From a virus, in the IMG/VR virus record IMGVR_UViG_3300048840_000022, positions 1 to 48,593 of that record: a stretch of DNA of 48,593 nt, one strand, 5' to 3'. Of this stretch, positions 1-48,593 are shown one piece after another. A program made the translations under genes and the position numbers. The notes beneath the pieces were generated by a model. The model saw only the letters and a program-made list of their open reading frames with translations, was not told the origin of the DNA and searched no databases. The first letter of the stretch is position 1. The number at the start of each line of letters is the position of its first letter.

Positions 1-1
1 A

Positions 2-1111
2 AAGAATTTACAAGCAGAGAAACATACTGTAAATGTTGAACATGTTATCCACGGTGCTATAGGATTGATAAGTAATATTGTACATAGTATAGATCCTAAT
101 CACGTGATCACTGCTGGTAAATTCTTTCCACAGGATCTTGTACAATCATTTTTACCGGTACAAGTTGGCTCACATGTTGTAACTAGTCTTGATAATTTCT
201 TAATAGAGTTTTCTGAGACTAGCACAATCAAAGGTCAAAGTCACACATTCAATATGACTATTACGGCAAGAGATCAATTTAATCAAACAGTTACTACATT
301 TAATGAAACAGTTGATATTGCTCTAGTTAATGTTACGGCTGGAGTTAAGTTATATGATTCACTTGATGTTGAACTGACTGAATGGAATTTAACTAGTGGT
401 ACTGCTGTAATTAATGGTAATTATATTGATGGCGGTGATGATAAGACAGATGAATTAAGTTGTCTTATTCGTGTTGCATATTCAACTGTACAGAATCAAG
501 CAGCATTACCAGTCTATCGAAAGTGGTGGGATAATAAATCTGATTGGGCAGGTTACTATTATGGTTATGATGCTCAAAGTGACTATGGTGATTTAACGCC
601 AGCAGATGACTGGGTTACAATGTGGAATACTGCTTGGGCAGAGTGTAATGCAGATTCTTCTCCACAGTCATTAACTGGTGATCCTGTACCATTAGCATAT
701 ATTTATGGTAGAAATGATCAGGCAGCATATGTGTCAATGAGAGCCACAATATATAAAGGATATCTTTACTGGGATATTACTGATGCCATGCGAGATGGTG
801 CAGATCGTGTGTATTTAAATCTGGATAATTTTAGATACAGTTCACATACACTACAAAATTGGACAGTCTTCTATAAAATTGAGACAAGTGAACCTGGAAC
901 AGGATCTGCGATAACTAGTGGTGGTTCAAGTATATCATATGGTGCAAATAGATACTCACTTGGCACTGGTGTGTTGGGTACTGGCCCAGGAGTACATAGA
1001 TTAATTATATCACTATTTACAGATACATCAATGTCATATCCTGCAGTTGATGGTTTTACTGCTTATAATCGCTGTAACGTTGGCCACTTGGAGATTGAAA
1101 AATGGCCATAG
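2..1111 (+). CDS. 5'-truncated phage surface/tail-fibre-like protein with Ig-like module
   Basis: The reading frame is open from the first bases of the window, so this is the C-terminal 369 residues of a longer protein; an internal TTG at 65 is not needed as a start. The visible part has an Ig-like beta-sandwich stretch (alternating hydrophobics, TSTIKGQSHTFNMTITARD) followed by a Trp/Tyr/Gly-rich region, typical of phage tail fibre or receptor-binding proteins. There is no catalytic motif. It overlaps the next gene by 10 bp and heads the glycan-modification-like cluster, so it may belong to the virion surface. Structural role is inference from composition and context. Confidence 0.55.
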   Translation, partial: KNLQAEKHTVNVEHVIHGAIGLISNIVHSIDPNHVITAGKFFPQDLVQSFLPVQVGSHVVTSLDNFLIEFSETSTIKGQSHTFNMTITARDQFNQTVTTFNETVDIALVNVTAGVKLYDSLDVELTEWNLTSGTAVINGNYIDGGDDKTDELSCLIRVAYSTVQNQAALPVYRKWWDNKSDWAGYYYGYDAQSDYGDLTPADDWVTMWNTAWAECNADSSPQSLTGDPVPLAYIYGRNDQAAYVSMRATIYKGYLYWDITDAMRDGADRVYLNLDNFRYSSHTLQNWTVFYKIETSEPGTGSAITSGGSSISYGANRYSLGTGVLGTGPGVHRLIISLFTDTSMSYPAVDGFTAYNRCNVGHLEIEKWP

Positions 1112-1905
1112 TCGATATAGCCATACCTATTGCTAAAGAGACTCCACAGCTTGAACAATGTGTTCAGGCTGTGGAGCATCATACTAAAATAGCCTATAAC
1201 TTAATTGTCAATGCCGAGCCACATCTAAATGTTGCAGAGAATCGTCAAGCCATCATGGATAAATCAACAGCACGATATCTCTGTTTTCTTGATGATGATA
1301 GTATGATGATTGATGATCACTGGTTAACAATAATGATTGATACAATCAAATGTAAACCAGATGCTGGTGCAGTATTCTTAAAGGAATGGTGGGGAAATGA
1401 ACCATTAGGAACTAATTTCCATAACGCTACCACTGGTATTAGAGAACTTGATTATGGTCCTAGTGCATGTATGCTAATTGATCGGTCAAGAATACCGGAT
1501 ACCTTTAGTTGGGATTCTAGAATCGGATTACGTAGTGATTGGCTTGGTGGTGATTTTGAAGAAGTAGATTGGCAGTACCGTTTGAGACACGAGACTGGCC
1601 TTAAGAGTTATATGAATGCTGATAAGATGTTTCACCATTTAGGAGGTAAGACTACTAGAGATAACTTCAAAGGCTCTGGCCGCTGGCATACAGTAATGGC
1701 AATGCAGGCTCTTTTAGATCATAAATATATTGTTGCGCCTGAAGATGAAGATTGGTTCAAGGGTTTACGATATGTACCAGCAGCAGTACATGATGATAAT
1801 CAGTTTGCTCCTGGATTCTCAGTAAAGGATTGCTATAGTGAAGTAGTCAAGCGTAATGGACTACAGCATCGTAGCATATTTAAAAGGCTAGGAATATGCG
1901 AGTAG
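1102..1905 (+). CDS. GT-A fold glycosyltransferase (family 2-like)
   Basis: A 267-residue protein with a GT-A nucleotide-sugar fold: an N-terminal beta-alpha unit (VDIAIPIAKETPQLEQCV) and a FLDDDSMM motif at residues 62-69, whose DxD acidic residues 64-66 normally bind the divalent metal and nucleotide-sugar. A later GGDFEEVDWQYR segment matches the usual acceptor-side acidic motif. It should transfer a sugar to an unknown acceptor in the cytoplasm. ATG at 1102 is preceded by GGAG at 1090. It overlaps both neighbours by about 10 bp, so it is translationally coupled inside the 1102-7302 operon. Confidence 0.8.
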   Translation: MAIVDIAIPIAKETPQLEQCVQAVEHHTKIAYNLIVNAEPHLNVAENRQAIMDKSTARYLCFLDDDSMMIDDHWLTIMIDTIKCKPDAGAVFLKEWWGNEPLGTNFHNATTGIRELDYGPSACMLIDRSRIPDTFSWDSRIGLRSDWLGGDFEEVDWQYRLRHETGLKSYMNADKMFHHLGGKTTRDNFKGSGRWHTVMAMQALLDHKYIVAPEDEDWFKGLRYVPAAVHDDNQFAPGFSVKDCYSEVVKRNGLQHRSIFKRLGICE

Positions 1906-3164
1906 CACTTGTACATATAAACTACAAAGGTCCAGCACACGAAGGCTATCAGATAGGTCTGGCTAGTTTGACGGCTGAACTACAAAAAGACTTTGACGCT
2001 GATCTATTTGTAATTAATGATGATGCTGATTTTCAAAATCTCATTGACTATAAGCCAACATTTGTTGGTATATATGCTATTGAGACCTATAAGAATATTA
2101 TAGGTGTCTTAACAGAATATATTAAAATGCATCTACCAAAGACTACAATAATACTTGGAGGACCCTATCCAACAATATGGCCTAAATGTTTAGATAGTTA
2201 TAAACATATTGATGGTATATTTCGTGGTGAGGGAGAGTTAGGTTTACCAGCCTATCTAAAGACAAAGAATAAAAAGATAGTTGGTTTTACTTGGAAGAAT
2301 GGTAATAACTATGGAGTAGCAAAACCATTAACAGTACAAGAACTACAGTCACTTGCTACACCATATCGTGGTGAGTACCAGCGTAAAGCAATTGATGATT
2401 GTACTTGGGATAAGTATGATAGTGGTAAAGGAATGATTCATTTCTCATTCACACGTGGTTGTCCGTGTAAGTGTGGATACTGTGCAAATAGTATTTATAA
2501 TAAACAAACTGGTAATTATTTTGCACGCATGCGAACAGTTGAACAGGCCATAATAGAAATTCAGGAAGCAACTGAGAATTTTAAATTTGGTACGATAACA
2601 TTTGAAGATGATATTCTTACTTGTAACTATGAATGGTTCTTAGATTTTATGGATGCATATAAGCATTCAATCTATATACCGTTTGAAATAAATACACATA
2701 CAAATTTTGTAGACACAATACAGCTTGAGTCATTAGCCGAAGCTAACTGCAAATTAGTTAGGATGGGTATTGAATCTGGTTCAGATAAGATTCGAAGAAT
2801 CATGGAAAGACCACGAGTAACTAATGAACAGATTTACGAATCATTTGCTACAGTACATCAACTTGGCATGAATACACTTAGTTATAATATTATTGGCTCT
2901 CCATATGAAACACCTGAGGACTTTAGACTAACGGCTGAGTTAAATAATAATATTACACATGATGCTGATATTAGACAGGTTACACATACAGCTAGCTTAA
3001 CAGTATTCTTTCCAGCTAGAGGTACTAAATTAGGCGAGCTATGTTATAAACATGGGTGGATTAGAAATGATATACCTGATCGTGTAGCACATGAGAAATA
3101 CATATTGAATACACCGTATATGAATGAGAGAGATATACACATTTGCAAAGGAATGATACTATGA
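1896..3164 (+). CDS. B12-binding radical SAM protein
   Basis: A 422-residue protein with two domains in order. Residues 1-125 form a cobalamin-binding-like Rossmann domain (VALVHINY at the start, IILGGPYPT near 85-93). Residues 180-400 form a radical SAM barrel with the CxxxCxxC cluster motif as C189, C193, C196 (GCPCKCGYC) and a later MGIESGSD segment. Class B radical SAM enzymes of this layout methylate unactivated carbon or phosphorus or remodel small molecules. Its place between glycosyltransferase and methyltransferase genes suggests tailoring of a sugar or lipid, but the substrate is not visible. Confidence 0.85.
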   Translation: MRVALVHINYKGPAHEGYQIGLASLTAELQKDFDADLFVINDDADFQNLIDYKPTFVGIYAIETYKNIIGVLTEYIKMHLPKTTIILGGPYPTIWPKCLDSYKHIDGIFRGEGELGLPAYLKTKNKKIVGFTWKNGNNYGVAKPLTVQELQSLATPYRGEYQRKAIDDCTWDKYDSGKGMIHFSFTRGCPCKCGYCANSIYNKQTGNYFARMRTVEQAIIEIQEATENFKFGTITFEDDILTCNYEWFLDFMDAYKHSIYIPFEINTHTNFVDTIQLESLAEANCKLVRMGIESGSDKIRRIMERPRVTNEQIYESFATVHQLGMNTLSYNIIGSPYETPEDFRLTAELNNNITHDADIRQVTHTASLTVFFPARGTKLGELCYKHGWIRNDIPDRVAHEKYILNTPYMNERDIHICKGMIL

Positions 3165-3880
3165 GATACTTAATACTATTACTGTGTTTGGCTTGTGCAA
3201 GTGGTTGTAATGAATCTGGTATGTTTAAATTCTTTAAGCAACGTGTAAAGCCACAAGAAGGTAAGGTAACTCAACAACAGAAGATTGACCAGACAAGTAC
3301 AGTACGCGCAGATCTTACCGTAGATATCGATCCATATACTGAACCTAAACAGGCATCAAAGCCTCCAATAGATATTCTTGTAATGGGTCAAACCATTACA
3401 GTACCTGGAAATGCTAAATTAACACTCAAGGTTCGTACAGAAGCTGAGGAAAAAGAATCTGATTATTATTCAATGATTGGTTCTTTTAAGATGTCTAAAA
3501 AGATGGGTTCACTTATAGCTATTGGTGGGTTTTTAATGGCAGCAGCTGCTATACTATGTGTATTTGGTATGTGGAAACTTGGCGTGGCTGCTGCTTGTGC
3601 TGGTATAACATTAATAGCATGTGGTGTTGCTATAGATAAATATCCATGGGTATTCTTTATAGTAATGGTTGCTATAATTGGTGGATGCTGTTATATGTTG
3701 TACACTACAATCATTGCAAAGCGTAAAGAATTAGCATTCACTAAGGTATGTGACCAGATAGATGTTATGAAACATGTTGTACCAGATGTCGTTAAAGAAC
3801 ATTTAACTGATCCATTAGCTAAAGATCCGCTAGCTAAGTTGATTAATAATCACACAACCGCTGCGAGGTCTAGGGGATGA
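3161..3880 (+). CDS. Lipoprotein with hydrophobic C-terminal membrane segments
   Basis: ATG at 3161 is chosen over the upstream TTG at 3143 because AAAGGA lies correctly before it and it forms an ATGA overlap with the previous stop. The 239-residue product starts with a lipoprotein signal (MRYLILLLCLACASGC, lipobox Cys16), followed by about 90 polar residues, then two to three strongly hydrophobic segments around residues 110-185, and a charged tail. A lipid anchor at one end and membrane spans at the other resembles the topology of unimolecular spanins, but the protein is long and has several spans, so this is only a possibility. Otherwise unknown. Confidence 0.6.
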   Translation: MRYLILLLCLACASGCNESGMFKFFKQRVKPQEGKVTQQQKIDQTSTVRADLTVDIDPYTEPKQASKPPIDILVMGQTITVPGNAKLTLKVRTEAEEKESDYYSMIGSFKMSKKMGSLIAIGGFLMAAAAILCVFGMWKLGVAAACAGITLIACGVAIDKYPWVFFIVMVAIIGGCCYMLYTTIIAKRKELAFTKVCDQIDVMKHVVPDVVKEHLTDPLAKDPLAKLINNHTTAARSRG

Positions 3881-4137
3881 CAGACTTTAGAAGATTACCT
3901 ACTGGTGAAATGTTTGCTCCAAGACGCGGTAAACCACCAGATGTACCACTTGGGTACGATAGAGATTCTGGTGATCCATTCGTCTTTCATCCAATAGTAT
4001 ATACTTGTGAGCATAGAGAGGAACAAAAAGAGAATTGTAAAAATTGTTCAGGCACAGTCTACTTTAAATACTGTAACAAGAATAGAGTGCGAGTGACTAA
4101 GGGACAATGTAAGGACTGTCAAGATGGGATACGCTAG
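3877..4137 (+). CDS. Small zinc-ribbon-like protein
   Basis: An 86-residue protein with four to five cysteine knuckles in its C-terminal half (CEH, CKNC, YC, CKDC), consistent with binding one or two zinc ions. The N-terminal half is polar and Pro-rich. ATGA overlap with the preceding lipoprotein and 14-bp overlap with the following methyltransferase indicate coupled translation. Function is unknown. Confidence 0.6.
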   Translation: MTDFRRLPTGEMFAPRRGKPPDVPLGYDRDSGDPFVFHPIVYTCEHREEQKENCKNCSGTVYFKYCNKNRVRVTKGQCKDCQDGIR

Positions 4138-4738
4138 AGAATTATATACAGATAATTACTATCAAAATTTATACACTAAACGAACTAAGAATGGCCCAAG
4201 GCCTGATCAACTAGTTATACTTAGTAAGATTCGCTGGTCAGGTAAAACAGTATTAGATATTGGCTGTGGGTGTGGTGAGATGTTATATTTCTGCTTGTCT
4301 AGGAGTGCTAATAGAGTAGTTGGAATTGACTTCTCTATAGCAGCAATTAATTATGCTAAACAAGCATTACGAAATAATAATAGTTATGAACTTATATGTA
4401 ACGATGCTTTGATTGCCTTGAGAAGTATTAAAGAGAAATTTGATTATGTATTAATGCTAGACTCTATTGAGCATATTCCAGCGTCAGAGATTGATGAAAT
4501 CTTAGAAAATGTTTATCGTATTTGTAAAAATATACTCATAGTACAGACACCATATTATAGTGTGTATGATGACTATGAGGCACAAGGATTTTATAACAAT
4601 GAAACAGCATCGGATAAGCTACCTGAAACCAGGGGTATGCACTGTACAAAGTATACTAAAGATACTTTGATTGCGAAATTACTAGAGCATAATTTTAAGA
4701 CAAGGGATGCTCTACACTTTAGGAGATGTAATGCCTAG
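4124..4738 (+). CDS. SAM-dependent methyltransferase (class I)
   Basis: A 204-residue class I methyltransferase. Motif I is VLDIGCGCGE at residues 43-52, the second strand ends in VVGIDFS and binds the SAM ribose, and motif IV is FDYVLMLDSIEHI. The last 50 residues include IVQTPYYS, typical of the Methyltransf_11/23 group that acts on sugars, lipids or other small molecules. The acceptor is unknown. It lies in the overlapping operon and is followed by a second, different methyltransferase. Confidence 0.85.
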   Translation: MGYARELYTDNYYQNLYTKRTKNGPRPDQLVILSKIRWSGKTVLDIGCGCGEMLYFCLSRSANRVVGIDFSIAAINYAKQALRNNNSYELICNDALIALRSIKEKFDYVLMLDSIEHIPASEIDEILENVYRICKNILIVQTPYYSVYDDYEAQGFYNNETASDKLPETRGMHCTKYTKDTLIAKLLEHNFKTRDALHFRRCNA

Positions 4739-5297
4739 CTCAGAATTTACGAATATACCACTAATACTACAGTATGCGAAATGTCAAAAACCTACAAGCA
4801 TACTTGACGTGGGTGTAGGATGCGGAAAATATGGTATGTTATTCAGAGAGTATCTCGATGGTCATTGGTTTGGTAAAGCATTTCATAATCCAAGTACGTG
4901 GAGTATACGCATGATTGGTGTTGAAGTATTTGCAGAATATATAACACCAGTACATGCCTACTTATACACAGATATTTGGACTGGTGACTTTAACGAGATA
5001 TTACCAAGTATACATGAACGATTTGACATGATATTATTTGGTGATGTGCTTGAGCATTTCGAGAAAGAGAAAGCATTGCAGCTTGTTAGAGACTGTAAAC
5101 GTATCTTAGCTGATAATGGATCAATAGTAATAAGTACGCCTAATTTTGATACAAACTTGACAAGAGAAAATGGTGTGTTTGGTAATATATATGAATGCCA
5201 TAGATGTAGACTATCAGCGACGGATTTTGATAATCTTGGTTACTCTGTGCAAGTCGATAGTGATAGATTGTTAACAGTATTTTTGGAGAACAAGTGA
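4731..5297 (+). CDS. Second SAM-dependent methyltransferase
   Basis: ATG at 4731 has a good AGGAG at 4721 and is preferred over the ATG at 4707. The 188-residue product has motif I as SILDVGVGCGKYG (residues 23-35), an acidic end of strand 2 (IGVEVF) and motif IV FDMILFGDVLEHF. It belongs to the same broad class as its neighbour but is not a close copy. It overlaps both neighbours by a few bases. The substrate is likely another group on the same glycan or metabolite, which is inference from context. Confidence 0.8.
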   Translation: MPSSEFTNIPLILQYAKCQKPTSILDVGVGCGKYGMLFREYLDGHWFGKAFHNPSTWSIRMIGVEVFAEYITPVHAYLYTDIWTGDFNEILPSIHERFDMILFGDVLEHFEKEKALQLVRDCKRILADNGSIVISTPNFDTNLTRENGVFGNIYECHRCRLSATDFDNLGYSVQVDSDRLLTVFLENK

Positions 5298-5842
5298 TTT
5301 ACAATCATTTACTAAGATATACATTTGTGTCGATGCCTAAATCTGGGACACATATGTTTTATCTTGTCCTTCAAGATTATTATGATGGTGAGCGTTATGG
5401 TAAATATCATCATATTCATTTACCACCATTTGACATAGGTAACTATCATGTATTTACTAGTTGCCGTAATCCGTATGATAGAATGGTAGGTGCATGGTGG
5501 TCAACATGTATTATACAGAAAAGATTTAGTTGTGGTAGTATTAAGTTTGATGAGTTTGTTCCATGGATTCTTGAGCATAGGCCGTATTATCCAGCAGTAC
5601 GAGTCCAGTCTAAGCACGTAAAAAACTTCACGTTTGATAGTATAATACATCTTGAGAATTTAGCCGAGGAATTTAAACAGTTACCATTCTATAACGGCCA
5701 GCCTACTGCTATACCATATGTGCATAGCTTCACTAATAAACGTAAACCATGGTTAGAATATTATGATAAGAAATTACTTAGACTAGTAGGCAACCACTAT
5801 GCCGATGATTTTAAAATCTATGACTATGAAAGGTTAGACTAA
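5294..5842 (+). CDS. Sulfotransferase family protein
   Basis: A 182-residue protein starting at GTG 5294, overlapping the previous TGA as GTGA. It carries both PAPS-binding signatures: the 5'-phosphosulfate loop MPKSGTH (residues 14-20) and the 3'-phosphate element CRNPYDRMVGAWW (residues 57-69, with the expected Arg58 and Arg63). Enzymes of this family move sulfate from PAPS to hydroxyls of sugars or other small molecules. It is short for the family but covers the core. Placed among glycosyl- and methyltransferases it probably sulfates a glycan. Phage-borne sulfotransferases are uncommon. Confidence 0.78.
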   Translation: MIYNHLLRYTFVSMPKSGTHMFYLVLQDYYDGERYGKYHHIHLPPFDIGNYHVFTSCRNPYDRMVGAWWSTCIIQKRFSCGSIKFDEFVPWILEHRPYYPAVRVQSKHVKNFTFDSIIHLENLAEEFKQLPFYNGQPTAIPYVHSFTNKRKPWLEYYDKKLLRLVGNHYADDFKIYDYERLD

Positions 5843-7302
5843 TGGATGACTATGTTGTAATTGCATTTTATACTATTAATACACCATATGAGGACGAGGT
5901 CAAAAAATTGGAGGCCGATCTCAAAGAGCTTGATATACCATATGATATTCATGGCTACCCAAGCAGAAGTAAATGGGAGTTCAATTGTGGTATCAAGCCT
6001 GAGTTTGTACGTGATATGATGAAGAAGCATAAGAAGACTGTCATGTACATTGATGTCGATGCTAGGATCTATGCACGTCCATTACTGGCCTCTGGCTTTA
6101 AGCATGATTTTAGTTGCTACCATAAGCAAGAAGAATTACTAAGTGGCACATTAATCTTTGGCTATACTGATACTGCTCGTGAATTGGTAGATGCCTGGGT
6201 TATCGAACAGCGTGATAATCCTACTGTATGGGACCAACGAACATTATCAAATGTGTATAAACGATTTACCAGTAAATTAGATTTCTTAACATTACCGGCT
6301 GAGTACATAAAGATATTTGATACAATGTCTTTTGTTGAGCGCCCTATTATTGAACATTTCCAAGCTAGTCGTAAGTATAAAACTAACTTAGTAATAAAAG
6401 GAGAGATGATGATTGAGGTTCCTGCAAATTTAAAAGTAAATGTTAGATATGCTAAAGATGGTACATTTTGGATGCCACGTAATAATCGTGAAGCTGAGAA
6501 ATATTTCGACAAGAACTATATTAGATATCCTGGTGAATTACGTTGGTGGCCGATAACTATTGATGATAATGCTGTTAATAAATTCAAGAATTGTGCAGCT
6601 GGTAAGGTAGGATATTTGGTAGGTAAAGGCCCTAGCTTAGATAAGTTAACTGCTGATGATTTCCAAACAGATGGACCTATCATAGGACTTAATGAAGCCT
6701 TCAAAATTGTTGAGGAATTGGATTGTTCAAATCCAAAGTTTGGTACACAGCAGGACACTTGGATGGGTCCAACTATGGCACCAAAAAGCGAGGGAACACT
6801 TTTCGTATCCCCTCGCGCTTGGAAGATATATGAACAGAAACAGGATAATATTGTTCAGATTAATCCTGTCATGTTTGCTAGGTCAATGACTCCACCATCT
6901 CATGCTATTGGTATTGGATTATTAAAGATGATGAATGTCACTAAGATTGTATTCTTATGCTTCGATGCTTGTGTTAATGGTATAACAGAATATGCTAAGT
7001 GTGTTGGCTATGATCCAAAGAATATGGGTGACCCTAAGAGATTTCTGAATCATAAAAATGATATTGAAAGATACCTACAAGGTTTCCCATGTGAATGGGT
7101 TATCCCAACAGGCCAAAGTTCGTGTGAGTTAACATCTTCTTATATACCTTCGCAGTCGTCAGACAATCCTGAATTGCATCATGAGCCTGATCATGAGCCA
7201 CCCCAACTTTGTTCGCAAGAGAACTCAGAGAACACTTCCCGAAAGGGCAAGGTTCACCTACAAAGGATGAGCGATCGTCTAGATATCCAGCAGCAATCAT
7301 AG
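5842..7302 (+). CDS. Two-domain glycosyltransferase-like / MptE-like (DUF115) protein
   Basis: Residues 1-230 resemble nucleotide-diphospho-sugar transferases: VMYIDVDARIYARP contains the DVD metal motif at 71-73. Residues 250-420 resemble the DUF115/MptE Rossmann domain, with YLVGKGPSLD (259-268), IIGLNEAF and a late VIFLCFDA-like strand, as in enzymes that activate sialic-acid-like or pterin substrates and in flagellin-glycosylation proteins. The recognisable domain ends at about residue 420, exactly where the opposite-strand exonuclease gene begins; the last 67 residues are Ser/Glu/Gln-rich and antisense to it, so they may be a fortuitous extension. ATG overlaps the preceding TAA by one base. 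Confidence 0.75.
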   Translation: MDDYVVIAFYTINTPYEDEVKKLEADLKELDIPYDIHGYPSRSKWEFNCGIKPEFVRDMMKKHKKTVMYIDVDARIYARPLLASGFKHDFSCYHKQEELLSGTLIFGYTDTARELVDAWVIEQRDNPTVWDQRTLSNVYKRFTSKLDFLTLPAEYIKIFDTMSFVERPIIEHFQASRKYKTNLVIKGEMMIEVPANLKVNVRYAKDGTFWMPRNNREAEKYFDKNYIRYPGELRWWPITIDDNAVNKFKNCAAGKVGYLVGKGPSLDKLTADDFQTDGPIIGLNEAFKIVEELDCSNPKFGTQQDTWMGPTMAPKSEGTLFVSPRAWKIYEQKQDNIVQINPVMFARSMTPPSHAIGIGLLKMMNVTKIVFLCFDACVNGITEYAKCVGYDPKNMGDPKRFLNHKNDIERYLQGFPCEWVIPTGQSSCELTSSYIPSQSSDNPELHHEPDHEPPQLCSQENSENTSRKGKVHLQRMSDRLDIQQQS

Positions 7303-7741
7303 TATCGCGATAATGATAAAAGAACAGTTCATCATATAATGATTGGCCAATCCATGATAGAATAAAATGTTTATCAAAAGTATAGTTTTGGCCAAGTGGC
7401 ATAATCTTACACCTATTACCATACTTATTACATGGTAAACCAAGGCCGTCGATCCACTCTTCGAGTAGGTCGGCGGCTTTATCTTTTTCATGGCCGCGTT
7501 GTCCTATTGTTGCCATAGTTAATCTATTAACACTCATTGCCTTTGGGTCAATACGTTCTGGATACTCTGGTTTTATTTCAATATAGAATGGGTTAAGCTC
7601 ACGTACTGGTTCAATATTGGCATCAAGTGGTAGGATACAGATTTGACAAATCTCATGATGTAGTGGATCAAGACCAGTAGTCTCTGTATCAATTGCACAT
7701 AACAAATTACCATTCAGATGTTGCATACTTCTACTTGCCAT
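7100..7741 (-). CDS. DEDDh 3'-5' exonuclease
   Basis: A 213-residue DnaQ/RNase T-like exonuclease. Exo I is AIDTETTG (D18, E20), Exo II is QNYTFDKHF (D123), Exo III is HDAIQD with the His187-x4-Asp192 pair of the DEDDh class. It removes nucleotides from 3' ends, for proofreading or nucleic acid turnover. ATG at 7741 overlaps the preceding TAA as TAATG and has GGGGAAAG before it. It is the last gene of the leftward operon and its 3' end runs 203 bp into the convergent gene at 5842-7302. Confidence 0.88.
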   Translation of the reverse strand: MASRSMQHLNGNLLCAIDTETTGLDPLHHEICQICILPLDANIEPVRELNPFYIEIKPEYPERIDPKAMSVNRLTMATIGQRGHEKDKAADLLEEWIDGLGLPCNKYGNRCKIMPLGQNYTFDKHFILSWIGQSLYDELFFYHYRDTMIAAGYLDDRSSFVGEPCPFGKCSLSSLANKVGVAHDQAHDAIQDCLTTAKVYKKMLTHTNFGLLG

Positions 7742-7896
7742 TATTCTTTCCCCTTTTCTAGTTTATATTTACGCTTTGGCTTAAAATCTTTACTACCACA
7801 TTCTGGTTTCCACCAATAACCACACTTGATACAAAACTTATCACCTGTTACGTTCTCTTTAATCTTTGGGTAATTGCAGGTACATACTGCACTCAT
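7741..7896 (-). CDS. 51-residue zinc-finger protein
   Basis: Starts MSAVCTCNYPKIKENVTGDK, has CIKC and a later Cys, and ends in a Lys-rich tail. The cysteine pattern C-x-C...C-x2-C...C suggests one zinc site. The start at 7896 has a very strong ribosome site (AAGGAGGGAC) and overlaps the end of the Dam gene by 4 bp; the stop overlaps the exonuclease start. The tight fit between two real genes makes it convincing although small. Function is unknown. Confidence 0.7.
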   Translation of the reverse strand: MSAVCTCNYPKIKENVTGDKFCIKCGYWWKPECGSKDFKPKRKYKLEKGKE

Positions 7897-8774
7897 CGTC
7901 CCTCCTTAATATATAAAGCCTCTTTCACAATACCACGTTCAACATGCTGTTGGTCTTCTTTGTGATTCGAGTCTGTATAGGCCAGACTCGTTGTTGATTC
8001 TCTATGGTCCCACTGCTGAAAATCATCCCACTGATAACTATCGTATAATTTATTTGGATAACTACTTAAAGCAACATAACCATCCATAGTCATTATAGCT
8101 TCTAGCATTGCCTGATGCTGATCGTACGTCATCTCGTGTTTATATATACCACGGTATGCATCCAGATAGGGTGGGTCTAGATAAAATACAGCATTCGGAT
8201 TGTCAAAATCTTTTAATATGGTTGACCAGTCTTGATTCTCAATAGTAACACACTTGAGTCTGTCATGTACAGGCCAGAATCCTTTTAGTCTTTCTCTAAC
8301 CTGACCAGAGAACTGACAACCAGCCTTAACCGCCCTGCCAAAATTCCTTCCTTGTTTACCAAAAGAATACTGAACCATATAATACCATCTTGCTGCTCGC
8401 TCGACAGGATCTTCTGGATTCTGCCATGTTCCTTTACACCATACAAACTCCTCTCTTGAGTGTACCGTCAATTCTAAACGGTCAATAAGCCTATCGCATA
8501 AATCCCTATCACGTATGCAACGATAAAAATCTGTAACGCCACCAAATCTATCGTTGTATACTTCAAGCTTGCTTGGCCTTCGCGATAGTAATACTGCACC
8601 AGATCCACCGAAAGGCTCAATGTAACTATCACTATAGGGCAAAATATTATTAATACGTCCACAAGATTTTTGCTTACCACCAGGATAAGAAAAAGGAGCT
8701 TTAACAATGTTATTCTCCCGTACCTCAGGTGTATCATCCATCGCCTCAAAAAGATCGAATAGTTCCTGATTCAT
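7893..8774 (-). CDS. dam: DNA adenine methylase (D12 class)
   Basis: A 293-residue Dam-type N6-adenine methyltransferase. FSYPGGKQ (residues 28-35) and YIEPFGGSGA (51-60) form the SAM-binding motif X/I; FYLDPPYLDAY (198-208) is catalytic motif IV, DPPY. Length fits the MethyltransfD12 family. ATG at 8774 is chosen because GGAGAT precedes it and ATGA overlaps the previous stop; an upstream in-frame TTG at 8795 lacks a site. It probably methylates phage DNA to evade restriction. A second, divergent copy lies at 20497-21195. Confidence 0.92.
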   Translation of the reverse strand: MNQELFDLFEAMDDTPEVRENNIVKAPFSYPGGKQKSCGRINNILPYSDSYIEPFGGSGAVLLSRRPSKLEVYNDRFGGVTDFYRCIRDRDLCDRLIDRLELTVHSREEFVWCKGTWQNPEDPVERAARWYYMVQYSFGKQGRNFGRAVKAGCQFSGQVRERLKGFWPVHDRLKCVTIENQDWSTILKDFDNPNAVFYLDPPYLDAYRGIYKHEMTYDQHQAMLEAIMTMDGYVALSSYPNKLYDSYQWDDFQQWDHRESTTSLAYTDSNHKEDQQHVERGIVKEALYIKEGR

Positions 8775-8974
8775 ACTATCTCCATTATGGGCCAACCATC
8801 TGCATCGACGCTGAGTGTTAATATAGGTGGTAAGTAATCACATTGATTCGATGAATCGAAAATACTTATAGCATCTGACTGTATGGCGGTACGTGTTGAG
8901 GCAATGGCCTCTTCTAAACTATCACGAACAATATGTCCAATAAATTGTCCATGTAATCTTGCCTCATATAGCAT
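8771..8974 (-). CDS. Small unknown protein (67 aa)
   Basis: Begins MLYEARLHGQF and ends in GWPIMEIV; mixed alpha/beta composition, no Cys pair, no membrane span. The second ATG (8974) is preferred because the first (8980) sits directly on its GGAG. It is coupled to dam by an ATGA overlap. The family is not recognised. Confidence 0.6.
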   Translation of the reverse strand: MLYEARLHGQFIGHIVRDSLEEAIASTRTAIQSDAISIFDSSNQCDYLPPILTLSVDADGWPIMEIV

Positions 8975-8976
8975 AG

Positions 8977-9018
8977 TCATCTCCTAATAATTCCTGCGAA
9001 TAGTGCCAACTCATTCAT
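8977..9018 (-). pseudogene. Possible N-terminal remnant of a DNA cytosine methyltransferase (13 codons)
   Basis: A 13-codon reading frame, MNELALFAGIIRR then TGA, with a perfect GGAGG site just upstream. The first nine residues look like the conserved start and motif I entry of phage C5-cytosine methyltransferases (usually LALFAGAGGG). After that the sequence runs straight into the ribosome site of the next gene. It could be the scar of a deletion or a functional leader peptide. The stretch is short, so the match may be chance. Confidence 0.35.
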
Positions 9019-9200
9019 TTAGCCTCCTCAATCTTTACGCCTATAATTTTGATGCCGCCAAATAATTGTGGAAGTCCATTACTTAATTGTGCCATTACTG
9101 TCTCAAGGTTTTCAGACTGCACTGGGTAAGGACTATTTGGTAATTGCTCAGTTCTACCATCTGGAGTATTTACAATATAATCAATATTATACTTTTCCAT
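9015..9200 (-). CDS. Small unknown protein (61 aa)
   Basis: Starts MEKYNIDYIVNTPDGRTEQL; hydrophilic N-terminus and a beta-rich C-terminus (FGGIKIIGVKIEEAK). GGAGAGG precedes the ATG; it overlaps the end of the DUF5664 gene by 14 bp. There are no recognisable motifs. Confidence 0.6.
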   Translation of the reverse strand: MEKYNIDYIVNTPDGRTEQLPNSPYPVQSENLETVMAQLSNGLPQLFGGIKIIGVKIEEAK

Positions 9201-9777
9201 CTTCTACCTCTCCAGGATCATCCATAGTCAAACAGTCGTTATCAGACTGCCAAAGAAGAAACATAATATCACATAACATATGTGCTAAAACATGTTTACC
9301 AGATTCCTTATCAATAATATCTCCACTCTGAAAGTCATTAAAGTGTCGCATGGCTGCACCAATGTAACGCCATGACTCAACCTTCTGCCAGTTGTTTGGT
9401 CCGTACTTATTGCAACCAAATGTTAGGATTTCTGCAATCTGTTTTATTTGGTTGTGTGGTAATAGATCAAAGCGTATCTTACCTTGATCATACTTCTTCC
9501 CCTGGCCTGAGGAAATAAAGTATGTCACCATCTCGCGCTCTAGTGGAACAAGATGATGATTATCATTAATCTTTAGACTGAACCCTTTAGGTGCCTCTAC
9601 TAATCTACCATATGGAGCACCAAAACTTTCCACTTTTTGATTATCAAAATCCCCAGTCACGATGTCAATAATTTTAAAGACTACCGTATCTTGGAACTGT
9701 ACTACAAAACATGAATCATCACACGTACAAGTAAAATCTGTTTTGTTCGCACACAACTCTTTAATCTTTTCAAACAT
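9187..9777 (-). CDS. DUF5664 dATP/dGTP pyrophosphohydrolase-like (MazZ-like) protein
   Basis: ATG at 9777 follows GGGAGG by seven bases. Residues 95-176 of 196 match the DUF5664 / dATP-dGTP diphosphohydrolase N-terminal family: KKYDQGKIRFDLLP, CNKYGPNNW, WRYIGAAMRHF and HVLAHMLCDIMFL, with the His/Asp/Glu residues used for metal-dependent hydrolysis in all-alpha NTP pyrophosphatases. Relatives include MazZ, which supplies dGMP for 2-aminoadenine (Z) DNA in some phages. The first 90 residues are an unknown module with three Cys. No purZ or datZ partner is present in this window. Confidence 0.75.
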   Translation of the reverse strand: MFEKIKELCANKTDFTCTCDDSCFVVQFQDTVVFKIIDIVTGDFDNQKVESFGAPYGRLVEAPKGFSLKINDNHHLVPLEREMVTYFISSGQGKKYDQGKIRFDLLPHNQIKQIAEILTFGCNKYGPNNWQKVESWRYIGAAMRHFNDFQSGDIIDKESGKHVLAHMLCDIMFLLWQSDNDCLTMDDPGEVEDGKV

Positions 9778-9967
9778 CTTTGATCCTCCCAATCGACCAC
9801 TTGTTACATACCTCGTCGATTATAATATTGTCATTAGGAATAATATTCACTCCAATAAATGTACCGCCCTCTAATTTTATTAATTGTGTAATACCGCTCT
9901 CAAACGCCACCATTAGTAGTTGCTTATTCTTTATATCTAGCTTGGCTAATTTATCTTTTATGCTCAT
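9770..9967 (-). CDS. Small unknown protein (65 aa)
   Basis: Starts MSIKDKLAKLDIKNKQLLMV, with a beta-rich middle (GGTFIGVNIIPNDNIIID). GGAG precedes the ATG. It overlaps the primase gene by 4 bp and the DUF5664 gene by 8 bp, so it is an authentic member of the leftward operon. No recognised family. Confidence 0.6.
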   Translation of the reverse strand: MSIKDKLAKLDIKNKQLLMVAFESGITQLIKLEGGTFIGVNIIPNDNIIIDEVCNKWSIGRIKDV

Positions 9968-12663
9968 TTTTTCTCCACTAGATAGTTATTCGATCCAAGT
10001 GTAGAACGAATGAGATGGATTAAAGTTGGTTCACCATCTGCTGGTGGTGCATATGCTATATTACCTATATACACATCAACATCACTAGTACCACGTTGCT
10101 TGCCAGTTGGGAATTGAGACGGGAGGCCCTGACTAAACCTCTTTGGTCCCCAGTTGCTTGCCTCTTGTGGGTCGATATACTCTAAGAATCTACCAAATAG
10201 TTCCTTGAACTTTATTGTCTTACCTGGAACGGTGAAGCAAACATCTTTAAGAAAAGCCTGTACAGGATTCATATTGCGTTCACCGGCTGTCAGTTTATCA
10301 CCAGTTGTAAGGACTGGTAACTTAAGTCTATCACGACTATTCGGTAATTCTAAACTAAGTACACTGGCTAAAAAGTCTGGTGCCTCACGTTGTAGCAATG
10401 AGATGAATTCATTCTTTGGAATCTTTTCTAGTGGATCTAAAGACTCTACCCAACACATTGTTATTCTAGTATCTCCTGGAAATATTGGACATGCTGTAGA
10501 TGAATTGCTACACTGAATCCAGTGAGTTGTATTACGTATTTGATAAGGTGTTTGACCTTTTCTATGTATTAGAATATGACGACTGGTGACCCAGTCTTTG
10601 ATTCTATTATATGCTGTCTTATTGTGTTCAAGGTCGATTTCTTCAACAACACATACGATAGCATCTTCAAGCTCTGCATTAAAGTTTGATTGTGAGATCA
10701 ATGCAGCATCAGCACGCTTTACACCTCTGGTTAGTATCTCACTTAATGCCTCATGGAATACTGATTTACCAACATCTTGCTCGCCGTAGAAAAATAGATA
10801 TGGTAATGGATCTGTTGGGTATTGTAGCAATGCTGCTATCCAACATTTAAGATAGTCTCCACCTGTCTGAAGCCCATTAGCCCTGGTCCAAGGATCCTCT
10901 TTGATTGCATCATCGAGACCTTTACCACAATGACTTATTAATTTCTGCCATGTAGGATAGTTAAGTTTATCTAGATCTTCTGATGGTGCATATGTTAATT
11001 GCGCTGCATTTCTATTCCACTCACGATTACCTGGATACTCTGGTTGCAGCGGTTTATTAACACGTATCCAGGGCCTACGTATTGCTGATCCCATAATCTT
11101 ATTGACATCCTGTTGACCATAACCGATACTCTGTAATGCTTTGGTTACGTGTGTCATAGGTTCATTACGCCAGTCGCCATCTGAATATAATGTCCAACCA
11201 CCATCCTCACCACTCTCAGTAACGATATGCCGCATTGATGCATCGAAATCTGTTACTTCAGGTTCCTGACTAAAGATAGTTGTCTTCGCATAAAACTGTC
11301 TATACCAAACAGTCTTCTCATGTGTCCACCCGGTTAAAGGCAAGTCACCGGCCTCGCGTTTAATTTCTACGCAAAGAGTATTATCCTCTTTAGGATGCTT
11401 ACTTATTTTAACCTCACGCCCGCGTACTGAGGCCGGTACCTCAAGGAATACGCCTAACATTTTAGCTGCTGCTTCGGCTTGTTCTGCATCTCTAAAAATA
11501 TAATTACCTTTTTTATCAACTAACCCTTCTTGACTTAGTGAAGCGATTCTAAGATCAGGCTCACGATTTAAATAACAACGTGTCCAACCTTGACCATCTT
11601 GATCCCATGAACTGGCCTCTTGGATTCCTTTACTGTATCTTCGTACTACCCATGACCCATCTCTTAATGGGAATGCAAAACAGTTTTGTTCTCCTAGGTT
11701 TGTTCCACTTGATTTAGTCTCGAAAACACCTTTAAGACTTAGTTCCTCATGTGCTTTCTTTAACCATTCTGTGTGAGTTACAAGCATCTTTAAGTCTTGG
11801 TCCCACCACCATAGTGCATCTACATCTTCAAGATATTTACATAATTTTATATGATCTTCATTTCGTGGTTCGTTAGCTTTTTGATTTGCTAAGTATTCTA
11901 TTGAGTCTGTATCTGAAAGTTTTGACTGGTCGATTCTACGATCACGTTTTCGTTTTATTACTTTTAAATGCTCTTGCCAATTATGTGGAATCTCTGATAT
12001 AGCTAGTTTCCTTCCCGCCTTAATTAATTTTAATCCCTCATTTGAGTCTGACATCTTACGATGCCATACCCACATATTACCACCACATGTATCTACACGT
12101 GCCTGGAAATCAAACTCTGTAAGTGATGATAATTTACCAAGTATAGCTCTGGCCAATGCCGAATGTTCTGAATGATTCTTAGTAGTCACTGGTTCAAGAT
12201 GTACATATAGATGATAGCCAGAACCAGATGTTGATTTACGAATCTCTACCCATTCAATATCTGTTACCTTTTTAACAATTTCATTTAATTGATCGTGTGT
12301 CAGTCCATCATTATGTGTAGCTATTGAGTCGAAATCGTAAGCTACCCATCTTGATAAAAGATTCTTCCAATCCCAGCCTGTCATTCCTATACCTTCTGCA
12401 TGCGCTGGTAGGTCGAATGACATTTCGGAGTCTTTAAATTCTGGTTTCGTATTAGCATTCCACGGTATACGAATGGCCTTCCACCTTTGCAGACCATCCT
12501 CATATCCACGCCATCTTCTACCTTGATACTCACCCTCTATTGGTTCACCCTGATCTTGTGCCACATTAACTTGAACCTCTATATCAAAAGAATATAGATT
12601 AGCCAAATCAGCGTGGGTCTTCGCTTGTAAAAATAACTTTATTGCTTCTGTTCTTGTTGGCAT
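9964..12663 (-). CDS. AEP-like primase / SF3 helicase fusion
   Basis: An 899-residue replication protein. The N-terminal region has an archaeo-eukaryotic-primase-like pattern: VAYDFDS near 100-106 for metal binding and TSGSGYHLYVHLE near 146-158, as in TOTE/prim-pol primases. The C-terminal third is a superfamily 3 helicase: Walker A YGEQDVGKS near residue 630, Walker B VVEEIDL, and a SNSS...R sensor region (CSNSSTACPIFPGDTR). It should prime and unwind at the replication fork. It is the first gene of the leftward operon, transcribed from the divergent region at 12664-13110. Confidence 0.85.
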   Translation of the reverse strand: MPTRTEAIKLFLQAKTHADLANLYSFDIEVQVNVAQDQGEPIEGEYQGRRWRGYEDGLQRWKAIRIPWNANTKPEFKDSEMSFDLPAHAEGIGMTGWDWKNLLSRWVAYDFDSIATHNDGLTHDQLNEIVKKVTDIEWVEIRKSTSGSGYHLYVHLEPVTTKNHSEHSALARAILGKLSSLTEFDFQARVDTCGGNMWVWHRKMSDSNEGLKLIKAGRKLAISEIPHNWQEHLKVIKRKRDRRIDQSKLSDTDSIEYLANQKANEPRNEDHIKLCKYLEDVDALWWWDQDLKMLVTHTEWLKKAHEELSLKGVFETKSSGTNLGEQNCFAFPLRDGSWVVRRYSKGIQEASSWDQDGQGWTRCYLNREPDLRIASLSQEGLVDKKGNYIFRDAEQAEAAAKMLGVFLEVPASVRGREVKISKHPKEDNTLCVEIKREAGDLPLTGWTHEKTVWYRQFYAKTTIFSQEPEVTDFDASMRHIVTESGEDGGWTLYSDGDWRNEPMTHVTKALQSIGYGQQDVNKIMGSAIRRPWIRVNKPLQPEYPGNREWNRNAAQLTYAPSEDLDKLNYPTWQKLISHCGKGLDDAIKEDPWTRANGLQTGGDYLKCWIAALLQYPTDPLPYLFFYGEQDVGKSVFHEALSEILTRGVKRADAALISQSNFNAELEDAIVCVVEEIDLEHNKTAYNRIKDWVTSRHILIHRKGQTPYQIRNTTHWIQCSNSSTACPIFPGDTRITMCWVESLDPLEKIPKNEFISLLQREAPDFLASVLSLELPNSRDRLKLPVLTTGDKLTAGERNMNPVQAFLKDVCFTVPGKTIKFKELFGRFLEYIDPQEASNWGPKRFSQGLPSQFPTGKQRGTSDVDVYIGNIAYAPPADGEPTLIHLIRSTLGSNNYLVEKK

Positions 12664-12741
12664 GATTGTTAGAATCCCTTCAAATATATAGATTCGATTC
12701 TGAATGTAATCAAATCTGTTTAAAAATATTACATTTCCGAG

Positions 12742-12772
12742 TATGCTATATATTACGGTAAATATTGAAAAA
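12742..12772 (-). promoter_or_regulatory. Leftward promoter-like element (mirror copy)
   Basis: Read on the minus strand this gives TTTACCGTAATATATAGC. The same block, TTTACCGTAATATAGCG, occurs in the opposite orientation at 12948-12977. The pair points outward toward the two divergent operons, as expected for phage-specific promoters. The transcription start is not determined. Confidence 0.5.
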
Positions 12773-12947
12773 TTGCAAGCGAATTTTTAAATCCTTATAT
12801 ACCATATACTTACTGATAATTAATAATATTAACTATATACGTCTATAGTAAAGTAATATTAAATACAATACAATAGGGAAATTACAGACCCATTATTAAG
12901 TGTAAAATAACTTTACATTATATAATTATTTTTTACTAGCAAAATCT

Positions 12948-12977
12948 CAATTTTTACCGTAATATAGCGCATGGAAT
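12948..12977 (+). promoter_or_regulatory. Rightward promoter-like element TATAGCG
   Basis: Contains TTTTTACCGTAATATAGCG followed by CATGGAATAAT. The core ATATAGCG(C/T)(A/T)TGGAAT is shared almost base for base with the site in front of the tmRNA at 15311. It lies about 150 bp before the parB-like gene. Confidence 0.5.
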
Positions 12978-13110
12978 AATACCATATGCTTGGAGCATGT
13001 GGGGACAGGAGCTACCACAATCGAATCGATTTGATTATGAAATGATTATGAGAATCGTGGCGTGCGGGTAGTAAAGATTTTGGAATCGTAGTATGTAAGG
13101 AGAAGAAGGT

Positions 13111-14055
13111 ATGAGTATTCGTACTGTATTGCTCAGTGAGATCCGTGAAAATCCAGTGGCACTGAGAACTGTCAACAAGAACAGTGAATCGTTCTTGGGT
13201 TTGGTTGACAGTATTAGATCCAAGGGATTCTTAGGATCAATTACTGGACGCGAGAAGAATGACGACGCGGGTGCTACGTATGTGGAGATCACTGATGGTC
13301 TGCATCGTTACAGCGCAGCTAAGGATGCCGGACTGGATAGTATTCCAGTTGATATCCTGAGCATGACCGATGGCGAGACTCTTGAGGCACAGCTTATGCT
13401 GAATGTCCACAAGGTCGAGACTAAGCCAGTTCAGTACAGCCAACAGCTTCGTAGGATTCTGTCAATGAATCCTCTTATGACTGAGGCTGAACTTGCTGCA
13501 AAGCTTGGTAAGTCGTCACAGTGGATTAAGGAACGTCTTGGCCTCTGCAAGCTGCCCGAAAGAGTTGCAAATTTGGTTGATGAGGGCAAGATCAATTTGT
13601 CAAATGCGTATGCACTTGCCAAGTTGCCACCTGAAGAAGCACCAGACTGGGTTGATCGTGCAATCACCGAAACACCAAGTGAATTTGTGCCAAAGGTTAA
13701 TGGTCGTATCAAAGAAGTGAAAGATGCAAAGCGTAAGGGTCAGGATGCAGGTGATGCTGAGTTTACACCTGTTGCACACTGTCAGAAGTTGGCAGACCTT
13801 AAGGCTGAACTTGAGAAGCCACAGGTTGGTCCTGTTCTTTGTAAGGCCGCTGGTGTTAAAGATGCACCATCTGGTTTTGCTCTTGGTGTTAGCTGGGCGC
13901 TGCATCTTGATCAGCAAAGTATTGAAGCTGCACAGGCCAAGTATGAAGAGCAGAAGTCTGCACGTGACAGTGCAAAGAAAGCTCGCAAGATAGAGCGCGC
14001 AAAGAAGAAGGCTGAAGAAGCTGCGAAGGCCGCTGCTGAAGCTAGTGAGGCATAG
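13111..14055 (+). CDS. ParB-like nuclease/partition protein (copy 1)
   Basis: A 314-residue ParB/RepB family protein. The N-terminal ParB domain has VLLSEIRENP, a VDSIRSKGFLGSIT strand-helix unit and TDGLHRYSAAK, the counterpart of the GERRxRA box. It is followed by a helix-turn-helix segment (TEAELAAKLGKSSQWIKERL) and a long Lys/Ala-rich coiled tail (from about residue 265). Such phage proteins bind DNA or act as CTP-dependent clamps or regulators. AAGGAG precedes ATG 13111. It is the first rightward gene after the divergent promoters. Confidence 0.82.
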   Translation: MSIRTVLLSEIRENPVALRTVNKNSESFLGLVDSIRSKGFLGSITGREKNDDAGATYVEITDGLHRYSAAKDAGLDSIPVDILSMTDGETLEAQLMLNVHKVETKPVQYSQQLRRILSMNPLMTEAELAAKLGKSSQWIKERLGLCKLPERVANLVDEGKINLSNAYALAKLPPEEAPDWVDRAITETPSEFVPKVNGRIKEVKDAKRKGQDAGDAEFTPVAHCQKLADLKAELEKPQVGPVLCKAAGVKDAPSGFALGVSWALHLDQQSIEAAQAKYEEQKSARDSAKKARKIERAKKKAEEAAKAAAEASEA

Positions 14056-14129
14056 GATTACCGAATCAATGTGGGTTCGGGTGTGACAATGATGCGATAG
14101 ATAATAGGCCAGAGGCCAGAGGAGAAAGT

Positions 14130-14786
14130 ATGTCACCAGAAGCAAATGATAATGCCCTTATTCCGGTAGGGGAACTTGGTGCGGTTAAGTATGATGATGA
14201 GACATTTGATAAGATTGCAGCCAGTAAGTATCTTGCGCGTATCCAGCTCATGACGAGCAACAGCAAACCATGTAAGGGTGGTGAATTTCCAACTAACCAC
14301 TATGCGTTTGTGCGTGGCAAGACTAATACTGACATGACAGCCGAAGTTAATGTCTTAGTCATAGCGTGGAGGCCCAAGGCGATTCGTATGGACGATAGTG
14401 TTATGGCGTTCTACGATACGGAAAATCCAGAATTTAAGAAGATTGAGGACGAGGCGGATGAGAACGATTCTGGCTGCATGTTTGGACCAGAATTCCTCTG
14501 TTACGTTCCGAGTCTGAAAGATTTTGGAATCTTTTTCATGGGAAGTAAGTCGTCACGTAATGAGTCACCATCAATGAAGGCACTGATTGGTAAATCAGCA
14601 ACACTGCGTGTTCAGAAACTTAGCAATAAGAAGTACGAATGGTTCTCACCGCAGGTTGTTCCTTGTTCAACACCTTTTGAGATTCCAGAAATGGATCTTA
14701 TTAAAGAGCAGGTTGAGAAGTTCAATAATCCACCTGTTAATGATGTCGAAACTGTGGATGGCGATGACTCGGAACGGGCAAGATAG
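14130..14786 (+). CDS. Conserved phage protein of unknown function (218 aa)
   Basis: A soluble 218-residue protein, starting MSPEANDNALIPVGELGAVK, with GGEFPTNHYAFVRG and a long acidic C-terminus (EKFNNPPVNDVETVDGDDSE). It resembles a type common in environmental phages, but the function is not known to me. The acidic tail and early-operon position would fit a single-stranded DNA-binding role, but this is unproven. AGAGGAGAAAG precedes ATG 14130. Confidence 0.6.
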   Translation: MSPEANDNALIPVGELGAVKYDDETFDKIAASKYLARIQLMTSNSKPCKGGEFPTNHYAFVRGKTNTDMTAEVNVLVIAWRPKAIRMDDSVMAFYDTENPEFKKIEDEADENDSGCMFGPEFLCYVPSLKDFGIFFMGSKSSRNESPSMKALIGKSATLRVQKLSNKKYEWFSPQVVPCSTPFEIPEMDLIKEQVEKFNNPPVNDVETVDGDDSERAR

Positions 14787-15310
14787 CAGTCTGATGAGCT
14801 TGTGAAATCCAAGCGAATCGCCTCTAATAGAAGAGGCGAAACTGTGGTTAGTCCAGTGTCAGGGTCACTGGTTTCAGCTAAAAGCTATATTGATCTGAAA
14901 AATCAATTACCTTGCTGTGTGTAACCCCATAAGGTTAGCCAGCAAAAAGCTTACTCTATGGCTAGTCCTGTAAATAGTCGCTAGCAACTATTCAGGACTT
15001 GCTCCAGTCTATGGCCATAAAAGAAGACTGGGGCAATTTAGAGGATACTATTAGACGCACGGCGCTTAATAGTATCCTCACTACTTTCACCGGTGCGACT
15101 GCTAACAGCAAAAGCTGGAACCCTTTCACCGGATTATTGGTAAGGTGCGTGGCGCGTGCCTTCTTCTGTGACTCGTTAGCGGAGTGAGTTTAAAAATCTG
15201 TTACTGTCTATGTCCGACTGAGACAGCGGCGTAAGTCGGTGTGTAGGAGGACACTAATATTATATGCCCATGAAAGGGAAAACCTGAGGCGCAATTATAT
15301 TCCCCCAGAT
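14787..15310 (+). ncRNA. Large, highly structured candidate ncRNA (giant ornate RNA type)
   Basis: There is no plausible gene in this stretch, but there is a dense series of strong helices: 14819-14825/14832-14838 (7 bp), 14853-14858/14866-14871, 14912-14917/14940-14945 enclosing 14922-14926/14933-14937, 14964-14970/14993-14999 continued by 14973-14978/14987-14992, 14999-15010/15025-15036 (12 bp, one GU), 15041-15053/15067-15079 (13 bp perfect) and 15090-15095/15127-15132. The loops at 14979-14986 (GCTAGC) and 15011-15024 (TGGCCA) contain palindromes suited to kissing. Size, complexity, phage context and tmRNA neighbour recall GOLLD and ROOL RNAs. Exact ends and class are not established. The rest of the gap to the promoter at 15311 shows weaker stems only. 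Confidence 0.6.
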
Positions 15311-15327
15311 ATATAGCGTTTGGAATG
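15309..15327 (+). promoter_or_regulatory. Promoter-like element TATAGCG before the tmRNA
   Basis: ATATATAGCGTTTGGAATGAT, about 50 bp before the mature tmRNA 5' end. It matches the parB-side element (ATATAGCGCATGGAATAAT) in 16 of 19 positions, including the part downstream of TATAGCG. The leader between it and the tmRNA carries a TGCAG/CTGCA hairpin. Confidence 0.5.
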
Positions 15328-15368
15328 ATCAGGTCGTGCAGAATCCGAGGCTGCATATATTAATATGT

Positions 15369-15759
15369 GGGGACGAAATGGTATCGACTGGATAAGAAAT
15401 GATTAAGTTGCATGCCGAGGTTGGTCGGTTGGCCTCGTTAAAAGCCGTCCAAAAACTTAACTGCGAACAATGTAACTAATGTTGATTTCGATCAACGACT
15501 TGCCCACGCCGCATAGACGGTAAGGCCCAGAAAGTGGTAGGTGGCTGCGTAACCATGAGTACGGACGACCAACACAGCCTGGACAATCATGAAGCTTGAT
15601 AGTGATTGTTGAGATCAATTAAGCTGGTGGAGGGCCACATGGCCCCTGAGGCCAGTCTAGTAGGCCGAGATGCTTAACATCAAATTACTTGACTACGCAT
15701 GTAGACGCTTCTTCTATTATTATCGCAGGACCGGGGTTCGATTCCCCGCGTCTCCACCA
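15369..15759 (+). ncRNA. ssrA: tmRNA (transfer-messenger RNA), phage-encoded
   Basis: A complete 391-nt tmRNA. The 5' end GGGGACGAAATGG...TCGACTGG and 3' end ...CCGGGGTTCGATTCCCCG...CGTCTCCACCA pair as a 7-bp acceptor stem (GGGGACG with CGTCTCC), with an encoded CCA. The resume codon is GCG at 15463, and the tag reading frame runs to TAG at 15514, giving the 17-residue tag ANNVTNVDFDQRLAHAA, whose hydrophobic AHAA end resembles normal degradation tags. Several pseudoknot-like blocks follow. It would rescue stalled ribosomes and tag their products. The tag encoding and one-piece form are seen directly; activity is inferred. Confidence 0.95.
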
Positions 15760-15776
15760 CTTATTAGAGAGGGTGT

Positions 15777-16298
15777 ATGGATACAGTAGTACAGCCATTA
15801 GCTCTGACACAAATAGATTGGGACACTTACATTAACTTCTTTCAAGAGGTAATTGGTAGGTCTCCAACACATGATTTAGATGCCCACTTAATGCAAGTGG
15901 GCGAACTTGATTCTTTCATCGCATCATTAGCAGTTGGTATTGACCCAAGACAGGCACTACGTAATAATAATACAGTTCTTAAACACGTAAGTGCAGGGTT
16001 TATGACTAATGCTACAAGTGAAACGATTCGAGTAATCATGGAGACAGGTATAGCTGGTATTACTTATACAGACTATGCAAGAGGTAATCCAAGATTCTTT
16101 AGTATACTGAGTGGCACCGTTGAGGATTGGAAGAATACTATCCTTAGCCTATGTACACCAGCAACAAGTTTTGAAGTAAGATTTGTTGTTAATAGTTGTT
16201 GCCTATATCTTGAGAAAGCATCATTGTTTGAGGTATTTGGCAATTATGGGAAAGACACGTTGAGCGATAAGACATTTATATTGAGGAGAAAATCTTGA
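15777..16298 (+). CDS. Unknown protein (173 aa)
   Basis: Starts MDTVVQPLALTQIDWDTYIN directly after the tmRNA; GAGAGGG precedes the ATG. Mostly helical, soluble, with some Cys (CC at about 150) and an ASLAVGIDPRQALRNNN segment. It overlaps the helicase gene by 4 bp. No family is recognised. Confidence 0.65.
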   Translation: MDTVVQPLALTQIDWDTYINFFQEVIGRSPTHDLDAHLMQVGELDSFIASLAVGIDPRQALRNNNTVLKHVSAGFMTNATSETIRVIMETGIAGITYTDYARGNPRFFSILSGTVEDWKNTILSLCTPATSFEVRFVVNSCCLYLEKASLFEVFGNYGKDTLSDKTFILRRKS

Positions 16299-19213
16299 GT
16301 ATTATAGACACAAAGTTCAAAGCTGGAAAGTACCTAATACCTGTAACATTAAATTACAAAGACGATAATCGTATCTGGATGCGATTCAGATATAATAAAA
16401 TATTACTGAATGAAGTAAAAGTAATGGACGGAGCTAGATGGCATCCAGAATCAAAACAATGGCACGTTCCAAATACTCAGCGCAATAGATTCCAATTGGA
16501 ATTTTTACAGAATCGTGATCCATATACACGATATGATGCAGACCTCATTAAAGTTGAGTCTAATAGACCACTCTATGTCCATCAGATAGAGATGGTAGCT
16601 CATGCTTTAACCCGCCATTACTGTATCTTTGCATGTGAAATGGGAACTGGTAAGACTCTTGCTGCTATTGAGGTTCTTGAACACATCCCTGATCTTAACG
16701 ATCAGGACGTGTGGTATATTGGCCCGAAGTCTGGTGTTAGGGCTGTTAACCTAGAACTTCTTAAGTGGCAAGCACAAGTATGCCCAGGCCAGATGCTCAC
16801 ATACGAACGTATGAAAAAGATTATGCGTAACTGGATTAGTGGGATCAAAGCTCCACGAGTCGTAATCTTTGATGAATCCTCTAAACTTAAAACACCCACA
16901 TCGCAGCAATCAGAACTCGCATTGGCACTAGCCAATGGAGTTAGAAATGATTGGGGCGATCAAGGGTATGTAATAGAAATGTCTGGAACGCCCGCCCCTA
17001 AGACTCCACTAGACTGGTGGCAACAATGTATTTCAGGTGACACTTTGATTAAAACAACAAGTGGACTTTTAATGGCAAAAGAAATTGTGGGTAGGCATAC
17101 TTTCATAGAAATTAATGGCAAAGTAATTAATACAGATGGTACTTTTGTAACTGGTACAAAACAATTGCACAGGGTTACAACAGAAGAAGGGTATTCTATA
17201 CGAGCTACCGATGGCCATATGTTCCTAGTTGACTATGATGGTCTAAGATTTTGGAAATTTTTAAAAGATATAGGTGTAGGTGACACTTTAGTAATTAACG
17301 ATGTTGTAAATAATCATTGGGATGGTATTGGTACAGAGGATGATGGCTATATTTTAGGGGTACTTTTTGGTGATGGCAATGTTTACCGTAAAGGTTGTGG
17401 TAGACTTAAATTCTTTGAAGATGATGGTGATATTTTTCATGAGATTTTACGAATCATTGTTGATGCTAGCATAACAACTGGTTATCATCATAAAGTAATT
17501 ACCAGTAAGTATCTTAACGGTCTAATCAAAGAATACGGAATAGATTCTAAGAAAGTTATAAGTTTAGATATGATGAAAGCATCTAGTGATTTTATTAAAG
17601 GATTCTTAAGAGGAGTGTTTGATGCTGATGGATCAGTAGAGCAAACAAGATTACGCATAACATTAACACAAACAGATAGACACAATATTGAGAAAATACA
17701 GTTAATGTTACAGTGTATCGGTATATATTCTAAAATATACAAAAAACCAGCGCCAAAAGGCACAATTAATGGTAGTAAACCAACCAACAAATTAGTGATA
17801 ACTAATCAATATGCTAAGAAATATTTTGAATTGGTTGGCTTCAAGCACCATATAAAATATAAAAAATTATATGAACGAGTACAAAATAAACACCATTGGG
17901 AAACAGTGCCGTTGGCTAACATTGAAAGCATTACTAAGGATACTATTGAAACTGTTTATGACATCACGGTACCGAAAGAGCATTGCTTTAGCGCCAATGG
18001 AATAGTAGTCCATAACTGTGAGGTTGCATGTCCTGGTTTTATCAAGGAAGGAAATATCCATAAATTCCGGAACCGATTAGCCATCGTCGAAGAACGTGAG
18101 AACCAAATTACTGGTGGCAAATATCCTTACATTGTGGGCTGGCGTGATTCGGTAGACCGATGTGAAAAGTGTGGTAAGTTAAAGAGTGATCCAGACCACG
18201 ATGCTAAGAATCTTGGTGATCCAGATTGGCATAGTTTTACACCATGCATAAATGAGGTTGCCAAGTTATATGAGCGAATGAATGGACTAGTGTTAGTACA
18301 GTTCAAGAAGGATTGTATGGATCTACCAGACAAGCAGTATAAGATTATTCAACTAAGACCAAGTCCTGATACACTTAGAACTGCATTACTAATTAAGAAG
18401 ACCGCTGGACGCGCAATAGAGGTATTAACACTCTGTCGTGAACTTAGTGATGGATTCCAGTACACTGAGATTGAGACTGGTATTGATATTGAATGCCCTC
18501 GTTGCCTTGGTACAAAGACTGTAACTGTAAAACAACCAGTTGGAGAGTTAGATCTATATGGTCCAAATGTAGGTACTATAGAATATGAGGATGTTGAGAT
18601 TGTTTGTGATAACTGTTCTGGCCTAGGGCTTGTTGCACAGTATGCAAGGTCTATGGATGAGGTACCAACACCAAAGGACGATCAACTAATTGAAGATTTA
18701 CGCGATCATGAGGAAGTAGGAAGACTTATAGTGTGGGGTGGTTTTACTGGTACTGTAGATAGGATTGTAACTATCTGCCATAAAGAAGGTTGGTCAGTCT
18801 TACGTGTAGATGGTCGTGGATATGTGGGTACAGACTTCCAAGGCAATCCAATTGATGATACTGAATTGCTTATAGCTATGGATAACTCACACCCAAGACA
18901 GTCTGAATTACTTGAGAAGCATAAGCGACTTTGCTTTGTTGGGCATCCAAAGGCCGGTGGCATGGCATTAACATTAACAGCCAGTCCGACTGAAATATTC
19001 TATAGCAATGACTTTGCTGGTGAAGCTAGGATGCAAGCAGAAGATAGATTTCATAGAGGTGGAATGGATACTAATCGTGGCGCAACAATTATTGATTATT
19101 TCCACCTACCAACTGACAAGTATGTTCACACTAATTTAATGATAAAAAAGAATTTACAAAATATTTCTATGGGTGATTTAAATGACGTATTTAAGGAGAT
19201 GGGTAATGTATAA
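16295..19213 (+). CDS. SF2 (SNF2-like) helicase interrupted by an intein
   Basis: A 972-residue precursor. The extein is a DEAD/SNF2-type helicase of 642 residues: Walker A EMGTGKT (115-121), motif II FDESSK (192-197), motif III MSGTPAP (229-235), and C-terminal motifs V/VI ending in QAEDRFHRGGMD. It also has zinc elements (CEKC; a CPRC...CDNC DnaJ-like pair). An intein is inserted after DWWQQ at residue 245 and ends VHN at 574, with Cys575 as the first C-extein residue. After splicing it should be an ATP-driven DNA translocase for replication or recombination. The start overlaps the preceding gene by 4 bp, with GAGGAG upstream. Confidence 0.9.
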   Translation: MSIIDTKFKAGKYLIPVTLNYKDDNRIWMRFRYNKILLNEVKVMDGARWHPESKQWHVPNTQRNRFQLEFLQNRDPYTRYDADLIKVESNRPLYVHQIEMVAHALTRHYCIFACEMGTGKTLAAIEVLEHIPDLNDQDVWYIGPKSGVRAVNLELLKWQAQVCPGQMLTYERMKKIMRNWISGIKAPRVVIFDESSKLKTPTSQQSELALALANGVRNDWGDQGYVIEMSGTPAPKTPLDWWQQCISGDTLIKTTSGLLMAKEIVGRHTFIEINGKVINTDGTFVTGTKQLHRVTTEEGYSIRATDGHMFLVDYDGLRFWKFLKDIGVGDTLVINDVVNNHWDGIGTEDDGYILGVLFGDGNVYRKGCGRLKFFEDDGDIFHEILRIIVDASITTGYHHKVITSKYLNGLIKEYGIDSKKVISLDMMKASSDFIKGFLRGVFDADGSVEQTRLRITLTQTDRHNIEKIQLMLQCIGIYSKIYKKPAPKGTINGSKPTNKLVITNQYAKKYFELVGFKHHIKYKKLYERVQNKHHWETVPLANIESITKDTIETVYDITVPKEHCFSANGIVVHNCEVACPGFIKEGNIHKFRNRLAIVEERENQITGGKYPYIVGWRDSVDRCEKCGKLKSDPDHDAKNLGDPDWHSFTPCINEVAKLYERMNGLVLVQFKKDCMDLPDKQYKIIQLRPSPDTLRTALLIKKTAGRAIEVLTLCRELSDGFQYTEIETGIDIECPRCLGTKTVTVKQPVGELDLYGPNVGTIEYEDVEIVCDNCSGLGLVAQYARSMDEVPTPKDDQLIEDLRDHEEVGRLIVWGGFTGTVDRIVTICHKEGWSVLRVDGRGYVGTDFQGNPIDDTELLIAMDNSHPRQSELLEKHKRLCFVGHPKAGGMALTLTASPTEIFYSNDFAGEARMQAEDRFHRGGMDTNRGATIIDYFHLPTDKYVHTNLMIKKNLQNISMGDLNDVFKEMGNV
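17027..18016 (+). mobile_element. Intein with LAGLIDADG homing endonuclease domain
   Basis: 330 residues in frame inside the helicase. Block A is CISGDTLIKT with Cys1; block B is YSIRATDGHMF with the TxxH-like His; the C-terminal blocks are TVYDITVPKEHCFSANGIVVHN with terminal Asn and a following Cys nucleophile. Between them lie two LAGLIDADG helices, ILGVLFGDGNV and FLRGVFDADGS, so the homing endonuclease looks intact. All residues needed for standard class 1 splicing are present. Confidence 0.93.
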
Positions 19214-19652
19214 AAAAGAACTACCACATGCTGTAAGAGTTGGACAAGTTAAAAGGATTCTAAAATCCGGATTAACGGTGCCATTAAAAGATATTGCAAA
19301 AGAGTGGGGATTTACTATACGTCAGATTAGTAGTATGCAGCCGGGTGCATCAAAAGAATATGCAAAAGAAATTCCACCATCAGCATATACATATACTGCT
19401 GAAGAATATGAAAGCACACCAATAATATTTTATCCGAGTGGAAAAGCTCCAATTGATCGTGATAATCCAGCGGCTGTACGAGAGTTTATTATAGTTACAA
19501 TCCATCAAGCTATAACAAAAGTATGTTCGGAATTTGATATCAAGGATGTATTTGATGATAATCAAGATCATCTTATTACAGCACTCTATGATAGTGTATA
19601 TGCGAGTGAGCTTTCATTGGCCAAACTTATAAGTGAAAATAGGAAAGGATAA
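19206..19652 (+). CDS. Unknown protein with possible helix-turn-helix (148 aa)
   Basis: ATG 19206 is preferred because AAGGAG lies at 19193-19198; an in-frame ATG at 19182 lacks a site. The N-terminal LKDIAKEWGFTIRQISSMQ segment looks like a helix-turn-helix; the rest is mixed alpha/beta with no catalytic motif. It lies between the helicase and a ParB-like gene, and may be a DNA-binding accessory. Confidence 0.6.
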   Translation: MYKKELPHAVRVGQVKRILKSGLTVPLKDIAKEWGFTIRQISSMQPGASKEYAKEIPPSAYTYTAEEYESTPIIFYPSGKAPIDRDNPAAVREFIIVTIHQAITKVCSEFDIKDVFDDNQDHLITALYDSVYASELSLAKLISENRKG

Positions 19653-19657
19653 TTATA

Positions 19658-20497
19658 ATGACTACAGATTCTTCAGCTGTATTAGATGTGCTACTTACAG
19701 ATATCCACGCTGATATAGACTTTAACTGTCGTGGTGTGATTGCTCCAATCGATGTTGTTGATTTAGCAAGATCAATTGATAACCAAGGCCTAATTCAGCC
19801 CGTAGTAATTTCACCATACGATGAAGATAAGCAAAAGGAAACTGGCTTTAAGTATCTACTCATTGCGGGTTATCGTAGGTATAAAGCACATCAGGTTCTT
19901 GAACGTAAAGATATTAAATCTATAGTACGTGAAGGACTCAATGAGACAAGTGCAAGGATTTTAAATCTTGCAGAAAACTTAGATAGAGAAGACCTTAATA
20001 TTTTACAAGAGGCTAAGGCTATCAGTCGCCTTAAAGAGCTAAACGTAACAGAAATGGATACTGCAAAGGAACTCAATAAGTCACGTGGTTGGGTACAGGT
20101 TCGTTTTATGTTACTAGATTTACCTAATGAAATTCAGCAGGAAGCTGCCGCAGGATTCTTAACACAGACAGACATACGTTCATTATATAGTCTAGGTACA
20201 CGCGACGAAAGGCTAGGGGCGGCAAAGAGGATTAAGGAAGCAAAACAAAGAGGCCAGAACAAAATCAGTAAAGCTGTTGCAGTGGTTAAAAAGAAGAGCG
20301 ACAAACGTGTAAGAAAACGGCCAGAAATTTTCAGTATGATGGAACATGCAAGTGGTATAATTGGAAATGGATTATACTCACGCGCGTTTGCATGGTGTGC
20401 GGGAGAAATTAGTGACCATGAGTTCCTAATGGATATTAAAATCAAGGCAGAATCTGATGGTCTAGTCTATGAGATCCCTGCTGATGGAGACTATTAA
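19658..20497 (+). CDS. ParB/RepB/Spo0J-like protein (copy 2)
   Basis: A 279-residue protein with a ParB N-terminal domain: LARSIDNQGLIQPVVISPYD, LLIAGYRRYKAHQ (the GERR-type nucleotide box) and LAENLDREDLNILQEAKAI, followed by a helix-turn-helix (TAKELNKSRGWVQVRFMLL). It is closer to the canonical ParB pattern than copy 1. Its stop overlaps the next start (TAATG). It likely binds DNA as a phage partition or regulatory factor. Confidence 0.85.
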   Translation: MTTDSSAVLDVLLTDIHADIDFNCRGVIAPIDVVDLARSIDNQGLIQPVVISPYDEDKQKETGFKYLLIAGYRRYKAHQVLERKDIKSIVREGLNETSARILNLAENLDREDLNILQEAKAISRLKELNVTEMDTAKELNKSRGWVQVRFMLLDLPNEIQQEAAAGFLTQTDIRSLYSLGTRDERLGAAKRIKEAKQRGQNKISKAVAVVKKKSDKRVRKRPEIFSMMEHASGIIGNGLYSRAFAWCAGEISDHEFLMDIKIKAESDGLVYEIPADGDY

Positions 20498-21195
20498 TGC
20501 AAGCGTCATTTAGTTATCCTGGTGGTAAGGCGACTATAAGAAACACTATACTTGAATATATCCCACAAGAGGGGATAAAGTATATTGAACCATTCGCGGG
20601 TCGGGGTAATATGTTTTTTAGCGTAAAAGATAATTGTAGCTTTGAGGAATGGCAATTAAATGACCTCGCAACATATAAATTTCTTAAGGCATTACGTGAT
20701 ACTGATTTACGGGATCTTAAGTTATTAGACTTTGAATCTCTTAGATATAAGGCAGATCAATTTGACCCAATTGCTTTAATTCTTGAACCACATATAACTG
20801 TAATGGGTAAAGGTTATAATCATGGTCATAGATATGGTAAAGAGTGTAATCAATCTTTTATAGATAATTGCTATGCAGCACAGGATGCATTAAAAGATGT
20901 ATTAATAACACAGATATCCTGGGAACAATTAGAGTATACTAAAGATTGTTTTGTATACTTTGATCCGCCATATATTGATACTAGCAGTTTGCCTTACAGT
21001 AATATTAATCATATTGAACTTCTTGAGTTTTTAACATCGGCAAATTTTGATTGGTTATTGTCTGGTTACTATAGTGATTTATATATTGGTTACTTGGGTA
21101 AACCAATTAAAACCATAGAAAAAAGGGCTGATATGTCTAACTATAATAAAAATGGATTAGACTATAGGCAAGAGTACCTGTGGAGTAATTTTTAA
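20497..21195 (+). CDS. dam: DNA adenine methylase (D12 class), second copy
   Basis: A 232-residue D12-type methyltransferase. It has FSYPGGKATIRN (5-16), YIEPFAGRGNMF (32-43) and FVYFDPPYIDTS (DPPY catalytic motif near 160). It is shorter than the copy at 7893-8774 and clearly divergent, so the two probably recognise different targets or arose by separate acquisition. Coupled to the ParB gene upstream and the zinc ribbon downstream by TAATG overlaps. Confidence 0.88.
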   Translation: MQASFSYPGGKATIRNTILEYIPQEGIKYIEPFAGRGNMFFSVKDNCSFEEWQLNDLATYKFLKALRDTDLRDLKLLDFESLRYKADQFDPIALILEPHITVMGKGYNHGHRYGKECNQSFIDNCYAAQDALKDVLITQISWEQLEYTKDCFVYFDPPYIDTSSLPYSNINHIELLEFLTSANFDWLLSGYYSDLYIGYLGKPIKTIEKRADMSNYNKNGLDYRQEYLWSNF

Positions 21196-21413
21196 TGGTT
21201 ACAATTGAAATGGTAAATGACACTGATGTGTTGCTTTGTCCAGGTTGTAACACGAAGTGCAATATAAATGTTAAGACAATTGCAACAATGAATAGGTCAG
21301 AAGCAATAGTACAATGTCCAAACTGTAAAAGATATAACCATATTATTACGATTGTCGAGATCAAATTATACCGACAGATACGAGAGGTTAAGCATGAGCA
21401 AACTTTACTATGA
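21195..21413 (+). CDS. Zinc-ribbon protein (72 aa)
   Basis: Two knuckles, CPGC and CPNC, 25 residues apart form a classic zinc ribbon; the C-terminal part is basic. It overlaps the DNA polymerase gene by about 20 bp. It may be a nucleic-acid-binding adaptor; function is unknown. Confidence 0.65.
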   Translation: MVTIEMVNDTDVLLCPGCNTKCNINVKTIATMNRSEAIVQCPNCKRYNHIITIVEIKLYRQIREVKHEQTLL

Positions 21414-23754
21414 TACTGAAACTTGCGGATTTCATGGACCAATAGTTTTAATACAGTATGCATATGATGAGGATCCTGATATAGATTTATGGTGTCCGTG
21501 GACTGAACCAATCTATAAGACAATTGAACTTATTGAAGAGTTTATGGATAATACTAATGTCGGATTCAATTTAGCTTTTGACCATTTTCATCTATGTCAA
21601 ATGTATACTACACTATTAATAATGAGTAATAGTAAAGAAGAACTAGGTGATTGTTTAGAAGAATATGCTGAGAAGGAGGCACAAGGTAGATTTGGTCCAT
21701 GCCTAAAACCACATGGAGCATTCGATGTTATGTTACATGCAAGAAAAACAGAATACCAATCAACCATGGACCGTAATGATATACGTGTCAAAAGGATTCC
21801 TACGCCATTAGCTTGGCAGGTTGCATCTGAACTTGATCAGAGAATCCCACTCAAAGATGTTTACTTCGCTAGAAGAAAAGACACTAGTATAAGGTGGCAG
21901 GTTAAAGATATTGAAAATGATATAGGAGAAATTAATCCAGACTTTAAAGATATTTTACTTAAGTTTGCGCCAAGTAGTGCGTTAAAGGCATTAGCATATG
22001 ATGCACTTGGTATCGAGAAAGATGACATATTACTCTTTGCTGATGTAGAAGTTAATGAAGCCTGGAGGCCAGATGAAGTTGGCTATGCACCATTCTACCC
22101 ACACAGTAACTGGCCAGAAGTAATAAGACCACATATTAATCATTGGGCATATAATAAATTAGCAAGGAAGTATGCCTCTGATGATGTGAGATATACTAGA
22201 GCGTTATATAAATATTTCTCAGCGAAGGCTGCTGATTTAACAGATCAAGAAGCAAGAAAGTATTCGCAGGGATTATTGGATCATGATGTTAAAGACTTAC
22301 AAACAGACGATGACGATTCAGTTTTGGCTTGTATGGTTGGTGCTGTTAGATGGCGTGGTTATGCTATTAATATTCCAGACATACAACAATTAAAAGATTC
22401 AGCGCAACAGTCATTAGATAATTTAAAATATAATTATAACTCAGTGGCTGTTATAAAGAAATACCTTAAAGAAGTTATGTCTCAAACAGAATCACTTGTA
22501 CTAAAAGATTCTACAAAAGCAGTTATACTTGAGAATATAGCTAAATGGCGTATAGCTGAGACATGTGTATGCTGTGGCATGGAAGAAAACTGTCCTAAGT
22601 GTAGGGGAGAAGGATTAATTGAACTAGAAGAACCTCATCCTGCAGCTATAAGGGCAAGGGAGATTCTCAATGCAAGACATGCTAAAAAAGAAATTGAACT
22701 TTACGATAAGCTTCTTACAGCTGGTAGGTTCCATGCAAGTTTTAAAGTTATTGGTACTCTTAGCTCCAGGATGTCTGGCGCTGATGGTCTTAATCCCCAG
22801 GGCATTAAACGGGATAACAACGTTAGAAGATGTTTTCCTTTGGCCGACAACGGTTTGGTACTTTGTGGTGGTGACTTTGCGGGTTTTGAAGTCGTACTCA
22901 TTGATGCCGTATATGGAGATCCACTGCTTAGGGAAGACCTTAAATCTGGTAAGAAGATTCATTCACTGTTTGGACAATATCTTTTCCCAACAATGACTTA
23001 TGATGAGATTTGTGAATCAAAAGGCGCAGATGATCCATGGCAGGATTATTATACACGTAGCAAAAATGGTGTGTTTGCTCTATGTTATGGTGGTGAAGCC
23101 TACACACTTTCAAATAGGGTGGGTGTATCAGAAGAAATTGCAGATAGTGCCTATAAGAAATTCGTAAAGAAATATAAGAAGTTTGGTGAGGAACGCCGAC
23201 GATACTTTGATATGTTTTGTTCTATGCGACAACCAAATGGTCTTGGTACTAAGGTTGAATGGCATGAACCATCAGAATATATCGAAAGTATATTTGGATT
23301 TCGTAGGTACTTTTCTCTTGAGAATAGAATTTGTGAAGCACTATATTCAATAGCTGAAGATCCTCCTAAATCTTGGTTAGACATTAAGATACAAGTAGTG
23401 AGAAGAGACAGAGCGCAGACAGCTTGTGGTGCTGTTCGCTCTGCATTATTTGCGGCAGCATTTGCAGCACAGGCCTCTAATATGCGTGCGGCAGGTAATC
23501 ATGTTATCCAATCATCAGGCGCACAGATAAATAAAGCTCTCCAAAGAAACATATGGGATATCCAACCAGAAGGTATTAATGCATGGCGTGTTCAGCCAAT
23601 GAATATTCATGATGAAATAATGTGTCCAGCTCATCCTGATTGTCTCGATCAACTGAAGGCAGTAGTGGATGCGCTTATTGTGGAATATAGTGTAAAGGTT
23701 CCACTTATAGAGATCGATTGGAGCAATAGGATAAACTCATGGGCCGACAAATAA
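21394..23754 (+). CDS. Family A DNA polymerase (Pol I-like)
   Basis: ATG 21394 follows GAGAGG and is preferred over an upstream alternative start at 21352. The 786-residue protein starts with a 3'-5' exonuclease domain (YYDTET, D7/E9; VGFNLAFDHFH) and has a zinc insertion (CVCC...CPKC). The polymerase domain has motif A GGDFAGFEVVLID (D494), motif B RSKNGVFALCYGG (K-x3-F-x3-YG) and motif C NIHDEI (H739-D740-E741). It is the phage replicative polymerase. No 5'-nuclease domain is fused. It overlaps the next gene by 16 bp. Confidence 0.92.
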   Translation: MSKLYYDTETCGFHGPIVLIQYAYDEDPDIDLWCPWTEPIYKTIELIEEFMDNTNVGFNLAFDHFHLCQMYTTLLIMSNSKEELGDCLEEYAEKEAQGRFGPCLKPHGAFDVMLHARKTEYQSTMDRNDIRVKRIPTPLAWQVASELDQRIPLKDVYFARRKDTSIRWQVKDIENDIGEINPDFKDILLKFAPSSALKALAYDALGIEKDDILLFADVEVNEAWRPDEVGYAPFYPHSNWPEVIRPHINHWAYNKLARKYASDDVRYTRALYKYFSAKAADLTDQEARKYSQGLLDHDVKDLQTDDDDSVLACMVGAVRWRGYAINIPDIQQLKDSAQQSLDNLKYNYNSVAVIKKYLKEVMSQTESLVLKDSTKAVILENIAKWRIAETCVCCGMEENCPKCRGEGLIELEEPHPAAIRAREILNARHAKKEIELYDKLLTAGRFHASFKVIGTLSSRMSGADGLNPQGIKRDNNVRRCFPLADNGLVLCGGDFAGFEVVLIDAVYGDPLLREDLKSGKKIHSLFGQYLFPTMTYDEICESKGADDPWQDYYTRSKNGVFALCYGGEAYTLSNRVGVSEEIADSAYKKFVKKYKKFGEERRRYFDMFCSMRQPNGLGTKVEWHEPSEYIESIFGFRRYFSLENRICEALYSIAEDPPKSWLDIKIQVVRRDRAQTACGAVRSALFAAAFAAQASNMRAAGNHVIQSSGAQINKALQRNIWDIQPEGINAWRVQPMNIHDEIMCPAHPDCLDQLKAVVDALIVEYSVKVPLIEIDWSNRINSWADK

Positions 23755-24155
23755 TTAAACAGATTCATGAGATCAAAAACGATCTACATGATAAGCTAAA
23801 AAGTATTAGATGTTTACAACGTATTGTAGATGGTGATGCATTTATTAATGCGTGGAAATCTGCTAATGATACTGGTAAACTAGCAGCACAAGTTATTATT
23901 GAATGGAACGATAGAGATGAACTATTAAAATGGGTGGCCAGGTATAGGACTCAACAGTTGGGTGAACTAGGTGTTCGCGCACTGCAAAAGATTGCAAGTA
24001 GGTTACACATACAAAACTATGCGAGGTTAAGCAAGGTACATTTATTATCATCCATCGTAGCAAAGGAGAAAAAGTATGAAGAAGGAAGATATGTTATTAC
24101 AGATGGCGGAATTGTTGAAGATAATGAACCCAATGATTGTGAAATCAAAGGTTAA
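23739..24155 (+). CDS. Protein with C-terminal Rho-N/SAP-like domain (138 aa)
   Basis: Residues 70-112 (LGELGVRALQKIASRLHIQN then YARLSKVHLLSSIV) match the helix-extended-loop-helix pattern of Rho N-terminal/SAP domains that bind nucleic acid. The N-terminal part is helical and charged. It overlaps the DNA polymerase gene upstream and the following gene by 80 bp. It may be a replication accessory. Confidence 0.6.
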   Translation: MGRQIIKQIHEIKNDLHDKLKSIRCLQRIVDGDAFINAWKSANDTGKLAAQVIIEWNDRDELLKWVARYRTQQLGELGVRALQKIASRLHIQNYARLSKVHLLSSIVAKEKKYEEGRYVITDGGIVEDNEPNDCEIKG

Positions 24156-24453
24156 TGAGAACAAAGTAAGACAGTCAGAGGAACGGACATATGAACAGGT
24201 TAAAGAAGCATACAAGTGGGTTAAAGGATTATTTGATCGTGAGTATTTAGAAGTGCTTAAGATCTATAAGTTACAGAGTCCAGAGGCCTGGGCAATGTAT
24301 GAACACATGGATGCTGAGGGTTTTAGAGAAGTAAAACTACTTAACGAAAAGCTAGGAGTCTTACGGAAAAGTATTAATAGTAGTAAACGTCCTTCATATT
24401 TTAAAAAGAAAGGTGCAAAGAAACATGGGAATGAATCAAACAGAACAGCGTGA
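24076..24453 (+). CDS. Helical, basic unknown protein (125 aa)
   Basis: AAAGGAGAAAAAGT lies before ATG 24076. The product is mostly helical with a Lys-rich tail (KRPSYFKKKGAKKHG), consistent with nucleic acid binding. The 80-bp overlap with the previous gene is unusually long, so an internal start is possible. No family is recognised. Confidence 0.55.
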   Translation: MKKEDMLLQMAELLKIMNPMIVKSKVNENKVRQSEERTYEQVKEAYKWVKGLFDREYLEVLKIYKLQSPEAWAMYEHMDAEGFREVKLLNEKLGVLRKSINSSKRPSYFKKKGAKKHGNESNRTA

Positions 24454-24760
24454 TTTCGATAATCTTAAGAAGCGTTGTAGAAAAATTGAAAAGGATCATA
24501 AAGAACTACAAAGTGTTTTACACTTCTTTATAAGAAATTACGCACGATTAGAAACTATGTTAAAGTTGCTGGCGAATGGCGACAGTGAACTTGTAAAAAA
24601 TATTTATAAGAAAATGGAGGTAGCACAAAATGGTAACGAAGCCGCAGAAATTGCAGAAAGACTCCTGTCAGAAGCCCATAAGTCTAACACTGATCCGGTC
24701 AATACTGAGGGAGAGTGTATTCAACCCGAAGAAACCGGGACCGATGAAAGTAATAGCTGA
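24425..24760 (+). CDS. Coiled-coil-like unknown protein (111 aa)
   Basis: Starts MGMNQTEQRDFDNLKKRCRK; heptad-like helices over the first 80 residues, acidic C-terminus. ATG 24425 is chosen over GTG 24413. It overlaps both neighbours. Function is unknown. Confidence 0.5.
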   Translation: MGMNQTEQRDFDNLKKRCRKIEKDHKELQSVLHFFIRNYARLETMLKLLANGDSELVKNIYKKMEVAQNGNEAAEIAERLLSEAHKSNTDPVNTEGECIQPEETGTDESNS

Positions 24761-24896
24761 TAATGGAAATATTGAATATTATCAGATACGCGCAATTGAA
24801 TTAATAACTACCGCAAAGGATGCGGGAGATAGTCGGGAACTATTGTTAAAGCAAGCTATTGGATTATTGGCACTAGCCATTGCTAATGGGAAATAA
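24630..24896 (+). CDS. Small unknown protein (88 aa, or 50 aa from ATG 24744)
   Basis: GGAGG at 24615 stands nine bases before ATG 24630, giving 88 residues, the first 38 of which overlap the preceding gene. ATG 24744 would give a compact 50-residue helical protein (MKVIADNGNIEYYQIRAIEL) with no clear site. The C-terminal half is the more protein-like. Function is unknown. Confidence 0.5.
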   Translation: MVTKPQKLQKDSCQKPISLTLIRSILRESVFNPKKPGPMKVIADNGNIEYYQIRAIELITTAKDAGDSRELLLKQAIGLLALAIANGK

Positions 24897-24897
24897 T

Positions 24898-25248
24898 ATG
24901 GAGCAGCCTCACTCCAAACATATTGAAAGACCAGAAGCAAAAATCCAAAGGGCCATCATGGATATGATGACTTTGCGTGGTTGGTGGTGTAAGCAGACAC
25001 ATGGTAATGCTTATACAGAAGGGTGGCCTGATTTCTTTTCTTGTCACTACAGCTACGGACAAAGGTGGGTAGAAGTAAAACTACCTAATATGAAAGGCAG
25101 TCATTTTACCTCGGCACAGTTAAGAGATTTTCCAGAGTTCATGGCACATGGATCTGGTGTATGGATTTTAACTGCTGCATCTGAGGGTGAATATCAGAAA
25201 TTGTTTGAGCCACCTAATTGGTGGAAATATTTGGACGTTATGAAATGA
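24898..25248 (+). CDS. VRR-NUC nuclease
   Basis: A 116-residue PD-(D/E)xK nuclease of the VRR-NUC type: E13 in ERPEAKIQRAI, then EGWPDFF (D45) and RWVEVKLP (E59, K61), followed by QLRDFPEFMAHGSGVWILT. Phage VRR-NUC proteins act as Holliday junction or structure-specific nucleases. ATG 24898 is used; an upstream TTG frame extension is not needed. Confidence 0.85.
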   Translation: MEQPHSKHIERPEAKIQRAIMDMMTLRGWWCKQTHGNAYTEGWPDFFSCHYSYGQRWVEVKLPNMKGSHFTSAQLRDFPEFMAHGSGVWILTAASEGEYQKLFEPPNWWKYLDVMK

Positions 25249-25249
25249 A

Positions 25250-25285
25250 CCTCAGTAGAGGGTATTGTAAATTTTATAACTGAGG
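25250..25285 (+). promoter_or_regulatory. Hairpin touching the ribosome site of the NYN gene
   Basis: CCTCAGT (25250-25256) pairs with ACTGAGG (25279-25285); the last G residues belong to the GAGGAG ribosome site of the gene at 25293. The stem could lower translation or be a processing site. Confidence 0.45.
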
Positions 25286-25292
25286 AGATAAG

Positions 25293-25784
25293 ATGAAAAA
25301 AGTTGCAATATTTGTTGATGTCTCTAATCTTTACTATTGTATTGGTAAGAGATATGAAGCACGAAAACTTGACTACCGAAAATATTCAGACCTGTGTCAA
25401 ACTGATTTTGGTGAGGTATACCAAGCCTATGCTTATGGTAGTTACTCTGGTGATAAAGCTAATAGTTTTATTAGCTTCTTGAAAAAGATTAATTTTACAT
25501 GTAAGTTCAAGGAGCGTGGAGAAGATAAGTATAGGGCCAATTGGAATGCTGCAATAGCTGTAGACGTTGTTAATATCGTAGATAGAGTTGATACTGTGAT
25601 TCTAGGATCAGCTGACCCTAACCTTCTACCAGTTATAGAATGGGCCAAGGCCAAGGGCGTATCTGTAATAATTATTGCGTCAAATATAAACCATATTTTA
25701 AAGCAAGCATGTAATCAGTTTATAGAAATACCTGAAGAACTGCTTGAGGATGAAAAGGAAGTTGTTCAAGAACCGGGGGAATGA
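25293..25784 (+). CDS. NYN/PIN-like domain protein (LabA/DUF88 type)
   Basis: A 163-residue protein with the NYN nuclease-fold signature: VAIFVDVSNLYY (metal Asp9 and Asn) near the start, a central AIAVDVV, and VILGSADPNLLPVIEWAKAK where the SxDxDF-like box is degenerate (GSADPN). Relatives are ribonucleases of the PIN fold. The altered second acidic box makes activity uncertain. The acidic tail ends at 25784, where ATGA of a possible start follows. Confidence 0.78.
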   Translation: MKKVAIFVDVSNLYYCIGKRYEARKLDYRKYSDLCQTDFGEVYQAYAYGSYSGDKANSFISFLKKINFTCKFKERGEDKYRANWNAAIAVDVVNIVDRVDTVILGSADPNLLPVIEWAKAKGVSVIIIASNINHILKQACNQFIEIPEELLEDEKEVVQEPGE

Positions 25785-25785
25785 A

Positions 25786-25814
25786 GGCCCTTAGTAAGCG
25801 GGAATCTAAGGGCC
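25786..25814 (+). terminator. GC-rich hairpin (no U-run)
   Basis: GGCCCTTAG (25786-25794) and CTAAGGGCC (25806-25814) form a perfect 9-bp stem with an 11-nt loop just after the NYN stop. No T-tract follows, so it may be an mRNA-stabilising or processing hairpin and not a true terminator. Confidence 0.45.
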
Positions 25815-25831
25815 AAGATAAAGGAAAAAGT

Positions 25832-25987
25832 ATGTACGTAATAATTATATATGATGAAAAAGTTGATACACTAGAAGAAGCAAATGCTTTAAAAGAAGCT
25901 ATTCAGGAAGAGTTATTAGAAGAATCTTCTGGTCTTATTTGTACTGTCGGAGAGGTGCAGGAAGATGAAACTATTAAAACAATCTAA
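25832..25987 (+). CDS. Small unknown protein (51 aa)
   Basis: ATG 25832 follows AAGGAAAAAGT and the hairpin, so it is preferred over ATG 25781, which would translate through the hairpin. The product has a beta-strand start (MYVIIIYDEKVDTLEEANAL) and acidic helices. Unknown. Confidence 0.55.
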   Translation: MYVIIIYDEKVDTLEEANALKEAIQEELLEESSGLICTVGEVQEDETIKTI

Positions 25988-26393
25988 ACCGCAATGCCTC
26001 TTGTATGCGTTTGCCATGATCCTGGACGAGGATCCTGAAATCCTCGTCCAGGAAATTGGGCATGATGGTCTTGAAATAATTAATCCATTGGCCAGTGGCG
26101 CGCGTAAATTTCGTGGACATCATCATCAAGAATTAATTGACTGCTGTATGCGACGAGGAAAGACCGTTACATGTATTGAAGTAATGCCACAGCTTTATGA
26201 TTTTGGAATCATTTTTACTGAGGCCGAAGCCCATGAAAGACTACAAATTTTTATGAATCATTTTAGTGGTGTATTGATTGGAGAAATCCATGCACTGGCT
26301 TGGGACCATAAAGAACAACGGACATATGATCCAAATGGTGTTATAAGAAGTGTAGATGATTTTGCAATCAGAGAATTTTTTATTGTGATTTGA
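25965..26393 (+). CDS. Papain-fold/C39-like cysteine protease-like protein
   Basis: A 142-residue protein. KPQCLLYAFAMIL places Cys11 after Gln10 as in C39/papain-like active sites, and GEIHALAWDHKEQRTYDPNG supplies His109 and Asp122 in the usual order and spacing. Such phage proteins may cleave peptides or act as inactive homologues. The overall fold is inferred from these motifs alone. It precedes the promoter region of the sigma factor gene. Confidence 0.5.
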   Translation: MKLLKQSKPQCLLYAFAMILDEDPEILVQEIGHDGLEIINPLASGARKFRGHHHQELIDCCMRRGKTVTCIEVMPQLYDFGIIFTEAEAHERLQIFMNHFSGVLIGEIHALAWDHKEQRTYDPNGVIRSVDDFAIREFFIVI

Positions 26394-26415
26394 TTATGGA
26401 AGACTGTGGGGTGCG

Positions 26416-26433
26416 CCTATACTAATGTATAGG
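26416..26433 (+). other. Short hairpin after the C39-like gene
   Basis: CCTATAC, loop TAAT, GTATAGG: a 7-bp stem 22 bases after the stop. No T-run follows; it could stabilise the mRNA end. Confidence 0.4.
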
Positions 26434-26502
26434 GGATTGGATTCGAATTATTTTCCGGTATAAATTGTTTTTGGCTTGCATATGCCCATTAATAACATAT
26501 AT

Positions 26503-26520
26503 TAAAGTATAGCGTTTTAT
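26503..26520 (+). promoter_or_regulatory. Promoter-like element TATAGCG before the sigma gene
   Basis: AAAGTATAGCGTTTTATCGG. It shares TATAGCG(T) with the elements at 12962 and 15311 and lies in the 207-bp gap before the sigma factor gene. The rest of that gap is AT-rich leader. Confidence 0.45.
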
Positions 26521-26600
26521 CGGACGTAAGGAGCCGGATCATAATCAAATCAATTTAACTGGGAAATGATTCTATAAATCATCTAGCATAGGGGGTGCCA

Positions 26601-27308
26601 ATGAGAAGATCGCTCAGTGGGAGAGCGCGCGGGTTCGACCATTACTTTGGAGCCAATGAGCTACCAAAACAGATTGAAGGATCACGACTAATTGAGTTAG
26701 TACAAGAGTTAAAAGCCGGAGATAAGAGCATAGCACCAGTAATAGTTGAAGGCCATATACGTTTGGCCATGTGGCTAGTTGCTTGCTATGCTAATCGATA
26801 TCCTCACAAGACTGACGATCTAGTCAGTGCTGCGTGCCTCGGTGTTGCACAAGCCGTAGAATGGGCACCTGACCGGCTTCTGGATGATAACATTACACCG
26901 TATATCTTTGCAACTGCTGAAAGACATATTAAGGACTTCTTAGAGCAGGATAGGATTGTAAAAATCCCAAGATCAGCATATAGAGAAATGCGAATTAAGG
27001 GAGACTTTATACCAACAATAATTGAAGCTGATGGTATTAAGTTTGATGATGATAATCCTATTGATATCTATGATATTCTTGTAGAGACGATACCGGCGTG
27101 TGAAGATAATTACGACTTCATCTTCGTTGAACTCATAAATTCAATGGGGTTATCACCCAAGGAAAAACAAATAATAGAAATGACTATACAAGGATATATT
27201 GAAGAAGAAATTGGTGCAGCAATAGGTTGTTCTCATCAACGCGTTAATCAACATAAGAATATTATTGGTGAAAAGTTGCTCAGGAGAAAAGATGATTTTT
27301 CTAGTTGA
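26601..27308 (+). CDS. RNA polymerase sigma-70-like factor
   Basis: A 235-residue sigma factor. Region 2 is HIRLAMWLVACYANRY with DDLVSAACLGVAQAVEW (core binding and -10 recognition), a region 3-like VKIPRSAYREM follows, and region 4 is LSPKEKQIIEMTIQGYIEEE then IGAAIGCSHQRVNQHKNII, a clear helix-turn-helix for -35 recognition. ATG 26601 after AGGGGG is preferred over GTG 26595. It would direct host RNA polymerase to phage promoters, perhaps those with the TATAGCG element. Confidence 0.85.
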   Translation: MRRSLSGRARGFDHYFGANELPKQIEGSRLIELVQELKAGDKSIAPVIVEGHIRLAMWLVACYANRYPHKTDDLVSAACLGVAQAVEWAPDRLLDDNITPYIFATAERHIKDFLEQDRIVKIPRSAYREMRIKGDFIPTIIEADGIKFDDDNPIDIYDILVETIPACEDNYDFIFVELINSMGLSPKEKQIIEMTIQGYIEEEIGAAIGCSHQRVNQHKNIIGEKLLRRKDDFSS

Positions 27309-27831
27309 TATGGATGGAGTGTTAACAGATTTCGTTGATGCAGCATGTCGAGTACATGGTACAACATTTATGCAACTGGCAGCAAAGTGGCCTAATGGTG
27401 ATTATAATATTGCTAATATCTTAGGCCTGAGGCCATTCGAGTTCTGGGAAGGTATTGATAAAGCAGGTGAGGATTTCTGGATCAACCTTAGACCAACAGA
27501 TATTAAAACTGAATTGCTAAATTTGCTTGGCAATAATGACAAGTATATAGCAACATCACCATCAATGAATCCTGTTTGTGCTAGTGGGAAAATGAAATGG
27601 ATAATTGAAAATGGATTCTCACGTCACTTTGTTATTACACCACATAAACACTTAATGGCTAATAGAGATACAATACTTATTGACGATGCTGATAGGAATG
27701 TCGATAAGTTTACAAAGGCCGGAGGCCATGGTGTATTAGTCCCGCGGCGTTGGAATAGTCTTTATCGTTATGAAGATAATCCGATGCCCATAGTAAAGGA
27801 GCAACTTTTCGATGCAGGGTATTGTGGATGA
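27292..27831 (+). CDS. HAD-family 5'(3')-deoxyribonucleotidase-like protein
   Basis: ATG 27292 follows AGGAGAAAAG. The 179-residue protein begins MIFLVDMDGVLTDF, the DxDGV catalytic motif (D6, D8), with a later YIATSPS (motif II) and TILIDDADRNV (motif IV acidic pair). This fits NT5C/YorS-type nucleotidases that dephosphorylate dNMPs. It overlaps the sigma gene by 17 bp. Confidence 0.82.
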   Translation: MIFLVDMDGVLTDFVDAACRVHGTTFMQLAAKWPNGDYNIANILGLRPFEFWEGIDKAGEDFWINLRPTDIKTELLNLLGNNDKYIATSPSMNPVCASGKMKWIIENGFSRHFVITPHKHLMANRDTILIDDADRNVDKFTKAGGHGVLVPRRWNSLYRYEDNPMPIVKEQLFDAGYCG

Positions 27832-28144
27832 TTGTTTACTGTGCGCACGGAAACATACAAGACAAGCAGCTGTCACATATCTGGAGGCCAGAAAAGGTCA
27901 TCCAGAGAAGTGGGATACATGTCTTGGCCACTTAGCTGAAGCAGCCGATGCATTATGCTCACGATTTCAGGATCTCGCAGCATACTATCGTGAAGAATAT
28001 TTATCGTTTGAACAAGATGTAAATTATCGTATTGATTGGGACAATCTTATAGCCCAATTAAATGTTTTATTTGACAGGGAGGGACTCTATTATGTCAAAA
28101 GGTCATCGAGTGCCGAGACACGAAGCACTGAGTCTAGCGCATGA
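27812..28144 (+). CDS. Unknown helical protein (110 aa)
   Basis: Starts MQGIVDDCLLCARKHTRQAA; CLLC pair and a GHLAEAADALCSRFQDLAAYY helix resemble small phage helical-bundle proteins. It overlaps its neighbours by 20 and 53 bp; the Ser/Glu-rich C-terminus lies in the overlap with the Pol X-like gene. Function is unknown. Confidence 0.55.
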   Translation: MQGIVDDCLLCARKHTRQAAVTYLEARKGHPEKWDTCLGHLAEAADALCSRFQDLAAYYREEYLSFEQDVNYRIDWDNLIAQLNVLFDREGLYYVKRSSSAETRSTESSA

Positions 28145-28589
28145 GTTCCTTGATATAACACATTATGCTTGGGAAGCAGCAGTAGTATGTGGGAGTATAC
28201 GTCGTAGGAAAGCAACAGTAGGTGATCTTGATATAGTAGTTGCACCAATTAATGAAATGGCACTGCGTGAAGCCTGTATTAATATGTTCAAACGTGATAC
28301 AAAAGTTGGAAACTATAAAGGTATTGATATACAGTTAACACCATGTATACAATTTGACATGGGTGCTGCATTATTATATGCAACTGGTAGTGGTGAATTC
28401 AATATGTATATGCGCGGTGTTGCAAAAGCAAAAGGATTATTATTAAATAGGAGTGGCCTATGGAATAGAGACAAAAGTAAATTGGTAGCTTCTTCAACCG
28501 AAGAGGCCATATTCGAGGCTTTGAGACTTAACTTTATTGAGCCGGAGTTTAGAGATGAATACTATAAAAGTTCGTGGACAAGAGTATGA
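28092..28589 (+). CDS. Mini DNA polymerase X / nucleotidyltransferase-like protein
   Basis: A 165-residue protein reduced to the Pol X palm and thumb: VVCGSIRRRKATVGDLDIVV (residues 31-50) contains the GSxRR box and the DxD metal pair D45/D47; YATGSGEFNMYMRGVAKAKG then LLLNRSGLW matches the Pol beta thumb motif TGSxxFN...A...G..LN..GL. The HhH/8-kDa and PHP domains of full-length Pol X are absent. It may fill gaps in repair or modify ends. ATG 28092 follows AGGGAGGG. Confidence 0.8.
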   Translation: MSKGHRVPRHEALSLAHEFLDITHYAWEAAVVCGSIRRRKATVGDLDIVVAPINEMALREACINMFKRDTKVGNYKGIDIQLTPCIQFDMGAALLYATGSGEFNMYMRGVAKAKGLLLNRSGLWNRDKSKLVASSTEEAIFEALRLNFIEPEFRDEYYKSSWTRV

Positions 28590-28875
28590 AGTGCTGAGCC
28601 AAACAGTAAGACCATTTCATGTTGTTAAAGACCGGATTGTTGGAATCAAGCCAGAAGCAGATGCAACGCTTCTTAATGAGTTCAATGACGCATGGGAAGA
28701 ATTGATTACTCAAGCAGATATTAATAGTATGCACGTTGAGAGTCGCACGAATCCAGATATTCATTATCTCGTTCGACGTATCAATAGTGAATACTATTGT
28801 AACTGTGCCTGTAGGTCAGAATGTTGGCACATAAAAATGGCCCGACAAGCTTGGGAGGGTGACGATGATGGGTGA
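28555..28875 (+). CDS. SWIM zinc-finger protein (106 aa)
   Basis: ATG 28555 follows GGAG. An N-terminal beta-rich part (MNTIKVRGQEYEVLSQTV) leads to the C-terminal YYCNCACRSECWHIKMAR, a CxCx5CxH SWIM finger for DNA or protein binding. It overlaps the Pol X-like gene by 35 bp. Confidence 0.7.
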   Translation: MNTIKVRGQEYEVLSQTVRPFHVVKDRIVGIKPEADATLLNEFNDAWEELITQADINSMHVESRTNPDIHYLVRRINSEYYCNCACRSECWHIKMARQAWEGDDDG

Positions 28876-29047
28876 GATACCGGATCACCTTAAAGATAAG
28901 ATGACAAGTATCTGGAGAACCATGGATATTTGTGTAGTTGTCTGTGTGAGACTAGACATCTTTATACTAAGTGTATTGCGGTACATATTGGTGTTCGTCT
29001 TGTACCAAAGGCTTGTCGCCGAAAGTTAAGTATGAAAAGGAGGAATC
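28868..29047 (+). pseudogene. Possible frameshifted small zinc-finger gene
   Basis: A frame starting ATG 28868 (MGEIPDHLKDKM) continues as a Val/Leu-rich stretch to TAA at 29027. The -1 frame from about 28905 instead reads KYLENHGYLCSCLCETRHLY and on to KC, which looks like a genuine cysteine-rich protein but has no start of its own. A one-base shift would join the two. It could be a decayed gene or a true short membrane peptide of 53 residues. Confidence 0.35.
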
Positions 29048-29422
29048 ATGAAGCAGGTCAAAATGCAGAAGATACCAAAATGTGATTTTTGTGATCAACC
29101 AGCTAAGTATGATGCACCAACTATTGGAGGCCCATGGGCTAACATGTGTCCAGTACATTACAAAAAGAATGGACATCCACATTCAAGTGGTCTTGGTAGT
29201 ATTTTAATACAGGCTCCAAAGCAGCAACCTAAACAAGATAAGGTTGTTGTCGGCATCGAAGATACTAGTATTGAGACCCTTGAAGCTGTGATGATGGATT
29301 CACAGAATCGTGAAATTGAATGTCCAGAGTGCGGTAGTGGTAAAGATGTCGAGCCAGATGCAAACTATATTTACACATGTGAATGCGGAGTTAAGGTACA
29401 GGTACCTACACCATATTGTTAA
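29048..29422 (+). CDS. Double zinc-binding protein (124 aa)
   Basis: N-terminal site CDFCDQPAKYD...MCPVHY and C-terminal ribbon CPECGSGKDVEPD...YTCECG, joined by a Gln/Lys linker. AAGGAGGAATC gives a strong start at 29048. Likely nucleic-acid or protein adaptor; unknown. Confidence 0.65.
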   Translation: MKQVKMQKIPKCDFCDQPAKYDAPTIGGPWANMCPVHYKKNGHPHSSGLGSILIQAPKQQPKQDKVVVGIEDTSIETLEAVMMDSQNREIECPECGSGKDVEPDANYIYTCECGVKVQVPTPYC

Positions 29423-29431
29423 GGAGGTAAT

Positions 29432-30139
29432 ATGATTATTGGAAAATTGACTAGATTGGAAGACATCGAGAAGATGGAAATCAATAGGCCAGAGCACGCT
29501 GGCAGTAGGTGGAAGGGTGTGAAACATAGTACACTGATTAATACAATCCGTAACAGGTTGAATGAACGGCGTTGCACAATTATCGAAGAACGCCATTCGG
29601 TGTCAGATGATGAGATGAGTCTTGTTGGTTGCTTCGACATTGAAGTTCCAGGATTACAAGCTATTGAAGGCCAACGATATTCGCTTGGCTATCGGCATAG
29701 TAATGACATGAGGTATCCGATTACACTATCAGTTGGTGGCCATATCATGGTCTGTCACAATGGTGTAATAACTGGTGAACATATACTTAAGCGTAAACAT
29801 ACCACAGGCCTGAATCTTGAGGCCGAGTTATTCCATGGTATCAATCGAGCAATGACAGATTTCAGCGATGTTAGAGCCAGCATTGAAAACCTACGACAGA
29901 AATATATCACAAACATTGAAGTATCAGATGCTCTAGTTGTGGGTGCCAACAGAAATCTTTATCCTTGGAGTTGGATTGGTAAAATCCATGATGAGTATTA
30001 TAATCCCTCTGAGGATAATCCAGAGTGTGTACTGAACTCTGCATGGGGATATTATAATGCTGCGAGCTATGTGCTAAAGGGTGCAAAACCTGAGCGTCAG
30101 ATTCGTAGCTTGTATGGTGTGTTAGATATATTGAACTAG
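29432..30139 (+). CDS. DUF932 phage/plasmid-like protein
   Basis: A 235-residue protein with the DUF932 core GYRHSNDMRYPITLSVGG followed by VMVCHNG-like HIMVCHNGVITGE, then a helical C-terminus. DUF932 proteins are widespread in phages and plasmids and are of unknown biochemical role. AAGGAGG precedes ATG 29432. Confidence 0.75.
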   Translation: MIIGKLTRLEDIEKMEINRPEHAGSRWKGVKHSTLINTIRNRLNERRCTIIEERHSVSDDEMSLVGCFDIEVPGLQAIEGQRYSLGYRHSNDMRYPITLSVGGHIMVCHNGVITGEHILKRKHTTGLNLEAELFHGINRAMTDFSDVRASIENLRQKYITNIEVSDALVVGANRNLYPWSWIGKIHDEYYNPSEDNPECVLNSAWGYYNAASYVLKGAKPERQIRSLYGVLDILN

Positions 30140-30177
30140 AAGATGTTGGATGAACTTGAGGATTAGGAGAGTAACAA

Positions 30178-30219
30178 TGCCAAGAATTTGTAAAGGTGCT
30201 GCTGACTTTGTTGCATAGC
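30178..30219 (+). other. Micro-ORF of 13 codons ending in TAG
   Basis: MPRICKGAADFVA, with a good TAGGAG site. Beyond the TAG the frame stays open for 11 codons (RQAQRLKQRRS) to a TAA overlapping the next ribosome site. It may be a leader peptide or a truncated gene. Confidence 0.3.
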
Positions 30220-30255
30220 GACAAGCACAAAGGCTCAAGCAAAGGAGGAGTTAAA

Positions 30256-30441
30256 ATGTTCAATTGGATTCGTCGTAACATTAAATGTTACTTTGGCCTC
30301 TATGCTATAAGTGACTTACAGATTGGTGGTAATTGTGGGTGTTGTGGTAAATGGATGCCAAGTATAATATTACCAAAAATCTGGAGTTGGGGACTGTGTA
30401 ACGATTGTATAAATACTGGGTCTGATACAGGATGTAAATAG
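30256..30441 (+). CDS. Small cysteine-rich protein (61 aa)
   Basis: ATG 30256 follows AAAGGAGGAG. CGCCGKW and CNDC knuckles about 25 residues apart form a likely zinc site; the rest is aromatic and hydrophobic. Unknown. Confidence 0.6.
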   Translation: MFNWIRRNIKCYFGLYAISDLQIGGNCGCCGKWMPSIILPKIWSWGLCNDCINTGSDTGCK

Positions 30442-30475
30442 ATCGCTGGCCTCGCACGATTATTAAGGAGGAATG

Positions 30476-30784
30476 ATGAGAAAGATAACAGTTAATCTTA
30501 AGGCTGATGTAACTGGCGAGCAAGGTGACGATGAGCCAAGGGCCAGGGCAGAGACACGTATTGCGTTGGATCTTGAATCAATTATTAATGGTGCTAACAA
30601 GTACCGTATCCATTTGTGGAAGGTCGAGAATGAAGGGCCAATTGAAATTGATGAATCTATTGATCCTAGTGAGGTTGAACAGATTCTTCTCGATCATAGC
30701 ATCGACGTAACTATTAGTGATTCAACAATCGTTGAGTGTGATAATTGGCCAGCTGCAAAGATCGTACTATACTGTCTAGAATAG
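30476..30784 (+). CDS. Unknown acidic protein (102 aa)
   Basis: Starts MRKITVNLKADVTGEQGDDE; the second of two adjacent ATGs gives better spacing from AAGGAGG. Beta-rich start and acidic middle, no motif. Unknown. Confidence 0.6.
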   Translation: MRKITVNLKADVTGEQGDDEPRARAETRIALDLESIINGANKYRIHLWKVENEGPIEIDESIDPSEVEQILLDHSIDVTISDSTIVECDNWPAAKIVLYCLE

Positions 30785-30792
30785 GAGACCAG

Positions 30793-30942
30793 ATGATAGC
30801 CATAATAGGTTATTTCTGGTACTGGCTAATTTGGACTGCGGAGCTAGCCCCTCCCGCAGTTAAGTGTTGGCTCAAAATACGCGAGCCAACTATACCGCGT
30901 TTATACAACCGTGCTATGCAGAAAGCCAGTACCTATGGTTAG
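30793..30942 (+). CDS. Small membrane protein (49 aa)
   Basis: MIAIIGYFWYWLIWTAELAP forms one hydrophobic, aromatic N-terminal span, followed by a basic tail (KIREPTIPRLYNRAM). TAGGAG precedes ATG 30793. A holin-like or host-membrane role is possible but not shown. Confidence 0.55.
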   Translation: MIAIIGYFWYWLIWTAELAPPAVKCWLKIREPTIPRLYNRAMQKASTYG

Positions 30943-31139
30943 CTATGCGTATTTAGGGGCTCTTTTAAATACTAATACGGCAATAACGCCGTACTCAAAA
31001 AGAGATAAGTCCTGATAGCCCGGCCAAGATGGGTCGGGCATACAGGCAAATATTTGTCCTAGAATAGGAGTAGTCCGATGTACCGAGGTGACAACTGAGG
31101 CCGGAGGCCCGGCCCCGAAAGGGACCGGGCCAAACGGAT
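30943..31139 (+). other. Non-coding hairpin-rich spacer
   Basis: No gene is seen. Stems: TACGGC/GCCGTA near 30976-30993, GCCCG/CGGGC near 31019-31039, and 31106-31112/31125-31131 (GGCCCGG with CCGGGCC) continued by CCC/GGG closed by a GAAA tetraloop. A six-codon frame MYRGDN follows AGGAG at 31078. May be a small RNA or processing region. Confidence 0.45.
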
Positions 31140-31185
31140 AGATTCTTAAAATCATCTATTAATAAATATATGATTTTAAAAATCT
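31140..31185 (+). other. Long AT-rich hairpin before gene 31201
   Basis: AGATT-C-TTAAAATCAT pairs with ATGATTTTAA-A-AATCT (15 bp with one C/A mismatch; 14-nt loop). It ends just before the AGAGGAGG ribosome site, so it could act as an mRNA 5' stabiliser or processing site. Confidence 0.5.
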
Positions 31186-31200
31186 AGAGGAGGATGATAA

Positions 31201-31422
31201 ATGAACATACATGTAAAGAATTGGAAACTAGAACATGGACAAATTACGAATCTCGATACAGGCGAAGTACGGCGTGTCGAAGGACTTCCTAGTGCTGGTC
31301 TTATTTCGCACATGAGCTACGAAAAATGTGTTAGGAAATGCGCTGAAGCTTTTAGAACAGGAAAATGGCCTCTTACACGTAAGGTATGTAGATTTTGTAA
31401 ACAAGAGCGATTTGAACAATGA
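31201..31422 (+). CDS. Small cysteine-containing protein (73 aa)
   Basis: Starts MNIHVKNWKLEHGQI; C-terminal CVRKC and CRFCKQ could bind zinc. Strong site AGAGGAGG. Unknown. Confidence 0.6.
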   Translation: MNIHVKNWKLEHGQITNLDTGEVRRVEGLPSAGLISHMSYEKCVRKCAEAFRTGKWPLTRKVCRFCKQERFEQ

Positions 31423-31433
31423 GGAGGAATAAC

Positions 31434-31727
31434 ATGAAGCCTAATTTAGTCACAAAGGAAGAAGCTGATAAGCGTTTTTGTCCATTTGATAGAAACCTGG
31501 GGGAAGTGTTGAAGAAGCGTTGTAATCCTAATTGCATGGCATTCTGTGAAGTGATTCCACATACATGTCGTGAACCACACAGTGGAGGAGAGATGGCAAT
31601 AAGAAAGTATGCAACTGACAACGGTATTCCATGGGATGCAATTAGAGAAGAAGGATGTGGTAGTACACTTGTACTTCATGTTGATGCACGATATACATGT
31701 GCAAGATTGAACAATGAGGAGGAATAA
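31434..31727 (+). CDS. Cysteine-rich unknown protein (97 aa)
   Basis: ATG 31434 follows GAGGAGG. Starts MKPNLVTKEEADKRFCPFD; seven to eight Cys (CPFD, RCNPNC, FC, TC, GC, TC) suggest metal binding. Unknown. Confidence 0.6.
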   Translation: MKPNLVTKEEADKRFCPFDRNLGEVLKKRCNPNCMAFCEVIPHTCREPHSGGEMAIRKYATDNGIPWDAIREEGCGSTLVLHVDARYTCARLNNEEE

Positions 31728-31728
31728 A

Positions 31729-31806
31729 ATGACACGAACATATATACTTCTTGAAGGAAAAGAAGAACTAGTGAATAGACACTTAACAAAGATAATCAGT
31801 GGGTAG
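31729..31806 (+). CDS. Micro-protein (25 aa)
   Basis: MTRTYILLEGKEELVNRHLT then KIISG; preceded by GAGGAGG. The small size makes it uncertain, but the ribosome site is excellent. Confidence 0.4.
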   Translation: MTRTYILLEGKEELVNRHLTKIISG

Positions 31807-31819
31807 ATAAGGAGAGAAA

Positions 31820-32035
31820 ATGGTGATAGCATTTATACCAGACATGCGCATCGCAACAGAATGCTTGGAGTGTAAGGAAAAGGTTACAATATACATTATA
31901 CGAGAAGACTGGGAAAGATGGAAGGCCGGTGAACAAATTCAAGATGCCTTTCCATACCTATCTATCAATGACCGTGAGTTGCTGGTCTCAAGAATCTGCG
32001 AAACATGTTTTGATAGGTTGTTCAAGGAGATATAA
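31820..32035 (+). CDS. Zinc-finger-like small protein (71 aa)
   Basis: CLEC near the start and CETC near the end form a zinc ribbon pair. AAGGAG precedes ATG 31820. Unknown. Confidence 0.6.
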   Translation: MVIAFIPDMRIATECLECKEKVTIYIIREDWERWKAGEQIQDAFPYLSINDRELLVSRICETCFDRLFKEI

Positions 32036-32036
32036 G

Positions 32037-32195
32037 ATGCCAATACCTAATCCAGTTAAAAGTGAGAAGCGTACGAATTTTATTGATCGCTGTATGGGTG
32101 ATAAGATAATGAATAAAGACTTTCCAGATGCTGGTAAGCGGGCTGGTGTCTGTTATACACAGTGGAGGAATCGAAATGCGAAGAAAAGTAAGTGA
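32037..32195 (+). CDS. Small conserved phage protein (52 aa)
   Basis: Starts MPIPNPVKSEKRTNFIDRCM and contains DFPDAGKRAGVCYTQW. This F(I)xRCM...DxxxRxAVC.xQW pattern recurs in short phage proteins and at the ends of some phage capsid-associated proteins. Role unknown. ATG follows AAGGAGATATAAG. Confidence 0.6.
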   Translation: MPIPNPVKSEKRTNFIDRCMGDKIMNKDFPDAGKRAGVCYTQWRNRNAKKSK

Positions 32196-32378
32196 GATTG
32201 ATAAGATATACTTAGGCGCAATCACCCAAATGCTGAAGTAGTTATTGAGACACTTGAATCAGAGGGTGATGTTCATCAGGCTGTAGCTAAGGCACGAGGT
32301 ATTATGAGGCCAGAGGCCAAGGCCTTTAACTTTATGATTATGTATGGTGGCGAAAGTAAGTTCAGTATTCAACCTTAG
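32176..32378 (+). pseudogene. Relic of a second family A DNA polymerase (palm/fingers)
   Basis: From 32205 to TAG 32376 one frame reads VIETLESEGDVHQAVAKARG then IMRPEAKAFNFMIMYGGES. This lines up with Pol I from the (D)-x-H segment after motif A to motif B (R-x3-K-x7-YG). Only about 57 residues remain and no start codon exists in that frame. A gene-like start at ATG 32176 (MRRKVSEIDKIYLGA, GGAGG upstream) runs in another frame to TAG 32239. It is separate from the intact polymerase at 21394-23754. Confidence 0.6.
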
Positions 32379-32387
32379 GAGATAACT

Positions 32388-33479
32388 GTGAAAAGAGAAT
32401 TTACACTATTAGCTCATAAGTACGATCCACACAAGTACGGTCTTGGTGGTTGGTTCATGAGCGAGAAGTTGGACGGCATGCGCGCACTATGGGATGGGGG
32501 AGTAACTCGTGGATTACCAAAATCAAATGTACCGTGGGCCAACAATATTAAGGATGGGAGATATGTTACTCCTCCTGTTGCTACTGGTCTGTGGAGTCGT
32601 TACGGTAATGTTATCCATGCACCAGATTACTTTTTGGATAGTCTGCCTCATACTACACTGGACGGTGAACTGTATGCTGGCAAAGATAATCGACAGTTCC
32701 TCATGTCAACGGTAAAGGATCTTGAGGCCGGACCCGGATGGGAGATAGTATCTCTTAGGGCGTTTGATATGCCACCACCAAAGATGTGGTTAGCTGATGG
32801 TGTGATTGATACAACAAATTTCCACAAGACGCTTAGTGGTTGTTACGATTGGTATTGTAAGTATGCAGAGGGTATTATAGAGTATATGCCAGGACCATTG
32901 ATCCAGTATCAAACAGTGGTTAATCTTCTTAAGCGAGAATGTATCGAATCTCAGCATCTTACAGTACATCCTCAAACCCGGTTGCCAATGGCCACAGATA
33001 GGGCTATTGAAGTTGTTGATGCTGAGTTAGATCGTGTAAGCGCAGAAGGTGGTGAAGGATTGATTGTAAGATCAGACTGCGGATGTTGGGTAGGTGAGCG
33101 TAGCCACTATATCCAAAAAGTTAAGAAGTTAGATGATGCTGAGGGAACAGTCACTGGCTATGTTTCTGGTCGTGAGACCGATAAGGGTAGCAAGTTGCTT
33201 GGTATGATGGGTGCTTTGGTATTAGAGCTAGACAATGGTAAGAGGATGGAGCTGTCTGGATTCACTGAGACGGAGCGTCTCTTACAAAGACGCGATGATA
33301 TTACAGGCATGTCTATAACACCGCAGCAGTGGGCGCAGGATAATCCAGCTGAGGAATGTCCAGACTGGATTGAGGCGAAAGAATTTCCAAGAGGGTGCAA
33401 AGTTACCTTTAAGTATAGAGGCTTGTCAAGAGATAAGATACCTCAAGAAGCCAGATACTGGAGGCAATACAATGGGTGA
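32388..33479 (+). CDS. ATP-dependent DNA ligase
   Basis: A 363-residue ligase starting at GTG 32388 after AGGAG. Motif I is EKLDGMRA with the adenylated Lys27, motif III TTLDGELYAG, motif IV EGLIVR and motif V IQKVKKL. The OB-fold C-terminal part holds the rest (EGTVTGYVSG...). It seals nicks in phage DNA replication or repair. A ligase without an N-terminal domain is typical of phages. Confidence 0.9.
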   Translation: MKREFTLLAHKYDPHKYGLGGWFMSEKLDGMRALWDGGVTRGLPKSNVPWANNIKDGRYVTPPVATGLWSRYGNVIHAPDYFLDSLPHTTLDGELYAGKDNRQFLMSTVKDLEAGPGWEIVSLRAFDMPPPKMWLADGVIDTTNFHKTLSGCYDWYCKYAEGIIEYMPGPLIQYQTVVNLLKRECIESQHLTVHPQTRLPMATDRAIEVVDAELDRVSAEGGEGLIVRSDCGCWVGERSHYIQKVKKLDDAEGTVTGYVSGRETDKGSKLLGMMGALVLELDNGKRMELSGFTETERLLQRRDDITGMSITPQQWAQDNPAEECPDWIEAKEFPRGCKVTFKYRGLSRDKIPQEARYWRQYNG

Positions 33480-33693
33480 GATTGCTGATATGTTGATTGA
33501 TGAAATGTGTGATGACTATTGGCCAGGACGCAACTATGGGTATGAGTATGTGGCAATAGAAAGACCAACTTGGTGGAAAGAGCCAGTAGATTCAACCGAT
33601 CAAGTTATGAGGAGACTAGCAAATGCTAGACCCAATAAAACTAACACGACTATCAATAGAACTGAAGAAGCTGCTACAGAGGGCAGCAATTGA
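33472..33693 (+). CDS. Unknown protein (73 aa)
   Basis: ATG 33472 follows GGAGG; the upstream part of this frame overlaps the ligase and is not needed. Starts MGEIADMLIDEMCDDYWPG and ends Asn/Thr-rich. Unknown. Confidence 0.55.
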   Translation: MGEIADMLIDEMCDDYWPGRNYGYEYVAIERPTWWKEPVDSTDQVMRRLANARPNKTNTTINRTEEAATEGSN

Positions 33694-33880
33694 TAAGGTA
33701 TCAAAGGAGGAAGGAAATCTACTTGTTATAAGTTGGATGCAATCAAAAGTAAAAGAAGATAGTCTTACTGTTGAGCAATGCTTCCATATATTTCATAGTG
33801 TAATGAAAGCACTTGAAATGATTATCGAGATCTATCGAGGAGACAAAAATGAGAACACCAGAGTATCTAAGTCCGACTAG
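33623..33880 (+). CDS. Helical unknown protein (85 aa)
   Basis: Helices with basic residues (LSIELKKLLQRAAIDKVSKE) and HIFHSVMKALEMIIEIY. GAGGAG upstream. It overlaps both neighbours (71 and 32 bp). Unknown. Confidence 0.5.
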   Translation: MLDPIKLTRLSIELKKLLQRAAIDKVSKEEGNLLVISWMQSKVKEDSLTVEQCFHIFHSVMKALEMIIEIYRGDKNENTRVSKSD

Positions 33881-34856
33881 TTTTTCACTATTTTATAAAG
33901 ACATCACTGAGTTTTATCTGAAGTATCTAGCAGATAATCGACCACCAAGATTTCCACAAACAGAACCCATGTCTGTTGGTAGTTCTTTTGATGCCCATGT
34001 AAAGAGTTATCTATACGATAAATTGTTTGGTAGTAAAGATCCAAAATTTGATTTAACAACGCTATTCGAGGCACAAGTAGAAGAACAGAATCGCGACTTC
34101 GCACTTGAAGCTGGACGAGTTTGTTTTGATGCTTATAAAGAACACGGTGCATTGGCAGACATCATGTTAGAATTGGAACAGGCCGATACGGATCCGAAAT
34201 TTGAATTCAAGGTAGAGGGGCATGTCGCTCATGGTGACGAAGTTGATGGACTTGCATTCTATGGTTATCCTGATGTGTTCTTCCATACCAAGAGTGGTAG
34301 TGCAGTAATCTTTGACTGGAAGGTTAATGGCTTCTGCTCTAAAGGTAATGTAAGTCCAAAGAAGGGTTACATTATGTTGCGCGGACCAATGGATATGCGT
34401 GGTGTACACTGTCCACATAAAGATGCACAGATGATGGTGGTTAACGGACTGACTATAAATATCGGCCATCATATGGAACAGATTGATGAATCATGGGCCA
34501 ATCAAGAAACTATTTACGCTTGGATTTTGGGTGAAGAAGTTGGTGCAGAGTTTGTTGTTGGTATTGATCAACTGGCCATAGGCCCGAACCCTGATTTTAA
34601 AGATCATTCTACACCACCAGCTATACGTATTGCAAGACACAGATGTACTGTCAGTAAGGAACATCAGTTTGAGCTATTCAAGAAGGCTGCATGGGTATGG
34701 AAGATTATTAAATCAGGTTGGATATTCCGTGACATGACTGAGGATGAGTCAAGATTACGTCAATCTATGCTAGATCAACATCATCTTGCATATGAGGGTG
34801 AAGGCCAGAATGAAGAATGGTTCCGAAATAGCACACGTCAACATAAGAATTTTTAG
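33849..34856 (+). CDS. PD-(D/E)xK nuclease (RecB/Cas4-like)
   Basis: A 335-residue protein starting MRTPEYLSPTSFSLFYKDIT, the LSPSSxxxF opening typical of the PDDEXK_1 family. The catalytic segment is GYPDVFF...AVIFDWKVNG (D-x-K as D and K). A Cys-containing C-terminus is present (RGVHCPHKDAQ) but no complete FeS four-Cys set. It resembles phage recombination exonucleases of the Cas4/RecB type. Confidence 0.8.
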   Translation: MRTPEYLSPTSFSLFYKDITEFYLKYLADNRPPRFPQTEPMSVGSSFDAHVKSYLYDKLFGSKDPKFDLTTLFEAQVEEQNRDFALEAGRVCFDAYKEHGALADIMLELEQADTDPKFEFKVEGHVAHGDEVDGLAFYGYPDVFFHTKSGSAVIFDWKVNGFCSKGNVSPKKGYIMLRGPMDMRGVHCPHKDAQMMVVNGLTINIGHHMEQIDESWANQETIYAWILGEEVGAEFVVGIDQLAIGPNPDFKDHSTPPAIRIARHRCTVSKEHQFELFKKAAWVWKIIKSGWIFRDMTEDESRLRQSMLDQHHLAYEGEGQNEEWFRNSTRQHKNF

Positions 34857-34863
34857 TCGTATG

Positions 34864-35005
34864 ATGGTTGCATGTATGTGGGAAATACTGTAGGTAACGG
34901 AAGCCGTGGAGTGATAATAATTAAACCCGCTAGCGGATTAGAAAAGAGCCGTTACTCTGCTGGTTAGAGTTATGCCAAGTTGGTTCGAATCCAACCAGCC
35001 ATCAC
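34864..35005 (+). other. tRNA-like element without a normal anticodon arm
   Basis: A perfect T-arm (GTTGG-TTCGAAT-CCAAC, 34979-34995) is followed by CAGCCAT, which pairs over 7 bp with ATGGTTG at 34864-34870, 130 bp upstream. A D-arm-like hairpin ACTCT-GCTGGTT-AGAGT (34954-34970) directly precedes TATGCCAA and the T-arm. GTAACGG (34894-34900) pairs with CCGTTAC (34949-34955). No 5-bp anticodon stem is present. It may be a decayed tRNA-Gly(GCC), an interrupted tRNA or a tRNA mimic. GCTGGTT/AACCAGC is an alternative 7-bp pairing. It lies in the 166-bp gap between genes. Confidence 0.45.
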
Positions 35006-35022
35006 TTTAGGAGACGAGGTAA

Positions 35023-36147
35023 ATGAACATAGCACTGTATAGGAATCTCTCATGCCAGAGGCGTGAGCAAGAGGAATATCGTATCAGAAAATGGATGTCC
35101 TTAAACGGGCATACTGAGTGCGATGCTCCAGAAGCAGATCTACTTATCTTTACAAGCTGTGGATATGACAGAACAAACTATAATTTGGCTATTGATCAGT
35201 TGATTAAAATGATTCCGTATAATATAATAACAACTGTTGTGGGTTGCTTCCCAAGTATTGATCCTGGCAATCCACTGTTAGCAAATTTCAACACATTAAA
35301 ACTACGTGACCTTAATGCTTATTTCGATACACTTGGTGGCATACCAATGTCGCCGATAATGGATAAAGACTGTGACCACTATGGTGTTCATATTGCAACA
35401 GGTTGTGTGGGCAACTGTACATACTGTGGATCTTGTCGTGCTACTGGTAAGGTTAAAAGTATCGAGCCACATATTATACTAGAGAACGTTATAGATATGT
35501 GGTCGAGAGGTATTACACCAATGCTATTGGCTGAGGATACTGGTGCATATGGTATGGATTGTTCATCGACGATTGTTGGTCTACTTGATTTATTGCGTAG
35601 GAATGCCAGAAAAGAAGACAAGATAATCGTAGATAACATGGATGCTCAATGGTTCATGTTACACTATGATGCACTAAGACAAATGTTGGATAGCGATTTC
35701 ATTATTCGTTTACCGTTGGGTGTTCAGAGTTTTAATCACGAAGTGTTAGCTAAAATGAATCGTAGAAATAATTACGACAGTCATCTTTTAGCTGAACGGA
35801 TTCGCGAAATCGCTGATGCTAGGATGGCTCGTAGCGGCAAAGACTACTGTGATAATTTAGATATTCATCTACTTGTTGGTTATCCTGGTGAGACACGTGA
35901 AGAGATGCATGTAACAATGTCTATTGTTAATAGACTGTTGAGCGATAATATACCGTTCTGTGCATCGCCATTCTTTAGGCATATAAATATGGATCTTCAA
36001 GAAAAGGAATTATCACCTAATGAATATCAGTTTAGGTGTAATGCACTATATGCTGGTGCACCAGAATTCAAGTGGATATGTCCAGCCTGTCATTACAAAT
36101 TATATGATTGTATTTGTACTGTAGATAGGAAAGGTAAGATGCTATGA
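35023..36147 (+). CDS. MiaB-like radical SAM protein (methylthiotransferase type), copy 1
   Basis: A 374-residue protein. The N-terminal domain has three cysteines spaced as in methylthiotransferases: C11 (NLSCQRRE), C46 (FTSCGYD), C75 (VVGCFPS), which normally hold an auxiliary 4Fe-4S cluster. The radical SAM motif is TGCVGNCTYCGSC (C128, C132, C135), with LPLGVQSFNHEVL and HLLVGYPGETREE later. In place of the TRAM domain is a short Cys-rich tail (CPACHYKLYDCIC). It would modify RNA or a protein; the next gene is a paralogue with an ATGA overlap. Confidence 0.8.
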   Translation: MNIALYRNLSCQRREQEEYRIRKWMSLNGHTECDAPEADLLIFTSCGYDRTNYNLAIDQLIKMIPYNIITTVVGCFPSIDPGNPLLANFNTLKLRDLNAYFDTLGGIPMSPIMDKDCDHYGVHIATGCVGNCTYCGSCRATGKVKSIEPHIILENVIDMWSRGITPMLLAEDTGAYGMDCSSTIVGLLDLLRRNARKEDKIIVDNMDAQWFMLHYDALRQMLDSDFIIRLPLGVQSFNHEVLAKMNRRNNYDSHLLAERIREIADARMARSGKDYCDNLDIHLLVGYPGETREEMHVTMSIVNRLLSDNIPFCASPFFRHINMDLQEKELSPNEYQFRCNALYAGAPEFKWICPACHYKLYDCICTVDRKGKML

Positions 36148-37316
36148 AGATTAGCGTTTTTAAGAATGGCCTATGCCATAGGCGTGAGCGTGAAGAGTTA
36201 ATGATTATTCAGTGGGCCTATCTTAATGGATGGGCTATTGACGATAACTATGCAACAAGTGATCTTATATTTTTTATAAGTTGTGCATTCAATAAGCCAC
36301 ACTATGATGCAGCACTGGCAGAGATTAAGAATCTTGAGCCATTCAAAGAAAAGACTATTGTACTTGGTTGTCTGCCAGATATAGATGAGGATATGATACC
36401 ACATGAAATGTTCTTTAGTAAGTTGAGTGAGTTCGATATGAATATGGCTCATCTTGATGAAAAATTGGGGACAACGATTCCATTTGCCAAGGTCTTAGAC
36501 GTAGACTGTGATAGTAATGTTAAGATACTAAGTGGTTGTCTTAACAATTGTAACTATTGCAATATTAATAAAGCTACTAAACGTCTTATATCTGAACCGC
36601 TACCAATGATTGTTCGTAAGGTAAAAGTACAATGGGCCAAAGGAATCACACCATTGTTAATGGGTGAGGATGCCGGTGCCTGGGGTAAGGATATTGGAAA
36701 AACGTTAGGTGATCTAATGATTGCACTGTTGCATGAAGTAATTATTTATGAGCAAATTGATCTCGACAATCTAGATGCTCATTGGGTAGATGAATACTAT
36801 GAGAATATGCGTATCTGGATAGGAATGGGATTCATAAGACGCATGGCTATAGGTGTCCAGTCATTCAGTCAACCGCTTGTTAAGGCCATGGGCCGGAAAC
36901 AGTTTGATGTTGAGAAAGTTGTACAGTTTATAACTGATGTTAAAGATATACAGACAACAGCTCTCAATATGCCATATGCTGGTATCGACATGCATCTAAT
37001 GGTTGGACATCCTGCTGAGACAGAAAAAGACTTTAAGACTACTTGTGCGATTGTTGAACAACTACAAGTACCATTCACGGTATTCAAGTGTTGGATACGT
37101 GATAAACCTATGCACCCAGAAGCAGATAGGCGTGAGAAGATGCTGTATGCTTTGGCTGATAATCTTGAGATTTGGGCCTGTCCGGTATGTAAAATGAAAC
37201 GTCACGAATGTATCTGTGATAGTAACAATAAGGCACCTGATCAACCACGTGGAACACTTGGTATCCATCAACCACATTCAAGCACAGGAGATAATATACC
37301 ACATGACTTGGATTAG
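36144..37316 (+). CDS. MiaB-like radical SAM protein, copy 2
   Basis: A 390-residue paralogue of the preceding protein. Auxiliary cysteines are C11, C47, C76; the radical SAM motif is SGCLNNCNYC (C132, C136, C139). MAIGVQSFSQPLV and HLMVGHPAETEKD match copy 1, as does the Cys-rich tail (CPVCKMKRHECIC). It has an additional low-complexity C-terminus (GTLGIHQPHSSTG). The two proteins may form a heterodimer or act on different positions of one substrate. Both sit between a tRNA-like element and a tRNA gene. Confidence 0.8.
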   Translation: MKISVFKNGLCHRREREELMIIQWAYLNGWAIDDNYATSDLIFFISCAFNKPHYDAALAEIKNLEPFKEKTIVLGCLPDIDEDMIPHEMFFSKLSEFDMNMAHLDEKLGTTIPFAKVLDVDCDSNVKILSGCLNNCNYCNINKATKRLISEPLPMIVRKVKVQWAKGITPLLMGEDAGAWGKDIGKTLGDLMIALLHEVIIYEQIDLDNLDAHWVDEYYENMRIWIGMGFIRRMAIGVQSFSQPLVKAMGRKQFDVEKVVQFITDVKDIQTTALNMPYAGIDMHLMVGHPAETEKDFKTTCAIVEQLQVPFTVFKCWIRDKPMHPEADRREKMLYALADNLEIWACPVCKMKRHECICDSNNKAPDQPRGTLGIHQPHSSTGDNIPHDLD

Positions 37317-37476
37317 AAAGATCATAGCGTTCTTGAGGTTGAGTGACAGGATAGTGTGTGAAGAGTCCAGAGGCCTGGGGCCATATGATTTCCATGACTA
37401 TCCTGACTCTGACGATGCACCACAACATTTCTTTCTTTTAAAATGTAGACGTTGTGGAAAGTATTTTTATATGTAG
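37303..37476 (+). CDS. Small protein with a zinc knuckle (57 aa)
   Basis: Starts MTWIRKIIAFLRLSDRIVCE; ends CRRCGKYFYM. CAGGAG is about 12 bp upstream. It overlaps the end of the radical SAM gene by 14 bp and its stop touches the tRNA. Unknown. Confidence 0.5.
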   Translation: MTWIRKIIAFLRLSDRIVCEESRGLGPYDFHDYPDSDDAPQHFFLLKCRRCGKYFYM

Positions 37477-37559
37477 CTTAGGTGGCGGAACGGCAGACGC
37501 TAGGGACTTAAAATCCCTTGCCCTAGGGCGTGAGGGTTCGATTCCCTCCCTGAGCACCA
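37476..37559 (+). tRNA. tRNA-Leu (anticodon UAA)
   Basis: An 84-nt cloverleaf with acceptor GCTTAGG/CCTGAGC, anticodon stem AGGGA/TCCCT and loop CTTAAAA giving anticodon TAA at 37509-37511, a class II long variable arm (TGCCCTAGGGCG) and T-arm GAGGG-TTCGATT-CCCTC. The CCA end is encoded. It would read UUA (and UUG) codons, which are frequent in this AT-rich genome. Confidence 0.93.
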
Positions 37560-37681
37560 TTTGGCCAAGGTTTGTACTGTGGTAGCCAGCCATGTTAACA
37601 ACGGTACATTCAAACTCCAAACGCGATCCATATCCATAGGGGGAGATTATATGGATCAGTTGGTAACTTAAGTTGGAGCAT

Positions 37682-37707
37682 GGTGGCAAGCCGAGGCCAC
37701 CTGTTTT
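37682..37707 (+). terminator. Possible intrinsic terminator
   Basis: GGTGGC (37682-37687), loop AAGCCGAG, GCCACC (37696-37701), followed by TGTTTT. It lies between the tRNA and the next gene. A second hairpin, GATCCATAT/ATATGGATC, lies at about 37625-37658 in the same gap. Confidence 0.5.
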
Positions 37708-37716
37708 GGAGAGACT

Positions 37717-37950
37717 ATGGAAGAATTTGTATTAATGACACATGAAGGTGCTGCAAAAGAAATGGCACTTAAGAAACTGCGCTCGCAGCTAGAGTTGGCC
37801 CTAGTCTGTAGTATGACAGGGCTTCAATTACCAAAAGGCCGAAGGCTTGGGCCTGAGAAAAAGTCAAGACCATGTATTAATTGTGGCACTGAGCATATGC
37901 ACAATAATTCTTTCTGTTCTGTTAAATGCTGTAAGGAGTATAAGAAATGA
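37717..37950 (+). CDS. Zinc-finger protein (77 aa)
   Basis: A helical N-terminus (MEEFVLMTHEGAAKEMALKK) and C-terminal CINCGTEH...FCSVKCC, a likely zinc site of the FCS/MYND-like small type. ATGA overlap with the next gene. Unknown. Confidence 0.6.
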   Translation: MEEFVLMTHEGAAKEMALKKLRSQLELALVCSMTGLQLPKGRRLGPEKKSRPCINCGTEHMHNNSFCSVKCCKEYKK

Positions 37951-38306
37951 GAAGATATGTATATATGAAAAATGTTCCAGAGACTGTATATGGACCAGGA
38001 TTATTAGTTGATCTCCAAGAGATGTTTAGTATGCTAGGAGTATGCCACGAAGCTTATGATGATGTAACAATAGTGGCAGAACCAGGTGATGCAACAAGGT
38101 ATGAATTAATTATAATATATAATAGTGTAAATGAGAGAATACTAGTCGTACCGGAAAAGGAATGGTCAACATCCTGGGGATATAACTGTTATATAACCTC
38201 TGATGAGTTACCATTCAACAATATGCATACACGTTGTGTTTATGCTGATCTTATTAATCATGCTGCACGTTACTATGACTGGGAAACTGGGAGGCCAGTA
38301 TGCTGA
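37947..38306 (+). CDS. Unknown protein (119 aa)
   Basis: Starts MRRYVYMKNVPETVYGPGLL; mixed alpha/beta, no motif. It overlaps neighbours on both sides by 4 and 7 bp, which supports it as a true gene. Confidence 0.6.
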   Translation: MRRYVYMKNVPETVYGPGLLVDLQEMFSMLGVCHEAYDDVTIVAEPGDATRYELIIIYNSVNERILVVPEKEWSTSWGYNCYITSDELPFNNMHTRCVYADLINHAARYYDWETGRPVC

Positions 38307-38479
38307 TATTATCGACAACGAATCATAGTATAGCGGTTCAGAGTAAAGCAGGTAAGAGGTATGAGTATATACATTTTAATCCTTTTCAACAGCGTAAGTT
38401 GAAAAGATTTCTTAAGCAGGGTTACGAGGGTAGAGCATGGAATCTCCTGAAGAAGTACCAGATATGGAAGAAGATGTAA
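38300..38479 (+). CDS. Basic small protein (59 aa)
   Basis: ATG 38300 overlaps the previous gene by 7 bp, GAGG upstream. The product is rich in Lys/Arg/Tyr (FNPFQQRKLKRFLKQGYEG), suggesting nucleic acid binding. It runs 43 bp into the next gene. Confidence 0.55.
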   Translation: MLILSTTNHSIAVQSKAGKRYEYIHFNPFQQRKLKRFLKQGYEGRAWNLLKKYQIWKKM

Positions 38480-38763
38480 TCTATGAAAAGATTATCTATA
38501 TACTTAATGGTAAGAACAGTGGTGGTCATGTGATCACTAAAATCATTGAACAACTATCATCAGCCAAAGATGTAAGATACTATGCACATCTTGATATCGT
38601 TACTAATCAAGGCATGACACATTTAGGCCCATCATTGATGCCAAAGTGTGATGATATTGAGGATGCATTCAGTAAGTTCAATGCACATGTAAACATCATG
38701 GTTCAACAGTATAAAGATTTAGCCAATACACCAAAGATTTTAGTACCTGGAGGTCCAAAATGA
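38437..38763 (+). CDS. Unknown protein (108 aa)
   Basis: Starts MESPEEVPDMEEDVIYEKII; GAGGG upstream. Acidic N-terminus, alpha/beta body, no catalytic motif. ATGA overlap with the next gene. Confidence 0.6.
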   Translation: MESPEEVPDMEEDVIYEKIIYILNGKNSGGHVITKIIEQLSSAKDVRYYAHLDIVTNQGMTHLGPSLMPKCDDIEDAFSKFNAHVNIMVQQYKDLANTPKILVPGGPK

Positions 38764-39059
38764 ATCAGTTAATACTGTTCACAAAAGCAGATTGTAAACA
38801 ATGTGAATATGTTAAGAGTAAATTAGATAGGGGTGATTATTTTGAACTACCGGGAGCTTGGCTAAAAGATGGTATGAAAAATTGGCGTGAGTTCGGTATC
38901 ATAGATATCTCAGCCGCGGCAGCGGCTATTGGTTGGGATGGTTCAATGCCACTAGCTTTTAATATTGTGACGCGTGCTGCTAGTGATTATGCAGATCTAT
39001 GCCTGAAGCTAGGCATACCAAAAATGGAGTGTGAAGATGGAACGTGCAAATTGGGATGA
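38760..39059 (+). CDS. Glutaredoxin/thioredoxin-like protein
   Basis: A 99-residue protein. QLILFTKADCKQCEYVKSKL has the beta strand and CxxC redox pair C12/C15. The C-terminal SMPLAFNIV resembles the cis-Pro loop, and an extra CEDGTC pair ends the protein. A likely electron donor, for example for ribonucleotide reductase, which is not in this window. Overlaps the deaminase gene by 23 bp. Confidence 0.7.
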   Translation: MNQLILFTKADCKQCEYVKSKLDRGDYFELPGAWLKDGMKNWREFGIIDISAAAAAIGWDGSMPLAFNIVTRAASDYADLCLKLGIPKMECEDGTCKLG

Positions 39060-39501
39060 GTACTTCATGATAATGGCTAAGGTTATTGCAACACGATCCA
39101 AGGATCAATCTACAAAAGTAGGAGCCGTTATCGTAGGGCCTGATCATGAAATCCGTTCGACTGGTTACAATGGCATGGCGCGTGGTGTTAATGATGATGT
39201 TGCATATAGACACCAGAGGCCAGAGAAATATAAATGGTTTGAACATGCCGAGCGTAATGCTATATATAATGCAGCCAGAATGGGTGCTCATCTTTTGAAT
39301 TGTAAAATCTACGGTACACAAATTCCATGTACAGATTGTAGCAGGGCTATTATTCAAGCGGGTTTGAGAGAAGTAATTGTTGAAAGCCTTACTGTTAATG
39401 AGCGTTGGATAGAAGATGCACTACGATCACAAGATATGTTCCATGAGTCTGGTGTTTTGATTCGTGAAATCGGTATCGTTAAGCCGGGAGGCTATTTATA
39501 G
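39037..39501 (+). CDS. dCMP/deoxycytidylate deaminase
   Basis: A 154-residue zinc deaminase. STKVGAVIVGPD opens the fold, FEHAERNAIYNAA supplies the zinc His and proton-shuttle Glu, and IPCTDCSRAII supplies the two zinc Cys. It converts dCMP to dUMP for thymidylate synthesis. ATG 39037 follows GGAG; the upstream GTG at 39031 is less likely. Confidence 0.88.
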   Translation: MERANWDEYFMIMAKVIATRSKDQSTKVGAVIVGPDHEIRSTGYNGMARGVNDDVAYRHQRPEKYKWFEHAERNAIYNAARMGAHLLNCKIYGTQIPCTDCSRAIIQAGLREVIVESLTVNERWIEDALRSQDMFHESGVLIREIGIVKPGGYL

Positions 39502-39512
39502 TGGAGGGAACT

Positions 39513-39680
39513 ATGTTTATTTGCTGCGTGTGTACAGAAGAAAAGCCAGAAGATTATCTAAGTCATGAGTGTGAGTGTGGTAATAATGTTTGTATTGATT
39601 GCGCCGATCAAAACCAATATCTTATAAGTTTTTGCCCAGATTGTCATGCATCTCATGAGGAGGAAATGAGACTACCATGA
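39513..39680 (+). CDS. RING-like cysteine-rich protein (55 aa)
   Basis: MFICCVCTEEKPEDYLSHEC then ECG, CIDC, CPDCH: a cross-brace-like spacing of eight Cys/His for two zinc ions. GGAGGG precedes ATG 39513. ATGA-type overlap with the next gene. Unknown function. Confidence 0.6.
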   Translation: MFICCVCTEEKPEDYLSHECECGNNVCIDCADQNQYLISFCPDCHASHEEEMRLP

Positions 39681-39871
39681 TGAACGTATTTGAGCAATTA
39701 GGCTTTAAATATGATGTTATGGCTCAAGGATATAAAAAAGATATCGGTGATGGCATTACACTTAGTGTCTACAATATGAGTGGTAAATGGGAGGTATCGG
39801 CAACAGCGTGGTTGACCTGCAAGACGGAACTGATAGCGAATCTATTTCAGCAGAAATATCAGTACACGTAA
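39677..39871 (+). CDS. Unknown protein (64 aa)
   Basis: Starts MMNVFEQLGFKYDVMAQGYK; beta-rich body (LSVYNMSGKWEVSATAW). GAGGAGG upstream. Another frame with a possible 46-residue product (MGGIGNSVVDLQDG..., 39787-39927) overlaps its end and is weak. Confidence 0.5.
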   Translation: MMNVFEQLGFKYDVMAQGYKKDIGDGITLSVYNMSGKWEVSATAWLTCKTELIANLFQQKYQYT

Positions 39872-39923
39872 AGAAGTCTATTGATCTAATGTTAGATATG
39901 ATTAATCAATCAAAGGAGGAAAT

Positions 39924-40655
39924 GTGAGTTATTATTATAGGAAGAAAGTATTACAAGCTTTCAATGTACAGAATGGTACATATCGTCATGTACTAACTGA
40001 TCCAGTCATTGGCGGAATTGATAATCTTGGTATGTTAAGTATTCTGGCTGGAGCTGCAAAGATCGCAGGTGATACACAAGTGCAGCAGTTTGCAGAAGAA
40101 TGGTGTAATACTTGCACATCTATTAGTAAGAACTGTCGTAATTTCGACGTAGTGCCTCACGATGGTTGGTTCAACACTGGCGAGTATTATTGGAAAGAGA
40201 AGCCACAATGTTATGCAGGGCCATTCGGTTATGAGTGGGCCAGAAACCAGGGATGTAATCTACCAAAGATATGGGACGTACCACTAGCTAAGTGGATAGC
40301 TATGGTGCCAAGTATCTTTATTAGATATCTAGGATTCAAGCAGCATCTTAATACATGTATGGTAGCCAAACTATTGGAAGGCAATAGGCCAGGATCGAGT
40401 TGGGATTGGGCCAAGGAAGATAATGCTTTCTATAGTTATATTGCTGGTGAGAAGTGTCGCATACCGCAGATGAATATATATTCAAGTAAGACTACAAAAG
40501 ATGTTAAAGAGATTGTTCCAATCCAACAACGACAAGGGTCGCAGTGGATATGGAAGCAGTGGCCATTCACGCGATGCATAGAGTTTACTGATCGTGAGTA
40601 TACACCTACTGCTCTACTGATTGGTGAATATTTACAAGGGAGTTTGGATGAGTAA
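39924..40655 (+). CDS. Unknown protein (243 aa)
   Basis: GTG 39924 follows AAAGGAGG; the overlapping ATG at 39922 meets a stop at once. A soluble, Trp/Cys-containing protein (WCNTC, WDWAKEDNAFY). No family is recognised. Confidence 0.6.
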   Translation: MSYYYRKKVLQAFNVQNGTYRHVLTDPVIGGIDNLGMLSILAGAAKIAGDTQVQQFAEEWCNTCTSISKNCRNFDVVPHDGWFNTGEYYWKEKPQCYAGPFGYEWARNQGCNLPKIWDVPLAKWIAMVPSIFIRYLGFKQHLNTCMVAKLLEGNRPGSSWDWAKEDNAFYSYIAGEKCRIPQMNIYSSKTTKDVKEIVPIQQRQGSQWIWKQWPFTRCIEFTDREYTPTALLIGEYLQGSLDE

Positions 40656-41289
40656 AGTTTACAAACTGACGACGCAGGAAATGACCAGTCATGGTGGCTT
40701 CGAGTGGAAGAAAGGTGAGTGGCATATCGAACCAGCTATTGGACAGATGTGCCAAGATGGTTGGTTACATGCTTATCCTCACCCACTGATAGCTGAGTTT
40801 ATGAATCCTATTCACGCCAATATTCAGGAACCAAGATTCTGGATCGCTGAGGCCACAGGCAAGTATCAAGAAGATGGTGGTCTTAAGCTGGGTTTTGAGG
40901 GATTGAGGCTGGTTGAAGAGATTATTCCACCACATATTGATCAAGAGCACCGTATTAGAATGGCACTAATGGTTAGTCTAGAGGTATGTGGTAATATCCA
41001 ATGGCGTTCATATGCTAATACGGTTATTGATGGTAAGCAAATGAAACTATCTGTGCCAACAAATACCGGCGAGACACAAGAAGAACGCAATGTTCGTATG
41101 TTTGCCTACCAATCTAGCGTTTATGAGAATCCATGGAGGCATACTGCACTTGCGATGCAAGAAGCTGCTAAGATTAAAACGATAGACTTTATTGATCTCG
41201 CAATCCAAGCATATGGAAAGGAGTGGGAAGACGACTTGGCCAGAGGTCGGTCGATATATGGTCATGCTTTTAGGCAAAGGAGCAAGTAA
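40648..41289 (+). CDS. DUF7666-like phage protein (213 aa)
   Basis: ATG 40648 after AGGGAG. The start, MSKVYKLTTQEMTSHGGFEW, matches the common phage opening KVYKLTxxDMxxxxGxxW, followed by WLHAYPHPLIAEFMNPIHAN. Role unknown. It overlaps the DUF1508-like gene by 1 bp. Confidence 0.6.
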   Translation: MSKVYKLTTQEMTSHGGFEWKKGEWHIEPAIGQMCQDGWLHAYPHPLIAEFMNPIHANIQEPRFWIAEATGKYQEDGGLKLGFEGLRLVEEIIPPHIDQEHRIRMALMVSLEVCGNIQWRSYANTVIDGKQMKLSVPTNTGETQEERNVRMFAYQSSVYENPWRHTALAMQEAAKIKTIDFIDLAIQAYGKEWEDDLARGRSIYGHAFRQRSK

Positions 41290-41483
41290 TGACGAAGTCA
41301 AAGTATACTGTCCATGATCATGGTGACTATTGGACACTAGTATCTTCCAATGGTAAGGTACTAGCAACAAGTGGAAAGTTTACATGTCGTAGTGGGATGA
41401 GTCGTGTTATGGACCGTTTGGTCAACACCCTAAAGTGGGGGTGTAAGTACACAGAGGCACCGCGTATCATTAAGAAAGGTTAA
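41289..41483 (+). CDS. DUF1508/YegP-like protein (64 aa)
   Basis: The segment YWTLVSSNGKVLATSGKF resembles the UPF0339/DUF1508 repeat (FxLxxxNGxVIxxSxxY). One repeat only. TAATG overlap with the previous gene. Role unknown. Confidence 0.5.
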   Translation: MTKSKYTVHDHGDYWTLVSSNGKVLATSGKFTCRSGMSRVMDRLVNTLKWGCKYTEAPRIIKKG

Positions 41484-41485
41484 AG

Positions 41486-41797
41486 ATGGAAATTATTACA
41501 GTGATTGCAGTAATCATCGCAAGTCTAGTAGTTATCATGAGCAAGTTAGCAAAGGACGAGTATGAGAAATATCAGGGCTATGTACTTATGGCGTTCGCAT
41601 ATGTCGAAAAGACCGTACCAGATGATTTTGGTGTAAATGAAACTGACCCGGCTTGGGCTAAAATGATGCACAAGATTGACTTGTTCAGTAAGAAGTTTCC
41701 TGAACTTGTTAAGCAATTTACCGGTGTCGAAGCTAACAAGACAATGATTAATTGGGCGATACGTATGGCTAGTCACTTAGCCACTAATGGCAAATAA
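41486..41797 (+). CDS. Membrane-anchored small protein (103 aa)
   Basis: An N-terminal span (MEIITVIAVIIASLVVIM) followed by a soluble helical domain (KMMHKIDLFSKKFPELVKQF). Similar architecture is seen in phage holin-like or envelope proteins. Unknown. Confidence 0.6.
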   Translation: MEIITVIAVIIASLVVIMSKLAKDEYEKYQGYVLMAFAYVEKTVPDDFGVNETDPAWAKMMHKIDLFSKKFPELVKQFTGVEANKTMINWAIRMASHLATNGK

Positions 41798-41801
41798 TTT
41801 T

Positions 41802-41835
41802 ATAGGCCTCCGGTTACCATAGGCCGGAGGCCTAT
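41802..41835 (+). terminator. Strong 12-bp hairpin
   Basis: ATAGGCCTCCGG (41802-41813) and CCGGAGGCCTAT (41824-41835), 10-nt loop. No T-run on the + strand after it, but AATTTT precedes it. Its right arm abuts the TTGGAGG site of the next gene, so it may terminate, protect or control translation. Confidence 0.55.
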
Positions 41836-41845
41836 TGGAGGTGAT

Positions 41846-42301
41846 ATGGGTACATCATCAGATGGTTGTATATGTTTGGGTGTTATGTATGATGAAGACC
41901 ACGAATTCTTATGGGATAACTATGAGCAGCCAGTAGACTGGTGGCGTGAACATGAAGGATATAAGCCACCGTTTGAGCTTTACGATAGCGATGGTGCGTG
42001 GTTGAACGGTATTGAGCCATCAACTGAACAGTGTCGTGAATACTATGATCATCGAGATCAGTGGGATAAAGATAATCCAATACCATTTGATATGCATAAT
42101 TACCATAGCGATGATTGTACTATGTTTATCATGGCTGTTCCAGGTACAAACAAGGTAGCCTTGCACGGTTATCCAAGCGAATTAAATTCTAGTAATACAT
42201 TCAACGTCGATATCGGTAATCTCGAAAGATTTTTTAATTTCTGTACTGCATTGAATTTACCAAGAGAACCTAAATGGTATCTCTACAGTTACTGGGGATA
42301 A
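41846..42301 (+). CDS. Unknown acidic protein (151 aa)
   Basis: Starts MGTSSDGCICLGVMYDEDHE; Trp/Tyr/Asp-rich, no motif. Ends two bases before the Tas-like gene, with which it may be co-translated. Confidence 0.6.
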   Translation: MGTSSDGCICLGVMYDEDHEFLWDNYEQPVDWWREHEGYKPPFELYDSDGAWLNGIEPSTEQCREYYDHRDQWDKDNPIPFDMHNYHSDDCTMFIMAVPGTNKVALHGYPSELNSSNTFNVDIGNLERFFNFCTALNLPREPKWYLYSYWG

Positions 42302-42302
42302 T

Positions 42303-43253
42303 ATGGATAATATTATATTAAAGCTCGGCAAGGATCTTAAGGCCGCAGCAGAATCAATGACGCACACAGAAGCTAGATTTCTTGTTGATAGTTACTACAC
42401 TATGCAGGATCAACGAATCAGATTGGCTGCACAGTTACGATCAGGCGACCAGCCTATGGAAGTATTGAACTGGTTTCTTAATAATGCAAACGCGCTTGAA
42501 AACCAAATCAAAATAGCCCTGAAACACTATGCCCAGAACCACGCAGTGGGACAGTGGTCAATGGGTATTTGTGGGATTGGCCCGATCATTTCAGCAGGAC
42601 TCTTGGCACACATCGACATGGATATTGCTAAGACACCTGGACATATTATGTCATATGCTGGTATCCACCCTGACTCAAAATGGATGGGCAAAAAAGGATC
42701 TGAGAAATTTGTCGCTGACAACGTACCAGTACGTACAAAAATAACAATGGAACTTGTTGCTGAACTAGCACCAAAGGCCAATCTCAAAACTGAAACGGTT
42801 TGGAAAAATATGGGTGACAAACCTACACGTAAGGACTTGATAGCAGCACTAGCTAGACGACCATTCAATGCTAATCTCAAGATACTTTGCTACAAGATTG
42901 GTGAATCATTTGTCAAGGTACAGAATAAGGATGCTGATGTATACGGCAAACTATTTGCTGAGCGTAAGGCTAAGGAGAATAAACGCAATGATGATGGTGA
43001 GTTGGCTGATCAAGCAGAAGCGAAGCTGGCTAAGTATAATATCGGCAAGACAACTGATGCCTATAAAGCATACTCAAAAGGCAAGCTACCACCTGCCCAT
43101 ATCCACGCAAGAGCAAGACGGTGGACAGTTAAGATATTCCTGAGCCATTGGTGGGAGGTTGCATACGAAGCACACTATGGCCAGAAGCCACCGTTTGAGC
43201 CATATCCAATAGCACACTTAGGACATGTACATAAGATTCCAGTTCCTGCTTAA
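42303..43253 (+). CDS. Tas-like (TasA-type) Nop/IS110 C-terminal domain protein
   Basis: A 316-residue protein. Residues 1-85 are helical. The centre GICGIGPIISAGLLAHIDM then TPGHIMSYAGIHPDSKW matches the helix-hairpin-helix core of the IS110 C-terminal domain (Transposase_20: GIGPxxAxxLLAEI...PxxLxxYAG), later ARRPFNANLKILCYKIGESF. The DEDD RuvC-like catalytic half of IS110 transposases is absent, and no HNH is fused. The stop codon lies inside the first unit of a dual-spacer repeat array. A Nop/IS110-like protein beside such an array is the hallmark of TIGR-Tas; without nuclease it fits TasA, an RNA-guided DNA-binding protein. An IS110 remnant is the alternative. Confidence 0.75.
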   Translation: MDNIILKLGKDLKAAAESMTHTEARFLVDSYYTMQDQRIRLAAQLRSGDQPMEVLNWFLNNANALENQIKIALKHYAQNHAVGQWSMGICGIGPIISAGLLAHIDMDIAKTPGHIMSYAGIHPDSKWMGKKGSEKFVADNVPVRTKITMELVAELAPKANLKTETVWKNMGDKPTRKDLIAALARRPFNANLKILCYKIGESFVKVQNKDADVYGKLFAERKAKENKRNDDGELADQAEAKLAKYNIGKTTDAYKAYSKGKLPPAHIHARARRWTVKIFLSHWWEVAYEAHYGQKPPFEPYPIAHLGHVHKIPVPA

Positions 43254-43546
43254 CCACGCAGTTCGATAATACAACGTAGACAAGTGAACCAGGCAAGACG
43301 ATAAAACAAAAGAATTGAGTGAACCAGGGAAATGGATAACACATCATAACAGAGTGAACCAAAGTGATTGATAAATCATGTCAAGATAGTGAATTAACGC
43401 ACCAGATAACCCAACTAAAGCGATAACACATGCTGTAGAAGTGAACCAAAGAACATGATAAATCATTTTCTTGAAGTGAACCATAAGGATCGATAACATA
43501 GTAGCAGGAGTGAGTCATTACACTATATAACCCACAAGAGTGAACG
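43248..43546 (+). repeat. TIGR-like dual-spacer array (35-bp period)
   Basis: Repeat 1 (edge type) AGTGAACCA starts at 43283, 43318, 43353, 43388 (AGTGAATTA), 43440, 43475, 43509 (AGTGAGTCA) and 43539 (truncated), with a degenerate GCTTAACCA at 43248. Repeat 2 (loop type) GATAANWCA starts at 43265, 43300, 43335, 43370, 43405, 43422, 43457, 43492 and 43526. Between repeat 1 and 2 there are always 8 variable bases; between repeat 2 and the next repeat 1, 8-9. Spacers are all different. At 43388-43439 one repeat 1 and one spacer are missing, giving 52 bp. The last units are degenerate. The usual CRISPR layout (one repeat, spacers over 25 bp) does not fit. Confidence 0.85.
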
Positions 43547-43565
43547 TTTTACTAGGAGGCATGGG

Positions 43566-43763
43566 ATGACTAGCGAACAGCAAGCAGCATATGTGATTGC
43601 ACAATCTGTTGCAGCAAGTATTGAGTGTGAGGGTATGAAGGCTGAGAATAGGGTACGAGAGGCCAGAGTTGAGAGTCCAGCATATGTTGAAGATGACTTC
43701 CTAAGGCTCATTGATAGGTATGGTCTTCATAGTAATGCTGTTTTGAATTGGTTTACACCTTAG
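43566..43763 (+). CDS. Small unknown protein (65 aa)
   Basis: Starts MTSEQQAAYVIAQSVAASIE; helical. AGGAGG upstream, just after the array. Unknown. Confidence 0.6.
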   Translation: MTSEQQAAYVIAQSVAASIECEGMKAENRVREARVESPAYVEDDFLRLIDRYGLHSNAVLNWFTP

Positions 43764-43771
43764 GAGACAGT

Positions 43772-43972
43772 ATGGATGATACACAAAAGAAATGGATTGA
43801 TGATGCTAGTTATGAAAGACTACTAGAACGTTGGCGTAATGCACCACCAGGTGATTCTATTTTTATAGGCGACGCTGGTAACTATTACAAAAAGATCATG
43901 AATGAGAAGCGTGATAATTGTGATCATTTAGCAATCAGCATGAAAGTTGGATGGGGAGGACCTAGTGCATAG
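43772..43972 (+). CDS. Small unknown protein (66 aa)
   Basis: ATG 43772 follows TAGGAG. Starts MDDTQKKWIDDASYERLLER and has a GDSIFIGDAGNYY turn. It overlaps the next start by 8 bp. Confidence 0.6.
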   Translation: MDDTQKKWIDDASYERLLERWRNAPPGDSIFIGDAGNYYKKIMNEKRDNCDHLAISMKVGWGGPSA

Positions 43973-44726
43973 TTATAGCAGAGGACATAAGATTATTCAA
44001 GATGGTAATGGGGACTGGGTGTATGAGGATACTAAAAAGAAATGCTTCGTGCCAGAAGACAAACGAGCATGTAAAAAGTGTGGCCGTGAGCCAACACCGG
44101 AAGGACATGATGCTTGTCTTGGGCATATTGATTGGTTAACATCAGCGTGTTGTGGGCACGGTGTAACAGACCCGTGGCCACTTAAGATGAAGAAAGAGAT
44201 TCATGACAAAATACCAATGCTTACACAGCCATTAACAACAGAGGAAGGCTTCTTAAATGAGGCCTGTATGAATGAACTTAATGCAGCCATCCTTAATATA
44301 CCTGAAACACATAAACGCCTTAAGGATGATCCTGAGTGGATGACACCACAATGTATCAGTGATATTGATATATTAGGTGCGCTTGCTGATTCTGCAATCA
44401 AATGTTTTGGCGGCGCACCACCGAATCTTGAGGCCATTGTTAATTATACTAAGGTCGAATTGCGTACGCAATTGTTCAAGGAAACTTGTGATGGTGAAGC
44501 TGATAGGTTTAGATTAACCTATATGTCACTCTGCCAAATTAATAAATTTCTATGGGATATCTTAGGTGAGTTAGATATATTCATAGACTGGAATGACTCT
44601 AACAAATATAAAAACTGGATAGATACTAGTGCTGTACTGCACAATGTGTGTATCGCAGTAAGGAATGACAGGCGCCACTTTGTAGCATTCAACGAGAAGT
44701 TTGATCGCGAGTACAAGGAGGGATAA
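43965..44726 (+). CDS. Zinc-binding protein (253 aa)
   Basis: GTG 43965 follows GGGGAGG at a five-base spacing. The N-terminal ACKKCGREPTPEGHDACLGH motif, then CCGHG, is a recurrent phage zinc module (CKxCGxxPxxxGxDxCL). The helical C-terminal 150 residues are unknown. TAATG overlap with the next gene. Confidence 0.62.
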   Translation: MHSYSRGHKIIQDGNGDWVYEDTKKKCFVPEDKRACKKCGREPTPEGHDACLGHIDWLTSACCGHGVTDPWPLKMKKEIHDKIPMLTQPLTTEEGFLNEACMNELNAAILNIPETHKRLKDDPEWMTPQCISDIDILGALADSAIKCFGGAPPNLEAIVNYTKVELRTQLFKETCDGEADRFRLTYMSLCQINKFLWDILGELDIFIDWNDSNKYKNWIDTSAVLHNVCIAVRNDRRHFVAFNEKFDREYKEG

Positions 44727-45019
44727 TGTCAGCTAACTATCAAGGTATAGTACCGTGTGAATGTGGTGCAACAGAGATGTGTCTCTGTGGCCGATGCAAG
44801 GGTTGTGCTAAGTATCGTTGTAGTGGTTGGGTTGTTGGTCCACCAGCACACGAAGGATTTTTTGTTATTGATCTTGGCGATCATGAACCATTGGATATAG
44901 TAACAGCTGCCTATGAAAAAATATTTGGTGACGATAAACCCGTATTCAGAATTAAAGCACAGAATAATGGCTACGTTATGGAAGGAATATTTAGGCACTT
45001 AGAGATATGTAGGAGATAA
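44726..45019 (+). CDS. Cysteine-rich small protein (97 aa)
   Basis: Seven Cys in the first 35 residues (CECGATEMCLCGRCKGC) suggest two zinc ions; then an alpha/beta part. Unknown. Confidence 0.6.
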   Translation: MSANYQGIVPCECGATEMCLCGRCKGCAKYRCSGWVVGPPAHEGFFVIDLGDHEPLDIVTAAYEKIFGDDKPVFRIKAQNNGYVMEGIFRHLEICRR

Positions 45020-45023
45020 TGGC

Positions 45024-45488
45024 ATGAGGAAAGTGACTAAGAAAGATTATATAGTATTTAGGAAAGAGTGCCTACGATTGCAGACCGAGTGGGGTCTATT
45101 GGAGTGGAGTATATATACTGAACACAAGCCACTTGAAGGTAAGTTTGCCACAATAGTAATGGATAATCATGACATGACTGCAACGATTACGCTAGGCGTG
45201 GAAGAGTTTGAGAAGAGTGATCCTAAAATCCATGCGAAACATGAGATGGTACACCTACTTCTTGCACCACTTGGATTTGAAGCACAGTCACGTTATACTG
45301 AACAATTCAATGTTGAGCAGGCAGAAGAGGCTATTGTAAATAAACTGGTTAAGTTGTTGTCAATTGCGCTATTGCTAGTAGCAGGATGCCAGGGGCCAGG
45401 GCCAGGGCCAGGGCCAGGGCCAGGGCCAACAGATCAGGAACTTATTGATGAGCTACCAGATCCAGGACCAGTTTTATATAAACATTGA
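45024..45488 (+). CDS. Zincin-like metallopeptidase domain fused to a lipobox/Gly-Pro tail
   Basis: Residues 1-105 hold HAKHEMVHLLLA, the HExxH zinc motif (H73, E74, H77) of a small zincin. The same frame then reads KLLSIALLLVAGC (lipobox Cys122) and a (Gly-Pro) tract, a typical lipoprotein start, ending DPGPVLYKH. A separate lipoprotein gene may originally have begun near 45340 and been fused by loss of a stop, or internal initiation may occur at a TTG there. Function unknown. Confidence 0.6.
   Translation: MRKVTKKDYIVFRKECLRLQTEWGLLEWSIYTEHKPLEGKFATIVMDNHDMTATITLGVEEFEKSDPKIHAKHEMVHLLLAPLGFEAQSRYTEQFNVEQAEEAIVNKLVKLLSIALLLVAGCQGPGPGPGPGPGPTDQELIDELPDPGPVLYKH
45393..45428 (+). repeat. (GGGCCA)6 microsatellite
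   Basis: Six perfect GGGCCA units code for the Gly-Pro tract of the gene at 45024. Such hexamers change in number by slippage without shifting the frame. Confidence 0.85.
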
Positions 45489-45498
45489 GGAGAAAGTT

Positions 45499-45666
45499 AT
45501 GAAACTATTGATTGCAGCAATCACGTTATGTCTGCTTGTTGGTTGTAGTGAGAGGATGAGCTTCAAACTACAGGAACCAATGAAGGGTAAGGTATACTAT
45601 ATTGAGAAGGATGTCAGTGTTGATGTAGTATTACCAAAGGGCTGTATGATTTTTATAGGGAGATAA
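45499..45666 (+). CDS. Small lipoprotein (55 aa)
   Basis: MKLLIAAITLCLLVGCSERM is a standard lipoprotein signal with lipobox LVGC (Cys16). ATG 45499 follows GAGGAG. The mature part is about 40 residues. Outer-membrane spanin-like size, but unproven. Confidence 0.65.
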   Translation: MKLLIAAITLCLLVGCSERMSFKLQEPMKGKVYYIEKDVSVDVVLPKGCMIFIGR

Positions 45667-45669
45667 CAC

Positions 45670-45732
45670 ATGAAGATCCTAGTCATTGATGATTCTATAG
45701 ATGAAAAGGAGAAGTCAAATGAAATGGAATGA
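45670..45732 (+). pseudogene. N-terminal fragment of a response-regulator receiver domain
   Basis: A 20-codon frame, MKILVIDDSIDEKEKSNEME then TGA, matches the first strand and acidic Asp pair of receiver domains (KILVIDDS). The matching second half of a receiver lies at 46045-46269 in the same frame, after an intervening gene. It may still be translated; it starts 3 bp after the previous stop. Confidence 0.5.
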
Positions 45733-46048
45733 ATTGAATTATGATCAGTTGCTAAAAATTCCTGAGAAGTATTATAATCAGTTGGCTAAGTATCGTCCTG
45801 ATTGGATGACTAAGAATCGTCCTGGTTTGATGGCTAAGTATCGTCCTGATTGGATGGCTGATAATCGTCCTGATTGGATGGCTAGGTATCGTCCTGATTG
45901 GATGGCTGATCATCGTCCTGGTTTGATGGCTGATCATCGTCCTGATTGGATGGCTAGGTACCGTTCTGAATTGGTAAATAACTATGATATTCCTGAAGAT
46001 ATCATGAAAATCATTGAGGGAGGGACAGATGTGGTGAAGGACTCATGA
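45719..46048 (+). CDS. Tandem-repeat protein (RPDWMADH-type, 109 aa)
   Basis: ATG 45719 follows AAGGAGAAG. The first 25 residues are unique (MKWNELNYDQLLKIPEKYYN), then seven 8-residue repeats with consensus RP-D/G-W/L-MA-x-x, then a unique acidic tail. Trp and Arg are spaced as in solenoid or helical repeat proteins found in some phages. Binding role is plausible but unknown. It splits the receiver domain pieces. Confidence 0.62.
   Translation: MKWNELNYDQLLKIPEKYYNQLAKYRPDWMTKNRPGLMAKYRPDWMADNRPDWMARYRPDWMADHRPGLMADHRPDWMARYRSELVNNYDIPEDIMKIIEGGTDVVKDS
45794..45961 (+). repeat. Seven 24-bp tandem repeats
   Basis: Units begin CGTCCTGATTGGATGGCT (or CGTCCTGGTTTGATGGCT) at 45794, 45818, 45842, 45866, 45890, 45914 and 45938, with an eighth partial at 45962. 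Exact 24-bp phase keeps the frame. The last six bases of each unit vary. Confidence 0.9.
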
Positions 46049-46269
46049 CGTATATAAATGATGAACCTGATTTAACAATCATTGACTTGGGTCTTCCAGA
46101 TATGTCAGGGCAGGATGTATGTAGAGAAATCAATAGACTAAATCCAATAGCACCCGTAATTATTTTGACCGGCTCGTTAGATAATGTGGACAATTTCGTA
46201 ACTGTACGAAAGCCATTTGTAGTAAGTAAATTGCGCGGGTTGATTGAGGAGATGTTATGCGTTACCTGA
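46045..46269 (+). CDS. C-terminal half of a response-regulator receiver domain (74 aa)
   Basis: PDLTIIDLGLPDMSGQDVCR carries the phospho-acceptor Asp, PVIILTGS the conserved Thr, and VRKPFVV the conserved Lys-Pro. The first strand and acidic pair are missing and match the 45670 fragment. ATGA overlap with the repeat gene. As a single polypeptide it cannot form a complete receiver. Confidence 0.7.
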   Translation: MTYINDEPDLTIIDLGLPDMSGQDVCREINRLNPIAPVIILTGSLDNVDNFVTVRKPFVVSKLRGLIEEMLCVT

Positions 46270-46676
46270 TCTTTGTGCTACTGATATGTGGTTGCAGTAA
46301 TTTTGTAGACATGACTGAGACCAATGAGGCTGGGAGATTTATTGTTAATAATACTTATAAGGTTAATGGTTGGCAATTGACTGGCTACCAGTGGACACGC
46401 TCACGTATAGCTATTAAAGTACCCAACCCACTTAATTCTGAGCAAAGGATTACACTAACAACAGAGTCTATTAGACCAAAGGCCTGGAGCCTATCTGATT
46501 ATGAATTGTATGAAGACTTAAAGGCTAAAGGTGCAAGAGTCGTTGAGGAAAGAACGATAACTATTAGGGCTGGTGCTATTCAACTACGTGAGTCAGAAGA
46601 TTGGGAGGACTTCAATGAGTGGAACCATCAACAACATGGGTATGGTGGAATCCAAATCTGCATCAAGTTCGGATAA
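46257..46676 (+). CDS. Lipoprotein (139 aa)
   Basis: MRYLIFVLLICGCSNF: lipobox LICGC, acylated Cys13. Mature part is beta-rich (NNTYKVNGWQLTGYQWTRSR). It may sit in the cell envelope, for example for superinfection exclusion; this is a guess. GAGGAG precedes ATG 46257. Confidence 0.65.
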   Translation: MRYLIFVLLICGCSNFVDMTETNEAGRFIVNNTYKVNGWQLTGYQWTRSRIAIKVPNPLNSEQRITLTTESIRPKAWSLSDYELYEDLKAKGARVVEERTITIRAGAIQLRESEDWEDFNEWNHQQHGYGGIQICIKFG

Positions 46677-46932
46677 ATACTGTGAGATACATGAAGCAAG
46701 AAAACCATGTAGAGAATGTTACTTAACTACATTACATACAGATGGGTATATACTCTTAAGAGAGGGAGACACGATCAAAAAGGGTGATCAACTACTTGAT
46801 CAGACTACTAATGATTGGGGTATGGTAATAGGAGAAGATCATGAAGCATTTCTTGACGGCGTACTTGCCGTCAGTTACTATGTACCCATCAGAAGACGAG
46901 TTTGTTCTGACTCTGACTCTGAGGCTACCTAA
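46615..46932 (+). CDS. Unknown protein with one Cys/His knuckle (105 aa)
   Basis: ATG 46615 after GGGAGG. CEIHEARKPCREC and GDTIKKGDQLLDQ; possibly zinc-binding. It overlaps its neighbours by 62 and 92 bp. Confidence 0.5.
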   Translation: MSGTINNMGMVESKSASSSDKYCEIHEARKPCRECYLTTLHTDGYILLREGDTIKKGDQLLDQTTNDWGMVIGEDHEAFLDGVLAVSYYVPIRRRVCSDSDSEAT

Positions 46933-47029
46933 GAGGGATAAGGAACCAGGGTTTGAGTTTGACTGTAAGCTCGACGATGAAACTTTCAAAAGGCTTAAGG
47001 CTAATAGTATAAAGGGATTCTATGACTGA
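46841..47029 (+). CDS. Unknown protein (62 aa)
   Basis: AGGAG precedes ATG 46841. Starts MKHFLTAYLPSVTMYPSEDE. It overlaps the previous gene by 92 bp in another frame. Unknown. Confidence 0.5.
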   Translation: MKHFLTAYLPSVTMYPSEDEFVLTLTLRLPKRDKEPGFEFDCKLDDETFKRLKANSIKGFYD

Positions 47030-47297
47030 TAACGGATCCATGTCAAGGAAAGAGCGACAAGCAAAAGCCGAGGCTAAGAGGCAAGAGGTTTGTAATATAA
47101 TCATATTGGGAATACAGGATAAGATAACGGAGACACAAGATATTGGGGCAGGATTTCAATATGGTGATCAGTTAATCAATGCCATGCTACGGAAGAAACC
47201 ACAGGAAAGATCAATTATTATGGATGGTGTTGACCGGGCATTAAAGACTCTAAGGGAGGCATTAGTGGACCAAAAAGATAGTGGAGTGAATCACTGA
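47022..47297 (+). CDS. Unknown protein (91 aa)
   Basis: Starts MTDNGSMSRKERQAKAEAKR; basic helical N-terminus, then an amphipathic body. Unknown. Confidence 0.55.
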   Translation: MTDNGSMSRKERQAKAEAKRQEVCNIIILGIQDKITETQDIGAGFQYGDQLINAMLRKKPQERSIIMDGVDRALKTLREALVDQKDSGVNH

Positions 47298-47313
47298 GCA
47301 TAAAGGTAAAATA

Positions 47314-47514
47314 ATGAAAATTTTTATATGTGATAAGTGTGGTGCAAAACGTATATCGACACATGATGGTAATACTTTAGAGTGTGTGAAGTGTTATGCT
47401 GGACACTGTTTTGCTATAGACTATGTGAAACCGCCTAATATTGATCTGGCATATACATTATCAAGTCCAGAAAGAGCAGCGGCACTTAAACGAATACGAG
47501 AGGAGGAATTATGA
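47314..47514 (+). CDS. Zinc-ribbon protein (66 aa)
   Basis: CDKCGAKR and CVKCYAGHC form the metal site; charged helix at the end. ATGA overlap with the next gene. Unknown. Confidence 0.6.
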   Translation: MKIFICDKCGAKRISTHDGNTLECVKCYAGHCFAIDYVKPPNIDLAYTLSSPERAAALKRIREEEL

Positions 47515-47735
47515 GCAACGAGAAGATCAAGTGCGATAAATGCCAGAACTGTCAATCATCTAACATCTATGAGGCTGGATGGGATATTTTTGAGAACGTT
47601 GATGGTGATATGATTTCGGAGTTGCAATATAAATGTAATGATTGCGGCAATCTTTCCTTTGCTCAAAATTCAGCGCGTAGGGATGAGTTCACTCTGATAC
47701 TGGGGTTTTTGATGATGTTGTTGTCGAAGGCGTAG
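47511..47735 (+). CDS. Zinc-ribbon protein (74 aa)
   Basis: CDKCQNC and CNDCGN, a zinc ribbon; the C-terminal FTLILGFLMMLLSKA is hydrophobic. GAGGAGG upstream. In another frame the DNA continues open toward the next feature. Confidence 0.58.
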   Translation: MSNEKIKCDKCQNCQSSNIYEAGWDIFENVDGDMISELQYKCNDCGNLSFAQNSARRDEFTLILGFLMMLLSKA

Positions 47736-47770
47736 TTAAATTCAGGGGATTAATAACTAAAATTCAGGAT

Positions 47771-47968
47771 TTGTTTTCTTCGGTAATTAAGGTAATAGAT
47801 AAAATTTTTAATTTTAAGTTGTTAGATGAATGGGGCGATACTGGCGTTGAATGGATAAAAAAACAAGGTTTATGGTTTGGCAAATTAGTTGATGATGCTA
47901 ATAGATGGCTTACTGCATTTAGTGAATCTGATGGTATTATAATAATGGTGAGAAAGGACATCACATGA
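47771..47968 (+). CDS. Uncertain protein (65 aa, TTG start)
   Basis: FNFKLLDEWGDTGVEWIKKQ and AFSESDGII look protein-like. The frame is open from about 47683 but has no ATG; TTG 47771 is a guess. It may be a fragment cut off from the zinc-ribbon gene upstream by a frameshift. Confidence 0.35.
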   Translation: MFSSVIKVIDKIFNFKLLDEWGDTGVEWIKKQGLWFGKLVDDANRWLTAFSESDGIIIMVRKDIT

Positions 47969-48168
47969 CCAGATTGGAGAAGGCACTTGCGAATGGATGG
48001 GGTTTTGCGAGTCTCAAAATTACAGATCGGGAGACCAGCAGACATTCGATGTGGGTTCAAAGACCAGAGATGGACACTTGGAAATGCCTCAAGGTAGATG
48101 GCACATCTAAGGACCCAGTGAATGACATCCTCGATTACGCAGGAGTCCAGGAATATGACGAAGGATAA
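47965..48168 (+). CDS. Unknown protein (67 aa)
   Basis: Starts MTRLEKALANGWGFASLKIT; soluble. GAAAGGA upstream. From here on the sequence is visibly more GC-rich than the rest. Confidence 0.55.
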   Translation: MTRLEKALANGWGFASLKITDRETSRHSMWVQRPEMDTWKCLKVDGTSKDPVNDILDYAGVQEYDEG

Positions 48169-48171
48169 ACA

Positions 48172-48342
48172 ATGGCAACCGAGCGACAAGTACCGAGTTT
48201 TATCGACTGCAAAAAATGTCCTTATACGCCAGGGATTGCGCCTGCCCATGCGTGTATTGGTTGCATGATGGAGAAGCAAAAAATGATCATCAGGTATCTT
48301 GCCGACATAGCCAAGGCGAAGGAGCCAACCAATGACCGATAG
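48172..48342 (+). CDS. Small cysteine protein (56 aa)
   Basis: IDCKKCPYTP and HACIGCM form a zinc-like site, then a basic helix. GAAGGA upstream. It overlaps the next gene by 11 bp. Confidence 0.55.
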   Translation: MATERQVPSFIDCKKCPYTPGIAPAHACIGCMMEKQKMIIRYLADIAKAKEPTNDR

Positions 48343-48593
48343 CACAGACACAGATCCAGCGGAAGATTGGCTAGAATCAGATAGCGGCAAGATTGCTTGT
48401 GACATAACGGCTAAGTGCTTCTTTGTTAAGCCACTGGGTTCGTTTGACACTAGACTCTGCGCCGACATCATCCGCACAGCCTACGCAGAGACACAGGCCA
48501 AGGCAGATGAGCGGGAGCAGCGGCTTGTGGAGTTGGTTGAAGAAGCATATCGTGATGGATACACAGATGGCGCAGATGGCGGCGGCACTACGG
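48332..48593 (+). CDS. Partial unknown protein, cut by the window end
   Basis: Starts MTDSTDTDPAEDWLESDSGK, followed by a charged helix (AETQAKADEREQRLVELVEE). The frame is open to the last base, so only the N-terminal 87 residues are seen. Unknown. Confidence 0.5.
   Translation, partial: MTDSTDTDPAEDWLESDSGKIACDITAKCFFVKPLGSFDTRLCADIIRTAYAETQAKADEREQRLVELVEEAYRDGYTDGADGGGTT

What the first reader, a model, noticed from the sequence alone, without database searches (positions are those of the whole stretch)
42303..43546. A TIGR-Tas-like RNA-guided system in a phage: Nop/IS110-type protein plus dual-spacer array
Seen: a 316-aa protein with the IS110 C-terminal core (GIGPIISAGLLAHI...SYAGI) and no DEDD or HNH nuclease, followed without a gap by units of AGTGAACCA - 8 variable - GATAANWCA - 8/9 variable. 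Known: TIGR-Tas systems pair Nop-domain proteins related to IS110 with arrays of two alternating repeats and two roughly 9-nt spacers per 36-nt guide RNA. The period, spacer length, two repeat types and gene order all agree. Inference: a TasA-type, nuclease-free system, possibly used for gene control or inter-phage competition.
Basis: partly seen in the sequence, partly recalled or inferred. Interest (0 to 1): 0.96.

Follow-up and report, generated by a model that had tools for sequence, protein, structure and literature searches.

The report
Phage TIGR-TasA RNA-guided DNA-binding system
This phage carries a nuclease-free TIGR-Tas system, meaning a TasA protein plus an array of small dual-spacer guide RNAs, that probably binds DNA at guided sites; it is a real new example of a family published in 2025, and what it targets remains unknown.

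Summary
Window 42303-43253 encodes a 316-aa solo Nop-domain protein that passes NCBI's curated TIGR-Tas model (172.5 bits, cut-off 100) and fails the IS110 model (25.9 bits, cut-off 140). Its confident AlphaFold model (pLDDT 94.4) best matches solved TasR and TasH. Directly behind it, overlapping the stop codon, lies a TIGR array of about 8 units: edge repeat nAGTGAACCA, loop repeat GATAANNCA, 8-nt spacers, 35-nt period. One half-unit is lost and the last unit is degenerate. It is therefore a TIGR-TasA system.

I recovered 102 non-redundant Tas proteins, with 79 arrays and 1605 units parsed. Their repeats show compensatory pairing. The window protein groups with two phage TasAs (SH-aLRT 99%). 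All three arrays use 35-nt units with a shortened loop repeat, and all three proteins carry a roughly 50-aa Nop-domain insert seen in only 10 of 82.

No spacer pair of the window targets its own phage, and there was no excess over controls in 4 Mb of phage and bacterial DNA. No pair is shared between loci. Target and role are unresolved. This is a new member of a known kind; the insert and short-loop lineage is a mild variant.

The parts
42303..43253 (+). tasA: 316-aa solo Nop-domain protein, no nuclease domain
   Evidence: NCBIfam NF052498 172.5 bits (cut-off 100); PDB TasR/TasH by sequence and by fold; AF2 pLDDT 94.4
42660..42863 (+). region of the Nop domain (residues 120-187) holding an extra ~50-aa helical insert found in 10 of 82 phage Tas proteins
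   Evidence: alignment A4; helices at 129-140, 149-158, 163-168, 176-183 in the model
43251..43546 (+). TIGR array, about 8 units of 35 nt; begins as a truncated edge repeat inside the tasA stop codon and ends in a truncated edge repeat (GAGTGAACG) followed by TTTT
43257..43281 (+). unit 1: spacer A CGCAGTTC, loop GATAATACA (43265-43273), spacer B ACGTAGAC
43282..43316 (+). unit 2: edge AAGTGAACCA, spacer A GGCAAGAC, loop GATAAAACA (43300-43308), spacer B AAAGAATT
43317..43351 (+). unit 3: edge GAGTGAACCA, spacer A GGGAAATG, loop GATAACACA, spacer B TCATAACA
43352..43386 (+). unit 4: edge GAGTGAACCA, spacer A AAGTGATT, loop GATAAATCA, spacer B TGTCAAGA
43387..43438 (+). unit 5 (irregular, 52 nt): edge TAGTGAATTA, ACGCACCA, loop GATAACCCA, ACTAAAGC, loop GATAACACA (43422), TGCTGTAG; one edge plus spacer half-unit missing
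   Evidence: 17-nt step between loop repeats
43439..43473 (+). unit 6: edge AAGTGAACCA, spacer A AAGAACAT, loop GATAAATCA, spacer B TTTTCTTG
43474..43507 (+). unit 7: edge AAGTGAACCA, spacer A TAAGGATC, loop GATAACATA, spacer B GTAGCAG (7 nt)
43508..43546 (+). unit 8 (degenerate): edge GAGTGAGTCA, TTACACTA, loop-like TATAACCCA, about 3 nt, terminal partial edge GAGTGAACG

Best explanation
This is a phage TIGR-TasA locus. The co-directional array is transcribed behind tasA and cut within the edge repeats into about 35-nt tigRNAs, each carrying an 8-nt spacer A, a loop repeat and an 8-nt spacer B. Two TasA protomers hold one tigRNA, one on the edge repeat and one on the loop repeat. The two spacers pair with opposite strands of a roughly 16-bp site (spacer A followed by the reverse complement of spacer B), which opens and sharply bends the DNA. 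With no nuclease, TasA would act by occupying or bending the site and so block transcription, replication or another protein there, most likely on non-self DNA (host or competing mobile elements). Shown here: protein family, predicted fold, lack of nuclease, array architecture, conserved repeat pairing, and no self target. Inferred from the published TasR/TasH/TasA work: processing, RNA binding, dual-strand targeting and bending. Not shown: that this locus is expressed, what it targets and what binding does.
For: NCBIfam NF052498 TIGR_Tas 172.5 bits over residues 24-287, against IS110 NF033542 25.9 bits with cut-off 140. Profile hits in the PDB only to TasR 9mty (6e-14) and TasH (7e-7). AF2 model pLDDT 94.4, with Foldseek best hits TasR and TasH (E 1e-5 to 1e-4, probability 1.00) and IS621/ISCro4 far behind (E about 0.4). 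Array statistics. About 100 homologous phage loci, most with TIGR arrays, about half starting within roughly 50 nt of the tas stop as here. Repeat pair 3:-3 is Watson-Crick in 143 of 158 repeats, against 93.5 (max 106) in shuffles. The inner pair 4:-4 occurs in exactly one of the two repeats in 65 of 79 arrays, which identifies the edge repeat; the window edge has both pairs, G-C and T-A. Published mechanism: PMC12045711. No self target in the window or, for 79 arrays, in the flanks held (0 observed, about 1 expected by control).
Against: The Foldseek TM-score to TasR/TasH is only about 0.5, perhaps because of domain placement and the insert. The loop repeat is one nucleotide short and its two inner positions vary, so edge-loop symmetry is weaker than in TasR arrays. 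One of about 8 units is rearranged and the last is degenerate, which could mean decay. No terminator is seen after the array; the next gene's RBS follows at once. No target was found in 1.37 Mb of related phage DNA or 4.07 Mb overall.
Confidence: 0.93

Rival explanations
1. A decayed IS110 insertion element: an IS110 transposase that has lost its DEDD domain, with chance repeats in its flank.
For: Pfam Transposase_20 match just above cut-off (21.9 against 21.3 bits); PHROG 4285 is labelled transposase.
Against: NCBIfam IS110 model fails badly while the Tas model passes; intact 316-aa reading frame; about 100 phage homologues, mostly of the same short architecture and most with arrays; PHROG 4285 covers residues 8-312, that is, a family of this short form; PDB fold ranking puts Tas first.
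Confidence: 0.02
2. A genuine TIGR-TasA locus that is no longer used: the array is a relic in a decaying system.
For: One half-unit deletion, one edge repeat changed to AGTGAATTA, one loop to GATAACATA, and a collapsed last unit; only about 8 units, where other arrays reach several tens.
Against: The reading frame is intact and keeps the conserved residues; most units are regular; irregular units occur in other arrays too (G043, G050).
Confidence: 0.12
3. A TIGR-TasA whose product acts on the phage's own genome (packaging, partition or gene timing) rather than on foreign DNA.
For: A ParB-like gene sits next to tasA in the 69-kb relative (L001/G049), as in the published TasParB operons, which hints at partition-like roles; two ParB-like genes lie in the window (13111, 19658).
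Against: No self target above control level in the window, G043, G049 or G050; the window's ParB genes are 22-29 kb from tasA and not similar to the TasParB of L001.
Confidence: 0.08

Closest known systems
TIGR-TasA with dual-repeat array (Faure et al. 2025, PMC12045711; FpTIGR from Flavonifractor plautii)
   Same: Solo Nop-domain protein, adjacent array of alternating edge and loop repeats with two short spacers per unit, truncated edge repeats at both ends, phage origin
   Different: 35-nt unit instead of 36; 8-nt spacers (16 nt in all); loop repeat 9 nt and variable inside; about 50-aa insert in the Nop domain; no terminator after the array
TIGR TasParB-TasA operons (same paper, fig. S14); here the 69-kb record L001/G049
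   Same: TasA 47-50% identical and in the same small group in the tree (SH-aLRT 99%); 35-nt units; arrays around the genes
   Different: No ParB gene next to tasA in the window
TasR (9mty) and TasH (9w02 and others)
   Same: Nop fold, coiled coil, C-terminal RNA-binding part; best sequence and fold matches
   Different: The window protein has only about 24 residues before the coiled coil, so no RuvC or HNH domain; TasR lacks the insert by sequence alignment
IS110 transposases (IS621, ISCro4)
   Same: Shared GIGP...AG core and Nop-like RNA-binding fold
   Different: No DEDD domain, and an array of many short guides instead of a single bridge RNA; IS110 curated model not passed

Membership tests
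TIGR-Tas (TasA type) | Protein of the Tas/Nop family | tested here: met
   NF052498 172.5 bits, cut-off 100; Foldseek and PDB sequence hits to TasR/TasH
TIGR-Tas (TasA type) | Adjacent array of two alternating 8-12-nt repeats with two ~8-9-nt spacers per unit | tested here: met
   10/8/9/8 layout, 35-nt period, about 8 units
TIGR-Tas (TasA type) | Array begins and ends with truncated edge repeats | tested here: met
   TAACCA at 43251-43256; GAGTGAACG at 43538-43546
TIGR-Tas (TasA type) | Predicted rho-independent terminator after the array (described as typical, not required) | tested here: not met
   No + strand terminator at the array end by a simple consensus scan
TIGR-Tas (TasA type) | Box C/D-like pairing within repeats, extra pair in the edge repeat | tested here: met
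   Covariation over 158 repeats of 79 arrays; window edge has G3-C8 and T4-A7
TIGR-Tas (TasA type) | No HNH or RuvC domain (separates TasA from TasH/TasR) | tested here: met
   No nuclease domain by Pfam or NCBIfam; about 24 residues before the coiled coil
TIGR-Tas (TasA type) | Array processed into ~36-nt tigRNAs bound by Tas | not testable with these tools
   Needs small-RNA sequencing
TIGR-Tas (TasA type) | Guide-dependent binding to both DNA strands | not testable with these tools
   Needs biochemistry; no natural target found
TIGR TasParB subtype | ParB-like gene in operon with tasA | tested here: not met
   No ParB neighbour; the window's ParB genes are remote and unlike TasParB
IS110 transposase | N-terminal DEDD catalytic domain and full-length IS110 model | tested here: not met
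   NF033542 25.9 bits, cut-off 140; no DEDD domain

The most novel reading that the evidence does not exclude
The window belongs to a distinct TasA lineage (with L008 and L001) in which a ~50-aa helical insert in the Nop domain goes with a shortened 9-nt loop repeat and 35-nt guides. The insert could contact the loop side of the guide or recruit a partner, making the two halves of the RNP functionally unequal, unlike the symmetric TasR complex.
Probability: 0.2. Interest if true: 0.55.

Novelty: new member of a known kind. Interest (0 to 1): 0.36.

Why it matters
TIGR-TasA systems are the commonest TIGR form, yet their function and targets are unknown. This locus is a clean phage example with few units, and the companion set made here (102 non-redundant Tas proteins, 79 arrays, 1605 spacer pairs) turns some open points into numbers: repeat pairing is conserved, spacer pairs are private to each locus, and self-targeting is not seen in the DNA held. 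The insert-bearing short-loop lineage gives a handle on whether the two halves of the complex are equivalent.

Tried and rejected
Array-repeat pattern in IMG/VR: 3 chance matches only. Protein searches in the phage (INPHARED) and plasmid collections: no match. Codon pattern for AKTPGHI in viral and genome contigs: only one new true relative (L008) among well over 100 stretches. Codon pattern for IFLSHWWE: one extra match, L148, a false one. First AF2 run on 3 sequences was too poor to use (pLDDT 58.6). Self-target search with three geometries: nothing above shuffled controls. Targets in 80 related-phage loci: nothing. Targets among the window, G043, G049 and G050: only one hit, one mismatch, for a 15-nt pair from G043 in the window, taken as chance. 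1605 spacer pairs against 4.07 Mb: 15 and 14 exact hits in the two pairings, against 10.6 and 12.5 in controls, so no clear enrichment. TasParB reading rejected. Defence-system models: nothing in the genes next to the locus that were scanned.

Full report
Observation. The ORF 42303-43253 (+) encodes 316 aa. Behind it, starting in its own stop codon, lie alternating short repeats. The pattern AGTGAACCA-N8-GATAANNCA (3 mismatches allowed) has 9 matches in the window, 8 in the array, against 0.70 expected by shuffling. TRF reports a 35-nt period. A cluster search finds no second array in the window.

Protein identity. NCBIfam's curated TIGR-Tas model is passed (172.5 bits, cut-off 100), while the IS110 model is not (25.9 bits, cut-off 140). 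By sequence profile the only solved relatives are TasR 9mty and TasH. An AlphaFold model from 82 aligned Tas proteins has pLDDT 94.4 and pTM 0.89. Its closest solved folds are TasR and TasH (E 1e-5 to 1e-4), with IS621 and ISCro4 next at about 0.4. No DEDD, HNH or RuvC domain is present, and only about 24 residues precede the coiled coil.

Relatives. Two near relatives came first. L001/G049 is a 69-kb record with a 127-nt terminal overlap, carrying a ParB-like gene, TasA and several arrays. L008/G050 is a 231-kb record with TasA followed by a long array and a second array about 1.5 kb further on. Of 48 records related to the window phage by its primase, one (G043, 130 kb) also has TasA, with five dispersed arrays, so TasA is a sporadic accessory gene in this phage group. 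With the earlier loci this makes 131 ORFs, 102 of them non-redundant. Most have arrays in phase with 34-38-nt periods, the great majority 36.

Array anatomy against the family. Over 79 parsed arrays (1605 units), repeats are typically 10 nt, GA-N5-CCA, separated by 8-nt spacers. Repeat positions 3 and -3 form a Watson-Crick pair in 143 of 158 repeats (shuffle mean 93.5, maximum 106). An inner 4:-4 pair is present in exactly one of the two repeats in 65 arrays, which matches the published extra pair of edge repeats (PMC12045711). On this key the window edge repeat is nAGTGAACCA (pairs G-C and T-A) and the loop repeat is GATAANNCA, one nucleotide short. The shuffle control does not remove relatedness between arrays, but several pair types (GC, AT, TA) recur.

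Variant features. In the Tas tree the window, L008 and L001 form a group with SH-aLRT 99%, and all three have 35-nt units. Ten of 82 Tas proteins, including these three, have 61-80 residues between positions 120 and 187 where the others have 13-16. Not all insert-bearing proteins have 35-nt units (L360, L328, L291 and L262 have 36), so the link to the short loop is only suggestive.

Array history. The loop-repeat spacing is 35 except for one 17-nt step at 43405-43422, which equals the loss of one edge plus one spacer, and a step of about 34 at the end. The last unit has collapsed to about 3 nt of spacer B. The array thus appears to have shrunk by a half-unit. This is an inference from one case.

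Targets. Using the published geometry (spacer A, 0-2 nt gap, reverse complement of spacer B; derived from the cut positions in PMC12045711), the window's pairs have no better match in the window than shuffled pairs, nor in 1.37 Mb of related phages. Across 79 arrays there were 0 matches at 0-1 mismatch in the flanks held, against about 1 in controls. Over 4.07 Mb the exact hits were 15 and 14 for the two possible pairings, against 10.6 and 12.5 for mismatched pairs. None of 1598 pairs is shared between loci. The targets therefore lie outside what was searched, or matching is looser than assumed. The function is not established.

Mechanism. From the published work, Tas dimers bind one tigRNA and pair its two spacers with opposite DNA strands, bending the DNA by nearly 180 degrees. 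TasA lacks nuclease, and its authors suggest steric interference, regulation or help to integrases. For the window I favour RNA-guided occupation of non-self DNA. The step from binding to effect is inference.

Verdict. It is a new member of a known kind with mild variant features.

Noticed in passing
window 15369-15759: A tmRNA gene (Rfam 143.8 bits, ARAGORN agrees) in a phage, with a long predicted tag peptide; there is also a tRNA-Leu at 37476.
   Followed up: no
window 43947-44726: The 259-aa protein two small ORFs downstream of the array has a sub-threshold match (23.5 bits, cut-off 27) to Tad5, a type I Thoeris inhibitor. In L008 the gene upstream of tasA is a nicotinate phosphoribosyltransferase. 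Both could touch NAD or Thoeris counter-defence, which may be coincidence.
   Followed up: partly
window 16295-19213: Helicase-like protein (SNF2-related match) holding an intein with a LAGLIDADG endonuclease domain.
   Followed up: no
window 13111-14055 and 19658-20497: Two ParB-like proteins far from tasA; the second is followed by a partial D12 methyltransferase match.
   Followed up: partly
window 35023-37316 and 1896-3164: Two adjacent MiaB/MtaB-like radical SAM proteins and a third B12-binding radical SAM protein.
   Followed up: no
window 45783-45974: 24-nt tandem repeat, 8 copies, overlapping a 115-aa ORF.
   Followed up: no
G043 positions 55685-67492 (L234, L235): Five TIGR arrays dispersed over 12 kb of one phage, some with unusual loop repeats such as GTGATTTTTAATCA.
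   Followed up: partly
L327 621-2747 and L326 105-2225: Tas ORFs of about 700 aa, more than twice the usual length, so possibly fused to another domain.
   Followed up: no
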